Under the pieces are notes generated by a model that was not told the origin of the DNA, did not search any database, and worked only from the letters and a program-made list of their open reading frames with translations. From positions 62,001-126,000 of the forward strand of contig CAMVEX010000004.1 in the NCBI GenBank assembly GCA_947166625.1: a DNA stretch of 64,000 nucleotides. Reading direction: 5' to 3'. Each line of letters begins with the position of its first letter. Position 1 is the first letter of the stretch. Of this stretch, positions 1 through 64,000 are shown piece by piece. The stretch comes from an uncultured Clostridia bacterium (lineage in GTDB: Bacteria; Bacillota; Clostridia; Oscillospirales; Acutalibacteraceae). The translations under genes and the position numbers were made by a program.

Positions 1-756
1 ACTCTTCAATGCGCGATTGAGCGCAGCTTTGATCTGTCATCTCTTCGCGAATATACTGTGGAGATCGGCAGACCCGATACCGTTACTCCCGAAAAACTCG
101 GCGTACTCAAACTTCATAATACCGGGAGGATAAGCATAAATCCCCAGACCTTCAATCAAAAAACTCTCGACGCCGTCGGCAGAAAGCATACTGTCGGCAA
201 AGCGCTGGAGGCTTACCGCCTCGCAAAGAGCTACGGGTTTGACTGTATAAATATGGATCTTATCGCGGGGCTGCCCGGCGAAAAAGAGGAGGATTTCATA
301 AATTCCCTTGATACCGCCGTTATGCTTATGCCGGAGAATATCACCGTGCATTCTCTCGCGCTGAAACGCTCGTCAACCCTGAATTATGAAGGAGCGCAGG
401 TAGATACCGGCAACGAAGCGAAAAAAATGCTGGATTATGCTTACGAAAAGTTGACAACATCGGATTATATGCCTTATTATATGTACCGCCAGAGCAAATG
501 CGTCGGCAATCTCGAAAATGTGGGCTGGTGCCGAAGCGGCACGGAAGGGCTCTACAATATATACATGATGGAAGAATGCCATACCGTGCTCGGCGCGGGC
601 GCGGGAGCCGTTACAAAGCTCTGTGAGCCCGGAGGCGCAAATGTTGAGCGCATTTTCAATTATAAATATCCTTATGAATATATATCCGGCTTTGATGTCT
701 TAAAAGACCGCAAGCAGGCGGTCACGGATTTTTACTCGAGGAAGGGCGTGAAATAA
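1..756 (+). CDS. hemZ: Oxygen-independent coproporphyrinogen III oxidase-like radical SAM protein HemZ, C-terminal part
   Basis: The reading frame is open from the first base, so the 5' part, which should hold the radical-SAM CxxxCxxC cluster, lies outside the window. The visible 251 residues contain YTVEIGRPDT, the RISINPQTFNQKTLDAVGR stretch and FDCINMDLIAGLPGE, which are typical of the coproporphyrinogen dehydrogenase/HemN superfamily. The later region (CVGNLENVGW) resembles the HemZ subgroup of Firmicutes. Family role: SAM-dependent radical chemistry in the cytoplasm, possibly in tetrapyrrole synthesis, although HemZ function is less certain than HemN. The stop is one base before the TTG start of the flippase, so the two are probably cotranscribed. 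Confidence 0.85.
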   Translation, partial: TLQCAIERSFDLSSLREYTVEIGRPDTVTPEKLGVLKLHNTGRISINPQTFNQKTLDAVGRKHTVGKALEAYRLAKSYGFDCINMDLIAGLPGEKEEDFINSLDTAVMLMPENITVHSLALKRSSTLNYEGAQVDTGNEAKKMLDYAYEKLTTSDYMPYYMYRQSKCVGNLENVGWCRSGTEGLYNIYMMEECHTVLGAGAGAVTKLCEPGGANVERIFNYKYPYEYISGFDVLKDRKQAVTDFYSRKGVK

Positions 757-757
757 C

Positions 758-2611
758 TTGGAAAAAGTCAATAAAAAACAGTCTGTTCTGAGCGGCGCCA
801 TGGTGCTTATGGGGGCGATAATTCTCGTTAAAATCATAGGCGCGCTGTTCAAAATGCCGATGACAAGTATGCTCGGCACGGTCGGCAGAGGATATTTTCA
901 ATCTGCCTATGAGATATATACGCCCGTTTTTGCTGTAGCTATGGCGGGCCTTCCCGTCGCGGTCTCAAAAATGGTTGCCGAGAGCGTTGCGCTCGGTCAA
1001 TACAGGCAGGCGCGCAGCATATTTACCGTATCGCAAAAAATATTTATCATCGTCGGTGTTTCGGGCACTCTTTTGCTGCTGATCGCCGCCTTCCCTTATG
1101 CCTTTTTTGTAGCGAACAAAAAGAGCCTCGGAGCGATCCTCTGCGTTGCGCCGTCGATTTTTCTCTGCTGTTACATGTCCGCTTACAGAGGCTATTATGA
1201 AGGCCTTCGCAATATGGTGCCCACCGCGATCTCTCAGGTGATCGAAGCACTCGGCAAGCTCGTTATCGGCCTTGCTCTGATCAAAATCATAATGAACCGC
1301 GGCAGCGCGCAGTATCTTTCGGGCCTTTCGGCAAACGGTTTAACGGAGGATATGATGAGCGGCGGAGCCTATACCGTCAATGTTTTCGGGCAGGCGGTGC
1401 ATAATTCCGCCGAGGCAAATTCGGTCATAGTGCCTTACGCGGCGGCGGGAGCGGTCCTCGGAGTCACGCTCGGCTCACTGCTCTCCCTGCTCTTCCTGAT
1501 GGTATTTTACCGCTTCAGAAAAGATGGCTTCACGGGCGCGATGGTCGCCTCATCTCCCGCTCCTCAAAGCGGCAGTGTTATCGCGAAGCAGATGATCAAA
1601 ATCGCGATCCCCATGGTAGTCAGCGCACTTATACTCAATGTTACGAATCTGATAGATGTGACCACTATCCAGGCGAGGCTCACATCGGCTCTCACAAAGG
1701 ATTTCACGACGGTCGTCGATATGTATTCCGCTTCTATAAATAAAGCGGTCGAGCTCAAAAGGCTTAATTTCAGCGATCACGCTGAGGTTATGAAATATAT
1801 CTGGGGCGCCTACGGTACGGCGCTTGATTTCAGGACCCTTATACCGACCATCACCATCCAGCTCGGAGTCAGCGCGATACCCGCTCTCGCGACGGCGTGG
1901 GCTCTCAAAAACAGAGATGATATGCGCAAAACCATCGAAACGGTGCTCCGTGTCGGAATGCTTATCGCCCTTCCTGCAGGCCTTGGAATAGCAGCGCTTG
2001 CCGCCCCGATCCTCACCGTGATCTACGGCAGGGGAAACAGCAGCGAGGCGATACCCATCATCGCTCCGATCCTCATAGTCAACGGGATCTTTACGCCGCT
2101 CATGGCGGTTTCCACTCCGACTACGAATATGCTTCAGGCGGTCGGCAGAGCCGATATTCCGATGAAAACGGTCGCCGCCGCGGCAATATGCAAAATACTC
2201 TGCAATTTTATCCTTGTCGGTATCCCGAAGATAAATATCTACGGAGCCGTCGCGGGTACGATCCTCTTCTATGTGATAATAGTAGGCGTCAATCTGTTTT
2301 TCCTGCTCAGGATCTCAAAGGTCAGGGTCAACTGGTTCGGAGTTTTTGTCAAGCCCTGCATTGCCGCTCTGCTATGCGCTGTGACGGCGTTTGCCGCGCG
2401 AGGAGTTATCGTAAGGCTTGTGCCTGCTGATACTTCCGCTTCGATAATAAACTCCGACACGATAGGCACTCTGATAGGCATTGCACTTGGCGCTCTCGTA
2501 TATCTCGCGTCGATTTTACTGCTCCGCGGGATAGTAAAAGACGATGTGGTTGTGCTGCCTAAGGGCGAAAAAATCGCAAGGATCCTTGCAAAATACGGGC
2601 TTTTGGGGTAA
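758..2611 (+). CDS. MOP-superfamily polysaccharide/lipid flippase (YabM/SpoVB-like)
   Basis: 617 residues, almost entirely hydrophobic, with about 14 predicted membrane segments. It matches the MviN/SpoVB/Wzx type: an N-terminal SGAMVLMGAIILVKIIGALFK stretch followed by GRGYFQSAYEIYTPVFAVA. The family flips lipid-linked sugar precursors across the cytoplasmic membrane. The protein is longer than the usual 500-550 residues because of a loop at about residues 185-220 and a soluble insertion at about 310-350. The start is a TTG one base after the hemZ stop; an ATG at residue 15 is less likely because it would cut into the first helix. In Bacillus the equivalent gene yabM also precedes mazG (yabN), which supports this assignment. 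Exact substrate unknown. Confidence 0.85.
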   Translation: MEKVNKKQSVLSGAMVLMGAIILVKIIGALFKMPMTSMLGTVGRGYFQSAYEIYTPVFAVAMAGLPVAVSKMVAESVALGQYRQARSIFTVSQKIFIIVGVSGTLLLLIAAFPYAFFVANKKSLGAILCVAPSIFLCCYMSAYRGYYEGLRNMVPTAISQVIEALGKLVIGLALIKIIMNRGSAQYLSGLSANGLTEDMMSGGAYTVNVFGQAVHNSAEANSVIVPYAAAGAVLGVTLGSLLSLLFLMVFYRFRKDGFTGAMVASSPAPQSGSVIAKQMIKIAIPMVVSALILNVTNLIDVTTIQARLTSALTKDFTTVVDMYSASINKAVELKRLNFSDHAEVMKYIWGAYGTALDFRTLIPTITIQLGVSAIPALATAWALKNRDDMRKTIETVLRVGMLIALPAGLGIAALAAPILTVIYGRGNSSEAIPIIAPILIVNGIFTPLMAVSTPTTNMLQAVGRADIPMKTVAAAAICKILCNFILVGIPKINIYGAVAGTILFYVIIVGVNLFFLLRISKVRVNWFGVFVKPCIAALLCAVTAFAARGVIVRLVPADTSASIINSDTIGTLIGIALGALVYLASILLLRGIVKDDVVVLPKGEKIARILAKYGLLG

Positions 2612-2655
2612 AAATTTTCAAAAATCCTTAAAAATCAAGGGAAAAGAGATTATTT

Positions 2656-3459
2656 ATGGTTGACTTTGCGTTCAAAGAAAAGTATAATAGTAAAGACCTA
2701 ACGGAGATTATGGAGATTCTCAGGAAGCCCGGAGGGTGCCCCTGGGATTCAAAGCAGACTCATGAGAGCATCAAGCAGAATTTTATTGAAGAGACTTACG
2801 AGGTCATCGAAGCCATCAATAAAAAAGACAGCGAGCTGCTCTGTGAGGAGCTCGGCGATATAATGATGCAGGTGGTCTTTCACGCTCAGATTGAGAAGGA
2901 AGCAGGCAGCTTTGATTTTGACGATGTCTGCGACGGCATCTGCAAAAAGCTGATAATCCGCCATCCCCATGTATTCGGCGATGTCAAGGCGGATACCGTA
3001 GATAAAGTGCTCGAAAACTGGGATGAGATCAAAAACAGGACCAAAGGCCGTAAAACGGTCACCGATTCCATGATAAGCGTTCCGCGTGAGCTTCCGGCTC
3101 TGATGAGGGCGGCTAAGCTTCAAAAGAAAGCGGCTGATGTCGGTTTTGATTGGGATGATGTTTCGGGAGCTCTCGATAAACTCGGCGAAGAGATAGACGA
3201 GCTCAAAGAAGCCATAAAGTCCGGCAGTCAGAGCGATATTGATGAGGAATTCGGAGATATCCTCTTTTCCGCGGTCAATGTTTCGAGATTTATCAAGACC
3301 GATGCCGAGCTTGCGCTCACACAGGCGAGCGATAAATTCCTTGACAGATTCTCAAAGGTAGAGAAACTCGCGGGGCAGAGGGGCATAAATATGAAAGAGG
3401 CTCCCCTTGAGGCTCTCGACGCCCTGTGGGATGAGGTCAAGGCAGATTCAGGCAGATAA
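2656..3459 (+). CDS. mazG: Nucleoside triphosphate pyrophosphohydrolase MazG
   Basis: 267 residues with two tandem MazG domains. The first (about residues 10-110) carries GGCPWDSKQTHESIKQNFIE and the metal-binding EELGDIMMQVVFHA helix. The second (about 150-260) carries DWDDVSGALDKLGEEIDELKEA and EEFGDILFSAVN. MazG hydrolyses NTPs to NMP and pyrophosphate and acts as a housecleaning enzyme in the cytoplasm. The length is that of the two-domain E. coli type; the Bacillus homologue YabN is fused to a methylase domain that is absent here. It follows the flippase by 44 bases and precedes HU, in the conserved yabM-yabN-yabO order. Confidence 0.95.
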   Translation: MVDFAFKEKYNSKDLTEIMEILRKPGGCPWDSKQTHESIKQNFIEETYEVIEAINKKDSELLCEELGDIMMQVVFHAQIEKEAGSFDFDDVCDGICKKLIIRHPHVFGDVKADTVDKVLENWDEIKNRTKGRKTVTDSMISVPRELPALMRAAKLQKKAADVGFDWDDVSGALDKLGEEIDELKEAIKSGSQSDIDEEFGDILFSAVNVSRFIKTDAELALTQASDKFLDRFSKVEKLAGQRGINMKEAPLEALDALWDEVKADSGR

Positions 3460-3512
3460 TATGATCGCTTTGCGGCGTTTCATATAATATAAACGAAGAA
3501 TGGAGAAACACA

Positions 3513-3851
3513 ATGAACAAGACAGAACTTGTCGCTGCAATCGCAGCAAAGGAAAACATCGAGAAGAAGCAGGCAGAGGCCGCTGTTAAAGCCGTTGTTG
3601 ACGGTATCAGCGCAGCTCTCGCAGCAGGCGAAAAGGTTCAGCTTATCGGCTTCGGTACTTTCGAGGTCCGTGAGCGCGCAGCCAAGACCGCTCGTAACCC
3701 CCAGACAGGCAAAGCTGTTAAAGTTCCCGCAACAAAGGTTCCCGCTTTCAAGGCAGGCAAAGCTCTTAAAGACGCTGTTGCTCCCAAGAAGGCAGCTAAA
3801 AAGGCTCCCGCAAAGAAAGCCCCTGCAAAGAAAGCAGCAAAGAAAAAATAA
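3513..3851 (+). CDS. hup: HU-family DNA-binding protein with lysine/alanine-rich C-terminal tail
   Basis: 112 residues. Residues 1-90 are a standard HU fold: [32 protein letters not shown] (the DNA-gripping beta arm at about 46-66) and [14 protein letters not shown]. Residues 91-112 are an added tail made almost only of Lys, Ala and Pro in KKAPA-type repeats, like histone H1 tails. HU compacts the nucleoid and bends DNA. An ATG follows a GGAG-type ribosome site, and a TATAAT at 3483-3488 could be a -10 box, though no good -35 was found. Codons are strongly biased (Lys mostly AAG in the core; GCT/GCA Ala), as expected for a highly expressed gene. A strong hairpin follows the stop. Confidence 0.95.
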
Positions 3852-3863
3852 GATAGTGCAAGA

Positions 3864-3894
3864 GGGGCTGTCCGCAAGGGCAGCCCCGATTTTC
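3864..3894 (+). terminator. Hairpin between HU and rqcP (terminator or attenuator)
   Basis: A 10-bp stem (3864-3873 with 3878-3887, one T-G wobble) closed by a GCAA tetraloop is followed by a short T run. The T run is only four bases, so partial read-through into rqcP is likely. This would let HU be expressed much more than the downstream genes. Confidence 0.7.
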
Positions 3895-3904
3895 GGAGTG
3901 AGAT

Positions 3905-4144
3905 ATGAGACTTGACAAATATCTTAAAGTTTCGCGCATCATAAAGAGAAGAACGGTCGCAAACGAGGCTTGCGACGCAAAGCATGTAAGCGTCAACGGG
4001 AAGCCGCAGAGGGCTTCATACGATGTAAAGATCGGCGATATAATCGAAATCACCTTCGGTAACAACACTTCAAAATTCGAAGTGCTCAGCGTCAATGAAT
4101 ACGCCACAAAAGAAAATGCCTCGCTTATGTTTCGCCAGCTTTGA
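3905..4144 (+). CDS. rqcP: RNA-binding S4-domain protein RqcP (YabO)
   Basis: 79 residues, one S4 RNA-binding domain: MRLDKYLKVSRIIKRRTVAN, then VSVNGKPQRASYDVKIGDII. The length and position upstream of divIC match Bacillus RqcP/YabO. The family binds the 50S-tRNA complex and works with RqcH (NEMF-like) to add alanine tails to stalled nascent chains. It starts with ATG 17 bases after the terminator-like hairpin and after a GGAGTG ribosome site. The sporulation genes yabP and yabQ that usually sit next to it are absent here. Confidence 0.9.
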   Translation: MRLDKYLKVSRIIKRRTVANEACDAKHVSVNGKPQRASYDVKIGDIIEITFGNNTSKFEVLSVNEYATKENASLMFRQL

Positions 4145-4194
4145 GGCAGAGAAAAAATTCGTGATATTTTTAACGAAAATATTACAAAAAAATC

Positions 4195-4223
4195 TTGAAA
4201 CTTTACCGATTGATATGTATAAT
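4195..4223 (+). promoter_or_regulatory. Sigma-A-type promoter for divIC
   Basis: TTGAAA (4195-4200), a 17-base spacer and TATAAT (4218-4223). The start of transcription would fall near 4230, about 30 bases before the divIC ATG. Confidence 0.8.
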
Positions 4224-4258
4224 ATTTTCTAATCTTGTATTTTGTAAAAGGTTTGCTT

Positions 4259-4540
4259 ATGAAAAATAACAGATTGCTTAAAATCGGCGCGGCGATACTT
4301 TGCATTATAATTATCATTTTATTTGCGCTCGCCGTCGGCAAGCGTCTCAAAATCAAGCGCACTCAGGAAGAGGAGATCAGCTCTCTCAAGCAGAGCATAA
4401 CTCAGATCGAGGAGCAAAACAGTAAAATACAGGAGACGATTGACAACGGAGAGGATGAATCATACATCGAGCGCGTCGCAAGGGATAATTATAATTATGT
4501 GAAGCCCGAAGAGCGCGTATATTACGATTCAGATAATTGA
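4259..4540 (+). CDS. divIC: Septum formation initiator family protein (DivIC/FtsB-like)
   Basis: 93 residues. A short cytoplasmic N-terminus, one membrane helix (about residues 8-27) and an extracytoplasmic coiled coil (EEEISSLKQSITQIEEQNSK) followed by the conserved YIERVARDNYNYVKPEE motif are typical of DivIC/FtsB. The protein is a bitopic division factor that pairs with FtsL/DivIB at the septum. The ATG at 4259 is preferred over an upstream in-frame TTG because AAAAGG lies 8 bases before it. It has its own promoter and sits between rqcP and the S1 gene, as in Bacillus. Confidence 0.9.
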   Translation: MKNNRLLKIGAAILCIIIIILFALAVGKRLKIKRTQEEEISSLKQSITQIEEQNSKIQETIDNGEDESYIERVARDNYNYVKPEERVYYDSDN

Positions 4541-4604
4541 TCGGCCCCGCCGCCGTTCTCTTAATATCGGCTACACATTCTTAATCGGAGGATCATCAGA
4601 TTTT

Positions 4605-5069
4605 ATGCAAATTGAAACCGGCACCATCGTTGAAGGCAAAGTTACGGGAATAACCGATTTCGGAGCTTTTGTAGAGCTTGAAAGCGGTAAATCGGGTATG
4701 GTACACATTTCCGAGATAGCTTCGGATTATGTCAAGGATATCCGTGAGCATCTTAAAATCGGGCAGCAGGTGAAGTGTAAAGTGCTCTCAATTTCGCCCG
4801 AAGGAAAGATAAGCCTGTCCATCCGCAAAGCGTCGGATGAAGATAAGCAGGATTCCCGCCGCTCCGCGGACAGGCAAAAGCCCGCCGCCCGCAATTCAAA
4901 TCCCAAGGTCTGGCAGGGGAGGAAGCCTTCCGCGCCCGAAGGGGGCAAGCAGTCCTTTGAGGATATGATGGCGCATTTCAAGCAGGTCAGCGATGATAAA
5001 ATGTCCGACCTCAAGAGAGCGGATTCAAAAAGAGGCGGTATGGGTTATTCGCGCCGCGGCAAGAATTGA
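4605..5069 (+). CDS. yabR: S1 RNA-binding domain protein (YabR-like)
   Basis: 154 residues. An S1 domain covers residues 1-72 (GTIVEGKVTGITDFGAFVEL, then GMVHISEIASDYVKDI and GKISLSIRKA). The C-terminal half is basic, Ser/Lys/Arg-rich and probably disordered. It resembles Bacillus YabR and general stress protein 13, which bind RNA or ribosomes; the exact role is not known. The ATG follows CGGAGGATC. The place directly after divIC is conserved in Firmicutes. Confidence 0.88.
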   Translation: MQIETGTIVEGKVTGITDFGAFVELESGKSGMVHISEIASDYVKDIREHLKIGQQVKCKVLSISPEGKISLSIRKASDEDKQDSRRSADRQKPAARNSNPKVWQGRKPSAPEGGKQSFEDMMAHFKQVSDDKMSDLKRADSKRGGMGYSRRGKN

Positions 5070-5093
5070 ATCCTCAATGTGTATTGATTTGAT

Positions 5094-5132
5094 AAGCACT
5101 GCCACGGGTAATCCCCAAGCGGTGCTTTTTTG
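5094..5132 (+). terminator. Rho-independent terminator after yabR
   Basis: A 9-bp stem (5094-5102 with 5119-5127, one wobble) followed directly by a T run. It ends the yabM-yabR cluster and separates it from the fumarase gene. Confidence 0.8.
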
Positions 5133-5158
5133 ATATTAAACTGTTTCGGAGAGAAATT

Positions 5159-6001
5159 ATGAGAGAAATAAATGTTGCGGTTTTGACCGAAAAAATCAGA
5201 GACGCCTGCATAGAGGCAAACAAGGTGCTGCCCGCCGATCTCGAGGATATTATCAGAAAATGCCCGGGATGCGAAAAGACGGAGCTCGCGAGGAATGTGA
5301 TGGAATCTCTTGCCGCCAATCTTGACGCCGCGGCGGAGCTTTCCCTTCCCGTCTGCCAGGATACCGGCATGGCGGTGATTTTTGCCGAGATAGGTCAGGA
5401 TGTTCATTTCACGGGCGGCAGTTTTGAAGATGCGGTAAATGACGGAGTGGCTCGGGGCTATACCGAAGGTCTGCTCCGTAAGAGCATAGTTTCCGACCCT
5501 CTCAGACGGGTCAATACGGGCGATAACACCCCGGCGGTCATCCATATTTCGATAGTTCCCGGAGAAGATGTCAAAATCACGGTCGCGCCCAAGGGATTCG
5601 GCAGCGAAAATATGAGCCGTATCAGAATGTTTACGCCGTCGGCGACCCGTGAGGACATTATAGATTTTGTTGTGGAAACGGTTAAAATCGCCGGCAGCAA
5701 CCCCTGCCCTCCCGTAGTGCTCGGTATTGGTATAGGCGGTGATTTTGAAAAATGCGCCATCCTCTCCAAAAAGGCCCTCTGCCGGAGCGTCAGCGAACCG
5801 AATGCGGATGAATTCTACGCAGAAATGGAGAGGGAGATCCTCGGCAGGGTAAATAAGCTCGGCATAGGTCCGCAGGGCTTCGGGGGCGAAACGACCGCGC
5901 TCTCCGCTGCCATAGAAGCCTACCCCACACATATCGCAGGGCTGCCCGTGGCGGTCAATGTCGGCTGCCATGTGACGCGCCATATTTCATTCGTTTTGTA
6001 A
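5159..6001 (+). CDS. fumA: Class I fumarate hydratase, alpha subunit
   Basis: 280 residues, the size of the alpha subunit of two-subunit, oxygen-sensitive class I fumarases (or L-tartrate dehydratase). It interconverts fumarate and malate with a [4Fe-4S] cluster. The three cluster cysteines are visible: C66 (LPVCQDTG), C183 (GSNPCPP) and C270 (NVGCHVTRH). GGGD-like GIGGDFEKCA and GPQGFGGETTAL also match. The beta subunit, which normally follows directly, is not in the window; the next gene is hpf. Tartrate dehydratase remains an alternative. A terminator stands upstream, so the gene likely has its own promoter. Confidence 0.9.
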   Translation: MREINVAVLTEKIRDACIEANKVLPADLEDIIRKCPGCEKTELARNVMESLAANLDAAAELSLPVCQDTGMAVIFAEIGQDVHFTGGSFEDAVNDGVARGYTEGLLRKSIVSDPLRRVNTGDNTPAVIHISIVPGEDVKITVAPKGFGSENMSRIRMFTPSATREDIIDFVVETVKIAGSNPCPPVVLGIGIGGDFEKCAILSKKALCRSVSEPNADEFYAEMEREILGRVNKLGIGPQGFGGETTALSAAIEAYPTHIAGLPVAVNVGCHVTRHISFVL

Positions 6002-6112
6002 TTATTTGTCAATTTTTACAATAAAATTTGTTAAACCACTTTATTTTTCTGTTTAATTATGCTACAATATGCATGAAGCAACAGGCTTCAAATAAACTAA
6101 GGGGATGACTGT

Positions 6113-6643
6113 ATGAAAATAACAATTACAGGCCGTAAGTGTTCACCTCGTGATTCTTTCAAAGAACATGCGGAGAAAAAACTTGCCAAGATAGAGAGAT
6201 TTTTCGGCCCGGATATAGAGGCGAAGGTAACGGTAACTGTTGAAAAGTCATCACAAAATGTTGAAATCACCGTAAATAACAGCGGTATGGTTTTCAGAGC
6301 AGAAGAGAGAGCGCAAAATATGAACGAAGCTCTCGACAAATGTGTTGACACCCTCATCAGACAGATTCGCAAAAACAAGACCAGGGTCGAGAAAAAGCTG
6401 AAGAATAAGAGCATTGATTCAGCCTTCGAGGATGAGGCGGATATCCCGGAAGAGATCGAGTATGAGCTCGTCAGGCACAAGAGCGTTTTGCTTAAACCTC
6501 AGAGCGTTGAGGAGGCCATTCTCCAGATGAATCTTGTAGGGCATCAGTTTTATCTTTTCCTCAATGAGGAGCACGGCGATGTCAATGTAGTCTATAAGCG
6601 CAGCGACGGAGGCTACGGCCTTCTCACTCCCGAAATAGAATAA
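6113..6643 (+). CDS. hpf: Ribosome hibernation promoting factor, long form
   Basis: 176 residues. The N-terminal domain (about 1-100) is the HPF/YfiA fold that binds the 30S decoding site; the C-terminal domain (about 118-176: LVRHKSVLLKPQSVEEAILQMNL then GHQFYLFLNEEHGDVNVVYKR) is the dimerisation domain that joins two 70S into 100S. This is the long form usual in Firmicutes. ATG after AAGGGGATG ribosome site. A TACAAT at 6063-6068 may be the -10 box, without a clear -35. A terminator follows. Confidence 0.95.
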   Translation: MKITITGRKCSPRDSFKEHAEKKLAKIERFFGPDIEAKVTVTVEKSSQNVEITVNNSGMVFRAEERAQNMNEALDKCVDTLIRQIRKNKTRVEKKLKNKSIDSAFEDEADIPEEIEYELVRHKSVLLKPQSVEEAILQMNLVGHQFYLFLNEEHGDVNVVYKRSDGGYGLLTPEIE

Positions 6644-6657
6644 GTTAAATGAATTTC

Positions 6658-6685
6658 GGCGGGAAGAAATTCCCGCCTTTTTTCG
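6658..6685 (+). terminator. Rho-independent terminator after hpf
   Basis: Perfect 8-bp stem (6658-6665 with 6670-6677), GAAA loop, then six T. Confidence 0.88.
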
Positions 6686-6724
6686 GCCGATAACGGCGCG
6701 AAATAAATGTTTTCAGGTGAAAGA

Positions 6725-7840
6725 ATGAGTATAAATTTTGTGATACCGTGCCTTTTGGGCATTGAATCTCTTATTGCCGATGAGCTCAGGAATATGGGCG
6801 CGGAAGATGTGGCGGCAGAAAACGGGCGCGTTTTATTCAGCGGCGATGAAAACATTCTCGCAAGGGTCAATATCTGCTCAAGATATGCCGAAAGGGTGCA
6901 GATCCTCGTCGGCTCTTTTGAGGCAAAGACTTTTGAGGAGCTGTTTCAGGGCGTCAAATCCCTTGAATGGGAGCGCTGGATAGGTAAGCAGGATGCCTTC
7001 CCCGTAAAAGGGTATTCCATAAATTCCGCCCTTTTCAGCACGAGGGATATCCAGGCGATTTCAAAAAAGGCAGTTGCGGAAAGGCTTAAAAGCAAATACG
7101 GCATAGAATGGTTTGATGAAACGGGTCCCGTTCATCAGATCCAGTTCTCGATAAATAAAAATATCGTTTCAATGCTGATAGATACATCGGGTGCGGGTCT
7201 CCACAAGCGTGGATACAGGCTCAGCGCAAACGGAGCGCCTATCAAAGAAACCCTCGCGGCGGCGCTCTGCAACATTTCAAGGCTGAAGCCGTATCATAAG
7301 TTTTACGATCCGATGTGCGGCAGCGGAACGATTCTCATTGAGGGCGCTCTGGCGGCGCGAAACATCGCCCCCGGGGTAAACAGAAATTTTTCCGCCGAGA
7401 GATTCGATGCGATCGACCGTAAAGTGTGGAAAGAGGAGCGCGAGAGGGCAAAATCGCTTGTCAGAGAGGCTCATGATTTCGAGGCGTTCGGCTCCGATAT
7501 AGATTCTCAGGCGCTCGAAATCGCCAAAGAGAATGCCGAAAGAGCGGGAGTAGGCGATTTGATCCGTTTTGAAACGGCGGATGTAAAAGATTTCGCTCCG
7601 CTCACGGACAGAGGCACGGTCATCTGCAATCCGCCGTACGGCGAAAGAATGCTTGACATATCCGCCTGCGAGGTGTTATATAAAGATATGGGCGTGTCGT
7701 TTGCCGCAAAGCACGGCTGGAGCTATACCGTCATCAGCCCCGATGAGGAGTTTGAAAAGGCTTTCGGGCGAAAGGCGGATAAACGGCGCAAGCTCTACAA
7801 CGGCATGATAAAATGTCAGGCATATATGTATTTCAAATAA
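6725..7840 (+). CDS. THUMP-domain class I RNA methyltransferase (RlmL/YpsC-like)
   Basis: 371 residues. The N-terminal third is a THUMP RNA-binding region. The C-terminal part is a Rossmann methyltransferase with a DPMCGSGTILIEGA SAM-binding motif, FGSDIDSQALEIAKENA and the catalytic CNPPYGERM motif. The family makes N2-methylguanosine in 23S rRNA (RlmL N-terminal half) or tRNA. The ATG at 6725 is chosen over 6707 because AGGTGA lies six bases before it. The lipid kinase follows after 19 bases. Confidence 0.9.
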   Translation: MSINFVIPCLLGIESLIADELRNMGAEDVAAENGRVLFSGDENILARVNICSRYAERVQILVGSFEAKTFEELFQGVKSLEWERWIGKQDAFPVKGYSINSALFSTRDIQAISKKAVAERLKSKYGIEWFDETGPVHQIQFSINKNIVSMLIDTSGAGLHKRGYRLSANGAPIKETLAAALCNISRLKPYHKFYDPMCGSGTILIEGALAARNIAPGVNRNFSAERFDAIDRKVWKEERERAKSLVREAHDFEAFGSDIDSQALEIAKENAERAGVGDLIRFETADVKDFAPLTDRGTVICNPPYGERMLDISACEVLYKDMGVSFAAKHGWSYTVISPDEEFEKAFGRKADKRRKLYNGMIKCQAYMYFK

Positions 7841-7859
7841 TATTACGGAGGCGACAGGG

Positions 7860-8789
7860 GTGAAACATATTTTTGTCGTGAATCCCGCGGCAGGTCAGGG
7901 TAAAAACAAGGCGATGGATTTCATAAAACCGCTTATCGAGCAGGCGGCTGCAAAATACGATCTGGATTATGAAATTTACCCGACATCCGGTCAGGGCGAC
8001 GGCATCAGATTTGTCAAAGAGAGAGCGGCAGGCAGTGAAGAGCTCAGATTTTATGCCTGCGGAGGCGACGGCACTCTTTATGAGGTCGTAAACGGCGCAT
8101 ACGGTTTTGATAATGTTGAGGTCGCCGTGGTGCCTCTCGGCTCGGGCAACGATTTTGTAAGATATTTCGGCACAAAAGAGGATTTCCTCGTGCTTGACGA
8201 TCAGATAAACGGAGTTCCGGTCGCTCTCGATCTGATCAAGTGCGGCGATGAGATCGCCATAAATCAATGCTCAATGGGAATGGACGCCGAGGTCTGCGCA
8301 AAGCAGGGCACCATTAAGAAATACCCGCTTGTGACCGGCGAAGGCGCATACTATATCGGCTGCCTTTATGCGATAGCCAAAAAATTCAAAAACAGATTTA
8401 CCATCACCATAGATGACGGTGAGCCAAAAACTCTCGACGCGCTGTTTTGCTTCATAGGCAATGCGAGCTATTACGGCGGAGGCTTCAGAGCCGCGCCTCT
8501 CGCAAAGCCGGATGACGGCCTTCTTGATATAGTCGTTGTCGAAAGCAAGGTCAGCCGCGCAAAGCTCGTCAAACTGCTTGAGCCTTATAAAAAAGGTCAG
8601 CATCTTGATTGGGATATAACCCATTTTACGCGCGGAAAGAAGCTCAAAATCCACGCTCAGACTCCCGCCGCCGTCAATGTTGACGGAGAGTGCCAGTATG
8701 TTACCGATGCGACTTTTGAGCTTATAGAAAAAGGTATGAAATTTGTAGTCCCCGCAGGATCCGAATTTTTGAAAGAAAGAGGTTTATGA
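7860..8789 (+). CDS. Diacylglycerol/lipid kinase family protein
   Basis: 309 residues. The N-terminal DAGK catalytic domain has VNPAAGQGK, the nucleotide-binding ACGGDGTLYEVVNGA motif and PLGSGNDFVR; the C-terminal half is the two-layer beta lid of the DgkB/YegS group. It phosphorylates a lipid such as diacylglycerol at the inner face of the membrane. It begins with GTG after a GGAG ribosome site. Its stop almost meets the start of the zinc-ribbon membrane protein, so the two genes form an operon. Confidence 0.92.
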   Translation: MKHIFVVNPAAGQGKNKAMDFIKPLIEQAAAKYDLDYEIYPTSGQGDGIRFVKERAAGSEELRFYACGGDGTLYEVVNGAYGFDNVEVAVVPLGSGNDFVRYFGTKEDFLVLDDQINGVPVALDLIKCGDEIAINQCSMGMDAEVCAKQGTIKKYPLVTGEGAYYIGCLYAIAKKFKNRFTITIDDGEPKTLDALFCFIGNASYYGGGFRAAPLAKPDDGLLDIVVVESKVSRAKLVKLLEPYKKGQHLDWDITHFTRGKKLKIHAQTPAAVNVDGECQYVTDATFELIEKGMKFVVPAGSEFLKERGL

Positions 8790-8791
8790 TC

Positions 8792-9268
8792 ATGAAAAAT
8801 TGTCCTTCATGCGGCAACCAGTGTCAGGATAACGATGAATTTTGCCAGGTTTGCGGAGCAAGGTTGACTCCCGCTGCCGGCGGCGCGGCTCCCGAAGGCC
8901 AGACCTTCAAGGATAAGGCTTATGATGCCTTCAATAACACCGCGGATACCACCGCCGATTATTCCCCCGAGGATATTTCCTCAAATAAGGTGTTTGCCAT
9001 TCTCTCTTATTTCGGGCTTTTATTCCTTGTGGCGATCATTGCCGCCCCGAATTCAAAGTTTGCCAAATTCCATGCAAATCAAGGTCTTGTGCTCTTTATC
9101 GCCGATCTGATAATCTGCGCTGTGGCGGTAATTCCGTTTATCGGATGGATCTTGAGTGCTGTCGGCGGAGTAGCCGGCCTTGTATTAGCCATTATCGGGA
9201 TCATAAATGCCGCTCAGGGCAATGCCAAAGAGCTTCCGATAATAGGAAAATACAGAATCCTCAAATAA
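8792..9268 (+). CDS. Zinc-ribbon protein with Tic20/DUF4870-like membrane domain
   Basis: 158 residues. Residues 1-25 form a zinc ribbon (CPSCG...FCQVCG). A variable acidic linker follows, and then three or four hydrophobic segments: NKVFAILSYFGLLFLVAII, FHANQGLVLFIADLIICAV and VGGVAGLVLAIIGIINAAQG. The FAKFHANQG signature is that of the DUF4870/Tic20-like group. The function of these small membrane proteins is unknown. The ATG at 8792 has AAAGAGG at good spacing; an ATG six bases earlier overlaps the stop of the lipid kinase and is too close to the ribosome site. Confidence 0.85.
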   Translation: MKNCPSCGNQCQDNDEFCQVCGARLTPAAGGAAPEGQTFKDKAYDAFNNTADTTADYSPEDISSNKVFAILSYFGLLFLVAIIAAPNSKFAKFHANQGLVLFIADLIICAVAVIPFIGWILSAVGGVAGLVLAIIGIINAAQGNAKELPIIGKYRILK

Positions 9269-9290
9269 AATATTCCGCACGGATAATTTT

Positions 9291-9328
9291 AAGCCCTTCG
9301 ATATCGGATGATACCGGAGGGCTTTGTC
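9291..9328. terminator. Bidirectional terminator between convergent genes
   Basis: A 15-bp stem (9291-9305 with 9310-9324, a few mismatches) with T runs on both strands. It serves the zinc-ribbon gene on the plus strand and thrH on the minus strand. Confidence 0.8.
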
Positions 9329-9339
9329 TGTTATTTTGT

Positions 9340-9939
9340 TTACAGAGCGGCCTTGATTGCCGCGAGCAGGTCGCCGTATTCTTCAAATGCGGGAATATCG
9401 GGATAATCGGCCTTGATTTTTTTCGTGCTTCTGAAAAGGAAGCCCGCCTTGCCGGCTTGGATCATACCGAGATCGTTATAGCTGTCTCCGCAGGCGACGG
9501 TTTCAAATCCGACGGATTGAAGCGCTTTGACGGTAGTCAGCTTTGATTTTTCACAGCGCATTCTGAAACCTGTTATCTCTCCGTTTTCGGCAACCTCGAG
9601 GCTGTTGCAGAATATTGTCGGCCAGCCTAATTTTTTCATCAGAGGCGTCGCAAACTGCTCGAAGGTGTCGCTCAGAATGATTACCTGGGTCAGCTCACGG
9701 AGTTCATCGAGAAACTCCTTCGATCCCGGCATCACATCAATGCGTGATATTACATCCTGAATCTCTCTGAGCCCGAGACCGTGCTCTTTGAGGATTCCGA
9801 TGCGGTATTTCATCAGCTTATCGTAGTCGGGCTCATCGCGCGTTGTTATTCTGAGCTCGGGGATTTTGGTTTCTTCTGCGAAGGCTATCCAGATCTCGGG
9901 TACGAGCACGCCTTCCAAATCAAGGCAAACTATGTTCAT
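9340..9939 (-). CDS. thrH: ThrH-type phosphoserine phosphatase / homoserine phosphotransferase
   Basis: 199 residues, HAD superfamily. Motif I is CLDLEGVLVPEIW, where D7 is the nucleophile and E9 replaces the usual second Asp, exactly as in Pseudomonas ThrH. VIILSDTFEQF (motif II) and AACGDSYNDLGMIQAG-like residues (motif IV region) follow. ThrH dephosphorylates phosphoserine and can transfer the phosphate to homoserine, linking serine and threonine synthesis. It is last in a minus-strand operon, 21 bases after nnr, with no obvious functional link to the fucosidase upstream. Confidence 0.9.
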   Translation of the reverse strand: MNIVCLDLEGVLVPEIWIAFAEETKIPELRITTRDEPDYDKLMKYRIGILKEHGLGLREIQDVISRIDVMPGSKEFLDELRELTQVIILSDTFEQFATPLMKKLGWPTIFCNSLEVAENGEITGFRMRCEKSKLTTVKALQSVGFETVACGDSYNDLGMIQAGKAGFLFRSTKKIKADYPDIPAFEEYGDLLAAIKAAL

Positions 9940-9960
9940 TCTAATCTCCTTTGGTCATGT

Positions 9961-11478
9961 TTATTCAAATTTTTTAAGATATCCGGGCAAAAATGAGATC
10001 AGATCGCCCGGGAGCATCCCTGCTTTGCTTACATAAGCGGCGTATTCATCGGCGCAGCCGCCGTGAATATATACCGCGGCGCAGGCGGCGTCAAAAGGCT
10101 CCATCCCCTGAGCCGAGAGCGAAACAAGTATGCCCGCGAGCAGGTCGCCGCTTCCGCCCTTGGCAAGGCCGCTGTTGCCGCTTGTGTTTACATATATTCT
10201 GTCTGCCCGTGAATTGCATACAACTGTATTCGCGCCCTTCAAAATTACCGTACACCCGTTTTCGCGGGCAAAATCTGCCGCCGCTTCGCAGGGGTCGTCT
10301 GTGATTTTGGAAACGCTTTTTCCCGTGAGCCTGCTCATTTCCGCAGGGTGCGGAGTAATGATCACGGATGATTTTGCGTTTTTGATCATATCGGATGAAG
10401 TGCCGATGCAGTTGAGCGCGTCCGCGTCCGCGATGAGCGGAATTTCAATGCGCCCGAATATCTCTTTCACAAGCGCGGCGGTTTCTTCATTTCTGCCGAT
10501 ACCGCAGCCGATAAGAGCCGCAGTGCAGGCTTTTGATTTTTGAATTATCGTATCTGCCGCCGATGCCGAAAAAGTTCCTTCATTGCACGACGGGCAGGGA
10601 AGCATTACCTGCTCTCTTATCGACGGAGCTATCGCGCTATAGGCAGCGTCGGGGAATGCGAGAGTCACCAGCCCCGCGCCGCTTCTCAGCGCCCCTTCCG
10701 AAGCTATCTTAGCCGCTCCGGGCATATTCCTGCTGCCGAGAATACAAAGGGCGTTGCCGAATGTACCCTTGTGTGATACTTCGGGTCTTCGCGGCAGTGA
10801 TCTGCGTATATCTTCATCCGACAGGGCGAATTTTGTAATATCGCAGGATCTTTCAAGCTCACTTGCCGTGATGCCTATGTCGGCGACGGCGATTTCGCCG
10901 CATACCGATCTTGACGGTTTCATTATATGTATCGGCTTTAGCGCGGAGATTGCGACGGTCAGCTCCGCTTTGAAGCAGGCGCCGTGTATTTCTGCCGTGT
11001 CGCATTCCGTTCCGGACGGAGTATCAATGCTGACAACGGGTTTTCCGCTTGAATTTACCGCATTTATCAATGCGCTTATGTCTTCATCCGGCTCGCCCCT
11101 GAAGCCCGTGCCGAAAAGGGCGTCGATTATTACATCGGCTTCGTTTATCAGGGAGCCGTGATCCGCCGTTTCGTATATCCTTCCGCCGTCAACGAGATCC
11201 ATATTGTTTATTGAAATATCGTCAACCGGTCTCCCGCAAGGGAGCAGGATCGTTGTATCGCATCCTTTTTCGGCGAGGATCCTCGCGCAGACAAATCCGT
11301 CTCCGCCGTTTTTGCCTTTGCCGGAGATTATCAGATACTTTTTGATCCCGTATCTTTCAAAAATTATTTCGGAGCAGGCTCTGCCCGCATTTTCCATCAG
11401 CTCCGCAAAGCTCAGCCCTCTTTCAACGGCAAGGCATTCCGCCGAATACATCTGCTTTCCGGTAAGAATATGATTCAT
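9961..11478 (-). CDS. nnr: Bifunctional NAD(P)H-hydrate epimerase / ADP-dependent NAD(P)H-hydrate dehydratase
   Basis: 505 residues, two domains. Residues 1-210 are the YjeF_N epimerase (KYLIISGKGKNGGDGFVCAR). Residues 220-505 are the ribokinase-like dehydratase with ITPHPAEMSRLTG, VILKGANTVV and the nucleotide site GNSGLAKGGSGDLLAGI. Together they repair hydrated NADH and NADPH. The start ATG is one base after the fucosidase stop, so translation is probably coupled. Confidence 0.95.
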   Translation of the reverse strand: MNHILTGKQMYSAECLAVERGLSFAELMENAGRACSEIIFERYGIKKYLIISGKGKNGGDGFVCARILAEKGCDTTILLPCGRPVDDISINNMDLVDGGRIYETADHGSLINEADVIIDALFGTGFRGEPDEDISALINAVNSSGKPVVSIDTPSGTECDTAEIHGACFKAELTVAISALKPIHIMKPSRSVCGEIAVADIGITASELERSCDITKFALSDEDIRRSLPRRPEVSHKGTFGNALCILGSRNMPGAAKIASEGALRSGAGLVTLAFPDAAYSAIAPSIREQVMLPCPSCNEGTFSASAADTIIQKSKACTAALIGCGIGRNEETAALVKEIFGRIEIPLIADADALNCIGTSSDMIKNAKSSVIITPHPAEMSRLTGKSVSKITDDPCEAAADFARENGCTVILKGANTVVCNSRADRIYVNTSGNSGLAKGGSGDLLAGILVSLSAQGMEPFDAACAAVYIHGGCADEYAAYVSKAGMLPGDLISFLPGYLKKFE

Positions 11479-11479
11479 T

Positions 11480-12769
11480 TTACTTTATTTCTCTTGAAAG
11501 ACCTGCGTTGAGCTGAGGGAAGTAAGAGGCGAATCTGTATTCCGGCTCGCAGTCAAATTCAAGCTTTATCATCGGGAGTCCGAGAATTTTATCCGGGTTT
11601 TCTTCGGGCAGATTTTTGAGGATGATCCTGTCCCCGATTTTTTCAAATTCTATCTCGGATCCGTTCATGAATGAGATCCTCCTGGGCTCGGTGAAAAATC
11701 CGCCGATACCCATTTCTCCGTTGTGAGGGTGCCAGATCCTGTTCCACATATATACATTGTTGCCCTTGCAGGTCGAGCGTGAAACTCCGTTGCACTGATA
11801 CTGATTGCCGCAGAGTTTTTTGAGGTCGCCATAAACAGCCTCGCCGTATGCTTCGAGCCATTCGCCCACCTTTGTCATCGGCTCTATCGCTTCCTCGGGG
11901 ATGCTGCCGTCGGGCATCGGGCCCACATTCAGGAGCAGGTTGCCTCCTCTTTCACAGCAGGTCTCAAGCATTTTGATTATCTGCTGAGCCGAATAGCTGT
12001 AGGGGAGAGCCTGCTTGCTGTCAAGATAACCCCAGCTCACGCCGTTGAAGGTCATACACGCCTCCCAATCGCGCTCCGAAGGGCGGATATCTTCTTCGGG
12101 GGTTCCGAAATCCTCGGGAAGACGGCTTCTGTCATTGATTATGATATGAGGCTGGATCGAGCGCAGATATTGATTGCGCGCGAGAGAATCCCAGCCCTCC
12201 CAGCTTTCCATCGGGCTCGGGACATCATACCAGAGAATATCAATATCGCCGTATTGAGTGAGAAGCTCTTCGTTGAGAGCCTTTATATAGTCGGTAAATC
12301 TGCGCCTTGCGTCCGTATCATAAGCCGCGGCGAATGCGTCGGGATGATGCCAGTCCATGCAGGATGTATAAAATCCGAATTTGAGGCCGTATTCGCGGCA
12401 TGCCTCACAGAATTCTTTCACTATATCTCTGTGAGGGCCGTAGTTTACCGAATTATAAGGGTTTGCCTTTGAATCCCAAAGCGAGAAGCCCTCGTGATGG
12501 CGGGATGTCAACACCATATATTTGCAGCCCGCTTTTTTTGCCAGCGCCGCCCATTCGCGGCAGCAGCCCTCTTTGGGCGCAAAGGTTTCGGCGTATTTCT
12601 CATACTCCTTGGGAGGTATGTTTTCGCACGCCATAACCCATTCGTTTCTGCCTATCTGAGAGTAGAGACCGTAATGGACAAACATTCCGAAGCGCGCCTC
12701 GCGCCACCATTTCATTCTCTCATCTCTGGTTTGAGCTATTTGTTTTTCATATTCGGGAAGAGACAGCAT
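11480..12769 (-). CDS. Alpha-L-fucosidase, glycoside hydrolase family 29
   Basis: 429 residues, without signal peptide, so probably cytoplasmic. The GH29 barrel is shown by RFGMFVHYGLYSQ (27-39), SRHHEGFSLWDS (89-100) and DIDILWYDVPSP, where D182 is the expected nucleophile. GGNLLLNVGPMPDGSIPEEA closes the catalytic domain. The family releases L-fucose from glycans with retention. The preceding GPH symporter gene (14-base gap) probably imports fucosylated saccharides, which fits use of host mucin or milk oligosaccharides. The short C-terminal beta domain is present. Confidence 0.92.
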   Translation of the reverse strand: MLSLPEYEKQIAQTRDERMKWWREARFGMFVHYGLYSQIGRNEWVMACENIPPKEYEKYAETFAPKEGCCREWAALAKKAGCKYMVLTSRHHEGFSLWDSKANPYNSVNYGPHRDIVKEFCEACREYGLKFGFYTSCMDWHHPDAFAAAYDTDARRRFTDYIKALNEELLTQYGDIDILWYDVPSPMESWEGWDSLARNQYLRSIQPHIIINDRSRLPEDFGTPEEDIRPSERDWEACMTFNGVSWGYLDSKQALPYSYSAQQIIKMLETCCERGGNLLLNVGPMPDGSIPEEAIEPMTKVGEWLEAYGEAVYGDLKKLCGNQYQCNGVSRSTCKGNNVYMWNRIWHPHNGEMGIGGFFTEPRRISFMNGSEIEFEKIGDRIILKNLPEENPDKILGLPMIKLEFDCEPEYRFASYFPQLNAGLSREIK

Positions 12770-12783
12770 TTTTTTGATCCTCC

Positions 12784-14217
12784 TTAATTGCTTTTATCGG
12801 CCGACGCCTTGCTTCTGCGCTCCTGAAGAGCGGCTGAAATATCCGCCTTCTTCTTTCCGTAAAGATCATATTTTAAAATCGGGATCGCGGAGAGAAGCGC
12901 AAGAATGCCGGGCATGGCGGTATATGCAAAGAATATCATGTTTTTGGTTGAGTCGCTGAAGCTCGCGCCGGCAGCGAGAGCCTGCGAATAACCCGATCTG
13001 CTTACAAAGATAAGGCCGAGCGCCGTTCCGAGGGCGAGGCAGACCTTGATCGTGAGAGAGAGGAGGGCATAGACGGGCCCTTCCTTTCTCATGCCGGTTT
13101 CATATTCATAATAATCCACACAGTCCGCAGTCATGATCATCGGCATAAGAGTGACCGCGCTGAACTGAAGACCGATGAGGAAGAGGAAAATATACATCAC
13201 TATCTGATTCTGCGTCACGAAAGCAAAGACGATATAAGCGAGTACGGAGATGGCGAAGCCGTAGATCGAGAGCGCGAGATAGGTGATCTTTTCGCCGAGT
13301 TTTTTGATGAGCATCGGGGTGATCGCCATGGAGATCATTGAGCCTATTGCCGTGGTGATGCCGAGAATTATAACGAGATTCTGGCTTCCGATAAGAGCAT
13401 TTGCCGCCTGGACCTGGATCCCCATCGCCATCTGCCTGCCGAAGCCGAGGAAGTATGATACGATGACAAGGATGAGCGGCTTGTTGCCCTTTATCGCTCC
13501 CACCATATCCTTGAAGGTGTTCTTTTCGCCCGCGGTGTAGGGGACTCTCTCTTTATTCCACAGAACTATCAGCGCCATAAGGATACATCCCGCCGCCGCG
13601 GTCGCGAGAGCGGACCAGAAATATTCGCCTGCGATCATCGGAGAATCGGTTTCGCCCTGCTTCACAAGCACCTTTGAGCCCTCGGGGATAAGAAGGCATA
13701 CAACGGGGACTATCACCGCGCAGGCGGAGAATCCGATCTGCTTTGCCGTATTCGCGATCGAAACCACATTCGTTCTCTCGGTGGGGTTGGGCGTAAGCAC
13801 CGCTGCGATGCCCTGCGTCGGAACATCCGCGAGGGTCATTCCGAGGCACCAGATAAGGAATGTGACAAAAATATAAATGTAGAGTTTATTTCCCGCGTTT
13901 TCAAAATGAAGAGCCTCGATGTCAAAGAAAATCAAAGCGGTGAATATGAGAAGAATGGGTATGGAAACGAGTATAAACGGCTTGAATTTGCCGAGTTTCC
14001 CGTTTGTGCCCTCGATTTTGTTGCCGACTATCGGATCGAATATCGCAGAGACGACCTTCGCAACAAGTATAATTATCCCTACCACCGCTAGGCTCGCGCC
14101 CATGACCGAACCGTAAAACTCAGCCTGGTATGAATTCAGAAGCCCCACTATCGCCTGAAATCCGAAAAGTCCGAGCGAATAGCCGAGGATCTCTTTGAGA
14201 TTCATATACTTTTTCAT
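12784..14217 (-). CDS. GPH-family sugar:cation symporter (MFS)
   Basis: 477 residues, about 12 membrane helices. LGYSLGLFGFQAIVGLLNSY at the start and the loop around DPIVGNKIEGTNGKLGKFKP are typical of the glycoside-pentoside-hexuronide group related to MelB and XylP. It sits in the cytoplasmic membrane and brings in sugars with Na+ or H+. Its place directly before the fucosidase suggests a fucosylated oligosaccharide or glycoside as substrate; this is inference from context. The first four bases overlap the end of gtrA. Confidence 0.9.
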   Translation of the reverse strand: MKKYMNLKEILGYSLGLFGFQAIVGLLNSYQAEFYGSVMGASLAVVGIIILVAKVVSAIFDPIVGNKIEGTNGKLGKFKPFILVSIPILLIFTALIFFDIEALHFENAGNKLYIYIFVTFLIWCLGMTLADVPTQGIAAVLTPNPTERTNVVSIANTAKQIGFSACAVIVPVVCLLIPEGSKVLVKQGETDSPMIAGEYFWSALATAAAGCILMALIVLWNKERVPYTAGEKNTFKDMVGAIKGNKPLILVIVSYFLGFGRQMAMGIQVQAANALIGSQNLVIILGITTAIGSMISMAITPMLIKKLGEKITYLALSIYGFAISVLAYIVFAFVTQNQIVMYIFLFLIGLQFSAVTLMPMIMTADCVDYYEYETGMRKEGPVYALLSLTIKVCLALGTALGLIFVSRSGYSQALAAGASFSDSTKNMIFFAYTAMPGILALLSAIPILKYDLYGKKKADISAALQERRSKASADKSN

Positions 14218-14756
14218 TCTTTTTCCTCCTGTTTATCACCGTCTCCGGCTCCCTCTCCGCTCTTTTTTCCGAACGAAACGAGTTTGCTGAAAACGTAGTT
14301 GAAAATGATTACAAAGACAGAGACCGCAAGCTTTGCAATCATTCCTTTTACCCCGAATAATCTGCCGTCAAGCCCCGCCTTCATAAGAAGCTCGGGCAGG
14401 AAGATTTCCATAAGCCCGGTCAGAGCCCTTGCGGCAACGAAAGAAAGGAATTCCCTCAAAAATACCTTTGCCTTAAAGCTCTTGCTTTTGAATACAAAAA
14501 GCTTGTTTGTAAAAAACGCGAAAAGGACGCTGACCGCCCAGGCTATCGCGTTGACAAGAGTGAATTCACCCGATTTCTCCTCGGTGAATATAAACCTTTT
14601 GAGGATTATTGTTGTCACATAATTGACAAGGGTGGTCAGCACTCCGAAAATAATATAGAGCATTATTTCCTCTGTGACGACCCTGTCGATTATCTTGCCC
14701 GCCGCCGAATCTTTTTTGAAGATGCGAAACAGCGCGGCGCGAAGCTTCTCAATCAT
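14214..14756 (-). CDS. GtrA family membrane protein
   Basis: 180 residues, four membrane helices of the GtrA/DPMS type: YIIFGVLTTLVNYVTTIIL, NAIAWAVSVLFAFFTNKLFVF and AVSVFVIIFNYVFSKLVSFG. Family members help flip polyprenyl-linked sugars during cell-surface polysaccharide assembly. First gene of the minus-strand operon; it overlaps the symporter by four bases. The charged C-terminal tail (about residues 165-180) is not part of the fold. Confidence 0.88.
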   Translation of the reverse strand: MIEKLRAALFRIFKKDSAAGKIIDRVVTEEIMLYIIFGVLTTLVNYVTTIILKRFIFTEEKSGEFTLVNAIAWAVSVLFAFFTNKLFVFKSKSFKAKVFLREFLSFVAARALTGLMEIFLPELLMKAGLDGRLFGVKGMIAKLAVSVFVIIFNYVFSKLVSFGKKSGEGAGDGDKQEEKE

Positions 14757-14800
14757 AATTTACGCTCCGATTATTTCTCAATTTCAAATATACCACGCCT

Positions 14801-14829
14801 ATTTTAATCTATCGAAACCTTAAAGTCAA
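14801..14829 (-). promoter_or_regulatory. Promoter of the gtrA-GPH-fucosidase operon
   Basis: On the minus strand: TTGACT (14829-14824), 17 bases, TAAAAT (14806-14801). It stands back to back with the plus-strand promoter at 14837-14864. Confidence 0.8.
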
Positions 14830-14836
14830 TAAATGC

Positions 14837-14864
14837 TTGCATTTTTAATTAAATATGATAAAAT
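14837..14864 (+). promoter_or_regulatory. Promoter of the DUF1624 gene, placed for a leaderless mRNA
   Basis: TTGCAT (14837-14842), 16-base spacer, TAAAAT (14859-14864). Transcription should start about 7 bases later, which is at the ATG (14872). Confidence 0.6.
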
Positions 14865-14871
14865 ATCCGTT

Positions 14872-15666
14872 ATGGAAACGAAAACACGGGTGAAGAATAA
14901 AAGAAGGATAGAACTCCTTGATGAAATCAGAGGTATCGCCGTTTTTTGCATGGTGTTTTATCACGCATACTATGTGATGGGCGATATGTTCGGAATGAGC
15001 GGGGCTCGCAGGCTTTATGATTTTTTTATGCCGGCAGAGCCGCTTTTCGCCGCCCTGTTTATTGCGGTTTGCGGGATTTCCTGCTCTCTGTCGGAGAATA
15101 ATCTCAAAAGAAGCGTAAAAATTCTCATTGCCGCCGCCGCGTTTACCTTCGTGACATGCTTTGTGATGCATCGGCTCGGCATTTACGGCGCTGAGGTATG
15201 GTTCGGGATCCTTCATTTCCTCGGCTTTTCCGTTTTGATTTACGCTCTGGGCAAAAAGCTTTTTGACCGTATCAATCCTTATTTCGGGCTCACGGGCTGC
15301 GCGGTGCTCTACCCGTTTTTCAGCGGGATAAGCAAAGGCGCTCTCGGCTACGGCGAGATGCTTAATATCACTCTGCCGCAGGTATTATACCGCACTGATT
15401 GGCTCGTGCCGCTCGGCATTTACAGCGAAACCTTCTCGGCCGCGGATTATTTCCCGCTTCTGCCCTTTATATTCATATTTTTTGCCGGGGTATTTATCGG
15501 CAGGATAATTATGATAAAGGGCTTCCCCGAGTATTCATACCGCAAAAGGCTCCCTCTTTTCGGAGCGATCGGAAGGCACGCCTTCATAATTTATGTTTTG
15601 CATTTCCCGGTCATTTACGGGATTTTGTATGCCGCCGGGATGCTGGCGCAAATAATAAAAAAATAA
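14872..15666 (+). CDS. DUF1624 / heparan-alpha-glucosaminide N-acetyltransferase-like membrane protein
   Basis: 264 residues, about seven membrane helices. The opening RIELLDEIRGIAVFCMVFYH, with a conserved Arg-Gly and His, is the mark of the DUF1624/acyltransferase-3-like family that transfers acyl groups to sugars across the membrane. The true substrate is unknown. The ATG at 14872 starts at the conserved region; no ribosome site precedes it, and the promoter lies so close that the message may have no leader. The mrp gene follows after 18 bases. Confidence 0.8.
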   Translation: METKTRVKNKRRIELLDEIRGIAVFCMVFYHAYYVMGDMFGMSGARRLYDFFMPAEPLFAALFIAVCGISCSLSENNLKRSVKILIAAAAFTFVTCFVMHRLGIYGAEVWFGILHFLGFSVLIYALGKKLFDRINPYFGLTGCAVLYPFFSGISKGALGYGEMLNITLPQVLYRTDWLVPLGIYSETFSAADYFPLLPFIFIFFAGVFIGRIIMIKGFPEYSYRKRLPLFGAIGRHAFIIYVLHFPVIYGILYAAGMLAQIIKK

Positions 15667-15684
15667 TTTTCAGGAGATATATTT

Positions 15685-16518
15685 ATGAGCGAAAACTGTA
15701 CAACATCAAATTGTGAAAGCTGCGGGGCAGATTGCCCCTCAAGAAAGGCGCCGCAGGATCTCAGGATTCCCGCCGGCGAAAACAGCAGGATAAAAAAGGT
15801 GATAGGCGTTGTCAGCGGCAAGGGCGGCGTAGGCAAATCCCTCGTCACTTCACTGCTCGCGACGGCAATGCAGTCGCGCGGCAAAAACTGCGCAGTGCTT
15901 GACGCCGATATTACCGGCCCCTCGATCCCGAAATCTTTCGGGATAAACAAAAGGGCTCAGGCGGATGAAACCGGTCTGCTTCCCGAGGTCACAAAGACCG
16001 GGGTCAAGATCATGTCCGTAAACCTCCTGCTCGAAACCGAGGATTCACCCGTGGTCTGGAGAGGGCCTGTTATTTCGGGAGTTATCCAGCAGTTCTGGAG
16101 AGATGTCGCCTGGGGCGATGTGGATTATATGTTTGTCGATATGCCTCCGGGAACGGGCGATGTTGCTCTCACCGTATTCCAGAATCTGCCGGTGGACGGT
16201 ATCATTATCGTAACCACTCCGCAGGATCTTGTTACCATGATAGTCAAAAAGGCATATAATATGGCAAAGCTCATGAATATCCCCGTGCTGGGATTCATTG
16301 AAAATATGAGCTATGCCCTCTGCCCCGATTGCGGCAAAAAGATAGAGATTTTCGGCACGAGCAAGGCGGATGAGATCGCGCAGGAGCTTATGATCCCTCT
16401 CATCGCGAAAATACCGATGGATCCCGTTACGGCAAATCTCGTTGACAAAGGCGCCGTTGAGCTTGCCAATACCGATTTCCTCGACAAGGCCGCCGAATTA
16501 CTTGAAAGGATGAATTGA
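15685..16518 (+). CDS. mrp: Mrp/NBP35 family Fe-S cluster carrier ATPase
   Basis: 277 residues. A short N-terminal region with four cysteines (C5, C10, C13, C17) is followed by the deviant Walker A SGKGGVGKSLVTS, DADITGPSIPK, the FVDMPPGTGDVALT switch and near the end ALCPDCGKK, whose CXXC binds the bridging cluster between two subunits. Family role: assembly or transfer of [4Fe-4S] clusters in the cytoplasm. ATG after AGGAGA. It is one base upstream of serS and likely cotranscribed. Confidence 0.93.
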   Translation: MSENCTTSNCESCGADCPSRKAPQDLRIPAGENSRIKKVIGVVSGKGGVGKSLVTSLLATAMQSRGKNCAVLDADITGPSIPKSFGINKRAQADETGLLPEVTKTGVKIMSVNLLLETEDSPVVWRGPVISGVIQQFWRDVAWGDVDYMFVDMPPGTGDVALTVFQNLPVDGIIIVTTPQDLVTMIVKKAYNMAKLMNIPVLGFIENMSYALCPDCGKKIEIFGTSKADEIAQELMIPLIAKIPMDPVTANLVDKGAVELANTDFLDKAAELLERMN

Positions 16519-16519
16519 A

Positions 16520-17809
16520 ATGATAGATATTAAATTTCTCAGAGAAAATCCCGAAATCGTCAAGCAGAATATAAAGAATAAGTTTCAGGATAAAAAGCTC
16601 CCTCTCGTTGACGAAGTGATAGAACTTGATGCAAAATACCGCGCCGTCAAGACCGAAGCCGACGGCATAAGAGCGCAAAAAAACAAGATAGCCAAAGAGA
16701 TAGGCGCTCTGATGGCTCAGGGCAAGCGCGATGAGGCCGAGCAGGTAAAGGCAAAGGTTGCCGAATACGCAGGCAGGCTCGCTCAGCTTGAAAAGGAGGA
16801 GCCGGAGCTCGAAAAAAAGATAACCGATATTATGATGGTCATTCCGAATATTATCGATCCGAGCGTCCCCATCGGCAAGGATGACAGTGAAAATGTCGAG
16901 GTCACCAGATACGGCGAGCCCGCTGTCCCCGATTTTGAGATACCTTATCACACCGATATTATGGAGAGATTCAACGGCATTGATCTCGACGCCGCCAGAA
17001 GAGTTGCGGGAAACGGATTTTATTATCTTATGGGCGATATTGCCCGTCTCCACTCCGCCTGCACCGCCTATGCGCGCGATTTTATGATAAATAAGGGCTT
17101 TACCTACTGCGTGCCTCCGTTTATGATCCGTTCCGGAGTCGTCACGGGCGTTATGAGCTTTGCCGAGATGGACGCCATGATGTATAAAATCGAGGGCGAA
17201 GATCTCTATCTTATCGGCACAAGCGAACATTCCATGATAGGCAAATATATTGATACGATAGTTGAGGAGGATACTCTTCCCCACACCCTCACCAGTTATT
17301 CCCCCTGCTTCCGCAAGGAAAAGGGCGCTCACGGAATCGAGGAGAGAGGCGTTTACAGGATCCACCAGTTTGAAAAGCAGGAAATGATCGTTGTGTGCAG
17401 ACCCGAGGAGAGCCCCGAATGGTTTGATAAGCTCTGGTCATACACCGTCGAACTTTTCCGCTCGATGGATGTTCCCGTAAGAACTCTCGAATGCTGCTCG
17501 GGAGACCTTGCCGATCTGAAGGTGAAATCCTTTGATGTCGAGGCGTGGTCACCCAGACAGAAGAAGTATTTTGAAGTCGGTTCCTGCTCAAATCTCGGTG
17601 ACGCTCAGGCCCGCCGTCTCAAGATCAGAGTCAACGGAAAAGACGGCAAGAAGTATTATGCTCACACCCTCAACAACACCGTTGTCGCTCCTCCGAGAAT
17701 GCTCATCGCCCTGCTTGAGAATAATCTCAACGCAGACGGCAGCGTAAATATTCCCGAGGTGCTCAGACCTTATATGGGCGGCAAGGATAAACTCGTTCCC
17801 GTAAAATAA
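16520..17809 (+). CDS. serS: Seryl-tRNA synthetase
   Basis: 429 residues, standard length. The N-terminal antiparallel coiled coil (about 30-100) contacts the long variable arm of tRNA-Ser. The class II core has motif 2 (CFRKEKGAHGIEERGVYRIH) and motif 3 (ARRLKIRVNG, then NNTVVAPPRMLIALLENN). It charges tRNA-Ser with serine in the cytoplasm. No T-box leader is present because the gene follows mrp by a single base. A terminator ends the unit. Confidence 0.97.
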   Translation: MIDIKFLRENPEIVKQNIKNKFQDKKLPLVDEVIELDAKYRAVKTEADGIRAQKNKIAKEIGALMAQGKRDEAEQVKAKVAEYAGRLAQLEKEEPELEKKITDIMMVIPNIIDPSVPIGKDDSENVEVTRYGEPAVPDFEIPYHTDIMERFNGIDLDAARRVAGNGFYYLMGDIARLHSACTAYARDFMINKGFTYCVPPFMIRSGVVTGVMSFAEMDAMMYKIEGEDLYLIGTSEHSMIGKYIDTIVEEDTLPHTLTSYSPCFRKEKGAHGIEERGVYRIHQFEKQEMIVVCRPEESPEWFDKLWSYTVELFRSMDVPVRTLECCSGDLADLKVKSFDVEAWSPRQKKYFEVGSCSNLGDAQARRLKIRVNGKDGKKYYAHTLNNTVVAPPRMLIALLENNLNADGSVNIPEVLRPYMGGKDKLVPVK

Positions 17810-17817
17810 ATATCTCA

Positions 17818-17852
17818 AGGCGTAAGTGAATTATTTTGCTTACGCCTGTTGT
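17818..17852 (+). terminator. Rho-independent terminator after serS
   Basis: Perfect 9-bp stem (17818-17826 with 17839-17847), 12-base loop, followed by a T-rich stretch that runs up to the sialidase start. Confidence 0.75.
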
Positions 17853-17869
17853 TTATAAGAGTGATTATT

Positions 17870-19357
17870 ATGAAAAAACTGATTTCTTTTCTTTCGGCGG
17901 TGATCATTTTTATGTCTGTATTACCCGTAAGCCATGCGCTGAGTTATGCTCAGCCCTTCAGCCGGGGCGAAAACGGCTTCGGTGAAATGCGTATTCCCGC
18001 GATCATAACTCTCAATGACGGCAGAGTTTTTGCGGCGGTCGATGACCGCCATGACCACGGAACCGATTCCCCTCAGAATATAGACACCGTTACGGCTATA
18101 TCCGAAAACGGATATGACGGCTGGAAATACTCAAAAATAAACTGTTTTGATGATTGCGCCGACGGCACCGGCAGCAAAGACAGCGCGTCATTTATAGACC
18201 CGGTCATAGCTCAATCAAAAGCTACCGGCAGGATTTTCGTGCTTGTTGACGCCTTCGCCGATAATACGGGCTGTATGAATGCCGAGAAAGATACGGGTTT
18301 CACTCCGGACGGTCATCTCAAGCTCAATAAAAACGGAAGCGCCGGCACCGCTTATGTCGGAGATTTTTCCGACGGCTTCGCCCCCGTTATAGAATCGGGC
18401 AAAGAAACGGCATATACCGTCGATGAGGAATACCGCCTGTATCTTAACTCCGAACCGCTTAAAATCAAGCAGATAAATTCTGATTCATTCGTTCAGCAGA
18501 GCGTATTTTATTCCGATATTTACGAAGTGGTCCATACCTCATATCTCTGGCTCAGATATTCCGATGACGGCGGAGAGACCTGGAGCGCTCCGCAGATACT
18601 CAATCATCAGGTCAAATCCGCGGAGGATACTTTCCTCGGCACCTGCCCCGGCAGAGGCACGGTTATAGATTATAACGGCAAAGAGCGGATAATCTTCAAT
18701 GTTTACACATACGATAAGGGCGAGGAGCATACAAGCTCGATTTATTCCGATGATAACGGCGTGACCTGGCACAGGGGAGAAACGGTCGCGAACACTCTGC
18801 TGGCAGGCAAGACCAGCGAATCGCAGATATTGGCTATGCCAAACGGCAGCCTCAGGATGTTTTCGCGCAACAAATCTCACTATGTGACCTGCTGCGAGAG
18901 CAAAGACGGGGCGCAGACCTGGACCAAATCAAAGGCGGATATCAACCTTGACTGCACGGCAAACTGTATGGTTTCATTTATAAATCTGACCGGCACCATA
19001 GGCGGCAAGCCCGCCGTCGCGTGCTCATTCGCCTGCAGCAGCTCCGGAAGAGCGAACGGAGCAGTGCGCACCGGAATAATACAGGATGACGGGAGCATTG
19101 TCTGGGGTGCCAAATACCGCGTTAATAAGGGATTTTACGCCTATTCCTGCCTGACCGAGCTCCCGGACGGAAATCTCGGCCTGCTCTACGAGGATGAGCC
19201 GTCCCATATCTCATATATGGTTTTGAAAATTGACGGTGACGGCAACCTTTCCGAGATAAACGGCAATGATTGCAGGGAAACATTCAAAGACAAAGAGACC
19301 TTCCTGCCCGTGCGCAATTTCTTCGCGCGGATCCTCTCAAAAATCGGTCTGCTTTAA
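17870..19357 (+). CDS. Secreted exo-alpha-sialidase (BNR-repeat, GH33-like)
   Basis: 495 residues. Residues 1-25 look like a signal peptide (KKLISFLSAVIIFMSVLPVSHA). The mature part has the sialidase RIP motif (MRIPAII), VDDRHDHG with the likely acid/base Asp, and at least three Asp boxes of the S-x-D-x-G-x-x-W type (SDDGGETWS, SDDNGVTWH, SKDGAQTWT), so a six-bladed propeller is expected. It cleaves terminal sialic acid outside the cell. There is no LPXTG or dockerin; the C-terminus ends in a short RNFFARILSKIGLL helix. ATG 17870 is preferred because the signal peptide starts there. No sialic-acid catabolism genes lie nearby. Confidence 0.88.
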   Translation: MKKLISFLSAVIIFMSVLPVSHALSYAQPFSRGENGFGEMRIPAIITLNDGRVFAAVDDRHDHGTDSPQNIDTVTAISENGYDGWKYSKINCFDDCADGTGSKDSASFIDPVIAQSKATGRIFVLVDAFADNTGCMNAEKDTGFTPDGHLKLNKNGSAGTAYVGDFSDGFAPVIESGKETAYTVDEEYRLYLNSEPLKIKQINSDSFVQQSVFYSDIYEVVHTSYLWLRYSDDGGETWSAPQILNHQVKSAEDTFLGTCPGRGTVIDYNGKERIIFNVYTYDKGEEHTSSIYSDDNGVTWHRGETVANTLLAGKTSESQILAMPNGSLRMFSRNKSHYVTCCESKDGAQTWTKSKADINLDCTANCMVSFINLTGTIGGKPAVACSFACSSSGRANGAVRTGIIQDDGSIVWGAKYRVNKGFYAYSCLTELPDGNLGLLYEDEPSHISYMVLKIDGDGNLSEINGNDCRETFKDKETFLPVRNFFARILSKIGLL

Positions 19358-19364
19358 TCGGAAA

Positions 19365-19387
19365 AAGACGGCTTACGCCGTCTTTTT
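19365..19387 (+). terminator. Rho-independent terminator after the sialidase gene
   Basis: Perfect 7-bp stem (19366-19372 with 19377-19383), TTAC loop, T6. The A run on the other side allows some function for the convergent mnmA. Confidence 0.85.
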
Positions 19388-19411
19388 TCACCTTTTTTCA
19401 CCTTTTTTACC

Positions 19412-20476
19412 CTATTTTACTATCACGCCGCCGCCGATCACTCTGTCGCCGTCATACATCACAGCCGCCTGACCGGGCGTCACCGCTCTGACGGGTGAAT
19501 CAAATATTATCACGGCTCCGTCGCCGTCGGGGTAAACTGTGCAGGGCTCGTCACGGTGCCTGTATCTCACCTTTGCCGTGCATCTGAATTCCCCGGCGGG
19601 CGTCTCGCCGCTTATCCAGTTTATCTCTTTTACTTTTACCGTGTTTTCAAATAATTCTTCGTTTTTAACAAGCGTGACCGTGTTGTTTACGGGGTCGATG
19701 CGAGAGACAAATCTCGGCTCGCCGAATGCCACGCCCAGCCCCTTGCGCTGGCCGATGGTGTAATGGACATAGCCACGATGCCTGCCTATGATATTTCCTT
19801 CGGAGTCAATATAATTGCCGGGCTCATAGACTTTGCCGCAGTATCTCTCCATAAATGAAACATAGTCCCCGTCGGGAACGAAGCAAATATCCTGGCTGTC
19901 GGGCTTTGAGGCATTGATAAATCCGTTTTTACCGGCGGTTTCGCGAGTTTGCGTCTTATTCATTTCTCCGAGGGGAAACACCGTGTGCGCAAGCTGTTCC
20001 TGAGTAAGAAAATAGAGGACATAGCTCTGATCTTTTGATCCATCAACGGCTTTTTTGAGAATGTATTTGTCATTTTCCTTCTCGATTCTCGCATAGTGGC
20101 CGGTTACTATGACGTCACAGCCGAGAATTTTCGCCCGCTCATAAAGACCGCTGAATTTCATATATCTGTTGCAGTCGATGCAGGGATTCGGCGTGATTCC
20201 CCGCTCATATCCCCCGATGAATTTATCGATTACGCATTTTCCGAAATCCTCGGTAAAATTAAAGACATAATAGGGCATACCGAGCTTGAAGGCAATGCTT
20301 CTCGCGTTTTCCACATCGCTGAGGGAGCAGCAGGAGGAGCCTCCGCTTTCGGCTTCGGAGTCGCCGTCATAAAGCCGCATCGTGCAGCCTATGCAGTCAT
20401 ATCCTCCTTCTTTCATAAGGTAGGCGGCAACGCTCGAATCAACGCCTCCGCTCATTGCAATCAGAGCCTTCATCAA
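19412..20476 (-). CDS. mnmA: tRNA-specific 2-thiouridylase MnmA
   Basis: 354 residues. The PP-loop is ALIAMSGGVDSSVAAYLM (ATP pyrophosphatase type). The catalytic cysteines are in TPNPCIDCNRYMKF and SQDICFVPDG. The C-terminal beta barrel ends with PGQAAVMYDGDRVIGGG. MnmA adds the 2-thio group to U34 of Lys, Glu and Gln tRNAs. It lies 12 bases after cysK on the minus strand; the pairing is reasonable because both use cysteine-derived sulfur, but no cysteine desulfurase is encoded here. Confidence 0.96.
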   Translation of the reverse strand: MMKALIAMSGGVDSSVAAYLMKEGGYDCIGCTMRLYDGDSEAESGGSSCCSLSDVENARSIAFKLGMPYYVFNFTEDFGKCVIDKFIGGYERGITPNPCIDCNRYMKFSGLYERAKILGCDVIVTGHYARIEKENDKYILKKAVDGSKDQSYVLYFLTQEQLAHTVFPLGEMNKTQTRETAGKNGFINASKPDSQDICFVPDGDYVSFMERYCGKVYEPGNYIDSEGNIIGRHRGYVHYTIGQRKGLGVAFGEPRFVSRIDPVNNTVTLVKNEELFENTVKVKEINWISGETPAGEFRCTAKVRYRHRDEPCTVYPDGDGAVIIFDSPVRAVTPGQAAVMYDGDRVIGGGVIVK

Positions 20477-20488
20477 ATGTCAGTTCCT

Positions 20489-21421
20489 TTACTTGATAAA
20501 ATCGGGAGTTGACAGGTATCTTTCGCCTGTGTCCGGGAGCAGGACGACTATCGTCTTGCCCGCGTTTTCTTCCTTTTCAGCCAGCTTAAAAGCGGCGCTC
20601 AGAGCCGCGCCGGATGAAATGCCGACAAGTATTCCTTCATTTCTGCCGATCTCCCTTGCGCATTCGTAAGCGTCTTCATCCGTGACGGTAAAAATCCCGT
20701 CGCAGACCGATCCGTCAAATACTTCGGGGATAAAATTCGCGCCGATCCCCTGGATCTTATGCGCTCCGGCTTTTCCGCCTGTAATGAGCGGAGAGGAAGC
20801 GGGCTCAACGCCGATGATTTTTATGCCGGGGATTTTTGATTTGAGGAATCTGCCCGCGCCGGTGATGGTTCCGCCGGTGCCTATGCCCGCGACGAAATAA
20901 TCAGCCCTGCCTTCGGTATCGGCATATATTTCGGGGCCGGTCGTTTCAAAATGAGCCTGAGGATTTACGGGATTTGAGAATTGCCCTGCAATAATGCTGC
21001 CGGGGATTTCGCTTTTAAGCTCCTCCGCCTTTCTGAGCGCTCCGCTCATACCTTCGGAGCCGGGCGTCAAAACCACCTCGGCGCCGTATGCCTTCATCAG
21101 AAGGCGGCGCTCTATGCTCATGGTATCGGGCATCACTATTATCGCCCTCAACCCCCTCGCCGCCGCTACGCAGGCGAGGCCTATCCCCGTGTTGCCGCTG
21201 GTCGGCTCGATTATTATGGGCTTATCCCCGTATTTACCGCTTTCAAGAGCGGAGTCTATCATCGCCTTCGCGATCCTGTCCTTCGCGGAGCCTGCGGGAT
21301 TGAAATATTCAAGCTTTGCGAGGATACGCGCTTTCAGCCCTCTTGATTTTTCCGTATTTGTGAGCTCAAGCAGGGGAGTGTTGCCTATGAGCTCGTCTAT
21401 TGATTTATATATACCGGGCAT
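20489..21421 (-). CDS. cysK: O-acetylserine (thiol) lyase, cysteine synthase A
   Basis: 310 residues, fold-type II PLP enzyme. PAGSAKDRIAKAMI holds the PLP lysine, TSGNTGIGLA binds the substrate, GTGGTITGAGRFLK binds the phosphate, and GISSGAA follows. It makes cysteine from O-acetylserine and sulfide. The ATG follows CGGAGG. It has its own promoter (21478-21506) and is cotranscribed with mnmA. Confidence 0.95.
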   Translation of the reverse strand: MPGIYKSIDELIGNTPLLELTNTEKSRGLKARILAKLEYFNPAGSAKDRIAKAMIDSALESGKYGDKPIIIEPTSGNTGIGLACVAAARGLRAIIVMPDTMSIERRLLMKAYGAEVVLTPGSEGMSGALRKAEELKSEIPGSIIAGQFSNPVNPQAHFETTGPEIYADTEGRADYFVAGIGTGGTITGAGRFLKSKIPGIKIIGVEPASSPLITGGKAGAHKIQGIGANFIPEVFDGSVCDGIFTVTDEDAYECAREIGRNEGILVGISSGAALSAAFKLAEKEENAGKTIVVLLPDTGERYLSTPDFIK

Positions 21422-21477
21422 TTTTCCTCCGTGTCACATCTGGCGTGTTGACAGCCTTTTATTTGATTTCACCCCAT

Positions 21478-21506
21478 ATTTTAACACCCGGCGCCCGATT
21501 TGTAAA
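21478..21506 (-). promoter_or_regulatory. Promoter of cysK-mnmA
   Basis: Minus strand TTTACA (21506-21501), 17 bases, TAAAAT (21483-21478). The leader is about 50 bases; no T-box or S-box structure fits into it. Confidence 0.75.
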
Positions 21507-21527
21507 CAGTAATATGGCGCTGACATC

Positions 21528-21556
21528 TTTACTTTTTTGTATATTTGCTATATAAT
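21528..21556 (+). promoter_or_regulatory. Possible upstream promoter of the his operon
   Basis: TTTACT (21528-21533), 17 bases, TATAAT (21551-21556). The -10 is perfect but the -35 is weak. It lies upstream of the second candidate at 21592. Confidence 0.45.
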
Positions 21557-21591
21557 ACATTAAATTTTTTGGATAAACTGTGAAATCGGTA

Positions 21592-21620
21592 TTGACTTTA
21601 TCGCTTTATTATGATAAAGT
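21592..21620 (+). promoter_or_regulatory. Promoter of the his operon with overlapping palindromes
   Basis: TTGACT (21592-21597), 17 bases, TAAAGT (21615-21620). A palindrome CTTTAT-TATG-ATAAAG (21604-21619) covers the spacer and -10 box, and a second one, TGCCGT-C-ACGGCA (21642-21654), lies in the short leader. Either could be an operator. Confidence 0.6.
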
Positions 21621-21667
21621 AATAGCGTAATAAAGAAATCGTGCCGTCACGGCATCGGGAGTTAACT

Positions 21668-22786
21668 ATGAATTTTGACAGCGGCGTATTGGATAATAAT
21701 GAAAAAATCACCTATGCTTTGAGATCACTTTACTCAAGGCACGGCTATTCGCAATATAAAATGAGTAAATTCGAGGAGTATGATCTTTATTCGGGAAATA
21801 AAGATTTTCTGGTCTCGGACAGCGTCATCACCTTCAATGACACCAACGGCAGGCTTATGGCGCTGAAGCCCGACGTCACTCTTTCGATAATCAAAAATAA
21901 CCGCGGCTTCAAGGGCGGCGTGCTCAAGCTCTGCTATGATGAGAATGTTTACAGAGTTTCAAAGGGGACGGGCTGTTTCAGAGAGATAATGCAGATAGGC
22001 CTTGAATGTATCGGCGAGGTGGATGATTTCTGTATCGGCGAGGTGCTTTGGCTTGCCGCGGAGAGCCTTAAAACCGTGAGCCCCGATTTTGTGCTTGATA
22101 TATCCGATCTCGATCTTATCGGCGCGTTTATTGATAATATTTCATCAGACGCCGAGATCCGCAAAGCGCTTATGAAATGCATCGGCGAAAAGAATCTTCA
22201 CGGTATATCCGCGATATGCGCTCAGAATTCGATCGGTGAATCCGCCGCAGAGCCTCTCAAGAAACTCATTATGACCTACGGCACCGCGCGAGAGGTCCTC
22301 ACGCAGGTGAAAGAGCTTGCCGCAGGTATCGGCGCGGAGAGCGCGGCAGATTCCCTTGCGAGAGCGGTTTCGATTTTTGATAATTATGAATTTGCCGACA
22401 GGATCCATATTGATTTTTCCGTTGTCAGCGATATGAAGTATTATAACGGAGTGGTTTTCAAAGGCTTCATTAACGGCGTGCCGGGCAGCGTTCTTTCGGG
22501 CGGAAGATATGATAAACTTATGGCAAGGCTGCATGATAATTCAAAGGCGATCGGTTTTGCCGTTTATCTCGATATGCTCGAGGATATAAATAAGGAAGAG
22601 AAAGAATATGACGCGGATATAATGCTTGTTTATTCTCCCGGCTCAGATCCTGCAAGGCTGCGCGAAGCGGCGGATAAGCTCACTGCCGAAGGGAAATCCG
22701 TGTTTGTCGCCGCCGAAGGCAATCAGAGCGTAAGATGCCGCGAAATTTATAAATACGCAGACGGTGAGGTGAGATCTCTTGAATGA
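21668..22786 (+). CDS. hisZ: ATP phosphoribosyltransferase regulatory subunit
   Basis: 372 residues, a paralogue of the HisRS catalytic core without the anticodon-binding function. It has LMALKPDVTLSIIKN (motif 2 area), RYDKLMARL near the end and YYNGVVFKGFI. HisZ forms a hetero-octamer with the short HisG and gives it histidine feedback. The ATG at 21668 has GGGAG six bases upstream; an earlier in-frame GTG has no ribosome site. The end overlaps the start of hisG, as expected for a strict stoichiometric partner. Confidence 0.92.
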   Translation: MNFDSGVLDNNEKITYALRSLYSRHGYSQYKMSKFEEYDLYSGNKDFLVSDSVITFNDTNGRLMALKPDVTLSIIKNNRGFKGGVLKLCYDENVYRVSKGTGCFREIMQIGLECIGEVDDFCIGEVLWLAAESLKTVSPDFVLDISDLDLIGAFIDNISSDAEIRKALMKCIGEKNLHGISAICAQNSIGESAAEPLKKLIMTYGTAREVLTQVKELAAGIGAESAADSLARAVSIFDNYEFADRIHIDFSVVSDMKYYNGVVFKGFINGVPGSVLSGGRYDKLMARLHDNSKAIGFAVYLDMLEDINKEEKEYDADIMLVYSPGSDPARLREAADKLTAEGKSVFVAAEGNQSVRCREIYKYADGEVRSLE

Positions 22787-23420
22787 TATGCTGAATATAG
22801 CCCTCCCGAAGGGCAGGCTCGGTGAGAAGGTATATGCAATGTTTGAGAAGGCGGGCTTTGAATGCCCGTCGATAAGAGAGACCAACCGCAAGCTGATATT
22901 TGAAAACGAAAAGACGGGAGTGCGCTATTTCTGGGTCAAGCCCTCGGATGTCGCCATTTATGTTGAGAGAGGCGCCGCCGATATAGGAGTTGCGGGCAAA
23001 GATATCATTATGGAATATGAGCCCGATGTCTATGAGCTTCTCGATCTCAATATCGGCAAATGCTCAATGGCTGTGGCTGCTCCCAAAGGCTTTAAGGATG
23101 ATCCGTCAAGGACCCTGAAGGTTGCCACCAAATTCTCAAAGATCGCCCGCGACCATTATGCTTCAACGGGCAGAGATATAGATATAATCCACCTTAACGG
23201 CTCCATTGAGATCGCGCCCATCCTCGGGCTTTCGGATGTTATATTCGATATTGTCGAAACGGGGACCACGCTGAGAGAAAACGATCTCGAGGTCTATGAA
23301 ACGGTGTTCCCGATTAGCGCGCGCCTGATAGCGAATAAGGCGAGCTTCAAATTCAAAAACTCACTCTGTGAAAAAATCCTCGGTGAGTTAAAGGCACAGA
23401 CGGAGGTCAATGATGATTAA
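22779..23420 (+). CDS. hisG: ATP phosphoribosyltransferase, short form
   Basis: 213 residues, the short HisG_S type that lacks the C-terminal ACT-like regulatory domain and therefore needs HisZ. NIALPKGRLGEKV opens the protein, and DVIFDIVETGTTLRENDL is the PRPP-binding motif. It carries out the first step of histidine synthesis. TTG at 22779 is chosen because GAGGTGAG lies 7 bases before it; the ATG at 22788 is 16 bases away. Confidence 0.94.
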   Translation: MNDMLNIALPKGRLGEKVYAMFEKAGFECPSIRETNRKLIFENEKTGVRYFWVKPSDVAIYVERGAADIGVAGKDIIMEYEPDVYELLDLNIGKCSMAVAAPKGFKDDPSRTLKVATKFSKIARDHYASTGRDIDIIHLNGSIEIAPILGLSDVIFDIVETGTTLRENDLEVYETVFPISARLIANKASFKFKNSLCEKILGELKAQTEVNDD

Positions 23421-24693
23421 GATACTTAAATACGGAGAGGTCAAAAACAGCGAGATTTTCGCTAGAAGCGTTCCCGCCGTAAATGTTGAAGCGACGGTTT
23501 CCGAAATCATAGCGAATGTCCGCAAAAACGGAGACACCGCGCTTTTTGAATACTGCGAAAAATTCGATAAGGCAAAGCTCAGCTCTCTGCTTGTATCGGA
23601 TGACGAAATGAGAGAGGCCCTTTCGGCGGTCGAGCCGGAATTTATCGAAATACTCAAAAAAGCGGCTCGCAATATATCCGAATTTCACAGGCGCCAGGTC
23701 AGGAACAGCTTCATCATCAACGATACCGAAGGCGTCATAATCGGGCAGAAGGTCATTCCCGTTGACAGAGCCGGCCTGTATGTCCCGGGAGGCACCGCGG
23801 CGTATCCCTCAACCGTTTTGATGGACGCCATCCCCGCAAAAATCGCCGGAGTAAAAGAGGTGGTCATCACCACTCCTCCCTCGGCAGACGGAAAGGTGAA
23901 TCCCGCAATTCTCGCCGCGGCTCATGTGGCGGGAGTGGATAAGATATTCAAGGTTGGCGGAGCCCAGGCGATAGCCGCTCTCGCTTACGGCACCGAAACG
24001 ATCCCCAAGGCGGATAAGATAGTCGGCCCCGGCAATGCGTTTGTGGCTGAGGCAAAAAAGCAGGTTTTCGGCGCGGTGAGCATTGATATGATAGCAGGCC
24101 CGAGCGAGATTCTTATCGTTGCGGACGGCAAATCAAACCCCGCTTATGTGGCGGCGGATATGCTTTCTCAGGCGGAGCATGATAAAATGGCTTCCGCAGT
24201 GCTTGTGACAGACAGCGAAGCCCTTGCCCGTGAGGTTTCAGCAGAGCTTGAGAAGCAGCTTCCTCTGCTTGAGCGTGAGGAAATAGCGAGAGCCTCCATT
24301 GACAATAACGGCAAGATAATCGTTGCCGATAATCTTAAAGTCGTGATCGATATAGCGAATGAAATAGCGCCCGAGCATCTGGAGCTCTGCGTCGATTCGC
24401 CCTTTGATTACCTTGACAGCATCCGTCACGCAGGCTCGATATTTATGGGCAGATATTGCCCCGAGGCTCTCGGCGATTATTTCGCGGGGCCGAATCACAC
24501 TCTCCCCACCGGAGGGACCGCAAAATTCTCAAGCCCGCTTTCGGTCGATGATTTTGTCAAGAAATCACAATATACTTACTACACCAAAGAGGCTCTCGGC
24601 AGGGTGGCTGAGGATATAGCGAAATTTGCCCGCAAAGAAGGGCTTACAGGCCACGCAAAGAGCGCGTTGAGCCGCACGGAGGGCGAAGAATAA
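23410..24693 (+). CDS. hisD: Histidinol dehydrogenase
   Basis: 427 residues, usual length. GLYVPGGTAAYPSTVLM, IAGPSEILIVAD and SQAEHDKMASAVLVT (zinc and NAD site) and the terminal GPNHTLPTGGTAKF region are all present. It oxidises histidinol to histidine in two steps with Zn2+ and NAD. The start overlaps the end of hisG by 11 bases. Confidence 0.97.
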   Translation: MMIKILKYGEVKNSEIFARSVPAVNVEATVSEIIANVRKNGDTALFEYCEKFDKAKLSSLLVSDDEMREALSAVEPEFIEILKKAARNISEFHRRQVRNSFIINDTEGVIIGQKVIPVDRAGLYVPGGTAAYPSTVLMDAIPAKIAGVKEVVITTPPSADGKVNPAILAAAHVAGVDKIFKVGGAQAIAALAYGTETIPKADKIVGPGNAFVAEAKKQVFGAVSIDMIAGPSEILIVADGKSNPAYVAADMLSQAEHDKMASAVLVTDSEALAREVSAELEKQLPLLEREEIARASIDNNGKIIVADNLKVVIDIANEIAPEHLELCVDSPFDYLDSIRHAGSIFMGRYCPEALGDYFAGPNHTLPTGGTAKFSSPLSVDDFVKKSQYTYYTKEALGRVAEDIAKFARKEGLTGHAKSALSRTEGEE

Positions 24694-25757
24694 TGAGCCG
24701 CTTTTTCAGCGAAAAATATTCGGCGTTGACCCCTTATGTGCCGGGTGAACAGCCGAAAAACAAAGAATATATCAAGCTTAACACAAACGAAAATCCATAC
24801 CCGACCTCAAAGAGGGCGGTCGAGCTCGCGGGCGAGGCGGCGAAGCATCTTGAGCTTTATCCCGATCCGGATTGCGCTCTGCTTCACGGCGCTTTTGCTG
24901 AAAGGCTCGGCGTAAAGCCCTCCGAGGTCATGGCTTCAAACGGCTCGGATGAAATCCTGAATTTCGCTTTTATGGCTTTTTGCGATAAAAATACGCCTGC
25001 CGTTTTTGCGGATATAACTTACGGATTCTACCCTGTTTTTGCTCAGATAGATCAGATCCCGTACAGGGTAATAAAACTGCGCGATGATTTTACGCTTGAT
25101 ATATCGGATTATTTCAATGCCGACGGCACCGTATTCATCGCCAATCCGAATGCTCCGACAGCGCTTGCGCTGAATCTCGGTCAGATCGAGGAAATCATCA
25201 GGCACAATCCCGATAATGTTGTCGTGATAGACGAGGCTTATGTGGATTTCGGGGCGCAGAGCGCGGTTTCGCTCATAAATAAATACGATAATCTGCTGGT
25301 AACTCAGACCTTTTCCAAATCGCGCTCAATGGCAGGCGCGAGGCTCGGCTTCGGCATTGCCTGCGAATCGCTCATAAGAGACCTGCTTACCGTAAAATAT
25401 TCCACCAATCCCTACAACATAAATTCCTCGACGATGGCGGCGGGCATCGGCACCCTTGAGGACAGTGCATATACCGAAGAAAACTGCAAAAAAATTATTG
25501 AGACCCGCGAAAAAACCAAGCTCGAAATGAAAAAACTCGGCTTTGAGCTCACGGATTCGGTGACTAACTTCATCTTTGCCCGCCATCCCGAAATAAGCGG
25601 GGAGGAATTCTATCTTAAGATGAAAGAAAACGGGATCCTCATAAGGCATTTTTCATCCGAGAGGATTTCCGATTACAACCGTATTACGATAGGAACACCG
25701 GAGCAGATGGATAAATTCATTGAAATCGCCCGCGCGATAACGGAGGGTAAAATATGA
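24693..25757 (+). CDS. hisC: Histidinol-phosphate aminotransferase
   Basis: 354 residues, fold-type I PLP enzyme. NTNENPYPTS binds substrate, VVIDEAYVDF holds the PLP-contacting Asp and Tyr, and TQTFSKSRSMAGARLGF holds the Schiff-base Lys. It converts imidazole acetol phosphate to histidinol phosphate. Its ATG shares one base with the hisD stop. Confidence 0.95.
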   Translation: MSRFFSEKYSALTPYVPGEQPKNKEYIKLNTNENPYPTSKRAVELAGEAAKHLELYPDPDCALLHGAFAERLGVKPSEVMASNGSDEILNFAFMAFCDKNTPAVFADITYGFYPVFAQIDQIPYRVIKLRDDFTLDISDYFNADGTVFIANPNAPTALALNLGQIEEIIRHNPDNVVVIDEAYVDFGAQSAVSLINKYDNLLVTQTFSKSRSMAGARLGFGIACESLIRDLLTVKYSTNPYNINSSTMAAGIGTLEDSAYTEENCKKIIETREKTKLEMKKLGFELTDSVTNFIFARHPEISGEEFYLKMKENGILIRHFSSERISDYNRITIGTPEQMDKFIEIARAITEGKI

Positions 25758-26338
25758 GATTTGAAACAGTTAAAAGAAAAACCGCAGAGACGGATATAGA
25801 GCTTTCACTCTGCCTTGACGGCAAGGGAGAGAGCAGCATTGACACGGGCTGCGGCTTTCTCGATCATATGCTCACTCTTTTTGCGAAGCACGGCTCATTT
25901 GATCTGTCCGTCACCTGCAAGGGTGATACGGATGTTGACTATCATCATACCGTTGAGGATATAGGTATTTCTCTGGGCACGGCGTTCAAAAATGCGCTCG
26001 GAGATAAAAGAGGGATCAACAGATACGGCAATATGATCCTCCCGATGGATGAATCTCTCATACTCACTGCAGTCGATTTTTCGGGCAGAGCATACCTCGG
26101 CTGCGCTCTCGATATCCCCACCGAAAAGGTAGGCGATTTCGATACCGAGCTTGTTGAGGAATTCTGGTACGGTTTCGTGCGCTCGGCTGAATGTACCCTT
26201 CATATCAGGCAGCTTGCGGGCGGCAATTCCCATCATATCATCGAGGGCGTTTTCAAAAGCGCGGCAAGATGCTTCAAGCAGGCGGTATCTTTGGGAGCCG
26301 ACACGGATTCCATCCCCTCAACGAAAGGTGTACTTTAA
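25754..26338 (+). CDS. hisB: Imidazoleglycerol-phosphate dehydratase
   Basis: 194 residues, monofunctional. The manganese-binding motifs DHMLTLFAKH, DYHHTVEDIGI and NSHHIIEGVFKS are clear. There is no histidinol-phosphatase (HAD) domain as in the E. coli bifunctional HisB, so that step is encoded elsewhere. Overlaps hisC by four bases. Confidence 0.96.
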   Translation: MRFETVKRKTAETDIELSLCLDGKGESSIDTGCGFLDHMLTLFAKHGSFDLSVTCKGDTDVDYHHTVEDIGISLGTAFKNALGDKRGINRYGNMILPMDESLILTAVDFSGRAYLGCALDIPTEKVGDFDTELVEEFWYGFVRSAECTLHIRQLAGGNSHHIIEGVFKSAARCFKQAVSLGADTDSIPSTKGVL

Positions 26339-26341
26339 GAA

Positions 26342-26962
26342 ATGATCGCAATAATAGATTACGGAGTGGGCAATCTGTTTTCGCTCAAGAGCTCCTTTGC
26401 CGCAATCGGCGCCGAGGCGCAGGTAACCGCTGATATCAATGTGATCGACCGCGCCTCGCATATAATTCTGCCGGGGGTCGGCGCGTTTTCGGACGCCGCC
26501 GCGAAGCTCCGCGATTCCGGTATGGCGCAGGCGGTCATAGACCGTGCGGGAGCGGGCAAGCCCCTTATGGGGATCTGCCTGGGTATGCAGCTCCTCTTTG
26601 ATAAAAGCTATGAATACGGAGAATTTGAGGGGCTCGGCTTGATCGAAGGCAACATAAGGCCGATCTCCGATGTGATCCCCGAATCCTTCAAAATTCCGCA
26701 TATCGGCTGGAATTCTCTCGAATTCAAAAAGAATTCCCCGCTTTTCAAGTATATAAAAAACGGAGATTATGTATATTTCGTCCATTCCTATTACGCCGCG
26801 GATTGTGACGATTCCGTCTCCGCCGTCACGGATTACGGCGCCTCTCTCACCGCGAGCGTTGAGAGAGGAAATGTTTTCGGCTGTCAGTTTCATCCGGAAA
26901 AGAGCGGCGATGTCGGCTTGAATATTTTGAGAGCATTCTGCGAAATCGGGGTGAGCGAATGA
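26342..26962 (+). CDS. hisH: Imidazole glycerol phosphate synthase, glutaminase subunit
   Basis: 206 residues, class I glutamine amidotransferase. The catalytic Cys is in GICLGMQLLFD, with His and Glu in CQFHPEKSG. It feeds ammonia to HisF. Overlaps hisA by four bases. Confidence 0.96.
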   Translation: MIAIIDYGVGNLFSLKSSFAAIGAEAQVTADINVIDRASHIILPGVGAFSDAAAKLRDSGMAQAVIDRAGAGKPLMGICLGMQLLFDKSYEYGEFEGLGLIEGNIRPISDVIPESFKIPHIGWNSLEFKKNSPLFKYIKNGDYVYFVHSYYAADCDDSVSAVTDYGASLTASVERGNVFGCQFHPEKSGDVGLNILRAFCEIGVSE

Positions 26963-27672
26963 AAATTTTTCCTGCGATAGATCTTGTTTCGGGCAAGGCG
27001 GTCAGGCTTTATAAGGGCGATTATTCGCTTATGACGGTTTACAGCGAAAATCCCGCCGAGGTCGCCCGCGATTTTGTGAAATGCGGAGCGGGCCATATAC
27101 ACATAGTCGATCTTGAAGGCGCGAAGGACGGCGCCACTCCGAATTTTGAGACGGTCTGCAAAATTAAAGCCGAGAGCGGTCTATTTTGTGAGATAGGCGG
27201 AGGCATCCGCTCTATGGAAACGGTCAAAAAATATCTCGGTGCGGGGATAGACCGAGTGATACTCGGCACCGCGGCGGTCTCCGATGAAGAATTCCTTGAC
27301 CGCGTTTGCGCCGATTATGCCGACAGGCTTGCCGTCTCCGTTGATATCAAAGACGGCTGTGTGGCTGTCAAAGGCTGGCTTGAAAGCTCCGGCATAGAGG
27401 CGCTTGAATTCTGTGAAAAAATGCAGGCAAAGGGAGTGAAAACTCTTATCTGCACCGATATTTCAAAGGACGGCGCCATGCAGGGCATAAATCTCGCTCT
27501 TTACAAAGAACTGTCCGACAGATTTGATATGAATATCACGGCGTCGGGCGGAGTTTCTTCGATAGAGGATGTAGAAAAACTGGCGCGCATGAATCTTTAC
27601 GGGGCTATAATCGGCAAGGCGTATTATACCGGAACGATAGACCTTGCCCGGGCTGTTGAGGTGGCGGAATGA
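26959..27672 (+). CDS. hisA: ProFAR isomerase
   Basis: 237 residues, TIM barrel. FPAIDLVSGKAVRLYKGDY opens with the catalytic Asp, and the phosphate loops EIGGGIRSMETVKKYL and TASGGVSSIEDVEKL are present. It isomerises ProFAR to PRFAR. Overlaps hisF by four bases. Confidence 0.95.
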   Translation: MKIFPAIDLVSGKAVRLYKGDYSLMTVYSENPAEVARDFVKCGAGHIHIVDLEGAKDGATPNFETVCKIKAESGLFCEIGGGIRSMETVKKYLGAGIDRVILGTAAVSDEEFLDRVCADYADRLAVSVDIKDGCVAVKGWLESSGIEALEFCEKMQAKGVKTLICTDISKDGAMQGINLALYKELSDRFDMNITASGGVSSIEDVEKLARMNLYGAIIGKAYYTGTIDLARAVEVAE

Positions 27673-28445
27673 TCACAAAAAGAATAATTCCCTGCCTCGA
27701 TGTAAAAAACGGCAGGGTAGTCAAGGGCATAAATTTTGAAAATCTGGGCGATGTCGATTCGCCGGTAAGGCTCGCGGAGTATTACAGCAGGTGCGGAGCC
27801 GACGAGCTTGTGTTTTATGATATTACCGCCTCCGCGGAGGGCAGGGAGCTTTTTACCGATATTCTTTGCAAAACCGCGGAAAAAGTTTTTATTCCTCTCA
27901 CGGTCGGCGGAGGAATAAACACCGTTGAGGATTTTGACCGCGTGCTCAAATGCGGAGCGGATAAGGTCAGCGTGAATTCGGGAGCCATCAGAAATCCCGA
28001 TCTCATAGGTCAGGCGGCGAAGCTTTACGGAGATCAGTGCGTCGTCATTTCCGCAGATGTCAAAAGAGTTGACGGAGTTTTTCGCGTGTTTGCCAAGGGC
28101 GGCAGAGAAAATACGGGAATGGAAGCCATAGAATGGATCCGCCGCTGTGTCGGAAACGGCGCGGGCGAAGTGGTCCTTAATTCCATTGATACGGACGGAG
28201 TGAAAAAGGGCTTCGATCTTGAAATGCTCGAAAAGGTCTGCGACGCCGTGAGCGTGCCCGTCATTGCTTCGGGCGGAGCGGGTTGTGCGGATGATTTTAT
28301 CACCCTTTTCAAAACCCTTCCGAAGGTTGATGCGGGGCTCGCCGCTTCGATTTTTCATTTCGGAGAGGTCGGCATAGGCGAGCTTAAAAAGAAAATGGCG
28401 GAGAACGGGATTCCCTGCCGGATACAGGAGAACGGTAATGTTTGA
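27669..28445 (+). CDS. hisF: Imidazole glycerol phosphate synthase, cyclase subunit
   Basis: 258 residues, TIM barrel paralogue of His[37 protein letters not shown] and [12 protein letters not shown] are the family motifs. It makes IGP and AICAR from PRFAR. Overlaps hisIE by eight bases. Confidence 0.96.
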
Positions 28446-29097
28446 TATTGATAATCTTAAATTTGATGAAAAAGGTCTTATCCCCGCAATAGTCGTCGAT
28501 TCGGTTTCAAAAAAGGTGCTGACTCTCGCTTATATGAACAGAGAAAGCCTCAGAATATCCATCGAAAAAGGGCTCACCTGCTTCTGGTCGAGATCGCGGC
28601 AGGGGCTTTGGCTCAAGGGCGAAACAAGCGGAAATTATCAGCATATAGTTTCGATCACCACGGATTGCGACGCGGATGCTCTCGTTGTGACCGTTGAGCC
28701 CGAAGGCCCCGCTTGCCACAAGGGCGCTTTCTCCTGCTTCAATGATACGGTGTATGAAAGCGATTCTCTCAGCGAGTTTTCTCTCGAAGGTCTGCTTGAG
28801 CTTATAAGAGACAGAAAAACGGAGAAGAAAGAGGGGAGCTACACCACCTATCTATTTGAAAAAGGGCTTGACAAAATCCTTAAAAAAGTCGGCGAAGAAT
28901 CTACCGAGGTCATCATCGCTGCCAAGGATAACGATAAAAAAGAGACAATATATGAAATCGCCGATCTCACTTATCATATAATGGTTTTGATGGTCGAGGC
29001 GGGCATTTCTATCGAGGATATCCATAAGGAGCTTGCCTCACGCCACGTGATAGATAAAAAAATCAAGCAGGAAAAAATGGCGAGCGACAGCGATTGA
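28438..29097 (+). CDS. hisIE: Bifunctional phosphoribosyl-AMP cyclohydrolase / phosphoribosyl-ATP pyrophosphatase
   Basis: 219 residues. The N-terminal HisI domain has [30 protein letters not shown] and the zinc-binding DCDADALVV. The C-terminal HisE domain (about residues 118-205) has the MazG-like helices [14 protein letters not shown] and [13 protein letters not shown]. It does steps two and three of the pathway. Last gene of the operon; a strong terminator follows. Confidence 0.96.
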
Positions 29098-29114
29098 TTC
29101 AGATATGATAAAAA

Positions 29115-29151
29115 ACTCACGGAGCGGATCTGCCCCGTGAGTTGCGTTTTT
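29115..29151. terminator. Terminator between hisIE and the convergent MATE gene
   Basis: Perfect 8-bp stem (29115-29122 with 29135-29142), 12-base loop, then a T run on the plus strand; an A run on the other side makes it usable in both directions. Confidence 0.85.
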
Positions 29152-30532
29152 ATACCGCCTGCGCCCTTTGGGCGTCGGCTTTTTTTGCCTTTTTCATCAC
29201 TTTTCGGTTGATCACTATGTAGCATATCGCCTGCATCAGGCAGGTGCCTATCCACGAAACGGGGTAGGAGGCGAAAAGGAAGGTCATATCTCTGCGGTAG
29301 GGGAATATAAAATATATCCACAGTATTCTCAGACCGACCGTGCCCACTATTGAGATTATCATCGGCACGCTCGAATATCCCATCCCCCTCATCGCTCCGG
29401 GCAGGCAGTCCATATAACCGCATAGGAAATATGTGAGAGTGGTGAGCGTGAGCACCTCCATACCGTATTCGATAACGGTTTGATCGGGAGAATATATGCT
29501 GATAATCTGCGGGCCGAAAAAGAAAGCTATCGAGCCTATTGCGAAGCAGAAGACGGTTTCGAGTATCAGAGAATCCTTCAACACTCTGTGAAGACGGTCG
29601 TATTTGCCCGCGCCGAGATTCTGGCTCGTGAAGGTCATGCACCCCTGAGTTATGGCGTTGGCGGCGGCGTAGATGAAGCCGAAAACATTGTGGGCGGCGG
29701 TGTAGCCCGCCATGGCGTATTCGCCGAATGAATTGACGCTTGATTGAAGCAGCACATTTGAGAAGTTTATCGCCGCTGCCTGTATTCCCGCCGGCAGACC
29801 GATGGCAAAAATCTTTTGCATTATCCTGAAGTTTATTTTGAGACGCGAGGGGTGGAGGCGGTATTCCTCGGGGCATTTGAGAAGGGTGATTATGACAAGC
29901 AGGCATGAGAGCGCCTGCGAAATGACGGTAGCTATCGCAACTCCCGAAACTCCCATTGAAAACACCGTTACAAAAAGAATATTCAGCCCCGCGTTTACAG
30001 CGCCCGAAATCACAAGGAAGATCATCGGCCTTCTCGTGTCTCCTACCGCTCTCAATATCGCCGCTCCGAAATTATACACCATAAAAACGGGAGTGCCGAG
30101 AAAGTATATTTTCATATATGTGACGGACATATCTATGATGCCCGCGGGCGTATCCATCAGAGTGAGAGCGGTGCGTGTGAGCACCCTTCCGATAAACAGC
30201 ATTGCGACCCCTGCAATAAGGGCGGTCATTATCGCCGTGTGAACGACCTCGCTCATTTTTTTATAATCGTTTCTCGCAAAATACCTTGCGGCGCATACAT
30301 TCGCTCCGAGCGATACTCCCACAAAAACATTCACAAACAGATATATTATCGCGGTCGTCGCTCCGACGGCGGCAAGAGAATCATGCCCCGCAAAACGCCC
30401 CACTACGATCAGATCCACCGCATTAAAAAGCAGCTGCAATATCGTCGAGAGCATGAGAGGCACGGCAAACGAGATTATCTTCGGCATCAGCGAGCCGTTA
30501 AGCATATCTATTTCGTATTTATTCCTGCTCAA
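29150..30532 (-). CDS. MATE family efflux transporter
   Basis: 460 residues, 12 membrane helices of the MatE type. PLMLSTILQLLFNAVDLIVVG and GVSLGANVCAARYFA open the two halves. The family uses Na+ or H+ to export drugs or metabolites; the substrate is unknown. A TTG at 30532 is chosen because AGGTAAAG stands 4-7 bases before it. An in-frame TTG 30 bases earlier would add ten basic residues but has no ribosome site. Confidence 0.88.
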   Translation of the reverse strand: MSRNKYEIDMLNGSLMPKIISFAVPLMLSTILQLLFNAVDLIVVGRFAGHDSLAAVGATTAIIYLFVNVFVGVSLGANVCAARYFARNDYKKMSEVVHTAIMTALIAGVAMLFIGRVLTRTALTLMDTPAGIIDMSVTYMKIYFLGTPVFMVYNFGAAILRAVGDTRRPMIFLVISGAVNAGLNILFVTVFSMGVSGVAIATVISQALSCLLVIITLLKCPEEYRLHPSRLKINFRIMQKIFAIGLPAGIQAAAINFSNVLLQSSVNSFGEYAMAGYTAAHNVFGFIYAAANAITQGCMTFTSQNLGAGKYDRLHRVLKDSLILETVFCFAIGSIAFFFGPQIISIYSPDQTVIEYGMEVLTLTTLTYFLCGYMDCLPGAMRGMGYSSVPMIISIVGTVGLRILWIYFIFPYRRDMTFLFASYPVSWIGTCLMQAICYIVINRKVMKKAKKADAQRAQAV

Positions 30533-30612
30533 AATCTTTACCTGTCTTTCTTTTAACCGCAATTGTTATAACATAATTGAGCAAAATTGTGAATATCAAA
30601 TTTGCACAAGAA

Positions 30613-30635
30613 AAATCCCGCCTCAGGCGGGATTT
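30613..30635 (-). terminator. Terminator after the aldo/keto reductase gene
   Basis: Perfect 10-bp stem (30613-30622 with 30626-30635), three-base loop, followed by T5 on the minus strand. Confidence 0.8.
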
Positions 30636-30670
30636 GTAGATAATATTTTGAGGCCCTGTTTGACGCGATC

Positions 30671-31789
30671 TCATTCCTCCATCGGCAGGCAGGATTTAAG
30701 GATGTTGCTTATGGGCAGATGCTGCGGGCAGGCGTCGCGGCACTGCTCGCATTCTATGCAGTCGCTCGCTCTGCCTTTGCCTTCAACGGCGCTCTCATAG
30801 GCTGCTTTGCCGCCGTCCGCCGAGGGCTTCCTCGTCTCGCTGTTTTTGACCGCAAAAATCTCGGGGATGGCTATATTCATCGGGCATCCCTCAACGCAGT
30901 AGCGGCAGGCGGTGCATTTGATGGATTCATCCGCGAGCAGTATTTTTCTCACATTTTCGATGACGGTGAGTTCATTTTCGCCGAGCGGCCTGAAATCCTT
31001 CATATATGAGAGATTATCCTCGACCTGGGCGATGTTTGACATACCGGAGAGAACGGTGATTATCCCGTCAAGCGACGCCGCGAATCTGATTGCCCACGAT
31101 GCGAAAGAGGCGTTCGGATCCGCTTTGAGGAATTCCTCTTTTACCTTGTCGGAGGGGTTTGCGAGCGCGCCTCCCTTTACGGGCTCCATTACCGTCACGG
31201 AAACTCCGTGTTTTCTTGCGATCTCATAGCATTCCCTTGAAGCCACTCCCGGATTTTCCCAATCCGCGTAGTTTATCTGGAGCTGGATGAAATCCACATC
31301 GGGATGAAGGGTGAGAAGCTCATCGAGAAGGGCTGGATCGGAATGGAAAGAAAAGCCGTAATATCTGATAAGCCCATTTGCCTTTTGCTCCTTGACAAAA
31401 TCCCAAAGATGATATTCATCATATTTTTTGTAATTGTTGCGCTGGAGCGAATGGAGCAGATAATAATCGAAATACCCGGCGCCCGTCCTTTCGAGGCTGG
31501 TGTAAAACTGCTGCTTTGCGCTCGCTTCGTCGGTGCATTGCATCCATGCGTTTATCTTTGAGGCGAGGGTATAGCTTTCTCTCGGATAGCGGTCAACGAG
31601 CGCCGCTTTTGTCGCGACCTCAGATCCTTCATAAACATAAGCGGTGTCAAAATAAGTGCCGCCTGCGGCGATGAATTTATCCACCATTTCGCAGGTTTCC
31701 TCAATGTTTATCTCTCCGCTTTCGAGCTTGGGCAGGCGCATAAGCCCGAATCCGAGCTTGAATATCTCTTTCCCGAAATAATCCGACAT
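30671..31789 (-). CDS. Aldo/keto reductase with C-terminal 4Fe-4S ferredoxin domain
   Basis: 372 residues. The TIM barrel (1-280) keeps the AKR tetrad: Asp and Tyr in FDTAYVYEG, Lys in LASKINAW, His in YYLLHSLQ. The C-terminal 90 residues carry two clusters, CTACRYCVEGCP and CIECEQCRDACP. This fused form is common in anaerobes, where it may take electrons from ferredoxin; the substrate is unknown. The ATG at 31789 follows AAAGGGAAAA; an ATG 33 bases earlier has no ribosome site. Confidence 0.9.
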   Translation of the reverse strand: MSDYFGKEIFKLGFGLMRLPKLESGEINIEETCEMVDKFIAAGGTYFDTAYVYEGSEVATKAALVDRYPRESYTLASKINAWMQCTDEASAKQQFYTSLERTGAGYFDYYLLHSLQRNNYKKYDEYHLWDFVKEQKANGLIRYYGFSFHSDPALLDELLTLHPDVDFIQLQINYADWENPGVASRECYEIARKHGVSVTVMEPVKGGALANPSDKVKEEFLKADPNASFASWAIRFAASLDGIITVLSGMSNIAQVEDNLSYMKDFRPLGENELTVIENVRKILLADESIKCTACRYCVEGCPMNIAIPEIFAVKNSETRKPSADGGKAAYESAVEGKGRASDCIECEQCRDACPQHLPISNILKSCLPMEE

Positions 31790-31927
31790 AAATTTATTTT
31801 CCCTTTCGTTTTTATCCGTCATTTTTGAAAAGCGGCGGATTGTTTATTTTCTGTCAAAGCAATGAAATAATAACATCTGGCGATATAAAAATCAAGCTGT
31901 GCTTAATTCTGAAAACTTTATGTTCTT

Positions 31928-34264
31928 TTATGCCTCTTTCATTCTTTCCGCTATCGCGAGCTCAAGAGCGGCGGGAAGCGAGCATTTTGGCAGAGCTTCA
32001 AGGATTTCTTCCGCGGTGTTTGCCTTGCGAAGACGGGTAACATAAGGCTTCATTTTGAGTATATTATTCTTTTGCCAGCGTGACATCAGATTTATCAGGA
32101 TCTCTTTCGGATCCTCCTTTTGCGGCATTTTTACATTTTCAACGCAGGCGGTGATTTCGCCGTCGGAATGATCAAGTATGATATCGTCATTCTCGATATC
32201 CTTGAATATCAGCCTGTATTTTCTGCCCTGCGGGATCACGGAGCGGTCGCCTTCGGTAATGATTTTGACGGTGATTTTGTTTTGCACCTCATCGTATGAA
32301 TTCATAAAAGTCGTTTTTGCGGTATGCTGCTCAAAATCCGTTTTGCCGTTGTCCTCATACATTGTGAAACTGCCGTTCCCTTTGAAAACGAGGATATCGA
32401 GATTTACGGGATTCGCGCAGGTATTCCCTTCATCCGCCGAGAAAGGGATGACGGAGCCCGCCTTTGCCAAAACGGGCATATCGTAAAGCTCGCGGTTCAG
32501 GCAGATCATTTGATTTCCCCTGTATCTCTGCAGGGTGAATATATCGACCCATTCGCCCTCCGGGATCCAGGCTCCGACCCTTGCCAGCCCCATTTTTTTA
32601 TCGAGCCTGCTCGTGATCGGGCACACTGTGAGCTGATCGCCGAATTTATATTGATTCGGCACGGAATAGGCGTTTTTCTCTTCGGGATAGGTGTAATACA
32701 TAGGCTCGCAGACGGCGATCCCCTCGCTGTGATAGATTCTGTCAAGAGAATAGATATACGGGATGAGTCTGTGTCTCAGACGAAGCCATTTCTTTGCGCT
32801 TTCGCACACATCCTTGCGGTATTTCCACGGCTCCTTGCCGAGGAATTCAAGATTGCTCGAATGAAGGCGGAGGATCGGAGAGAATGCGCCGAACTGGATC
32901 CAGCGCAGATACAGCTCATCATCCCTGTACCCCATCATGTGGCCTCCGATATCGTGGCTCCACCATCCGTAGCCGACATTTGCCGCAGTCGATGTGAAAT
33001 ACGGCTGAAAATCAAGCACCTGCCATCTCACAAAGGTGTCTCCCGAAAATCCGAGAGGGTAGGCGTGCGAGCCTACTCCGCCGTAGCGCGAGAGAATGAG
33101 AGGAATGTCGCCGCCCTCGGCGTTGTCAAGATAATGGTAGTGATTCAGAGCGATAAGGGGATCGAGCCCGTCAACATTCGAGCGCTTACCTTGCTGCCAG
33201 TCTATCCACCAGAATCCCACTCCGTCTTTTTCATACGGCTTATGTATGATGTCAAAATATGAATTCCAGAATTCGTCGCCCGAGCAGCGGAATTTCACAT
33301 CCTCGCCGCTTTTCGGGTCGATTCCGTTTGCCTTTGCCATCGGCTCATACATATCCTCATATTTCCTGACCCCGTCGGCAGGGTGAAGGTTGAGCGTGAC
33401 TTTGAGATTTCTTTCCTTAAGCTGTCTGAGGAAATCTCTGTAATCGGGAAACAGCTCCGTATTCCAGCTGTAGCCCGTCCATCCGTTCATATCAAGCCCG
33501 AATTTTTTCTTGATATCGACCCAGTGCCAATCCATATCCACCGTCGCTACGGTCAGAGGGATATCCTCCTGCGCAAATCTGTCCATGAGCGAGAGGTATT
33601 CCTTATCGGTGTATGCGTGATACCTGCTCCACCACACTCCGAGCGCGTATCTCGGGACGAGGGGCGAAGGGGAGCTGATGGAATAAAATGCCTGCATCGT
33701 GGCTCTGTAATCCTTGCCGAAGGCAAAAACATAATAATCCCTGCCCTTGCCGCGCGGCTTGAAACGGCCGTTTTTATCAATCAGAAAGCTTTTACTGTCA
33801 TCAAAGAGGAACGCTCCCTTTTCTGTTATGAAGCCGTCGGAGAGCTTTACTCTGCCCAAACTGCCGTCGAGAGTGCGCGCGGTGCCTTTGAGATTTTTCT
33901 GCTCTCCGAAAACAAGCTCCTCTGCTTCTTCTTCATCGGGCTCTTCGCCGCTTGCGCGTTTCGCTTCCTTTTCCGCCTCCGCTTTGCTTCCTTCGAGTAT
34001 TACGCTGTAAGGCACCTTGTTTTTGATCGTGAGCAGTATATCCTCGGTCTGAACGAGAATGTATTTTCCGCTTTGCTCCGTCTCCATTTTCCCGGCGGGA
34101 AATCTGCGGTATTTTACGGCGCAGCTCGCCTCATCTGTGAATTCGCCCGTTTCTATCCTCAAAAGCCGCGAGCTTAAATATGTGATCCTCACATCACCTA
34201 TCTGCCTTATCTGCTCCTTATCGGCGGCGGGATCGTATTTTGCGATCAATGAAGGCTTCAGCAT
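31928..34264 (-). CDS. Glycoside hydrolase family 31 (alpha-glucosidase/alpha-xylosidase type)
   Basis: 778 residues, no signal peptide, so probably cytoplasmic. An N-terminal beta domain is followed by the catalytic barrel with ATVDMDWHWVD, the nucleophile motif FWWIDWQQG (D355) and the acid/base GFSGDTFVRWQ (D409). WWSHDIGGHMMGY and RWIQFGAFSPILRLHSS are also family motifs. A highly charged insert rich in Glu, Lys and Ala lies at about residues 93-120. The last 50 residues form an added helical tail. The exact linkage cleaved cannot be told from sequence. ATG after GGAGG. Confidence 0.9.
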   Translation of the reverse strand: MLKPSLIAKYDPAADKEQIRQIGDVRITYLSSRLLRIETGEFTDEASCAVKYRRFPAGKMETEQSGKYILVQTEDILLTIKNKVPYSVILEGSKAEAEKEAKRASGEEPDEEEAEELVFGEQKNLKGTARTLDGSLGRVKLSDGFITEKGAFLFDDSKSFLIDKNGRFKPRGKGRDYYVFAFGKDYRATMQAFYSISSPSPLVPRYALGVWWSRYHAYTDKEYLSLMDRFAQEDIPLTVATVDMDWHWVDIKKKFGLDMNGWTGYSWNTELFPDYRDFLRQLKERNLKVTLNLHPADGVRKYEDMYEPMAKANGIDPKSGEDVKFRCSGDEFWNSYFDIIHKPYEKDGVGFWWIDWQQGKRSNVDGLDPLIALNHYHYLDNAEGGDIPLILSRYGGVGSHAYPLGFSGDTFVRWQVLDFQPYFTSTAANVGYGWWSHDIGGHMMGYRDDELYLRWIQFGAFSPILRLHSSNLEFLGKEPWKYRKDVCESAKKWLRLRHRLIPYIYSLDRIYHSEGIAVCEPMYYTYPEEKNAYSVPNQYKFGDQLTVCPITSRLDKKMGLARVGAWIPEGEWVDIFTLQRYRGNQMICLNRELYDMPVLAKAGSVIPFSADEGNTCANPVNLDILVFKGNGSFTMYEDNGKTDFEQHTAKTTFMNSYDEVQNKITVKIITEGDRSVIPQGRKYRLIFKDIENDDIILDHSDGEITACVENVKMPQKEDPKEILINLMSRWQKNNILKMKPYVTRLRKANTAEEILEALPKCSLPAALELAIAERMKEA

Positions 34265-34293
34265 TTTTCTTCCTCCTCTGCTTTTCTGTTAAT

Positions 34294-34322
34294 AAATTAT
34301 CACATAAGCAAAATGTTTGCAA
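34294..34322 (-). promoter_or_regulatory. Promoter of the GH31 gene
   Basis: Minus strand TTGCAA (34322-34317), 17 bases, TAATTT (34299-34294). The -10 matches four of six. Confidence 0.5.
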
Positions 34323-34397
34323 GAGCAATCCGACGGAATCCTGATATTCGGAATTTGAATTTATTAAACTTATGGTATAAAAATTTCGGCATAGCTC

Positions 34398-34426
34398 TTG
34401 CATTTGCACTCGGTATAGTATATAAT
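34398..34426 (+). promoter_or_regulatory. Promoter of the giant repeat-protein gene
   Basis: TTGCAT (34398-34403), 17 bases, TATAAT (34421-34426). The leader is about 70 bases, ending in AGGGGG before the ATG. With the GH31 promoter this fills the 239-base divergent gap. Confidence 0.8.
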
Positions 34427-34503
34427 TATTTTGTATAACTGTACTACGGCGAAGTGTATGAGAATATGAATGTAAACCCGAAACATCTTTAGGGGGTAAT
34501 ACC

Positions 34504-37500
34504 ATGAAAAGAACGGGAAAATTCATCGCAGTAATCCTGGCGGCGGCTGTCATCTTCGGCTCCTGTGTAACGGGGCTTCCGGGATTTTTGCAGATCACTG
34601 CGTCCGCTCTCGGCATAAGCAAACCTGCGAGCGTGCGAAGCAGCGATCTCACCTTTATCGTGCCGGAGGCGATCTATCTTTATCCCGATGCGCGTTCGTG
34701 GAATACGAGCGTTGCTTCGCCGTTCCAATATTATGTCAACAATAATCAGGACGGGTCCGTTACGGCAGAGGCATCGCAGACGACCGGTAAAATTTATTAT
34801 TCTCTCAGCGGAGCGGGCAACGCGACCGTTTCTTACACATTCCTTTCAAAGGATATGACCGCGATAAGCGGCGGCTCGGTCAATTTGAGCAGCACTACGG
34901 TGACAAACGGTTCTTATGTCAATATCACCGGCGGCGCCTCGCCTTCGCTCGCCTCAAATGTTACCGGCTGTTATCTCCAATGGTGCATTTCCTTCACCGA
35001 TAACGGAGTGGCAAAAAAAGCTTACGCATATTCCTATGTCTATAAACCCTACACCGTGCCTATCGCTGCGGCGGCTCTGGCAGGCACGGGCACCTCAAGC
35101 GGCGCCAACTGGGCAGGCTCGCTCACCTGGCTCTCGGGTATGCACAGCATTATCGAGGGCGGTATGCCCGATTATTCAAACTCATCTTCGCTTGACAGCT
35201 ATGAAGAAAATAACTATCTGAAATTCACCGAATTTTCTTCATTCGCTTCCCCGTCCAATACTGCTTATGTCGGCGGTACCGCTGTCACGAGCACCACAAG
35301 GGGCGTCAGCTCATCGAGCTGGGTCGACCACGATACATCAAGGCCGGGCGATATGCGCTATGTTTCATACGCCAATACATCGGGCACTCCCAAGAGCTTC
35401 GCTTATGTCCTTATTGAGGATAACAGAAAGCCGACTTCTTACAATAACAGCGGCAGCGACACTACTCAAAACTGGGGTATAAGAAACACAACCTATGCCG
35501 AATACCGCGGCAACAATGTGGATATCGTTACAAAATCCGTGGCGAAGTCCATAGGCGATATTTATATCGATACCAGCCGATATACCAATCTCAATCAGAT
35601 CCCCAATCTCAGCGTAGGACTTGCCGTTACAATGGATAAGGGCTGTAAGGACGGTACGGGACGCTGGTGGATGGCTGATATATCCGAAACGGCGTTTGAT
35701 CACAGAAGCACCTGGTTTAAGACCGATGAAGACGGACTGAGACCCGCCGCTATGGAGAGAGACTATATCTTCGCGGGTCAGGGCAGCGATTGGCATACAA
35801 GAAGCTATGACACAAACGAGGGCCTCAGATACGCGGGCTCGTGGAATCGCTCTCTTATGAATACCGCCGGCGCCACTTCCCAGATGTATTATGTAAAATC
35901 CCTTTACGGCAACAGCGAAAAGAGCGCGGGCAGAAACTATGACGCCAACGCGGTCGGCTATGTCGGTCTCCGCGCCGAATACTACAATAAGACCTATCTT
36001 CGCGCGGCGGTCCAGTATGCCGTTAAAAAGATGGCGGCGTTCGGCGTCAACGGAGTCAGCGGCAGCGATTTGACAAGCTGTTATTTTGACGCGGACAGCA
36101 ATTATAAATGGACTGCTTTTCAGACCGCGTTTACGGCGGCTTACAAAGCGCTCACCCTTGTTGACGGCTCGATCCAAAACCCCGATGTTCTCTCAAATAA
36201 TCTCTATAACGCGATCAACGCCCTTTGCACATATTATGAATTTGACGCGAACGGCGGCACTCTTTCGATGCCTCAGAACGGTTATGTGACCGTAGGCGCC
36301 AATCAGTACGCTTCTGTTGTTCCCGCAGTCACCGCCTCACGTCAGGGCTACACCTTCAAGGGCTGGAGCACAGACCCCGATTGCGATCCGTCAAACGCGC
36401 TCACAGGCAATATTCAGGTGGGCTACAACAATAAAATTTACGCGATATGGAAGGCGAATTCCTACTTTATATCATTTATCACGAATTCTTCCGAAACGAT
36501 CATACCCAACCAGATCCTTGATTACGGTCAGCCGATAGTCAGACCGGCCGACCCCGTCAGAACAGGTTACACCTTTACGGGCTGGGAGCCCGAAATCCCG
36601 GCGACCATGCCTTACAGCAACGTAACCGTTACCGCTCAGTGGTCTGTCAATCAATACACCATCTCGTTCAATACCGGGGACGGAGCCACGCAGATTTCAC
36701 CTATAACTCAGGATTACGATACCGACATCATTCCGCCCGCATCTCCTGAAAGGACGGGCTATACCTTCGCAGGCTGGTCTCCCGCGCTCCCGTCAAAAAT
36801 GCCGGCTTATAACAAAACTCATAACGCGCTCTGGAATGTGAATATCTACAGCGTCACCTATGATTCAAACGGCGGCTCGGCTGTTCCCGTGAGCTATATC
36901 GCCTATGACGCCAATATCACTTCCCCCGCGCCTTCGAGGACGGGCTATCACTTCAACGGCTGGACCTACAGAGACGCCGATAATAATATTTACAGCGGCT
37001 CGACCATGCCGGCTTATAACCTCACCGCAACGGCAAACTGGAGCAAGGAATCTTATACGATCACTTACAATTCCGCCGGCGGCACGGAAATCGCTCCGCG
37101 TACCTTTGAATATGAAGCCGCGATCACTCTTCCCGCCGATCCGGTAAAGACAGGTTACAATTTCGCGGGCTGGGTATATACCGATTCCTCCGATAATGTT
37201 TACAGCGGCTCAACAATGCCTGCTTACAACCTTACGGCTACGGCTCAGTGGAACGCCAAGATTCATACCATCAGATTCTTTGACGGCGAAACCCTGCTTG
37301 ACAGTCAGACTTTGCCCTACGGCAGCGCGATCACCGCTCCCGATCCCGTTCCCGCGCAGGGAAAATATTTCACTTACTGGACCCCTGCCGTCCCCGCCGT
37401 GATGGAGGATGCCGATATTGATGTTTACGCCAACTGGGCGAATGAAACATATAATCTCATCTTCAACGAGAGCGGATATTCAAATCAGAGCGTTACCTAC

Positions 37501-40500
37501 GGCTCTCAGTATCCCGTTGTAGCTGATCCGGTCAAAGAGGGCTACACCTTCGGCGGCTGGTTTACGGATTCCGCCTGCACCGCAGGGCACGAAATCAGCT
37601 TCACCGGCAGTGTTCCCGATCTCGGAGACAATAACGCGAATATAAATATCTACGCCAAATGGACCGTAAATACCTACACCGTTACTTTTGTTACCGGTGA
37701 AGGAGCGACGGTAATACCGCCCGTCACCGGAAATTACGGCGAATCCGTACCTTATCCCGCCGATCCCGTAAGACCCGGCTATGATTTTATTGATTGGGAT
37801 CCCAATGTTCCCGATACAATACCCGCCTATGATCTTACGATCACCGCTATCTGGGAGGCTCAGCAGTTCTGCCTTTCATACTATGTTGACGGCGAAAGCT
37901 ACGGCACTCCCGAATGGATAGACTGCGGAGAAGCGATAACCGTTCCTGCCTCTCCCGAGGTTGAAGGCTGCACCTTCGGCGGCTGGGCTTATTTCAATGA
38001 TGAAACAAACTCCGCTATCGACACTCCCACGGTTATGCCCGCCCATGATGTAAGGGGCGAAGCGATCCTCATTCCTCTGAATTACACGATCACATTTACA
38101 AATACCGGTGACAGCGTGATCGCTCCCATCACTCAGCCTTACGGCTCGGCGGTCACCGCACCGTCAGACCCGGTAAAAGAGGGATATACCTTCGGCGGCT
38201 GGAACCCCTCGGTTCCGCAGACGATGCCCGCCGGCGACCTTACCGTGACAGCGGTATGGAATATCAATACCCATACCATTACATTCGCGAATACCGGAGA
38301 TACCGTGATCCCGGCGATTACCGGAGAATACGGCTCGTCTGTGACCGCGCCCGCCGATCCCGTATGGGAAGGCCATGAATTTATCGGTTGGGACAGAGCA
38401 ATTCCTCAGACGATGCCCGATGAAGACCTTATCGTAACAGCGCTGTGGAATGTTAATCAATACACAATTACATTCGCCGATACGGGCGACAGCGTGATCG
38501 ATCCCGTTACTCAGCCTTACGGCTCGGCAGTTACCGCACCGTCAGACCCGGTAAAAGAAGGCTATACCTTCGCGGGTTGGAGCCCCTCGATTCCGCAGAC
38601 GATGCCCGCCGAAGATCTTACCGTAACCGCTCAGTGGAATATCAATCAATACACGATTACATTCGCCGATACGGGCGACAGCGTGATTGATCCCATCACT
38701 CTTGATTACGGCTCGGCAGTTACAGCACCGTCTGATCCCGTAAAAGAAGGCTATACCTTCGCGGGTTGGAGCAGAGAAATTCCCACAACGATGCCTGCCG
38801 AAAATCTTACGATAACCGCTCAGTGGAGTATCAATCAATACACGATTACATTTGCCGACACGGGCGACAGCGTGATCGATCCCATCACTCTTGATTACGG
38901 CTCGGCAGTTACCGCTCCCGCCGACCCCGTAAAAGAAGGCCACACCTTCGCGGGTTGGAGCAGAGAAATTCCCACAACGATGCCTGCCGAAAATCTCACG
39001 ATAACCGCTCAGTGGAATGTCAATCAATACACGATTACTTTCGCCGATACGGGCGACAGTACGATACCCGATATTACTCTTGATTACGGCTCGGCAGTTA
39101 CCGCTCCCGCCGACCCCGTAAAAGAAGGTCATACCTTCGCGGGTTGGAGCAGAGAAATCCCCACAACGATGCCTGCCGAAAATATCACCGTAACCGCGCT
39201 GTGGAATATCAGACAGTTTACCATAACCTTTGCCGACACGGGCGACAGCGTAATACCCGATATCACTCTTGATTACGGAGCGGATATTCCGTCTGTGGAA
39301 TCTCCCGTCAGAGCAGGCTATGATTTCGGCGGCTGGGATACGGAAATCCCCTCAACGATGCCCGCCGAAGACCTCACCGTAATCGCTTTGTGGAATATTC
39401 ACACCTACCGTATCGTATATGTTATGGACGGCGGCGCGCCTCAGCAGGGCACAGCCTATGCGGAATATAACAGCGTTATAGATCTGCCGCAGGCAGGCGT
39501 CTCATTTGTGAGAGAAGGCTATACCTTCGCGGGCTGGTCTTATGACGGCAGCGTATATACCGACACCTTTACCGTGCCCGCAATGGCTCAGAATTCAGAC
39601 GAAATCAGACTTACGGCGCTTTGGAATATCGCGAGCTTTACCATTACCTTCGATACGGACGGCGGCAGTGAGATCTCCCCCGTTACCCAGGAATACGGCA
39701 CCGTCGTTTCGGCTCCCGAAAATCCCGTAAAACCAGGTTACAGATTTATCGGGTGGACTCCCTCCGTTCCCTCGACGATGCCCGGAGCGGATATGACGGT
39801 CAGAGCGGAGTGGGAGAAGCTCAGCTACAGAGTGGCGTTCCTCGAGCCTGACAGTATCAGCGGCGTGCCTTCATTTGAAAACCGGTCCGTCTATGATAAT
39901 TATGAAACCTATCTCAGCTACGGCGACGGCATTCCCGATATCCCGGCGGACGGCCCCGCAGTGAATTATTATGTATTTACCGGCTGGTCCGATACTCAGG
40001 GCGGAGAGCCCGTCGATCTTTCGGCGTGGACTGTTCCCGCAGGCGATCCGGGCGATGAATATATTTTCTACCCCGTCTATGAGAGAGAAGAGATAGCTCT
40101 CGACATCATCTCTCAGAGCTCCGATGCCGATATAGTCGTGCCTGCACCGTCTGATCCGGACTATCGCGAAGGCGTTGACGGATATATTTACAACGCGGGC
40201 ACAAAGCTTAATAAAGCGGCGCTTGCCGGTCAGTTAAAGGTCAGCGGTGACGGCTCCGTGGTCATCACCCCGAGCAAGGGCTCTCAGATATGCGGAACCG
40301 GCACAAAAATCGAGCTTAAGGATAATTATGACGGCTCCGTTATCAAGACCTATTATCTTATAGTTCCGGGAGACGTCAACGGCGATTCAATTTGCTCCGC
40401 AAACGATCTGAGCATTGCCGAGCACGCAAGGAGTCAGGCGAATCCCACCTGGTATCTCAAGGATAAGGCGGACGCCGATCAGGCAGAGATCGCAGCAAAC

Positions 40501-40659
40501 GCTGTCAAGCGCCACTGCTACAGACTTGCCGCCGATGTAAATGACCAATACGGTGAATTCAATGATGACGATACTTCAATGATCTCTCTCTATGTTTTGG
40601 GCGGAGCTGAATTCAGCTATGACCCCGAGAATTCAAAATATACCGTCAATCTCGTCTGA
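34504..40659 (+). CDS. Giant secreted repeat protein (InlB B-repeat/Flg_new type) with dockerin-like C-terminus
   Basis: 2051 residues, the largest gene here. Residues 1-37 are a signal peptide. Residues 40-575 form a region I do not recognise. From about residue 578 to 1880 there are about 19 Listeria-Bacteroides (InlB B / Flg_new) repeats with the core GYTFxGW...TMPA..LTVTAxWN, each about 60-68 residues. The C-terminus (about 1890-2051) has a small beta module, then GDVNGDSICSANDLSIAEHA and ADVNDQYGEFNDDDTSM, which look like two degenerate Ca2+-binding dockerin halves; the first keeps the Asp/Asn ladder. There is no LPXTG. A role as adhesin or scaffold-bound surface protein is likely but inferred. 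Five units at 38458-39214 repeat at DNA level. Confidence 0.85.
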   Translation: MKRTGKFIAVILAAAVIFGSCVTGLPGFLQITASALGISKPASVRSSDLTFIVPEAIYLYPDARSWNTSVASPFQYYVNNNQDGSVTAEASQTTGKIYYSLSGAGNATVSYTFLSKDMTAISGGSVNLSSTTVTNGSYVNITGGASPSLASNVTGCYLQWCISFTDNGVAKKAYAYSYVYKPYTVPIAAAALAGTGTSSGANWAGSLTWLSGMHSIIEGGMPDYSNSSSLDSYEENNYLKFTEFSSFASPSNTAYVGGTAVTSTTRGVSSSSWVDHDTSRPGDMRYVSYANTSGTPKSFAYVLIEDNRKPTSYNNSGSDTTQNWGIRNTTYAEYRGNNVDIVTKSVAKSIGDIYIDTSRYTNLNQIPNLSVGLAVTMDKGCKDGTGRWWMADISETAFDHRSTWFKTDEDGLRPAAMERDYIFAGQGSDWHTRSYDTNEGLRYAGSWNRSLMNTAGATSQMYYVKSLYGNSEKSAGRNYDANAVGYVGLRAEYYNKTYLRAAVQYAVKKMAAFGVNGVSGSDLTSCYFDADSNYKWTAFQTAFTAAYKALTLVDGSIQNPDVLSNNLYNAINALCTYYEFDANGGTLSMPQNGYVTVGANQYASVVPAVTASRQGYTFKGWSTDPDCDPSNALTGNIQVGYNNKIYAIWKANSYFISFITNSSETIIPNQILDYGQPIVRPADPVRTGYTFTGWEPEIPATMPYSNVTVTAQWSVNQYTISFNTGDGATQISPITQDYDTDIIPPASPERTGYTFAGWSPALPSKMPAYNKTHNALWNVNIYSVTYDSNGGSAVPVSYIAYDANITSPAPSRTGYHFNGWTYRDADNNIYSGSTMPAYNLTATANWSKESYTITYNSAGGTEIAPRTFEYEAAITLPADPVKTGYNFAGWVYTDSSDNVYSGSTMPAYNLTATAQWNAKIHTIRFFDGETLLDSQTLPYGSAITAPDPVPAQGKYFTYWTPAVPAVMEDADIDVYANWANETYNLIFNESGYSNQSVTYGSQYPVVADPVKEGYTFGGWFTDSACTAGHEISFTGSVPDLGDNNANINIYAKWTVNTYTVTFVTGEGATVIPPVTGNYGESVPYPADPVRPGYDFIDWDPNVPDTIPAYDLTITAIWEAQQFCLSYYVDGESYGTPEWIDCGEAITVPASPEVEGCTFGGWAYFNDETNSAIDTPTVMPAHDVRGEAILIPLNYTITFTNTGDSVIAPITQPYGSAVTAPSDPVKEGYTFGGWNPSVPQTMPAGDLTVTAVWNINTHTITFANTGDTVIPAITGEYGSSVTAPADPVWEGHEFIGWDRAIPQTMPDEDLIVTALWNVNQYTITFADTGDSVIDPVTQPYGSAVTAPSDPVKEGYTFAGWSPSIPQTMPAEDLTVTAQWNINQYTITFADTGDSVIDPITLDYGSAVTAPSDPVKEGYTFAGWSREIPTTMPAENLTITAQWSINQYTITFADTGDSVIDPITLDYGSAVTAPADPVKEGHTFAGWSREIPTTMPAENLTITAQWNVNQYTITFADTGDSTIPDITLDYGSAVTAPADPVKEGHTFAGWSREIPTTMPAENITVTALWNIRQFTITFADTGDSVIPDITLDYGADIPSVESPVRAGYDFGGWDTEIPSTMPAEDLTVIALWNIHTYRIVYVMDGGAPQQGTAYAEYNSVIDLPQAGVSFVREGYTFAGWSYDGSVYTDTFTVPAMAQNSDEIRLTALWNIASFTITFDTDGGSEISPVTQEYGTVVSAPENPVKPGYRFIGWTPSVPSTMPGADMTVRAEWEKLSYRVAFLEPDSISGVPSFENRSVYDNYETYLSYGDGIPDIPADGPAVNYYVFTGWSDTQGGEPVDLSAWTVPAGDPGDEYIFYPVYEREEIALDIISQSSDADIVVPAPSDPDYREGVDGYIYNAGTKLNKAALAGQLKVSGDGSVVITPSKGSQICGTGTKIELKDNYDGSVIKTYYLIVPGDVNGDSICSANDLSIAEHARSQANPTWYLKDKADADQAEIAANAVKRHCYRLAADVNDQYGEFNDDDTSMISLYVLGGAEFSYDPENSKYTVNLV
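38458..39402 (+). repeat. Tandem 189-bp coding repeats
   Basis: Units begin at 38458, 38647, 38836, 39025 and 39214, a period of exactly 189 bp (63 residues). The central ones are nearly identical at DNA level, including silent positions (for example the stretch coding for GWSREIPTTMPAEN). This points to recent duplication or gene conversion within the gene. Confidence 0.9.
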
Positions 40660-40680
40660 AAGCCGTAAAATAAAACGACA

Positions 40681-40712
40681 GCCTGCGGCTGAAATATGCC
40701 GCAGGCGATTTA
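40681..40712 (+). terminator. Terminator after the giant repeat gene
   Basis: Perfect 9-bp stem (40681-40689 with 40698-40706), 8-base loop, followed by a weak T stretch. Confidence 0.7.
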
Positions 40713-40723
40713 GTATGATTTAA

Positions 40724-40752
40724 TTGCAACATATCGGATTTTGTGATAAAAT
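40724..40752 (+). promoter_or_regulatory. Promoter of azlCD
   Basis: TTGCAA (40724-40729), 17 bases, TAAAAT (40747-40752). The leader of about 75 bases shows no clear riboswitch. Confidence 0.75.
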
Positions 40753-40832
40753 CATTCGGTAAGTCAACGATATTTGACTGAATGCGCATATACCGGCAGT
40801 TTCCCGATCTTCAGCAATTACAGGATGAATTT

Positions 40833-41582
40833 ATGGATAATCAAGATAAAAAGTCACAGGCAAAAAAATGGTTTTTGAAGGGGCTTCGCGACGGAATACC
40901 GATAGCGGCGGGCTATTTTGCAGTTTCATTCGCTCTCGGAATAACTGCGAGAAATGCGGGGCTCACCTGGTATCAGGCGGCACTGGCTTCGCTGCTTTGC
41001 AACGCCTCAGCAGGCGAATACGCGGGCTTTGAGGTGATAGCCTCATCCGGCTCATATATCACGATGGCTTTGATCACGGCCATAATCAGCGCGAGATATA
41101 TGCTTATGTCTATCACTCTCTCGCAAAAGCTTGCCCCCGAAACAAATACTACGCAGAGACTTTTTGTCGGCTTCTGGGTCACGGATGAAATATTCGGGGC
41201 CTCCTCCACGGTGCCCGGCAAACTGAATCCTCATTATAACTACGGGCTCGCTGTATGCTCCCTCTCATTCTGGGCGCTGGGTACAAGCCTCGGAGTGGTG
41301 GTCGGAAACATTCTTCCCGCTCTTGCAGTAACGGCTCTCGGAGTTTTGCTCTACGGAATGTTTCTTGCGATAATTATGCCCGAGGGAAGAAAAAACAAAA
41401 AGGTCGGCCTGCTGATAATCATTTCAATGGCGCTCAGCTTTGCTTTATCGCGCCTGCCTAATGTTTCCGCTCTCGGAGAGGGCACGAGGATAATAATCCT
41501 CACCCTGCTTATCGCGGGCACGGCGGCATTTGTTTTCCCGATATCAGATGCCAAAAAGGAGGATGGATCCTTTGAAGCATAA
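40833..41582 (+). CDS. azlC: AzlC family branched-chain amino acid exporter, large subunit
   Basis: 249 residues, about eight membrane helices. GIPIAAGYFAVSFALGI and the ASAGEYAGFEVIASSG region are typical for AzlC/YgaZ. With AzlD it exports branched-chain amino acids or analogues. The ATG at 40833 follows AGGA by 7 bases; the reading frame is open further upstream but without a ribosome site. The end overlaps azlD by 11 bases. Confidence 0.92.
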   Translation: MDNQDKKSQAKKWFLKGLRDGIPIAAGYFAVSFALGITARNAGLTWYQAALASLLCNASAGEYAGFEVIASSGSYITMALITAIISARYMLMSITLSQKLAPETNTTQRLFVGFWVTDEIFGASSTVPGKLNPHYNYGLAVCSLSFWALGTSLGVVVGNILPALAVTALGVLLYGMFLAIIMPEGRKNKKVGLLIIISMALSFALSRLPNVSALGEGTRIIILTLLIAGTAAFVFPISDAKKEDGSFEA

Positions 41583-41886
41583 TGTGTATATCTATATCCT
41601 CATAATGTTTGCGGTTTCGTTCCTGCTGCGTGCTCTGCCGCTGACTCTGATAAGGAAGGAAATAAAGAATAAATACTTCCGTTCATTCCTTTATTATGTC
41701 CCCTATGTTACCCTTGCAGTAATGACTTTTCCGGCGATAATGGATTTGACCGGCACCCCTGCGGCAGGTCTGATCGCTCTGGCGGCGGGGATGATCGCAG
41801 CGTATTTCGGCGCGGGTCTGTTCCCAACGGCGGCGATTTGCTCCGTGATAGTTTTTGCGGTTGAATTCATCGCATCCCGGCCATAA
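41572..41886 (+). CDS. azlD: AzlD family branched-chain amino acid exporter, small subunit
   Basis: 104 residues, four membrane helices: YIYILIMFAVSFLLRALPLTL, YYVPYVTLAVMTFPAIMD, AAGLIALAAGMIAAYF and a last one. This is the usual AzlD/YgaH partner of AzlC. The start is set at TTG 41572 because a strong AAAAAGGAGG ends nine bases before it; the ATG at 41563 touches the ribosome site. Overlaps azlC by 11 bases. Confidence 0.9.
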   Translation: MKHNVYIYILIMFAVSFLLRALPLTLIRKEIKNKYFRSFLYYVPYVTLAVMTFPAIMDLTGTPAAGLIALAAGMIAAYFGAGLFPTAAICSVIVFAVEFIASRP

Positions 41887-41903
41887 ATATACAGGAGGTT
41901 TTT

Positions 41904-42434
41904 ATGAAAAAGATAATTTCACTGTTCCTCGCGGCTGTGTTTACTTTGATGCTTTGCTCCTGCGGGATCACGGTCGAAACCGGTCCCTCCGATACCGACT
42001 CTCAGGCGTCCGTTAACCAAAATTCGTCAAAACTGGAATTCACCTCGACCGATATGGACGGCAAGACCGTTTCGCTCTCCGATTATTCTCAGGCGAAGGT
42101 GATCATGATAAATATGTGGGAGACCTGGTGCGGCCCGTGTGTGAGCGAAATGCCCGATCTTCAGAAGCTGTATGTCAAATATAAAGACAGCGGCTTTATC
42201 ATTCTCGGAGCCACCGCTTCTCACGAAAGCGAAGTGAAAAGCATGGCGAATGATCTCGGAATAACTTACCCGCTCATAAAAAGAACGGCGGATCTTGACA
42301 GATTTGAAACCGGATATGTGCCGACCACGGTGTTTGCGGACGGTGAGGGCAATATTCTCACCTCAGAGCCGATTATCGGCGGAAAATCATATTCGGAGTG
42401 GGAAAAGGTAATTCAAAGCTACCTTAACGCATAA
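41904..42434 (+). CDS. TlpA/ResA-like thioredoxin-fold lipoprotein
   Basis: 176 residues. The N-terminus is a lipoprotein signal with lipobox (FTLMLCSC, lipidated Cys at about 19). The mature part is a redoxin/AhpC-TSA thioredoxin fold with active site WETWCGPCVSEMPDLQ and cis-Pro region GYVPTTVFADGEGN. It should act as a thiol-disulfide oxidoreductase on the outer face of the membrane. It is followed three bases later by the small CXXC peptide and the Fe-S membrane protein, which together could pass electrons to its disulfide. ATG after AGGAGG. Confidence 0.93.
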   Translation: MKKIISLFLAAVFTLMLCSCGITVETGPSDTDSQASVNQNSSKLEFTSTDMDGKTVSLSDYSQAKVIMINMWETWCGPCVSEMPDLQKLYVKYKDSGFIILGATASHESEVKSMANDLGITYPLIKRTADLDRFETGYVPTTVFADGEGNILTSEPIIGGKSYSEWEKVIQSYLNA

Positions 42435-42437
42435 ATT

Positions 42438-42575
42438 ATGAAAAAAAGAATCGTATTTGTGATTTTAGCCGCCCTTGCTCTGGCATTTACGGTGACCGGC
42501 TGCCTTAAAGGTCAGCCCGCAGATGTGCTTGCCAAGGCGATAACCGTCTGTCTGGAGTGTATCGGAATTGGATAA
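42438..42575 (+). CDS. CD1871A-type CXXC small membrane protein (45 aa)
   Basis: 45 residues: a hydrophobic helix after MKKRIVFVILAALALAFT, a possible lipobox (TVTGC), then a short tail ending in ITVCLECIGIG. The C-terminal CLEC (CXXC) and the ending ECIGIG recall a small family first named after Clostridioides difficile CD1871A. The family is known next to 4Fe-4S and TlpA-like genes, as here. The gene starts three bases after the TlpA stop and its end overlaps the next gene by eight bases. There is no clear ribosome site, so coupling is likely. Function unknown; a membrane thiol carrier is a reasonable guess. Confidence 0.75.
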   Translation: MKKRIVFVILAALALAFTVTGCLKGQPADVLAKAITVCLECIGIG

Positions 42576-43443
42576 CAAAAAAAGATTTGGGATTCAGGCG
42601 ATTGCCGCCCTTATTCAGAATGCCGATTTCAGAGGATTCTTTACGGGCAGAGTTTCTCAGAGCCCGTCAAAGCTCGTCTGTGTGCCGGGGCTCAACTGCT
42701 ATTCCTGCCCGTCTGCGCTCGGCGCCTGCCCGATAGGGTCGCTGCAAAGCTCTCTTTCATCCCATAAATTCAAATTCCCGTATTATGTGCTCGGGCTTAT
42801 GTTTTTTTTCGGCATACTGCTCGGCAGAGCGGTGTGCGGCTTTCTGTGCCCTTTCGGCCTGCTTCAGGATCTGCTGAATAAAATTCCTTTTTTCAAAAAG
42901 ATCAAAAGCTTCAGAGCCGATAAATACCTGCGTTTTATCAAATATTTCATCCTTGTTTTCGCGGTGATAATTCTGCCGGTGTTTGTTAAGCTCACTCCCG
43001 TATTTTGCAAATATCTGTGCCCGTCCGGCACTCTCGCGGGGCTCTTGCTCGCGTTTTCAGATACAAAGCTATTCGCCCTTTTCGGCGGCAGATTTATGTG
43101 GAAGGCGTGCATACTCGCCTGTGTCGTTTTGGCAAGCGTCCTGATCTACAGACCGTTTTGCAAATATCTCTGCCCTCTCGGAGCGTTTTATGCCCTTTTC
43201 AATAAAGTCGCTCTCGTCGGTCTGAAGGTAGATTCGGGCAAATGCGTAAATTGCAAAAAATGCTTTCATTCCTGCGGGATGTGCGTCGATCCCTCCGTTA
43301 TTCCCGACAGCGCCGAATGTATAAGATGCGGCAAATGTATATCCGTCTGCCCCGAGGGCGCGCTGAGTTATTCATTCGGATCGAAAAAAGCGGCGCCGTT
43401 AAAGGAAAATACGCTCCACGATTCTCCCGAAACGGAAAAATAA
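42568..43443 (+). CDS. NapH/CcoG-like 4Fe-4S polyferredoxin membrane protein
   Basis: 291 residues, about five membrane helices. The N-terminal region has CVPGLNCYSCPSALGACPIG, the helices carry CPFGLLQ, CPSGTLAG and CPLGAFYAL, and the C-terminal ferredoxin domain has CVNCKKCFHSCGMC and CIRCGKCISVCPEG. This is the NapH/RnfB-like layout that moves electrons across or along the membrane. With the TlpA lipoprotein and CXXC peptide it would form a reducing route to the cell surface. TTG start with GGAG 10 bases upstream. Confidence 0.88.
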   Translation: MDNKKRFGIQAIAALIQNADFRGFFTGRVSQSPSKLVCVPGLNCYSCPSALGACPIGSLQSSLSSHKFKFPYYVLGLMFFFGILLGRAVCGFLCPFGLLQDLLNKIPFFKKIKSFRADKYLRFIKYFILVFAVIILPVFVKLTPVFCKYLCPSGTLAGLLLAFSDTKLFALFGGRFMWKACILACVVLASVLIYRPFCKYLCPLGAFYALFNKVALVGLKVDSGKCVNCKKCFHSCGMCVDPSVIPDSAECIRCGKCISVCPEGALSYSFGSKKAAPLKENTLHDSPETEK

Positions 43444-43592
43444 AGCCGTTTAATTCCCCGCGGAATGTATTTATAAAATCCCTCTTCCGTTCTATAATAT
43501 GCGTAAAGAGAAGAAAATACGCAAACTGTGCCGCCGGCATACCTTTACAAAGCGGCGGAGAGTTATAATGAAACCGGAAAGGGGCGGAGGAT

Positions 43593-43736
43593 ATGTTTCT
43601 TTTGATTTTATTGATCATTGCCGTTGTGATAGCCTTCAAGCTTCTCGGAGTGATGACAAAGCTGTGGCTGAAGGTCTTCTCTTTCGCTGTCATAGGCTTG
43701 CTCGCAATCATAATATTTGCGGTGATCCTGATTTGA
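43593..43736 (+). CDS. Small hydrophobic membrane peptide (47 aa)
   Basis: 47 residues: two hydrophobic stretches, MFLLILLIIAVVIAFKLLG and SFAVIGLLAIIIFAVILI, joined by VMTKLWLKVF. It has a strong ribosome site (GGGGCGGAGG, three bases before the ATG region) and an upstream TATAAT (43493-43498), giving a leader of about 85 bases with two small hairpins. A terminator follows. I do not recognise the family. It may be a stand-alone membrane peptide or a regulatory one. Confidence 0.6.
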   Translation: MFLLILLIIAVVIAFKLLGVMTKLWLKVFSFAVIGLLAIIIFAVILI

Positions 43737-43770
43737 TGTTTCATCCGCCGAGTTTGCAGTTAACATTAAA

Positions 43771-43797
43771 AGCCCTCCCGGTGGAGGGCTTTTATTT
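43771..43797. terminator. Bidirectional terminator
   Basis: Perfect 9-bp stem (43772-43780 with 43785-43793 region), CGGT loop, T run on the plus strand and A run on the other side. It separates the 47-aa gene from the convergent ribokinase. Confidence 0.85.
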
Positions 43798-44686
43798 ATT
43801 CGTTTTCCTTTAAGAATTTTTCGACTGCTTCACGGTCGGGTATCGTTTCTGCGGCACCGTGTTTTGTGACTTCAAGTGCGCTCGCGGCGCAGCCCGTCAT
43901 CATGGCTTTGAGCGGTTTTTCTCCTTTGAGCAGTTCATAAAGACAATACCCGGTGAAAGTGTCTCCCGCGCCCGTCGTATCGACCGCCCTGACGCTGAAC
44001 GCCGGGCATTTTACATACTCGGAGCCGTTGTAATATACCGCTCCGCGGCTGCCGAGAGTAAGAATTATTTCTTTGCTCCCGAGGTCATACAACGCTTTGG
44101 CCGTCTCTTCGTCGGTGTCTCCGCCCGCGATGGATTTCCCTTCAAATTCATTGAGGATGAGAATGTCGGCTTTGCCTAATTCGAGATTTTTGATCTCATC
44201 CACATAGGGCGAAGGATTCAATGCGGTTTTGATGCCCATGGAATGAGCCCTTTCGAGTATATATTCCACGCACGATGTTTCATACTGCGTCAAAATCAAA
44301 TCGGCGTCAGAATATTTTGAGAGCAGCTTATCGCAGTATTCGGGCGTGATTTCGCGGTTTGCTCCGCCGAAAAGGATCATCTGATTTTGCCCGTCCGGGT
44401 CTGTTTCTATTATCGTGTGCCCGGTGAATTCGCCGGTATGGTCAATATCGCCGATGTCGATACCGCATTTTTGAAGATAATCCGTGAGAAATCTGCCGTC
44501 TTTACCGATTTTTCCGCCGACCGAAACATCCGCTCCCGCCTTTGAGAATGCAAGAGCCTGATTCAGACCCTTGCCGCCGACGTGGATTTCATATCCGCCG
44601 CAATAGAGAGTTTCGCCTCTCTCGGGCAGATGAGGCAGAGAATAAACCTTATCAATATTGAATGAGCCGAAAACAAGTATTTTCAT
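43796..44686 (-). CDS. rbsK: Ribokinase-like PfkB family carbohydrate kinase
   Basis: 296 residues. GSFNIDKVYSLPHLPERGET and GGKGLNQALAFSKAGADV are the N-terminal PfkB signature, and VDTTGAGDTFTGYCL is the C-terminal one with the catalytic Asp. The closest type is ribokinase (ATP-dependent phosphorylation of D-ribose), but related sugars cannot be excluded. It overlaps rpe by four bases, so a pentose-phosphate role fits. Confidence 0.85.
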   Translation of the reverse strand: MKILVFGSFNIDKVYSLPHLPERGETLYCGGYEIHVGGKGLNQALAFSKAGADVSVGGKIGKDGRFLTDYLQKCGIDIGDIDHTGEFTGHTIIETDPDGQNQMILFGGANREITPEYCDKLLSKYSDADLILTQYETSCVEYILERAHSMGIKTALNPSPYVDEIKNLELGKADILILNEFEGKSIAGGDTDEETAKALYDLGSKEIILTLGSRGAVYYNGSEYVKCPAFSVRAVDTTGAGDTFTGYCLYELLKGEKPLKAMMTGCAASALEVTKHGAAETIPDREAVEKFLKENE

Positions 44687-45366
44687 CCCGTCACCTCATC
44701 AAGCAGAGAGCGCATCTTACGGATATTATCGGTCAAATCCCCGGGTCCGAGTATGCTCGATGTGCCCACGACGAATATATCCGCGCCGGCACGCCGCATG
44801 AGCGGAGCCTTTTCATAATTGACGTTGCCGTCAACCTCTATGCTTTTTTCGCTGTATCCGTTTTCATCCATGAGCCTTCTCAGAGCGGTTATGCGCTCAA
44901 GCGAGCCCTCCACCATGCTCTGCCCCGCAAATCCGGGATATACCGTCATCAGCAATACTCCGTCTGTCATCTCGAGCCAATCGGAGACGGCCTCTGTCGG
45001 CGTATCGGGGTTAATGGCTATGAATGGTTTTGCGCCGCGTTTTCTTATTTTTTCAAATGAGGGCGCGAGATTTTTTGAGCCGACGCTCTCATAGTGGACT
45101 GAAACCATATCGCCTTCGCCGAAGGGGAAAGCCTCCAGCTTATTTTCGGGCTCGCTTACCATCAGATGAATATCAAGCGGAATATCGGTCGCCGCTTTAA
45201 GCCGTCTGCAATAATCGGTGCCGAGGCAAAAATTCGGCACGAATTCCCCATCCATTACATCTATGTGGAGAAGCTCTATTGAATTCTTTTCAAAACCGTC
45301 AATTATTTCGCCGAGCCTGAATATATCGGCGCACATCAAAGAGGGCGAGATCGCCGGGCGGAGCAT
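44683..45366 (-). CDS. rpe: Ribulose-phosphate 3-epimerase family protein
   Basis: 227 residues, TIM barrel. SPSLMCADIFRLGE, LLHIDVMDGEFVPNF with the metal-binding His and Asp, PLDIHLMV, VYPGFAGQ and IEVDGNVN are the family motifs. It interconverts ribulose-5-P and xylulose-5-P; an allulose-6-P epimerase role is an alternative given the ribokinase-like partner. The ATG at 45366 follows AAGGGAAG; an upstream ATG in frame lies before the ribosome site. Confidence 0.88.
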   Translation of the reverse strand: MLRPAISPSLMCADIFRLGEIIDGFEKNSIELLHIDVMDGEFVPNFCLGTDYCRRLKAATDIPLDIHLMVSEPENKLEAFPFGEGDMVSVHYESVGSKNLAPSFEKIRKRGAKPFIAINPDTPTEAVSDWLEMTDGVLLMTVYPGFAGQSMVEGSLERITALRRLMDENGYSEKSIEVDGNVNYEKAPLMRRAGADIFVVGTSSILGPGDLTDNIRKMRSLLDEVTG

Positions 45367-45389
45367 AGTCAACACTTCCCTTCTTTTTA

Positions 45390-45418
45390 ATATTACCAAA
45401 GCGAGCCGTTTTATTCAA
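45390..45418 (-). promoter_or_regulatory. Promoter of rpe-rbsK
   Basis: Minus strand TTGAAT (45418-45413), 17 bases, TAATAT (45395-45390). Confidence 0.7.
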
Positions 45419-45428
45419 GATATAACCC

Positions 45429-45456
45429 TTGATATGTTAAAAAATTTTTGTATAAT
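45429..45456 (+). promoter_or_regulatory. Promoter of the TIGR04076-GH43-DUF2804 unit
   Basis: TTGATA (45429-45434), 16 bases, TATAAT (45451-45456), divergent from the rpe promoter. Confidence 0.75.
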
Positions 45457-45481
45457 AATAGCTGAGAGGAGAGAGCCTTTG

Positions 45482-45784
45482 ATGAAGGATGTTAAAATCA
45501 CCGTTGTGAAGATCGCGAGATATGACGATCTGATCGAAAAATATGAGAATCCCATTGAGAATGCGTGCGATATGCGCGAGGGAATGGTGTTTGTTTCACG
45601 CGGCTTTCAAAAGCCGGAGGGATTTTGTGACAGCGCGTGGGATTCGATTCAGCCCTTTGCGAGCGCCCTTTCTTTCGGCGCCGAGGATTTTTATGACGGC
45701 TGGATGAAAAATAAAAAATCGGCGATGATTTCGTGCAACGACGGTTTTCGGCCTGTCAGCTTTTTGCTTGAGGTTGAGGAATAG
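45482..45784 (+). CDS. TIGR04076 family protein
   Basis: 100 residues. KDVKITVVKIARYDDLIEKY, an acidic CDMREGMVFVS stretch and the CDSAWDSIQPFASALSFGAE-type centre with CNDGFRPVSFLLEVEE at the end fit the TIGR04076 family. Several cysteines are conserved in the family, but no function is known. ATG after GAGAGGAGAG. The GH43 gene follows nine bases later. Confidence 0.8.
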   Translation: MKDVKITVVKIARYDDLIEKYENPIENACDMREGMVFVSRGFQKPEGFCDSAWDSIQPFASALSFGAEDFYDGWMKNKKSAMISCNDGFRPVSFLLEVEE

Positions 45785-45793
45785 GAGGAAAAT

Positions 45794-46642
45794 ATGAAAA
45801 AGAGCGAAATAAATATCCGCGATCCGTTTATTCTCTTTGAGGACGGGGTCTATTATCTTTACGGCACGAGAGCCGCAGATTTCGGCAGAGGAACGGCGGG
45901 TTTCGATGTTTACAGATCCTCTGATCTTGAGGATTACAGCGACCCGATACAATGCTTTGATTCCGAAAAATACGGGATGAACAGAGAGGTCAACTGGGCT
46001 CCCGAAGTCCATAAATACAAGGGCGCGTATTATATGCTCGCTACCTTTACCCGCGAATGCGGTCTTAGGGGGACATATATTCTCAAAGCCGATTCGCCCG
46101 AAGGTCCGTTTGCGCCTCACAGCGACGGCGCCGTTACTCCCGACGAATGGGAGTGCCTTGACGGCACCCTCTATGTTGAAAACGGCACACCTTATATCGT
46201 ATTTTGCCACGAGCATACTCAGATAATCGACGGCACGATATGCTATATGCCGCTCACCGATGATCTCAAGGCGGCGGCAGGCGAGCCCGTAACTCTTTTT
46301 TGCGGCTCAGAACCCGATTATGTGAAGGATAAAACGCCCGGCAATCATTTTGTTACGGACGGCCCGTTTATGTATAAAACATCCGAAGGCGAACTTCTTA
46401 TGCTCTGGTCAACCTTCCCCGAGGGAGAGTATGCGGAGTGCCTTGTGAGATTTGAGGGCGGCAGTATCAAGAATAAATATGAGCATCTGCCCCCGCTTAT
46501 AGATGATGACGGCGGCCACGGTATGATATTCAGGGGAGCACACGGGCTTTATCTCACTTATCATACCCCAAACGCAAGCGGCTATGAGCGCCCCGTGATT
46601 ATCGGAATTGAAGATACGGGCGACTGCATAAAGTTAAAGTAA
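45794..46642 (+). CDS. Glycoside hydrolase family 43-like protein
   Basis: 282 residues, no signal peptide. The five-bladed propeller of GH43/GH117-like enzymes is shown by NIRDPFILFEDGVYYLYGT (first catalytic Asp), NWAPEVHKYKGAYYML (the pKa-tuning Asp position is Glu or in the next strand) and TDGPFMYKTSEGELLMLWS with the likely general acid. GHGMIFRGAHGLYLTYH is the last blade. The family cleaves arabinose or xylose side chains; the substrate is not known. ATG after AGGAGG. Confidence 0.85.
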   Translation: MKKSEINIRDPFILFEDGVYYLYGTRAADFGRGTAGFDVYRSSDLEDYSDPIQCFDSEKYGMNREVNWAPEVHKYKGAYYMLATFTRECGLRGTYILKADSPEGPFAPHSDGAVTPDEWECLDGTLYVENGTPYIVFCHEHTQIIDGTICYMPLTDDLKAAAGEPVTLFCGSEPDYVKDKTPGNHFVTDGPFMYKTSEGELLMLWSTFPEGEYAECLVRFEGGSIKNKYEHLPPLIDDDGGHGMIFRGAHGLYLTYHTPNASGYERPVIIGIEDTGDCIKLK

Positions 46643-46655
46643 GGAGCGCATTGAT

Positions 46656-47753
46656 ATGAAAAGAATTCTCAGCGTAATTCTCGCCGTTGTTTTGCTCGCG
46701 GGGTCGGCGGTCACGGTTTTTGCCTCCGAACAGCACAGGATCACACGCAGGATCCCTCTGCTCGATGAAAACGGCAAGCTGACGGAGCCCGGTTACTGCA
46801 CGGAAAATCTGTATGAATATGATCGCAAGGCGATCAAAGCCCGCCCCACAAGGATCAAGGAATGGGATTTTTATCAGGTGACCGACGGCAGGTATATGCT
46901 CCAGATCACGATATCCGATATTTCTCTGGGCGGCGCGGGAATTTTTACTCTCGTTGATATGCAGACCGGCGAGAGGTATGAGGTCATGAGCCTTTCGCTC
47001 CTCACCTTCGGCAGAATGGGTATGGAGAGCGACGCCATGAGCGACCATACCGTTTCGCGCCACAGGCGCAATTTCAATCTCGATATCACCGTGGGCAACA
47101 ACGCCACAAAGATAGATCTTGACGCCGTAAAGGGTAAAAACAAAGTCACCGCCGACCTCACCTTTGAGATGCCCGAGGGCCTTGAATCCCTTGTTATGGC
47201 GGTCCCGTTTCCGGGAAATGACAAGCAGTTTTATCTCAATCAAAAAATCAATTCAATGCCCGTATCGGGTAAGGTGACTTACGGCGACCTCACCGTTGAA
47301 TTCGATCCGCAAAACACCTTCGCTCTGCTTGATTGGGGCAGGGGAGTGTGGCCCTACGCCCAGAAATGGTATTGGGGCAACGGTACGACGAGGCTCGAAA
47401 ACGGCGATATATTCGGCTTTGAAATAGGCTGGGGCTTCGGCGATATGAGCGCCGCGAGCGAAAATATGATATTCTATAACGGCAAGGCTCATAAGCTCGG
47501 CGAGATAACCATGACCCGCTATGAATCCGATTGGCTCGCCCCCTGGCATTTCACCTGCGAAGACGGCAGATTTGAAATGACTATGACCCCGTATTTTGAT
47601 AATTTCACTTCAAACAGGGTGCTCGGGCTTGTCGGCAATATCTGCCACCAGGTTTTCGGCAAATGGAACGGAACCGCTACTCTCGATGACGGCACCGTGA
47701 TCGAGATACGCGACATGGACGCCTTCTGCGAATTATCCGATAACAGATGGTAA
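46656..47753 (+). CDS. DUF2804 protein with signal peptide
   Basis: 365 residues. Residues 1-24 are a good signal peptide (KRILSVILAVVLLAGSAVTVFA). The rest is DUF2804: LLDENGKLTEPGYC, IKEWDFYQVTDGRYMLQITI, LDWGRGVWPYAQKWYWGNG and FEIGWGFGDMSAASENMIFYNG. The fold is related to lipocalin-like tocopherol-cyclase/hydroxyneurosporene dehydratase groups; function unknown. Most DUF2804 proteins I know of lack a signal peptide, so export is unusual. ATG after AAGGAG, 13 bases after the GH43 gene. Confidence 0.82.
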   Translation: MKRILSVILAVVLLAGSAVTVFASEQHRITRRIPLLDENGKLTEPGYCTENLYEYDRKAIKARPTRIKEWDFYQVTDGRYMLQITISDISLGGAGIFTLVDMQTGERYEVMSLSLLTFGRMGMESDAMSDHTVSRHRRNFNLDITVGNNATKIDLDAVKGKNKVTADLTFEMPEGLESLVMAVPFPGNDKQFYLNQKINSMPVSGKVTYGDLTVEFDPQNTFALLDWGRGVWPYAQKWYWGNGTTRLENGDIFGFEIGWGFGDMSAASENMIFYNGKAHKLGEITMTRYESDWLAPWHFTCEDGRFEMTMTPYFDNFTSNRVLGLVGNICHQVFGKWNGTATLDDGTVIEIRDMDAFCELSDNRW

Positions 47754-47777
47754 AATGCTTTCAAATTTAGAAAAATC

Positions 47778-47811
47778 AACTCGCAAGCATTTGTTGCTTG
47801 CGAGTTTTTAG
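47778..47811 (+). terminator. Terminator after the DUF2804 gene, left edge of the AT-rich island
   Basis: Perfect 12-bp stem (47778-47789 with 47795-47806), five-base loop, T5. Confidence 0.9.
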
Positions 47812-47894
47812 CATGGATGGACACAGTTTTAAACTTTTACACTATAGGCACTATACGATTATAGGTATCGGTATTACATTGTTGATCTTATAGG

Positions 47895-49775
47895 TCATTT
47901 AAGTAATTCATACTGAAACAACTTTTTGCTTATATGACTTTTGTAGTAGTTTTTAAGATTCGTTTTTAGCGTTTCTAAATCACCGTTCAGTTCAGGATAG
48001 TTATATACCTTCTTTTTATTTTTACCACTACCTGTTTCGGTAAATGTATTAAGTTCTCTTGATATTTGATATACTCCATAATTGAAGCCGGAATTATAAT
48101 TTTTTGTTTTTCGAGCTTGTGAAATAATTTTATTCCATAATTCAAGTAAAGCAATTTCTTCATCATCCAAAGAAGTATTTTTATTTGAAGCGAAGTTTTT
48201 AAGATCAGTAAGAGCTATGGTTTCTTCTTGACTGTCATCAAAGCATAATTCATTTTGAAATTTGTGCCCATCGAAATCAACAAAAGACAAGCATTTATTT
48301 TTGTTACTCAGACAAGCAAAAATCAAACAAGCCTTGCAAAGTTCAAGATCCCTCTTGAATGTATATCCACCATCAAAGGTGATAAATATGCTGTCTTTTT
48401 CGTACCACTTATCAAATGGATACATTTTTGCAGAAAAAAGAACAAGTATATCTAAATAGTTAGATTTTAAGACATAGTTTCCTCTACCATTAAAGTATGG
48501 TAAGCGTCCTAAATCATAACTTGCAGAAACGGGACAAAAATAGCCGATTACTTCATCATCAGCATATATATTGGTTTCAATCTTCTTTCCTAATACAGGT
48601 TTTCCGCTGGAATCGCATGCGATGTTTGTTCTAACTTTTCCGGTATACTTTGTGTTACTGGATGAAAGTGTAGTTTCTACTGTTTTTATTTCTAAGATAC
48701 AATCAAGTTTTTTAAGCTCTTCATTTTCAATATCATATATTTCTAAATTATATCCCCCAAAAGTGTTTTCATCTTCATAAGACCACAAGATACAGCCTAT
48801 GCTTGAGGGCGTTGCATGAAAGTGTTTTCTGTTAAAAATAAATCCTTTTACAAAGCGACCTTCTGAATTATTTATTATTCCGAGCGACTTAAAATACTTC
48901 ACGGGAGAAAAAAGAATAAAGCTGTCACCTTTATTTCGCAGATACCACTTATATCCACTCCAAATAAAGCGATTTGCAAAATCTCGGACTGTGCTGATAT
49001 TAGGATTTTTAAATGAGCTTTTATTTTTACTCATTTCGTTAAATACGAATGATTCTTTATTTGTTGTAGTATGTTTATTACCTTCATTATCATATGATTG
49101 GTTTATTGATGAAGTATCATCATACGGTGGATTTTCAAATAGAATTACGGAGCAATTAGGATCATCAATGTAGTTTTTGATGGTTTCATTTTCAATATAC
49201 TCTTTGCTCATTGCATCTGCATTCGCTATAACACCATTTCTATAATCAACATTAGCTTCCGTAGGGGGAATGATTTCTCTAACCTTATCTCCAAGACGTT
49301 CCAAAAGCACTTTATATTCATAGTATTCGTATGTGCTTACAACACAATGTTTAATAAGAGGGTCTCCGTTTTTGTCTTTGATAAATTCTAAGGGAATTTC
49401 CAAATTCCCTGTACCTGCACATCGGTCAAGAATTATGTAGTCATTCCCTTCAGGCACTCTATTGACAGCCATTTTGACCAGTTCTGCGGCCTTTTCTGCA
49501 TACAAAATGGGAGTATAAAATGCACCAAGATCCTTCTTAGACAATTTATCATTCAGACAATCCATCAAGTATTTGAATTTTTCGTTGGTTTTTCCTCTAT
49601 AAGGACTTATTAGCCCCTTAAAGTGGCGCGGTTTTCTGATTTCTCCCGTTAGTTTAACGGCAGTCCCAGTTTCGTCACCAAGGAAATCTCCTTTTTTTGC
49701 CTTTGGATTTTCACGATAATATCTTTCGGCCCATCCCACAATGCAGTTTTCGTCTATGTTTATAGGAAAGTACAT
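47895..49775 (-). CDS. Eco57I-like N6-adenine DNA methyltransferase with target-recognition region
   Basis: 626 residues. The order LGAFYTPILYAEKAAELV (motif X region), DRCAGTGNLEIPL (SAM-binding motif I) and VILFENPPYDD (catalytic motif IV, NPPY) is that of gamma-class adenine methyltransferases in Eco57I-type Type IIG enzymes. Residues from about 330 on should recognise the DNA target. No nuclease motif is present in this ORF; it lies in the upstream ORF. No good ribosome site precedes the ATG. The frame stays open for eight codons before the ATG, back into a run of nine A at the end of the nuclease gene, so a slip would fuse the two. Confidence 0.85.
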   Translation of the reverse strand: MYFPINIDENCIVGWAERYYRENPKAKKGDFLGDETGTAVKLTGEIRKPRHFKGLISPYRGKTNEKFKYLMDCLNDKLSKKDLGAFYTPILYAEKAAELVKMAVNRVPEGNDYIILDRCAGTGNLEIPLEFIKDKNGDPLIKHCVVSTYEYYEYKVLLERLGDKVREIIPPTEANVDYRNGVIANADAMSKEYIENETIKNYIDDPNCSVILFENPPYDDTSSINQSYDNEGNKHTTTNKESFVFNEMSKNKSSFKNPNISTVRDFANRFIWSGYKWYLRNKGDSFILFSPVKYFKSLGIINNSEGRFVKGFIFNRKHFHATPSSIGCILWSYEDENTFGGYNLEIYDIENEELKKLDCILEIKTVETTLSSSNTKYTGKVRTNIACDSSGKPVLGKKIETNIYADDEVIGYFCPVSASYDLGRLPYFNGRGNYVLKSNYLDILVLFSAKMYPFDKWYEKDSIFITFDGGYTFKRDLELCKACLIFACLSNKNKCLSFVDFDGHKFQNELCFDDSQEETIALTDLKNFASNKNTSLDDEEIALLELWNKIISQARKTKNYNSGFNYGVYQISRELNTFTETGSGKNKKKVYNYPELNGDLETLKTNLKNYYKSHISKKLFQYELLK

Positions 49776-49785
49776 ATCTTCTGGA

Positions 49786-50226
49786 TCATTTTTTTTTGCT
49801 TTTCAATATGAATTTAACTTTTCCAGAATCAGACATGTTACTGTAATTATATTTTTCCAAATACATTTTAGCAACAAAGCCTTCATTATCTTTTGAGGCG
49901 GCACCAACATAAACTTTATGTATATCATCAGAATAGTCGGCAGATTTATAAACATAAACAGTAGTAGTATTAAGATCAACTAGAAGAATCGTCGCAGGTA
50001 CTGATTCTCCCTTAATTCTCATTTTAGAGAGATATTTAATGGCCTGAAAAAGAACTTTATTTAGATTTGTAATGTTTAATTTGAATTCAAGAATATTACC
50101 ATTATAAACTCCGTCTGTGTTATCTATCAGAACAGAATCGTCATTGTCATAAGGAATCCCATAGTTTTCAAAAAACTCTATTTGCCCATCTCTTTCAGTA
50201 TTGTAAGGCGTGCTGAAGTTAGACAT
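49786..50226 (-). CDS. PD-(D/E)xK nuclease-like subunit of the restriction-modification locus
   Basis: 146 residues. A D-x8-ExK motif stands at residues 38-49 (TDGVYNGNILEFKLN: D38, E47, K49), as in N-terminal nuclease domains of Type IIG enzymes. The region after it (NLNKVLFQAIKYLSKMRIKG, then ATILLVDLNTTTVYVY) fits the same core fold. Taken alone the protein lacks any DNA-specificity domain. It ends in three Lys codons made of nine A, followed by TGA. ATG 50226 has AAGGAG eight bases upstream; a GTG at 50235 overlaps that site. The nuclease call rests on a short motif. Confidence 0.7.
   Translation of the reverse strand: MSNFSTPYNTERDGQIEFFENYGIPYDNDDSVLIDNTDGVYNGNILEFKLNITNLNKVLFQAIKYLSKMRIKGESVPATILLVDLNTTTVYVYKSADYSDDIHKVYVGAASKDNEGFVAKMYLEKYNYSNMSDSGKVKFILKSKKK
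49789..49797 (-). repeat. Homopolymer of nine A at the nuclease/methyltransferase junction
   Basis: On the minus strand the last three codons of the nuclease ORF are AAA AAA AAA, then TGA. A shift of -1 (or one added A) reads AAT GAT and goes straight into the methyltransferase frame without a stop. The window where both frames are open is only about 17 bases and consists mainly of this run. Confidence 0.95.
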
Positions 50227-50244
50227 ATTTTCCACTCCTTAAAC

Positions 50245-50263
50245 TGACATTCAGTAAATGTCA
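50245..50263. promoter_or_regulatory. Operator site 1 (perfect inverted repeat)
   Basis: TGACATTCAGTAAATGTCA: seven-base perfect arms around a five-base centre, located just upstream of the nuclease gene start. Likely bound by the divergent HTH protein. Confidence 0.7.
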
Positions 50264-50273
50264 TTTATGAGGC

Positions 50274-50302
50274 TATCTTAACATAAAATAGCTTTGATGA
50301 CA
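50274..50302 (-). promoter_or_regulatory. Putative promoter of the R-M genes
   Basis: Minus strand TTGTCA (50302-50297 area), 17 bases, TAAGAT. The -35 box lies inside operator site 2, so binding there should repress transcription. Confidence 0.5.
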
Positions 50303-50316
50303 AGCACTAAATGTCA
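50298..50316. promoter_or_regulatory. Operator site 2
   Basis: TGACAAGCACTAAATGTCA matches site 1 in 16 of 19 positions, 53 bases away. It lies just before the ribosome site of the HTH gene. Confidence 0.65.
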
Positions 50317-50329
50317 AAAAGGAGTTTTT

Positions 50330-50575
50330 ATGTTTAAAAACAAAGCTGACGGGAAAAATAATATATGTGGAAAGAATATCGCAAAAATCCGGGTTGGTAT
50401 GGTTCCTAAATGTAGTCAACGAAAGCTTGCAGATTTATTGCAATTGGAGGGGATAGATATAGATAAAAATGCAATTCAAAGAATAGAATGTGGAAAAAGA
50501 TTTATAACTGACATAGAGATTAATGCATTTTGCAAAGTATTAAGTGTCAGTTATTATGAGCTGTTTGATGACTAA
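50330..50575 (+). CDS. XRE-type HTH regulator of the R-M locus (controller-like)
   Basis: 81 residues. The Cro/C1-type HTH covers about residues 15-75: GKNIAKIRVGMVPKCSQRKLADLL, then KNAIQRIECGKRFITDIEINAFCKVLSVSYYELF. It is AT-rich like its neighbours and is transcribed away from the R-M genes. Two 19-bp inverted repeats in the shared control region suggest that it regulates itself and the nuclease/methyltransferase, as controller (C) proteins do. ATG 50330 follows AAAAAGGAG. Confidence 0.85.
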   Translation: MFKNKADGKNNICGKNIAKIRVGMVPKCSQRKLADLLQLEGIDIDKNAIQRIECGKRFITDIEINAFCKVLSVSYYELFDD

Positions 50576-50736
50576 AATGATTTAACCTCTTTGTCTTTAC
50601 AAAAGACTTTTTATATCGTAAAAAGAGAAGGTTATCAAATTTGTGTATTTACAATATTTGTAGTAGTTCTAAATCTGAAAATACAGCCATGAATATTAGA
50701 ATAGCAAAATAAAGTATTGATTAACCAAATTATCAA

Positions 50737-50771
50737 AGGTTCACGGGTGAATTCCCGTGAACCTCTTTTTT
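50737..50771 (+). terminator. Terminator at the right edge of the AT-rich island
   Basis: Perfect 11-bp stem (50737-50747 with 50754-50764), six-base loop, then C and T6. Between the HTH stop and this hairpin (50576-50736) there is AT-rich sequence with small self-complementary stretches (for example CTTTTTA...TAAAAAG at 50607-50625) but no gene. Confidence 0.85.
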
Positions 50772-52047
50772 ATGAAACCGCTTTTTTGCCTTCGGCGCCC
50801 TGCATATTTTCTCTTGCGACCGCCAGCATCAGCTTTATCCTGTTTTCCTGATTGACCTGCGTTGCGCCCGGGTCATAATCTATGGGGACTATGTTTGATT
50901 CGGGATATATCTCACGCAGCTTTCTTACCATTCCCTTGCCGACTATGTGATTGGGCAGGCATCCGAAGGGCTGAGCGCAGACGATATTGCCGTAGCCGTT
51001 TTCTATCAGTTCCATCATTTCGGCGGTGAGCAGCCAGCCTTCGCCCATTTTGCATCCGTAACCCATCACCGGTTTGATAAGCTGTTTCAGATGCATATAT
51101 GATTCCGGCGCAGTGAAGCTGCCGTAAGCCTTGGCGGCTGATTTTATGCATTTCTCAATATGAAGCATATATTTCATCAGCAGCCCCATCGCCGCTTTTT
51201 TGAGTTTCTTGCCGCCGTAAAGGCGGATATCCTCAAGCCTGTTGTCGGTCTTGAATAAAACGAATCCCATAAGCCCCGGCACATTCACCTCGCATCCCTG
51301 ACTCAGCAGGAAATCCTCAAGATTGTTGTTGCCGAGAGCGGAGTATTTTACATATATTTCGCCTACTATACCTACCTTCACCTTTTTTTCGTGATTTACC
51401 GCGATCATGGTGAAATCCTTGGTGATTTTGGGCAGGATCCTCTTCATCGCGAAGTAGCCGTAGCCCTTGTTTTTGTCAAAGAGGGCTATCAGCTTCGTTA
51501 TCCATTTCTCAACCATGAAATCCGTTTCGCCCTCATTGAGTTCATAGGGCTTGACCTGATTTTTGAGCAGCATTATCAGATCGCCGTAAATCAGGCAGGA
51601 TAAGAATTTCATCGCCATTACGGGCGTGAAGGTAAAGCCCGAATTCTTTTCGAGCCCGCTCAGATTGAGCGAGATAACGGGCACATATCCGTAGCCGGTC
51701 TTTTTGAGCGCTTTGCGCAGGAGATGGATGTAATTTGACGCTCTGCATCCGCCGCCGGTCTGAGTGATGAGCAGGGCGGTCTTGTGCGGATCGTATTTGC
51801 CGCTTTTGAGAGCGTTTATGAGCTGGCCGATAACCAGCAGCGCGGGGTAGCAGGTATCGTTATGGACCGTATTAAGCCCCTCATCCACTATCTCTCTGCC
51901 GCTTGTATGAAGCAGTTCGGTTTTGTAACCGTGCTGTTTGAGCACTCTGTTGAGAAGCTCAAAATGTATCTGAGCCATATTAGGGATGAGGATCGTGTAA
52001 TCCTTGCGCATTTCTTTTGTGAATTCTATTCTGTCATCGCTGTTCAT
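50770..52047 (-). CDS. Acyl-CoA dehydratase activase-related protein, C-terminal component
   Basis: 425 residues. NDTCYPALLVIGQLINALKSG, TQTGGGCRASNYIHLLRKAL and VCAQPFGCLPNHIVGKGMVRKL are the cysteine motifs of the HgdB-like/2-hydroxyacyl-CoA dehydratase-related half of the large activase-type proteins (about 1400 residues) found in many Clostridia. Here it is a separate ORF. It lies in the same frame as the upstream activase and is divided from it only by one TGA and two codons. GGAG about ten bases before the ATG allows its own start. The physiological substrate of this group is not known. Confidence 0.82.
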   Translation of the reverse strand: MNSDDRIEFTKEMRKDYTILIPNMAQIHFELLNRVLKQHGYKTELLHTSGREIVDEGLNTVHNDTCYPALLVIGQLINALKSGKYDPHKTALLITQTGGGCRASNYIHLLRKALKKTGYGYVPVISLNLSGLEKNSGFTFTPVMAMKFLSCLIYGDLIMLLKNQVKPYELNEGETDFMVEKWITKLIALFDKNKGYGYFAMKRILPKITKDFTMIAVNHEKKVKVGIVGEIYVKYSALGNNNLEDFLLSQGCEVNVPGLMGFVLFKTDNRLEDIRLYGGKKLKKAAMGLLMKYMLHIEKCIKSAAKAYGSFTAPESYMHLKQLIKPVMGYGCKMGEGWLLTAEMMELIENGYGNIVCAQPFGCLPNHIVGKGMVRKLREIYPESNIVPIDYDPGATQVNQENRIKLMLAVARENMQGAEGKKAVS

Positions 52048-52053
52048 AGTCTG

Positions 52054-54960
52054 TCACTCCGATCCGAGCGCGGCGAACAGGCTTCTGAGCCTGATTTTTA
52101 CTGCGCCGAGATTTGTTATTTCGTCAATTTTGATCTGCGTATAGATCCTGTCTTTTGCCTCGAGAATGCTTCTGACTTCATCGGTCGTTATGGCGTCCGT
52201 GCCGCAGCCGAATGAAACGAGCTGAACAAGGTTTATATTTTTGTCGCCCGATTCGGCAACGAATTTTGCCGCGGCGTAGAGCCTTGATTGATAGGTCCAC
52301 TGATCAAGCACATTTGTCGCGAATTTTTTGATGTGGCTGCTTATTGAATCCTCAGTCACCGCTACTGCTCCGCATTCGCATATCAGCTTGTCGATGCCGT
52401 GATTTATCTCGCTGTCGAGGTGATAAGGTCTGCCGCAGATAATTATTACGGGCAGATCATTCTGCTTTGCGAGAGCCAGATATTCGTCGCCCTTACGGCG
52501 TATTTTTTCCATATAGGAATCATATTCCGCGTATGCGGCGTTTACCGCATTTTCGGTTTCTTTGAGGCTCACTTTTCCGAGCCTCTCGCATACGATTTTA
52601 TGGATCCTCGGCACAAAATCCTTGCGCCTGTGAAGCCCCACATAATCCCAGATAAGGTTGAGCTCACCGAGCGAAGAAGAATTCGACCTGATGACCTCCG
52701 GATAATAAGCGACAACGGGGCAGTTGTAATTATTGTCTCCGAGACCCTCGTCAACATTGTAGGTCATGCAGGGATAAAAAATGTTTTTGATCCCGTGATT
52801 CACAAGGTATTCAATATGTCCGTGCATCAGTTTTGCGGGGTAACAGACCGTATCTGACGGGATGGAATGCTGACCGAGCAGATAGGTCTGCCTTGTGGAT
52901 TCGGGCGATACGATCACTTCGTAGCCGAGGCTTGTGAAGAATGTGTGCCAGAATGGGAGCAGTTCAAACATATTGAGCCCCATCGGGATTCCGATTTTTC
53001 CGCGTTTACCGCTTACCGGTTTATATGATGAGAGCAGTTCGCGCTTGTAATCATAAAGATTATATGAGGGCTTGCCGTTTGAGCCCGAAACGGGCTTGCT
53101 GCATTTGTTGCCTCCGATGTATTTTTTGCCGGAGCTGAAGGTGTTGAGGGTCAGACGGCAGCTGTTCGGGCAGCCGTTGCAGGTGATCGCTTTTACATTA
53201 TGCTCAAATGATTTGAGCTGCTCCGGGGTGAGGATCGAGGATTTGCCCTTTGAACGCTCCGAGGCGTAGATCGCCGCGCCGTATGCACCCATAAGTCCCG
53301 AAATATCGGGCCTTACCGCATCTCTGCCGATCTCTTTTTCAAATGCTCTCAATACGGCGTCGTTGAGGAAGGTCCCGCCCTGGACCACTATGTTTTTGCC
53401 CAGATCCTCCGCAGAGCCCGCGCGAATAACTTTGTAAAGTGCGTTTTTGATAACGCTGATCGAAAGACCCGCCGATATATTCTCAATAGAGGCGCCGTCC
53501 TTCTGAGCCTGCTTGACGGATGAATTCATAAATACGGTGCATCTCGAGCCGAGATCGACCGGCTTATCCGCAAAAAGACCGAGCTGCGCAAAATCCGCAA
53601 TTGAATAATTCCACGCGAGCGCAAAGGATTGCAAAAACGAGCCGCAACCCGAGGAGCAGGCTTCGTTGAGAAAGATATTGTCGATCGCTCCGTTACGGAT
53701 CTTGAAGCATTTTATATCCTGCCCGCCGATATCTATTATGAAATCGACATCGGGCTTGAATTTCTTTGCCGCGGTATAATGCGCTATAGTCTCAACTATG
53801 CCGATATCGGCGTTGAAAGCGTTTTTGACTATTTCCTCGCCGTAGCCCGTGACAGCGGCGCATTCTATCTTACAGCCGGGATATTGAGTATAGAATTCGG
53901 TCAGGAATTCCTTTACCGCAGGTATGGGGTTGCCGCTGTTTGACATATACCTGCTGAATACTATCTCGCAGCCTGCGTTGATAACGGCGCATTTGACGGT
54001 GGTGGAGCCGGCGTCTATGCCGAGAAACAGCCTGTCGCCAGGCTTTGCCGTTTCATTGAGCTTCACGCGATCCTTTTCGTGACGGGCTTTGAATTCTTTA
54101 TAATCATCCTCCGATGAAAAGAGGGGAGGGCAGCTTATATATCCTTTTTCGGATTTATACTCTGAGATCTTGTCTATGATCTCCTTTATATCAAAAGCCC
54201 GGGATTCGGGCGAGAGCGCCGCGCCCATAGCGACATAATAGAGAGAATTTTCGGGGCATATACCTTTAAGCCCGAGCGTTTCGTCAAAGCTTTTGCGCAG
54301 AGACGGCAAAAAAGAGAGCGGTCCTCCGAGATAGACCACATTGCCCTCAATGGGTCTTCCCTGCGAAAGCCCCGCCACAGTCTGGTTGACTACCGCCTTG
54401 AAAATGCTCGCCGCTATATCGCTTTTTTGAGCGCCCTGATTGAGAAGCGGCTGTATATCCGATTTGGCAAAAACGCCGCATCTTGACGCGATGGTATAGA
54501 TTTTTTCGCTTTTTTTAGCCAGAGAATCCATATCGGCCGTTTCAACGCCGAGCAGGGCTGCCATCTGATCTATGAATGCTCCCGTTCCTCCGGCGCACGA
54601 GCCGTTCATTCTGACCTCGGCAGCTCCGTTAAAAAACAGGATTTTTGCATCCTCTCCGCCGAGTTCGATCACCGTATCCGTTTCGGGCAAAAGCTTTTTG
54701 ACGGCAATCCTTGTCGCATAAACCTCCTGGACAAACGGCAGACCGAGCTGCTGGGCGAAGCCCATACCGGCTGAGCCGGATACCACCACTCCCGCGTTTT
54801 TGAATTCGGGATGATTTTTGATTATCTCTTCAAGCAATTCCGCCGATTTTGAGGTGATCTGCGAAAAATGCCTCATATAGTTTTTATAAACAATATTACC
54901 GTTATCGTCGAGCGCCACGCATTTCAGAGTCGTGGAGCCGACGTCAAGACCTATTTTCAT
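52054..54960 (-). CDS. Acyl-CoA dehydratase activase (two BadF/BcrA-type ATPase domains plus DUF2229)
   Basis: 968 residues. ATPase domain 1 (about 1-255) opens with KIGLDVGSTTLKCVALDD and holds GSCAGGTGAFIDQ; domain 2 (about 318-570) opens with LFLGIDAGSTTVKCAVI and holds EACSSGCGSFLQSF. The cysteines in these two motifs ligate a [4Fe-4S] cluster in HgdC-type activators. From about 580 there is CNGCPNSCRLTLN and a DUF2229 region (GIPMGLNMFELLPFWHTFF). ATP-driven electron activation is the family theme. The ATG at 54960 follows GGCGGAGG; an upstream ATG lacks a ribosome site. Confidence 0.88.
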   Translation of the reverse strand: MKIGLDVGSTTLKCVALDDNGNIVYKNYMRHFSQITSKSAELLEEIIKNHPEFKNAGVVVSGSAGMGFAQQLGLPFVQEVYATRIAVKKLLPETDTVIELGGEDAKILFFNGAAEVRMNGSCAGGTGAFIDQMAALLGVETADMDSLAKKSEKIYTIASRCGVFAKSDIQPLLNQGAQKSDIAASIFKAVVNQTVAGLSQGRPIEGNVVYLGGPLSFLPSLRKSFDETLGLKGICPENSLYYVAMGAALSPESRAFDIKEIIDKISEYKSEKGYISCPPLFSSEDDYKEFKARHEKDRVKLNETAKPGDRLFLGIDAGSTTVKCAVINAGCEIVFSRYMSNSGNPIPAVKEFLTEFYTQYPGCKIECAAVTGYGEEIVKNAFNADIGIVETIAHYTAAKKFKPDVDFIIDIGGQDIKCFKIRNGAIDNIFLNEACSSGCGSFLQSFALAWNYSIADFAQLGLFADKPVDLGSRCTVFMNSSVKQAQKDGASIENISAGLSISVIKNALYKVIRAGSAEDLGKNIVVQGGTFLNDAVLRAFEKEIGRDAVRPDISGLMGAYGAAIYASERSKGKSSILTPEQLKSFEHNVKAITCNGCPNSCRLTLNTFSSGKKYIGGNKCSKPVSGSNGKPSYNLYDYKRELLSSYKPVSGKRGKIGIPMGLNMFELLPFWHTFFTSLGYEVIVSPESTRQTYLLGQHSIPSDTVCYPAKLMHGHIEYLVNHGIKNIFYPCMTYNVDEGLGDNNYNCPVVAYYPEVIRSNSSSLGELNLIWDYVGLHRRKDFVPRIHKIVCERLGKVSLKETENAVNAAYAEYDSYMEKIRRKGDEYLALAKQNDLPVIIICGRPYHLDSEINHGIDKLICECGAVAVTEDSISSHIKKFATNVLDQWTYQSRLYAAAKFVAESGDKNINLVQLVSFGCGTDAITTDEVRSILEAKDRIYTQIKIDEITNLGAVKIRLRSLFAALGSE

Positions 54961-54980
54961 TGTGTCCTCCGCCTGTGAAA

Positions 54981-55202
54981 TCAATCGCCGAATATCCTGT
55001 TAAAAAGTTTTACCGCTCCGATACCCGCGGCAACGGCCGCGATACCCGAAACCGCGATAACGGCGTTGAAGTATTTATTCTCATTGTCGCTGCCCGTAAA
55101 GGCGCCGAGAGATTTTGAAATCAGCCTTGCCTGAACGTCGGAAGGGATCTCAAAGGAATTCATTACTCTTTTGTATTCGCTGACCAATTCTTTATTCGTC
55201 AT
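54981..55202 (-). CDS. Hypothetical 73-aa protein with one membrane helix
   Basis: 73 residues. Residues 1-45 are hydrophilic (TNKELVSEYKRVMNSFEIPSD then VQARLISKSL). Residues 46-66 form one membrane helix (FNAVIAVSGIAAVAAGIGAV) with a short charged end. The family is not recognised. It overlaps the ECF sigma gene by 11 bases and stands 20 bases before the activase gene. The place right after a sigma factor suggests a small anti-sigma-like partner, but the length is much below known ones. Confidence 0.7.
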   Translation of the reverse strand: MTNKELVSEYKRVMNSFEIPSDVQARLISKSLGAFTGSDNENKYFNAVIAVSGIAAVAAGIGAVKLFNRIFGD

Positions 55203-55725
55203 AATTCAGATTCTCCAATTCTGCTTTCAGTTTATTTCTGCCGTTTTGCAGGCGTTTTCTGACCGCGTCGGCATTCACGCCGATTATCTGTGATATTTCG
55301 CTTGCCGTGTAGCCTTCGATATAGTGAAGATCCATCACGATTTTGTATTTAGGCGGCAGGGCGGTGATAGCGTCGAAAATCTCGGTGTCCGATTCGCTGA
55401 TGCCTACTTCTCTGATTTCATCGAGGCTCAAAGAGGAGCGGCGCCTGTTAAACCTGAGCATATTTTTGCAGATGTTTGTCGCAACTCTGATGAGCCACGC
55501 CTTTTCGTGCTCGTCATCCCTGAATTGCGGCGCCTTGGTCATCAGCCTGATAAATGTATCCTGAAGCGCATCCTCTGCGTCATCGTAGTTATTGAGAAGC
55601 GAGAAGCAGATTCTGAAGAGCATCTTGCTGTGTCTTTCAACGGCAAGCTCAACATATCTTTGCTCTGTATCGCCGATTGATTGCGTTTTCCTTTTTTCGA
55701 TCGTAATCACCTCAAATCCGTCCAT
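55192..55725 (-). CDS. ECF-type RNA polymerase sigma factor
   Basis: 177 residues. Region 2 has ISFSLLNNYDDAEDALQDTF-like residues (about 42-62) and HEKAWLIRVATNICKNMLR; region 4 has LPPKYKIVMDLHYIEGYTASEISQIIGV with the HTH and VRKRLQNGRNKLKAEL. It directs RNA polymerase to a small regulon. First gene of a minus-strand operon with the 73-aa protein and probably the activase genes. No clear promoter was recognised upstream. Confidence 0.9.
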   Translation of the reverse strand: MDGFEVITIEKRKTQSIGDTEQRYVELAVERHSKMLFRICFSLLNNYDDAEDALQDTFIRLMTKAPQFRDDEHEKAWLIRVATNICKNMLRFNRRRSSLSLDEIREVGISESDTEIFDAITALPPKYKIVMDLHYIEGYTASEISQIIGVNADAVRKRLQNGRNKLKAELENLNYDE

Positions 55726-55885
55726 AAATAAAACACCCGCAGGGCGGTAAATGTGAATTTTTTCGATGTAAACAATTTATGAACCTTGTATGAATAATTA
55801 TTGAATATGCACAAATAATTTTGATTTTTTTATCATATCTGTATATCAGTGTATTTATTTTCCGCTTTTGTTGCAAAAATTCCGC

Positions 55886-55916
55886 AAAAAAAGAATCCGC
55901 CCGAAAGGACGGATTC
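55886..55916 (-). terminator. Terminator after hppA and the 53-aa gene
   Basis: Stem 55893-55899 with 55910-55916 (7 bp), ten-base loop, and T7 on the minus strand. It is the only feature in the 202-base gap upstream of the ECF sigma gene, apart from AT-rich sequence. Confidence 0.8.
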
Positions 55917-55927
55917 CGAATAAATAT

Positions 55928-56089
55928 TTATTTGTCGAGTTTTTTTATCAGCTCACCGAGAAGTCTGTTGTTTTCTTCAAGCAGACTTTTTATCTCCGAC
56001 GAATTTTTTTCAAATTCTTCTTTGAGAATTTCAACGGATTTTGCAACCTCATCGGCTGAGTTGATGATTACTTTATCTGTCTTGCTCAT
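55928..56089 (-). CDS. Small coiled-coil protein coupled to hppA (53 aa)
   Basis: 53 residues, charged: SKTDKVIINSADEVAKSVEI, followed by LKEEFEKNSSEIKSLLEENN and RLLGELIKKLDK. The last 35 residues show heptad spacing of Leu/Ile and should form a coiled coil. The ATG shares one base with the hppA stop (TGATG), which is a mark of coupled translation. No own ribosome site is visible, and a terminator follows. Family not recognised. Confidence 0.65.
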   Translation of the reverse strand: MSKTDKVIINSADEVAKSVEILKEEFEKNSSEIKSLLEENNRLLGELIKKLDK

Positions 56090-58176
56090 CAGCCGAGAAT
56101 TGAGAATTTAACTACAAGCGCCGCAAATACTATGGAAACCATCGAAAGAAGCTTTATGAGAATATTGATCGAGGGGCCCGATGTATCCTTGAAAGGATCG
56201 CCGACCGTGTCGCCGACAACTGCGGCTTTGTGGCTTTCGGAGCCTTTTCCTCCGAAATGACCGCTTTCGATATATTTCTTTGCGTTATCCCACGCGCCGC
56301 CGGAGTTTGACATAAATACAGCCATAAGGAAGCCTGTCGCCGTCGCTCCCGCGAGCATTCCGACCACACCCGAGCAGCCGAGCACGATGCCAACCGCCAC
56401 GGGAACTATGATCGCAACTACCGTGGGAAGAACCATTTCGTGAAGGCTTGATTTTGTGCAGAGATCAACGCATTTGGCGTAATCGGCGTCTGCTTTGCCT
56501 TCCATAAGCCCGGTGATTTCCTTAAACTGTCTGCGTACTTCCATAACAACGCTCTGGGCCGCTCTGCCCACTGAATTCATGGTGAGAGCCGCAAAAACGA
56601 AGGGAAGGCAGGCTCCTATAAAGAGACCGATGAGAACGGTCGGATTATTGATATTGAGGTTTGAAATTTTTTCCGAGCCGCCGGGAAGAAGCTTGACCTT
56701 GTCTATATATGACGCCATAAGAGCGAGCGCAGTGAGAGCGGCGGAGCCTATGGCAAAGCCCTTGCCGGTCGCGGCGGTGGTGTTTCCGAGGGAATCGAGA
56801 GCGTCTGTTCTCTCTCTGACCTCTTCGCCGAGCCCCGCCATTTCGGCTATACCGCCGGCATTATCCGCAACAGGGCCGTAAGCGTCGGTCGCAAGGGTGA
56901 TTCCAAGAGTTGAGAGCATACCGACCGCGGCGAGCGCTATGCCGTAAAGACCGTGAGCGCTGCTTGAGGCGCCGCCCGAAACAAAGTATGATACAAGCAC
57001 GCATACCGATACGATTATTATCGGGATCAGAGTGGAGAGCATACCTACGGAGAGGCCGTTTATGATAATTGTCGCGGAGCCCGTCTGGCTCGTCTCTGCG
57101 AGTTTTTTGGTGGGCTTATAGCTGTCGGATGTGTAATATTCGGTAGATTGACCGATGAGAACGCCGGAGATCAGACCGGAGAGGATCGCAAAATAAAGCT
57201 GCCAATTATCTTTGCCGAGGATGAAATATACAAGCGGCAGGGAAACAACGGCAATTAGTATCGCGGAGAAGTTTGTGCCTCTTGAAAGAGCTCCGAGAAG
57301 TTCTTTCTGAGTGGCCTTTTCCTTTGTCTTTACAAGGAAAGTGCCCACAATCGAGCATAAGACGCCGATTGCCGCAATGCAGAGGGGGAGCGCCATCGCT
57401 CCGAATGATTTGTATGCCGAAACGCCGAGCGCGCAGGATGAAATGACCGAGCCTACATAAGATTCATAGAGGTCGGCGCCCATTCCGGCAACATCGCCTA
57501 CATTATCGCCCACGTTATCGGCTATAACCGCGGGGTTTCTCGGATCGTCTTCGGGGATACCGGCTTCGACCTTGCCCACAAGGTCTGCTCCTACATCGGC
57601 GGCCTTTGTGAATATTCCTCCGCCCACTCTTGCAAACAGAGCCATTGAGGAAGCGCCCATTCCGAATGTAAGCATCGCTCCGGTCACTTCGCTGTCGGGA
57701 AGTTTGAATACGAATTTAAGAAGGAACACCCACAGCGTAATGTCAAGAAGCCCGAGACCTACTACGGTGAAACCCATGACCGAGCCCGCCGAGAATGCTA
57801 TACGGAGCCCCTTGTTGAGCCCCTCGCGGCAGGCATTCGCGGTGCGCGCGTTTGAAGCCGTCGCTATCTTCATGCCGATAAATCCCGAGAGACCGGAGAA
57901 AAATCCGCCGGTAAGGAATGCAAACGGCACATACGGAGTGAGCAATTTCATAATTGCCATCGCTCCGAGAATGACGAAGATGACCGCAAAGAATACTATT
58001 ACGATCCTGTATTGCCTGCTGAGATAGGCATTTGCGCCTTTGCGCACGGATTGTGAAATTTTTTTCATCAAATCGTTGCCTTCGTCAAATTTAAGCACTT
58101 TTTTTGCTTTTAACAACGCGAACAGCAAAGCGATAAGTGACGCCGCTCCCGTCGTCGCAACGATAATTTTTTCCAT
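56089..58176 (-). CDS. hppA: Membrane-bound K+-dependent pyrophosphate-energised ion pump
   Basis: 695 residues, about 16 membrane helices. The pyrophosphate site is seen in [35 protein letters not shown] and, in the last third, [17 protein letters not shown]. Ala in the [18 protein letters not shown] motif (Lys in the K+-independent type) marks a K+-dependent enzyme. It splits cytoplasmic PPi and pumps H+ or Na+ outward; which ion is not settled from the sequence alone. It has its own promoter, and a 53-aa gene is coupled to its stop. Confidence 0.97.
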
Positions 58177-58245
58177 TACATCAACTCCGATTTAGACAAG
58201 AAATACAACCATCTTGCGAAAAATTGTCTCTTTTAATGATTAGTT

Positions 58246-58274
58246 ATCATACCATATATTATTAAAATATGCAA
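58246..58274 (-). promoter_or_regulatory. Promoter of hppA
   Basis: Minus strand TTGCAT (58274-58269), 17 bases, TATGAT (58251-58246). The leader is about 60 bases. Confidence 0.8.
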
Positions 58275-58366
58275 GACATTTTTGCAATTTGAAAATTCAA
58301 ATCCTGCAAAATGAACCGCCGGTGTATTTTTCTGCGAAAACTGTTACCTTTTTTCTGTTTTCGTCG

Positions 58367-58372
58367 TATAAT
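58367..58372 (+). promoter_or_regulatory. -10 box upstream of the second ECF sigma gene
   Basis: TATAAT with no good sigma-A -35. The upstream TGTTAC (58342-58347) and CGTC (58362-58365) resemble ECF-type promoter elements, so self-activation is possible but weakly supported. Confidence 0.4.
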
Positions 58373-58416
58373 AGGTGAAAAGGTGTTGAAGTGCTTTTTC
58401 GGAAAGGAGGAACCTC

Positions 58417-58971
58417 ATGGATAACGGTGCAAGTAGCTACCGCCGTTTTCTTGAAGGTGACGATTCGGGCCTTGCGGATCTGATAGAAGAATACAGGCTC
58501 CCTCTTCAGATGTTTCTGAATTCGGTGACGGGTGATTTTGACACCGCTGAGGAGGCGGCGATAGAAGCCTTTGTAAAGCTTGCGACAAAAAAACCGAAAT
58601 ATAGCGGCAAAGCCTCGTTTAAGACATGGCTTTTCAGTATCGGCAGAAACACCGCCGCCGATATTGTGAGGCAAAACGGCAGACATAAGCTTATAAATCT
58701 CGATGACGCGGGGGATGCTCCGTCTACGGACGGAATGCCCGAGGAAATATACATAAAGGATGAGAGAAACAGGCAGCTTTTATCCTCAATGAAAAAGCTT
58801 AAAAGCGAGTATTATACTGTCCTCTGGCTCAAATATTTTGAAGATTTGCAGATCAAAGAGATTGCCGCGGTGATGCATAAAAGCGAGGGCAACGCAAAGG
58901 TGATTCTGAGTCGGGCGCGCGAGGCGCTGAAAGTTCAACTTGGAAAGGATGGCTTTGAAAATGAAAACTGA
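58417..58971 (+). CDS. ECF-type RNA polymerase sigma factor
   Basis: 184 residues. Region 2: FLNSVTGDFDTAEEAAIEAF and ASFKTWLFSIGRNTAADIVR. Region 4: MKKLKSEYYTVLWLKYFEDL, then QIKEIAAVMHKSEGNAKVIL and SRAREALKVQL. It differs clearly from the sigma factor at 55.2-55.7 kb. ATG with AAAGGAGG nine bases upstream. The end overlaps the start of a membrane protein, the usual place of an anti-sigma factor. Confidence 0.88.
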   Translation: MDNGASSYRRFLEGDDSGLADLIEEYRLPLQMFLNSVTGDFDTAEEAAIEAFVKLATKKPKYSGKASFKTWLFSIGRNTAADIVRQNGRHKLINLDDAGDAPSTDGMPEEIYIKDERNRQLLSSMKKLKSEYYTVLWLKYFEDLQIKEIAAVMHKSEGNAKVILSRAREALKVQLGKDGFENEN

Positions 58972-60007
58972 TAAAGAGATATTCGATATCGTTATCAAAC
59001 GCAGAGATGAGTATGAAGCGGGAAAAAAGGTAAGGAACAGACGCTTTATCGCTGTCGGCTCGACCGCCGCGGTCATCGCCGTGTGCGCCGCCGTAGGTCT
59101 GGCTTCCCACAAGGGATTGGGCGGTATTTCGGTTGCCCGCGGAGCAAAAGACGCTCTCGGATCAAAGATAAATTCATTCAGCAGGGCTGAGGAACAGACG
59201 GCAGTCACATATCCCGATGCTATATACGGAGGACCCGACGGCGGGCTGACAGCCGATTCCACAACTCCGGAAAACGGCGAAGAAACCGAGTGGACAGGCA
59301 AAGAAATGCAGACCACTCAAAAGATTTATGACGGAGCCTTTGTGCCGAGCAACCTTGTGCCGACGACCGAGGCTGACAGGGCGGCAACGGCTGAATCTGG
59401 AAAAGCGGAAAAGACCACCGCAAGCGTCAGATCCGGCGGCGATACCCGACAGGACGAGTTTATGGGAGGACCGTTTATCCCCGCGAATCCGAAAATCGCC
59501 GGAGCAAAGCCGGGAGTGAAAATCGTCGGCGAAAAAATCACCGACGCAGAGGCAAAGGCATATTTTGAAAAGAATACCTGGATCGTCTCGGCTCTTTCAT
59601 CGAGCGGAGTCCCGAGCGATAATCTGAAAATTGCAGATAAAGGCTACTGCCATGTTTCTTATGACGGAACTGAGGGAAAACAGGCTGAGGTCAGGCAGAA
59701 TTTCAGGGACTATCTCGTCTATAATAACGGCAAGCTTGTCGCGATCGTGACCCTGGTAAAGGAAAACGGTGAAATCAGCGCCACTCCCGCGTTCGGCGGA
59801 CCCCATTTTGACAGCTTTAATGCTTTCCTTCAGAAGCATAAAGGAGAAAAGCTCCTCTTTGTTTATGCCGGATGGATGGAGATAGTCATCACTCCGGACG
59901 GCAAATGCGTCAACCCTCAGGGAAATGATCTTTCGGAATACGGCCTCGACTCTCTCGGAAATCCGTATGATTACTTCTACAATGAGGCCGCGACCTATAC
60001 TCCGTAA
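58961..60007 (+). CDS. Membrane protein paired with the ECF sigma factor (possible anti-sigma)
   Basis: 348 residues. A short cytoplasmic head (about 1-24: KTDKEIFDIVIKRRDEYEAG), one membrane helix (about 29-52), a Thr/Glu-rich linker to about 180, and an outer domain that ends in YTP. The first part has the same layout as anti-sigma factors of this type, and the outer domain could sense a signal; neither is recognised by family. The ATG at 58961 overlaps the sigma gene; a TTG and an ATG just upstream sit too near the ribosome site. Confidence 0.7.
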   Translation: MKTDKEIFDIVIKRRDEYEAGKKVRNRRFIAVGSTAAVIAVCAAVGLASHKGLGGISVARGAKDALGSKINSFSRAEEQTAVTYPDAIYGGPDGGLTADSTTPENGEETEWTGKEMQTTQKIYDGAFVPSNLVPTTEADRAATAESGKAEKTTASVRSGGDTRQDEFMGGPFIPANPKIAGAKPGVKIVGEKITDAEAKAYFEKNTWIVSALSSSGVPSDNLKIADKGYCHVSYDGTEGKQAEVRQNFRDYLVYNNGKLVAIVTLVKENGEISATPAFGGPHFDSFNAFLQKHKGEKLLFVYAGWMEIVITPDGKCVNPQGNDLSEYGLDSLGNPYDYFYNEAATYTP

Positions 60008-60016
60008 AAAATTCAG

Positions 60017-60326
60017 CGCCGCCCGGTGTCAAAGGGCGGGTATTCATAAAACAGTAATGCCTCAAAAAGCGATCTTTGCACATCTTGTGCAGGCATTCCT
60101 CCTCGAAATACAGCAAGTATTCCTCGTCGTCAAGGCCTGCAAATCTGCACAAATCTCATCTTTTTGAGGTGCAAAGCAGTTTTCTCGTGAAAAATAAGCC
60201 GCAGAACAAGGAAGGCTTGCGAAAGCATACTTTGTGTATGGTAAGCAAATCTGACGATGTTCCGCGGCTTTAGTTTTCCGTGAAAACCAATACTGTTTTA
60301 CGAATACCCGCCCAAGCCGGACGGCG
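60017..60326. repeat. 310-bp three-armed inverted-repeat element
   Basis: The outer arms (60017-60057 and 60290-60326) are imperfect inverted copies: the 10 bases at each end differ at one position, and 22 bases next to them (60036-60057 against 60291-60312) differ at one position. Inside there are two more foldback arms: 60060-60169, closed by CCTCAAAAAG and CTTTTTGAGG, and 60179-60287, whose 29-base ends are mostly complementary. The whole would fold into a three-way junction. It fills the 325-base gap between two convergent genes; no credible gene lies within it. It may be a MITE-like element, a structured RNA or a bidirectional terminator. Confidence 0.8.
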
Positions 60327-60332
60327 TATTTC

Positions 60333-61214
60333 TTATCTTTTGCCCTCTCTGATCTCTATAAGCTCACGGTAGCTTATCAGCTCGATCCCCTTCGATTTGA
60401 AAAATTCGTGAGTTACGGGGTCTTTCATCATCATGTATTCCCATGAGCGCCTCTCCCAGGAGCCGGTGATGGATCTCAATTCTTCTGTATCAAGGGCGGG
60501 ATGAATGAATGTTTCGGTTATGCCCTCGTCGATGTTGCCGTGAAATTCAAGGAATTTATCTCTGAATTCCTCGTATGTTTTTACTCCGTGAAGGCATTTT
60601 ACCTGATCGGTAAGTATCAGATAGTCGGGTGTATATACTTTATACATTTTGCTTATCATCTTGCTCAGTTTGCAAAAGAATGCGTAGAGTTTGTAATCCA
60701 CTCCGTCGGGGCAATACTCCGCTTTGGGATTCACACACATACGAAACGGGAGCTTTTCCTGCTTGCAGAGCTTAAAAATTTTGGGCAGCATAAGATATTT
60801 TCCGTTCATGCCGTAGAGAGAGCCCATGTGGTTATCCGCCTGTACCGGCTTAAGGCCCCATTCTCTTGCGAGATCTATCTGAGCCCTTGCTTCCGCTATC
60901 GCTTCTTTATAAGTGCAATGAGCTTCAAAATCTTCGTTTTCGGGCCACATCCTGCCCTCGGGGGTCATAAGGCTCTTGCCTTTTGTGATGGGCCCCCACG
61001 GCCAGTTTTCTTTCCATTCATTTGTTGTTGTCAGATGAACTCCCACTGCGTATTGCGGGTTTTCCGCCGCGAATTTTACCGCTTCGCGTGCGGCGGGGCA
61101 GGGGATCATGACGGTTGATGATTTCAGGCATCCCGATCTGAAAAGATCGAATATCGCTTCGTTCGCGCTGGGGCACATGCCGAAATCATCGGCGTTTATG
61201 ATAAGGTATCTCAT
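60333..61214 (-). CDS. YdjC/ChbG-like carbohydrate deacetylase
   Basis: 293 residues. LIINADDFGMCPSANEAIFD holds the metal-binding Asp pair, YAVGVHLTTTNEW and VQADNHMGSLYGMNG the His ligands. This is the YdjC family, in which ChbG removes the acetyl group from chitooligosaccharides. The residues around ETFIHPALDTEELRSITGSW are also typical. No signal peptide, so it acts in the cytoplasm on imported sugars. The substrate here is not known. The start has a GGAGAAG site. Confidence 0.88.
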   Translation of the reverse strand: MRYLIINADDFGMCPSANEAIFDLFRSGCLKSSTVMIPCPAAREAVKFAAENPQYAVGVHLTTTNEWKENWPWGPITKGKSLMTPEGRMWPENEDFEAHCTYKEAIAEARAQIDLAREWGLKPVQADNHMGSLYGMNGKYLMLPKIFKLCKQEKLPFRMCVNPKAEYCPDGVDYKLYAFFCKLSKMISKMYKVYTPDYLILTDQVKCLHGVKTYEEFRDKFLEFHGNIDEGITETFIHPALDTEELRSITGSWERRSWEYMMMKDPVTHEFFKSKGIELISYRELIEIREGKR

Positions 61215-61226
61215 CGCACTTCTCCT

Positions 61227-63608
61227 TTATCTGTAAATAGTCAGCAATATCGGTGTGTCCTTCGGATAATATCTGTCGGGCACAACATTTATTTTTTCCA
61301 CCTTGCCGATATTGCGCAGACCCGAGAGCCCGTGGCTGAGTCCGTTTTTATAGGATATATCGGTAAAGCCGTGGCTTTTGATTTCGCTTACGGCAGCCTC
61401 GCGCCGCATCATTCTCACATCGGGCAGCTTGGCGAGTTCAACATCTCCCTGGCTGTAAACCGGCTCCTCGTTTTCGTCGAGAGCAATGGTGCATGAAACA
61501 TATCTGTATTCCCCGTAATATATCTCGACTACATAGGGCGATTCGAGCTGTCGCTTCTCGATGGTGCGGGCAAACTGCAGCGGCCTTCCGTCCGCGGTGT
61601 AGAGGAATATTTCGCTCCCCGATGGTGTACGGCGCTCGAGCTGTATATCCTCACCGCCGAGCTCAAGACCCGGGAACAATACCGAAACCTGCACCGAGGT
61701 GCGGATCCTTGAGGTGGATTTCAGCAGAAGCTTTTCATCCGCGGAGTTGACATTTCTCATCCATATATTTTCAAATGAATCACCGTCGGTCAAAGAATAA
61801 TCATCGGGTGATTGAATATAGCATTCTTCATCATAGGGATAAAGCGACATCTGCATTGACGGCGAAGCCGGATTCCAGAGCACTCCGTCCGATGAGAGAG
61901 CTATGCCCGTAAAGGCGTAATCGCCGGGGCTGTCGGCGGGCTTGCCCGCGCTTGCGGAGCATATAAGATCCCTGCCGTTGTAATACAATATCTCAAAGCT
62001 GCGCAGATCCTCCTCGTCTGAGGAATTGACATATCTCAGCAGATAATATACCGACGCCGTGCCGACTCTCGCAGTGCAAAGCCGCATTTCCTCCGGGTTT
62101 GCCGCGTCATATTCGATCCTCCCGCCTTCAAAAACCTCCGAATTTTCATCAATATCAAAGATGAAAACATTTACATAACGCAGATCTCCGTTTAGATCGG
62201 TAACGATAAGGCATTCATTTACTCCGTCGCCGTCAATATCGTAAAAATATTCGTTGAATTTACCGGAATCGAGGTTTTTTACTCCGCGAGGCAGCTCGGC
62301 AACTGTTTCATAAAGGTCGATATCCTTTATCCTGACGGCGTGAGAAGCCGCATATCTTTCGCGAAAATCCATGCTTCTGAAATAATTCAGATAGATTTCC
62401 TTCGCCTGAGCCGGCAGTATGGAAACCTCCTCCGCCCGTTCGGTCGGCAGGGGTATATCCTCTCCCGGAGCCGTTGTCGTATTTGAGCCATTGCCGCTCT
62501 GTTGATTTCTTACATAGGGCAACAGCTTTACCGCAAGAATTATCAGGGCGATTCCGACGAGCGCGGTAAGTATCGCCGCGGCGATTGGGATAATATTCTT
62601 TTTGTTCTTTTTGCCCTCGTCTTCCGTCTTTTCCGCCGGGGGCTGTTCATGAGGGTCTTCAAGCTTTTCGTTCAGCTTAAAGGATTTTTTCTTGCCGAGC
62701 AGCGCGTTTAATATTTCTTCGGCGTCAGCGGGTCTGTCATCGGGATTTATCGACATACCCTTCATAATTGCATCTTCGGCGTCGGGCGGTATATCTCCCG
62801 TGCCGCAGAGGGGAACGAAATCATCCTGTGCGGTGCCGCGTCTGCGGCTGTCTGCCGGGATTTTGCCCGTCAGCATAAAATATAAAACGGCGCTCACGGA
62901 ATAAATATCGCCGGCGGGGCTGCCCGAAGCAGATTCATCATACGCTTCCTTCGGCGCGAATCCTGCGGATTCCTCATTATCCCTCTCGCAGAAATATGAG
63001 AAGCCGGTCAGCTTGACCTTTCCGTTTTTGCAGATCATTATATTTTCGGGGGTAATGTTTCCGTGATAAAATCCCGCTCTGTGGATTCCCGAAAGGGCGC
63101 GGATAACGGGAGTGATATCCGCCACGGTGTTTCTGAAGCTGTATTGCCCTTCGTCGGCAATTATCTCTTTAACGGTTTCTCCTTCGAGAAATTCCGTGAT
63201 GATGTAGGCAGTGTTGTTTTCGAGCCCGCAGTCAATGATCCTGATCATGGCCTCAAAATAATCGAATTCGCTGAGCGCGGACGCCTTGGATAATACTTCG
63301 GAAACTCCGCAGGCAAAGCTCTCTTCGTTCCCGGGAACGCTTACGGATCTGCCGTCTGCTCCTCTGACGGCACCCTCGGGCATATATTCCGCCACCGTCA
63401 CCTTTTTATCCGACACGGAATCATACGCTATATATCTGTAGCCGAAAGAGTCTTTTTTGAGAGGAACGCCGACGATGAAACGCTCGGCTATTACGGTCTG
63501 CGCGGGAAGGCAGTCGCAATCCGGCTTTGAGGCGGGGTCATATCCGCAATAAGGACATGTCTTTTTGCCTATTTCGTATTCACGCATACATCTGTCGCAT
63601 CTTTGCAA
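61227..63608 (-). CDS. Zinc-ribbon membrane pseudokinase
   Basis: 793 residues. A zinc ribbon (CDRC...CPYC) stands at residues 4-21, then a protein-kinase fold (about 42-300), a membrane helix at about 340-365 and a large outer part (about 390-793) ending in a PASTA-like unit (DVRMMRREAAVSEIKSHGF). The kinase fold keeps its overall layout, but the ATP-binding Lys is Ala (VTVAEYMPEG, residue 73), the HRD Asp is Asn (YHGNITPENIM, residue 184) and the DFG Asp is Thr (KLTGFSYF, residue 201). It is thus almost surely inactive and may bind ligands or partners. The TTG at 63608 gives MQRCDRCMREY; another TTG 15 bases upstream is possible. Confidence 0.85.
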   Translation of the reverse strand: MQRCDRCMREYEIGKKTCPYCGYDPASKPDCDCLPAQTVIAERFIVGVPLKKDSFGYRYIAYDSVSDKKVTVAEYMPEGAVRGADGRSVSVPGNEESFACGVSEVLSKASALSEFDYFEAMIRIIDCGLENNTAYIITEFLEGETVKEIIADEGQYSFRNTVADITPVIRALSGIHRAGFYHGNITPENIMICKNGKVKLTGFSYFCERDNEESAGFAPKEAYDESASGSPAGDIYSVSAVLYFMLTGKIPADSRRRGTAQDDFVPLCGTGDIPPDAEDAIMKGMSINPDDRPADAEEILNALLGKKKSFKLNEKLEDPHEQPPAEKTEDEGKKNKKNIIPIAAAILTALVGIALIILAVKLLPYVRNQQSGNGSNTTTAPGEDIPLPTERAEEVSILPAQAKEIYLNYFRSMDFRERYAASHAVRIKDIDLYETVAELPRGVKNLDSGKFNEYFYDIDGDGVNECLIVTDLNGDLRYVNVFIFDIDENSEVFEGGRIEYDAANPEEMRLCTARVGTASVYYLLRYVNSSDEEDLRSFEILYYNGRDLICSASAGKPADSPGDYAFTGIALSSDGVLWNPASPSMQMSLYPYDEECYIQSPDDYSLTDGDSFENIWMRNVNSADEKLLLKSTSRIRTSVQVSVLFPGLELGGEDIQLERRTPSGSEIFLYTADGRPLQFARTIEKRQLESPYVVEIYYGEYRYVSCTIALDENEEPVYSQGDVELAKLPDVRMMRREAAVSEIKSHGFTDISYKNGLSHGLSGLRNIGKVEKINVVPDRYYPKDTPILLTIYR

Positions 63609-63643
63609 TCGGCACGCCCCCAATCTAAATAATATTAATAAAT

Positions 63644-63673
63644 ATTTTACAATGCCCCCACGCTCATTGTCAA
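63644..63673 (-). promoter_or_regulatory. Promoter of the pseudokinase gene
   Basis: Minus strand TTGACA (63673-63668), 18 bases, TAAAAT (63649-63644). Confidence 0.7.
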
Positions 63674-63725
63674 CCGTAAAGGCAAAATTATTATAAACAA
63701 AAGCCGAAATTATTGTAAATAAATA

Positions 63726-63754
63726 TTGACCGTGGCGGATAAAACAAATATAAT
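63726..63754 (+). promoter_or_regulatory. Promoter of the FAD-oxidoreductase gene
   Basis: TTGACC (63726-63731), 17 bases, TATAAT (63749-63754); the leader is about 25 bases and contains GGAAGGGAG. Confidence 0.85.
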
Positions 63755-63785
63755 TGAATCACAAACCTCGGAAGGGAGATGCAGG

Positions 63786-64000
63786 ATGAAAAAATATGAT
63801 TTTATAGTTGTCGGCGCGGGGCTTGCGGGTCTTGCCGCTGCCGCGGAACTCTGCTCTGCGGGTAAAAAGGTGCTTCTGATAGAGCAGCATAATCTGCCCG
63901 GCGGATGCTCCACCTCATTTGTAAGAGGCAGATTTGAATTTGATCCTTCGCTTCATGAATTATGCGGAGTGGGTCCCGAAAACGACCCCGGCGAAGTGAG
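63786..64000 (+). CDS. FAD/NAD(P)-dependent oxidoreductase (phytoene-desaturase-like), N-terminal part
   Basis: 71 residues are visible before the window ends. KYDFIVVGAGLAGLAAAAEL is the dinucleotide-binding GxGxxG motif, followed by KKVLLIEQHNLPGGCSTSF, which with the Glu and GG pair is the FAD signature of the phytoene desaturase/amine oxidase group. The product cannot be named from this part. ATG after GGAAGGGAGATGCAGG. Confidence 0.75.
   Translation, partial: MKKYDFIVVGAGLAGLAAAAELCSAGKKVLLIEQHNLPGGCSTSFVRGRFEFDPSLHELCGVGPENDPGEV

Follow-up and report, generated by a model that had tools for sequence, protein, structure and literature searches.

A run of nine adenines parts the nuclease and methyltransferase frames of a probably acquired Type IIG-like gene in an uncultured Clostridia bacterium

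In our study of a 64,000-nucleotide stretch of an uncultured Clostridia genome (the window), we identified a Type IIG-like restriction-methyltransferase gene that, as written, encodes two chains, a nuclease and a methyltransferase, and whose frames part at a run of nine A. The explanation we regard as fairly probable is that of a probably acquired one-chain gene in which the A run between the domains changed its length by one base through replication slippage, so that the gene would be largely OFF, perhaps with a leak, and could in principle revert. This explanation spans a plain pseudogene, phase variation and a selected leak, which differ in the purpose of the slip.

All parts of the gene lie on the minus strand. 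The nuclease part (49786..50226), which is PD-(D/E)xK-like, has 146 aa from the ATG at 50226, or 149 aa from a GTG at 50235, and its ORF finishes as AGC AAA AAA AAA TGA, with the TGA just past the A run (A9T, 49789..49797) at which the frames separate. The methyltransferase part (47895..49775, 626 aa) carries DRCAGTGNLE and ENPPY, followed by a probable target recognition domain; its ATG stands 10 bases past the nuclease TGA, and upstream of that ATG its frame stays open for 9 codons. An AAGGAG precedes the nuclease ATG by 8 bases, and inspection of the sequence revealed no comparable ribosome site before the methyltransferase ATG. Both this and the parting of the frames at the nine A agree with the initial annotation. 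Translation of the ORFs shows no further stops in either half; a third-frame ATGA overlap, seen by eye at the nuclease stop, leads to a short ORF. The initial annotation had also placed the methyltransferase in the -1 frame and had taken ten A as the length that would make a plain fused gene, and here our results differ. The start-to-start distance (50226 - 49775) is 451, one more than a multiple of 3, which puts the methyltransferase in the +1 frame (equivalently -2) relative to the nuclease. Because of this offset, and because the spacing of relatives needs tract lengths of 2 mod 3, ten A would not join the two parts, and the -1 frame with A10 is ruled out by arithmetic and by the core-to-core spacing of the relatives. 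The A9 at the junction is a homopolymer within a reading frame, some of whose lengths are in register and others not.

Scanning of genome contigs for the enzyme family yielded 40 loci, 38 of which, along with 2 plasmid records and 5 loci from genome searches, make up the 45 relatives in which we compared the spacing between the nuclease core and the methyltransferase core. Left out of this set were L022 and L039, whose locus begins inside the methyltransferase, L074, which lies at a contig edge with the nuclease part only, L077, in which tblastn did not find the nuclease part, and two duplicates, L002 (of L003) and L078 (of L076). In 44 of the 45 the spacing is divisible by three and holds no stop, so that the two parts form one open frame; the exception, L021, is broken earlier, within the nuclease part. 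The spacing measures 106 nt in the window, one base more than the 105 nt found in eight of the 45 relatives, including the two nearest (L003 and L004), and 102 nt in the third-nearest, L036. From the spacing of the relatives it follows that the family is one-chain and that the window gene is such a chain, put out of register by one base in its A run. That the two ORFs are halves of an enzyme that is one chain in relatives, with a Type IIG-like architecture, is therefore supported, as the initial annotation had supposed when it named an alignment to homologues as a check; the alignment was run, and the outcome that would have spoken against it, homologues always separate and with a normal ribosome site, is excluded by these 44 single chains. 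It is very improbable that the nuclease and the methyltransferase are truly separate subunits made by coupled translation: the short distance from the nuclease stop to the methyltransferase ATG would suit such coupling, yet the one-chain state of the relatives disfavours it, the methyltransferase ATG has no ribosome site that we could see, and the methyltransferase homology starts at the junction itself.

The nearest relative, L003 (Ruminococcaceae bacterium RUG13231), shares 72% identity over the methyltransferase. The gene was found in one of 147 other related genomes searched, and the family is spread over genomes from Bacteroidales to lactobacilli. In the Mesomycoplasma member (L040), a TGA early in the methyltransferase was taken by us as tryptophan in that genus. 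One-chain members also occur on Limosilactobacillus plasmids, in four records annotated as hypothetical or conserved hypothetical proteins; the two records that were opened each hold one chain (L043:4809-7274 and L044:5530-7995). No confirmed relatives were found in viral contigs or phages in either collection.

As for the class of the enzyme, the N-terminal PD-(D/E)xK nuclease domain of Type IIG enzymes is present, with D41, E50-F-K52 and Q64 invariant in 36 sequences (alignment A3), and its predicted fold aligns best, by VIA-align, to the nuclease domains of BpuSI, DrdV and BsaXI, which are solved restriction-methyltransferases. Foldseek with the nuclease domain alone gave zero matches at E <= 0.001, so the nuclease assignment draws on the motif and on VIA-align. 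An N6-adenine (gamma-type) methyltransferase core with motif I and NPP(Y/F) is likewise present; its motifs are invariant or nearly so in 32 relatives (alignment A2) and are kept in the window. In a fold search, the model of L003 matches BpuSI, M.BseCI, LlaGI and M.TaqI. Because none of the matches listed for the whole model (50 VIA-align rows) was confined to the C-terminal part, we give the target recognition domain as probable. The initial annotation had likened the gene to Type IIG enzymes of the Eco57I type; the one-chain, nuclease-then-methyltransferase Type IIG-like architecture stands, while the Pfam Eco57I model matched 0 of 36 family members at E <= 0.01 and a single member matched N6_Mtase (7.5e-5). 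No Pfam or NCBIfam model describing the family as a whole was found, and a family without such a whole-length model is worth naming. Matches of the methyltransferase half to PH_12 (0.0011) and Tox-MPTase4 (0.055), below the cut-off, and of 2 of the 36 members to ICE_RAQPRD (best 0.0016), were taken as chance.

Runs of nine A are rare in this organism, with three in the whole 2.49-Mb genome. A sample of 464 kb (the window and 20 stretches) has 15 A/T runs that are exactly eight bases long and a single run of nine. When the 355 sampled ORFs, all of at least 150 codons (391,896 nt), were compared with synonymous-codon shuffles, A/T runs of at least nine numbered 0 against 11.9 expected, and there were 11 of eight where the shuffles predict 31.5; those of seven are commoner than in the shuffle (139 against 101.8), so the avoidance begins only at eight. 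The A9 of the window falls outside this set of ORFs because the nuclease ORF is shorter than 150 codons, and it lies on the sense strand in a genome that avoids such runs.

At two of the three A9 runs a gene is broken, both times with a +1 offset, and the third run is in frame. The latter (contig C11, 67882-67890; locus L066) sits in an intact open frame of 250 codons, which we take to be KipI/PxpB-like. The other break lies outside the window (L068:7641-7649; contig C21, 39640-39648), where the run closes a 193-aa ORF ending RCNLFHGSKKNR; beyond it, a continuation of about 30 residues, IGNERDQNLVRASAVLLEGYLKVIL, follows in the +1 frame, and the corresponding stretch of the single homologue found (L099), RCNLFHGSKVMVSPRDQSLVADGAKVLEDF, is in one frame. 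The truncated protein, presumably HEPN-like, gave zero Pfam matches. Homologues of its gene were found in one of 397 other same-family genomes, in none of the 147 other relatives, and in no viral contigs, plasmids or phages. Regarding the sampled runs of eight, 12 of the 15 sit in frames that are unbroken over 233 codons or more; of the other three, one is at the end of an ORF, one next to a start codon and one within a frame of 110 codons. It is important to note that an assembly or sequencing error at the homopolymer, with the true gene a plain one-chain gene, would agree with the one-chain state of the relatives and with a genome in 49 contigs, but two observations speak against it. First, no visible break of a long frame occurs at any of the 15 sampled A8 runs, and an error-prone assembly should have broken more of them. 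Second, one of the three A9 runs is in frame. Since the two A9 breaks share their offset and most of the A8 runs sit in long unbroken frames, a real one-base slip is likelier than an assembly error, which we hold to be unlikely.

Special attention was given to the state of the two halves. Of 108 positions at which 32 intact relatives do not vary, the window gene keeps the residue at 107, counted over both halves. Uncorrected pN in the nuclease is 0.170 between the window and L003, 0.152 between the window and L004, and 0.173 between L003 and L004; the corresponding methyltransferase values are 0.177, 0.200 and 0.200. We used pN alone and set dN/dS aside because synonymous sites are saturated. 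By these comparisons both halves look constrained, and since the conserved residues are kept and pN is not raised on the window side, the break would be recent or the product may still serve. Of the 45 relatives, at least 4 carry lesions, one of which falls at a homopolymer: an in-frame TAG stop in the methyltransferase of L006 (near 4040), a nuclease frameshift without a homopolymer in L021 (near 3770-3810), the end of methyltransferase homology at residue 351 in L036 (after 5035), and, in genome G714 from another family of the order, a methyltransferase frameshift at a G8 run (contig C70; L076:2482-2489). The genes of L004 and L041 extend beyond their contigs and could be judged for lesions only in part. 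The 1.9-Mb genome of G714 has five G8+ runs, one of which is in the enzyme relative.

These lesions make plain decay of the restriction-methyltransferase gene a fair alternative. Under it, a one-base slip killed the enzyme recently, there is neither a selected switch nor a useful leak, and the tract is a mere mutation spot. The finding that no relative keeps a run of at least nine also agrees with such decay, which we consider a real contender, at somewhat under even chances; it sits less easily with two halves that are otherwise undamaged and not fast evolving, so that any death of the gene must be recent, and with a site that can in principle revert.

In the gene part available from 40 relatives, no A/T run of nine or more was found, against 7.4 expected by shuffle; a shuffle of the nuclease ORF alone tells nothing, since the Lys codons at its end are fixed, and was set aside. 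The A run codes Lys-Lys in L004 (A7) and L008 (A6). Neither a tract kept among relatives, as in a phase-variable gene, nor a slip site conserved among homologues, as in recoding, was found in these 40, and because of this a programmed switch is unproven. Neither flank of the run has RNA structure beyond chance (z 0.07 and 0.54), and we rejected hairpin-aided ribosomal frameshifting on this ground.

Homopolymer switching of Type IIG genes is known. The phase-variable Type IIG gene cj0031 of Campylobacter jejuni NCTC11168 is ON with G9 and OFF with G10 (PMC4889913), and, like the window gene, it is a one-chain restriction-methyltransferase gene divided into two ORFs by a one-base homopolymer change. 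In cj0031 the poly-G is at bp 2573 of 3732 and is flanked by conserved domains, and variation was seen in colonies (PMC4889913), whereas the window gene has its poly-A at the border of nuclease and methyltransferase, is known from one genome sequence and has no Pfam Eco57I match. In Helicobacter pylori, the Type IIG enzyme JHP1272 / HP1353-HP1354 has two homopolymer tracts and is also turned on and off by a homopolymer frameshift; it differs in being similar to TaqII/MmeI, in having been shown experimentally, and in a second tract that alters specificity (PMC3936762). Among the open-licence papers listed by our searches, judged by titles and abstract openings, none names a poly-A switch of a Type IIG enzyme in Ruminococcaceae.

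A dedicated switch would be expected to have a tract longer than nine A. This counts against adaptive phase variation, in which the A run would be a contingency switch between ON and OFF among cells, possibly with a methylation-only state, which is conceivable because the break sits at the border of the two domains. Such a switch would have parallels in cj0031 and JHP1272, in the family member of another family of the order that is broken at a G8 run, and in the second A9 of this genome, which truncates a defence-like gene. The tract is however not conserved in any of the 40 relatives, and the genome avoids such runs instead of keeping a set of them. We see slippage or phase variation at this A9 as possible, and adaptive phase variation in itself as rather doubtful.

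Transcriptional slippage on A runs has precedents too. In IS1447 of Clostridium thermocellum, cDNA clones of an A9T site had eight A in 9/52 and ten A in 8/52, and the genomic clones nine A in 30/30 (PMC6211511). As in the window, the A9T of IS1447 closes an upstream ORF that continues in the +1 frame, and the fusion positive control is named A8; the differences are that IS1447 encodes a transposase, that a run of seven to nine A is conserved among IS1447-like elements, and that a stem-loop is predicted beside its run (PMC6211511), with none evident at the window run. At the A9 of Thermus dnaX, half of the product is the shorter form through slippage (cited in Baranov et al., PMC1088944), and at 11 A in C. 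rodentium tssM slippage reaches 20-25% (PMC4256274). Baranov et al. treated genomes that avoid 9A as those with slippage-prone 9A, and report that avoidance of A/T runs starts at nine bases in many genomes (PMC1088944). A selected leak, in which a fixed minority of transcripts would encode the fused enzyme, can appeal to these cases and to the avoidance of A9 in the present genome; it is improbable in our assessment, given that none of the 40 relatives has the slip site and that no adjacent hairpin beyond chance was found.

The surroundings of the gene bear on its origin. A divergent ORF of 81 aa on the plus strand (50330..50575) is helix-turn-helix-like (HTH_3, E 0.12, below the Pfam cut-off) and is a candidate controller of the restriction-methyltransferase gene; no convincing homologue of it was found within 1.5 kb upstream of the relatives' genes. 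Between the divergent genes lies an operator-like near-palindrome, TGACATT-n5-AATGTCA (50245..50263), and a second 19-bp box with 84% identity to it follows 53 bp apart (50298-50316), so these two boxes in 50245-50316 are possible controller operators. The GC content is 31-33% for the restriction-methyltransferase gene and its helix-turn-helix neighbour versus 49% for the window. The neighbouring gene at 50770-52047 is present in 29 other same-genus genomes, of which 11 loci were fetched; in 9 of the 11, those with at least 900 bases on the relevant side, the nuclease, methyltransferase and helix-turn-helix genes are absent, and in L091 and L092 the flank was too short to judge. Due to the low GC and the absence at same-genus loci, the cassette looks acquired. 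A terminator-like hairpin of 11 pairs lies at 50737-50764 of the window, 3' of the helix-turn-helix-like ORF.

Returning to the slipped one-chain gene, the course of events would start from a probably acquired Type IIG-like restriction-methyltransferase gene, whose A run between the domains, made of Lys-Lys codons in some near relatives, would have reached nine by replication slippage. Ribosomes would then stop at the domain border and yield a lone nuclease domain without the targeting part, and the methyltransferase part alone would arise only via weak re-initiation at its ATG. Fused enzyme would come from transcripts on which RNA polymerase slipped at the A run, since transcripts with eight A would place both parts in one frame; a minority of full enzyme is plausible, given that eight-A transcripts join the frames and that slippage at A9 is known from IS1447. 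The expected state would be mostly OFF, possibly leaky, and, if replication slips can also restore the frame, reversible in principle; any benefit to the cell is likewise a supposition. A broader proposal, which we offer as speculative and think distinctly improbable, is that the few A9 runs of this A9-avoiding, Ruminococcaceae-like Firmicute act as slip-dependent dials on acquired defence genes: in cells with A9 the polymerase would set how much full enzyme is made, a small share, perhaps along with a product that only methylates, replication slips would turn some cells fully ON, and likewise for the gene that we presume to be HEPN-like.

The window gene differs from the known homopolymer-switched Type IIG genes in its poly-A tract, in the position of the tract at the nuclease/methyltransferase border, in its unmodelled family and in its host, a Firmicute close to an uncultured Ruminococcaceae genome. 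Its A9 is at most a candidate addition to those genes, and may be a plain recent break. With a tract of constant length, the case would be an ordinary recent break of a restriction-methyltransferase gene. If it varies or leaks, the homopolymer control of Type IIG enzymes would reach poly-A in a Firmicute, beyond Campylobacter and Helicobacter, and the switch would stand between the cutting and the marking part, a position that makes a state of methylation alone conceivable.
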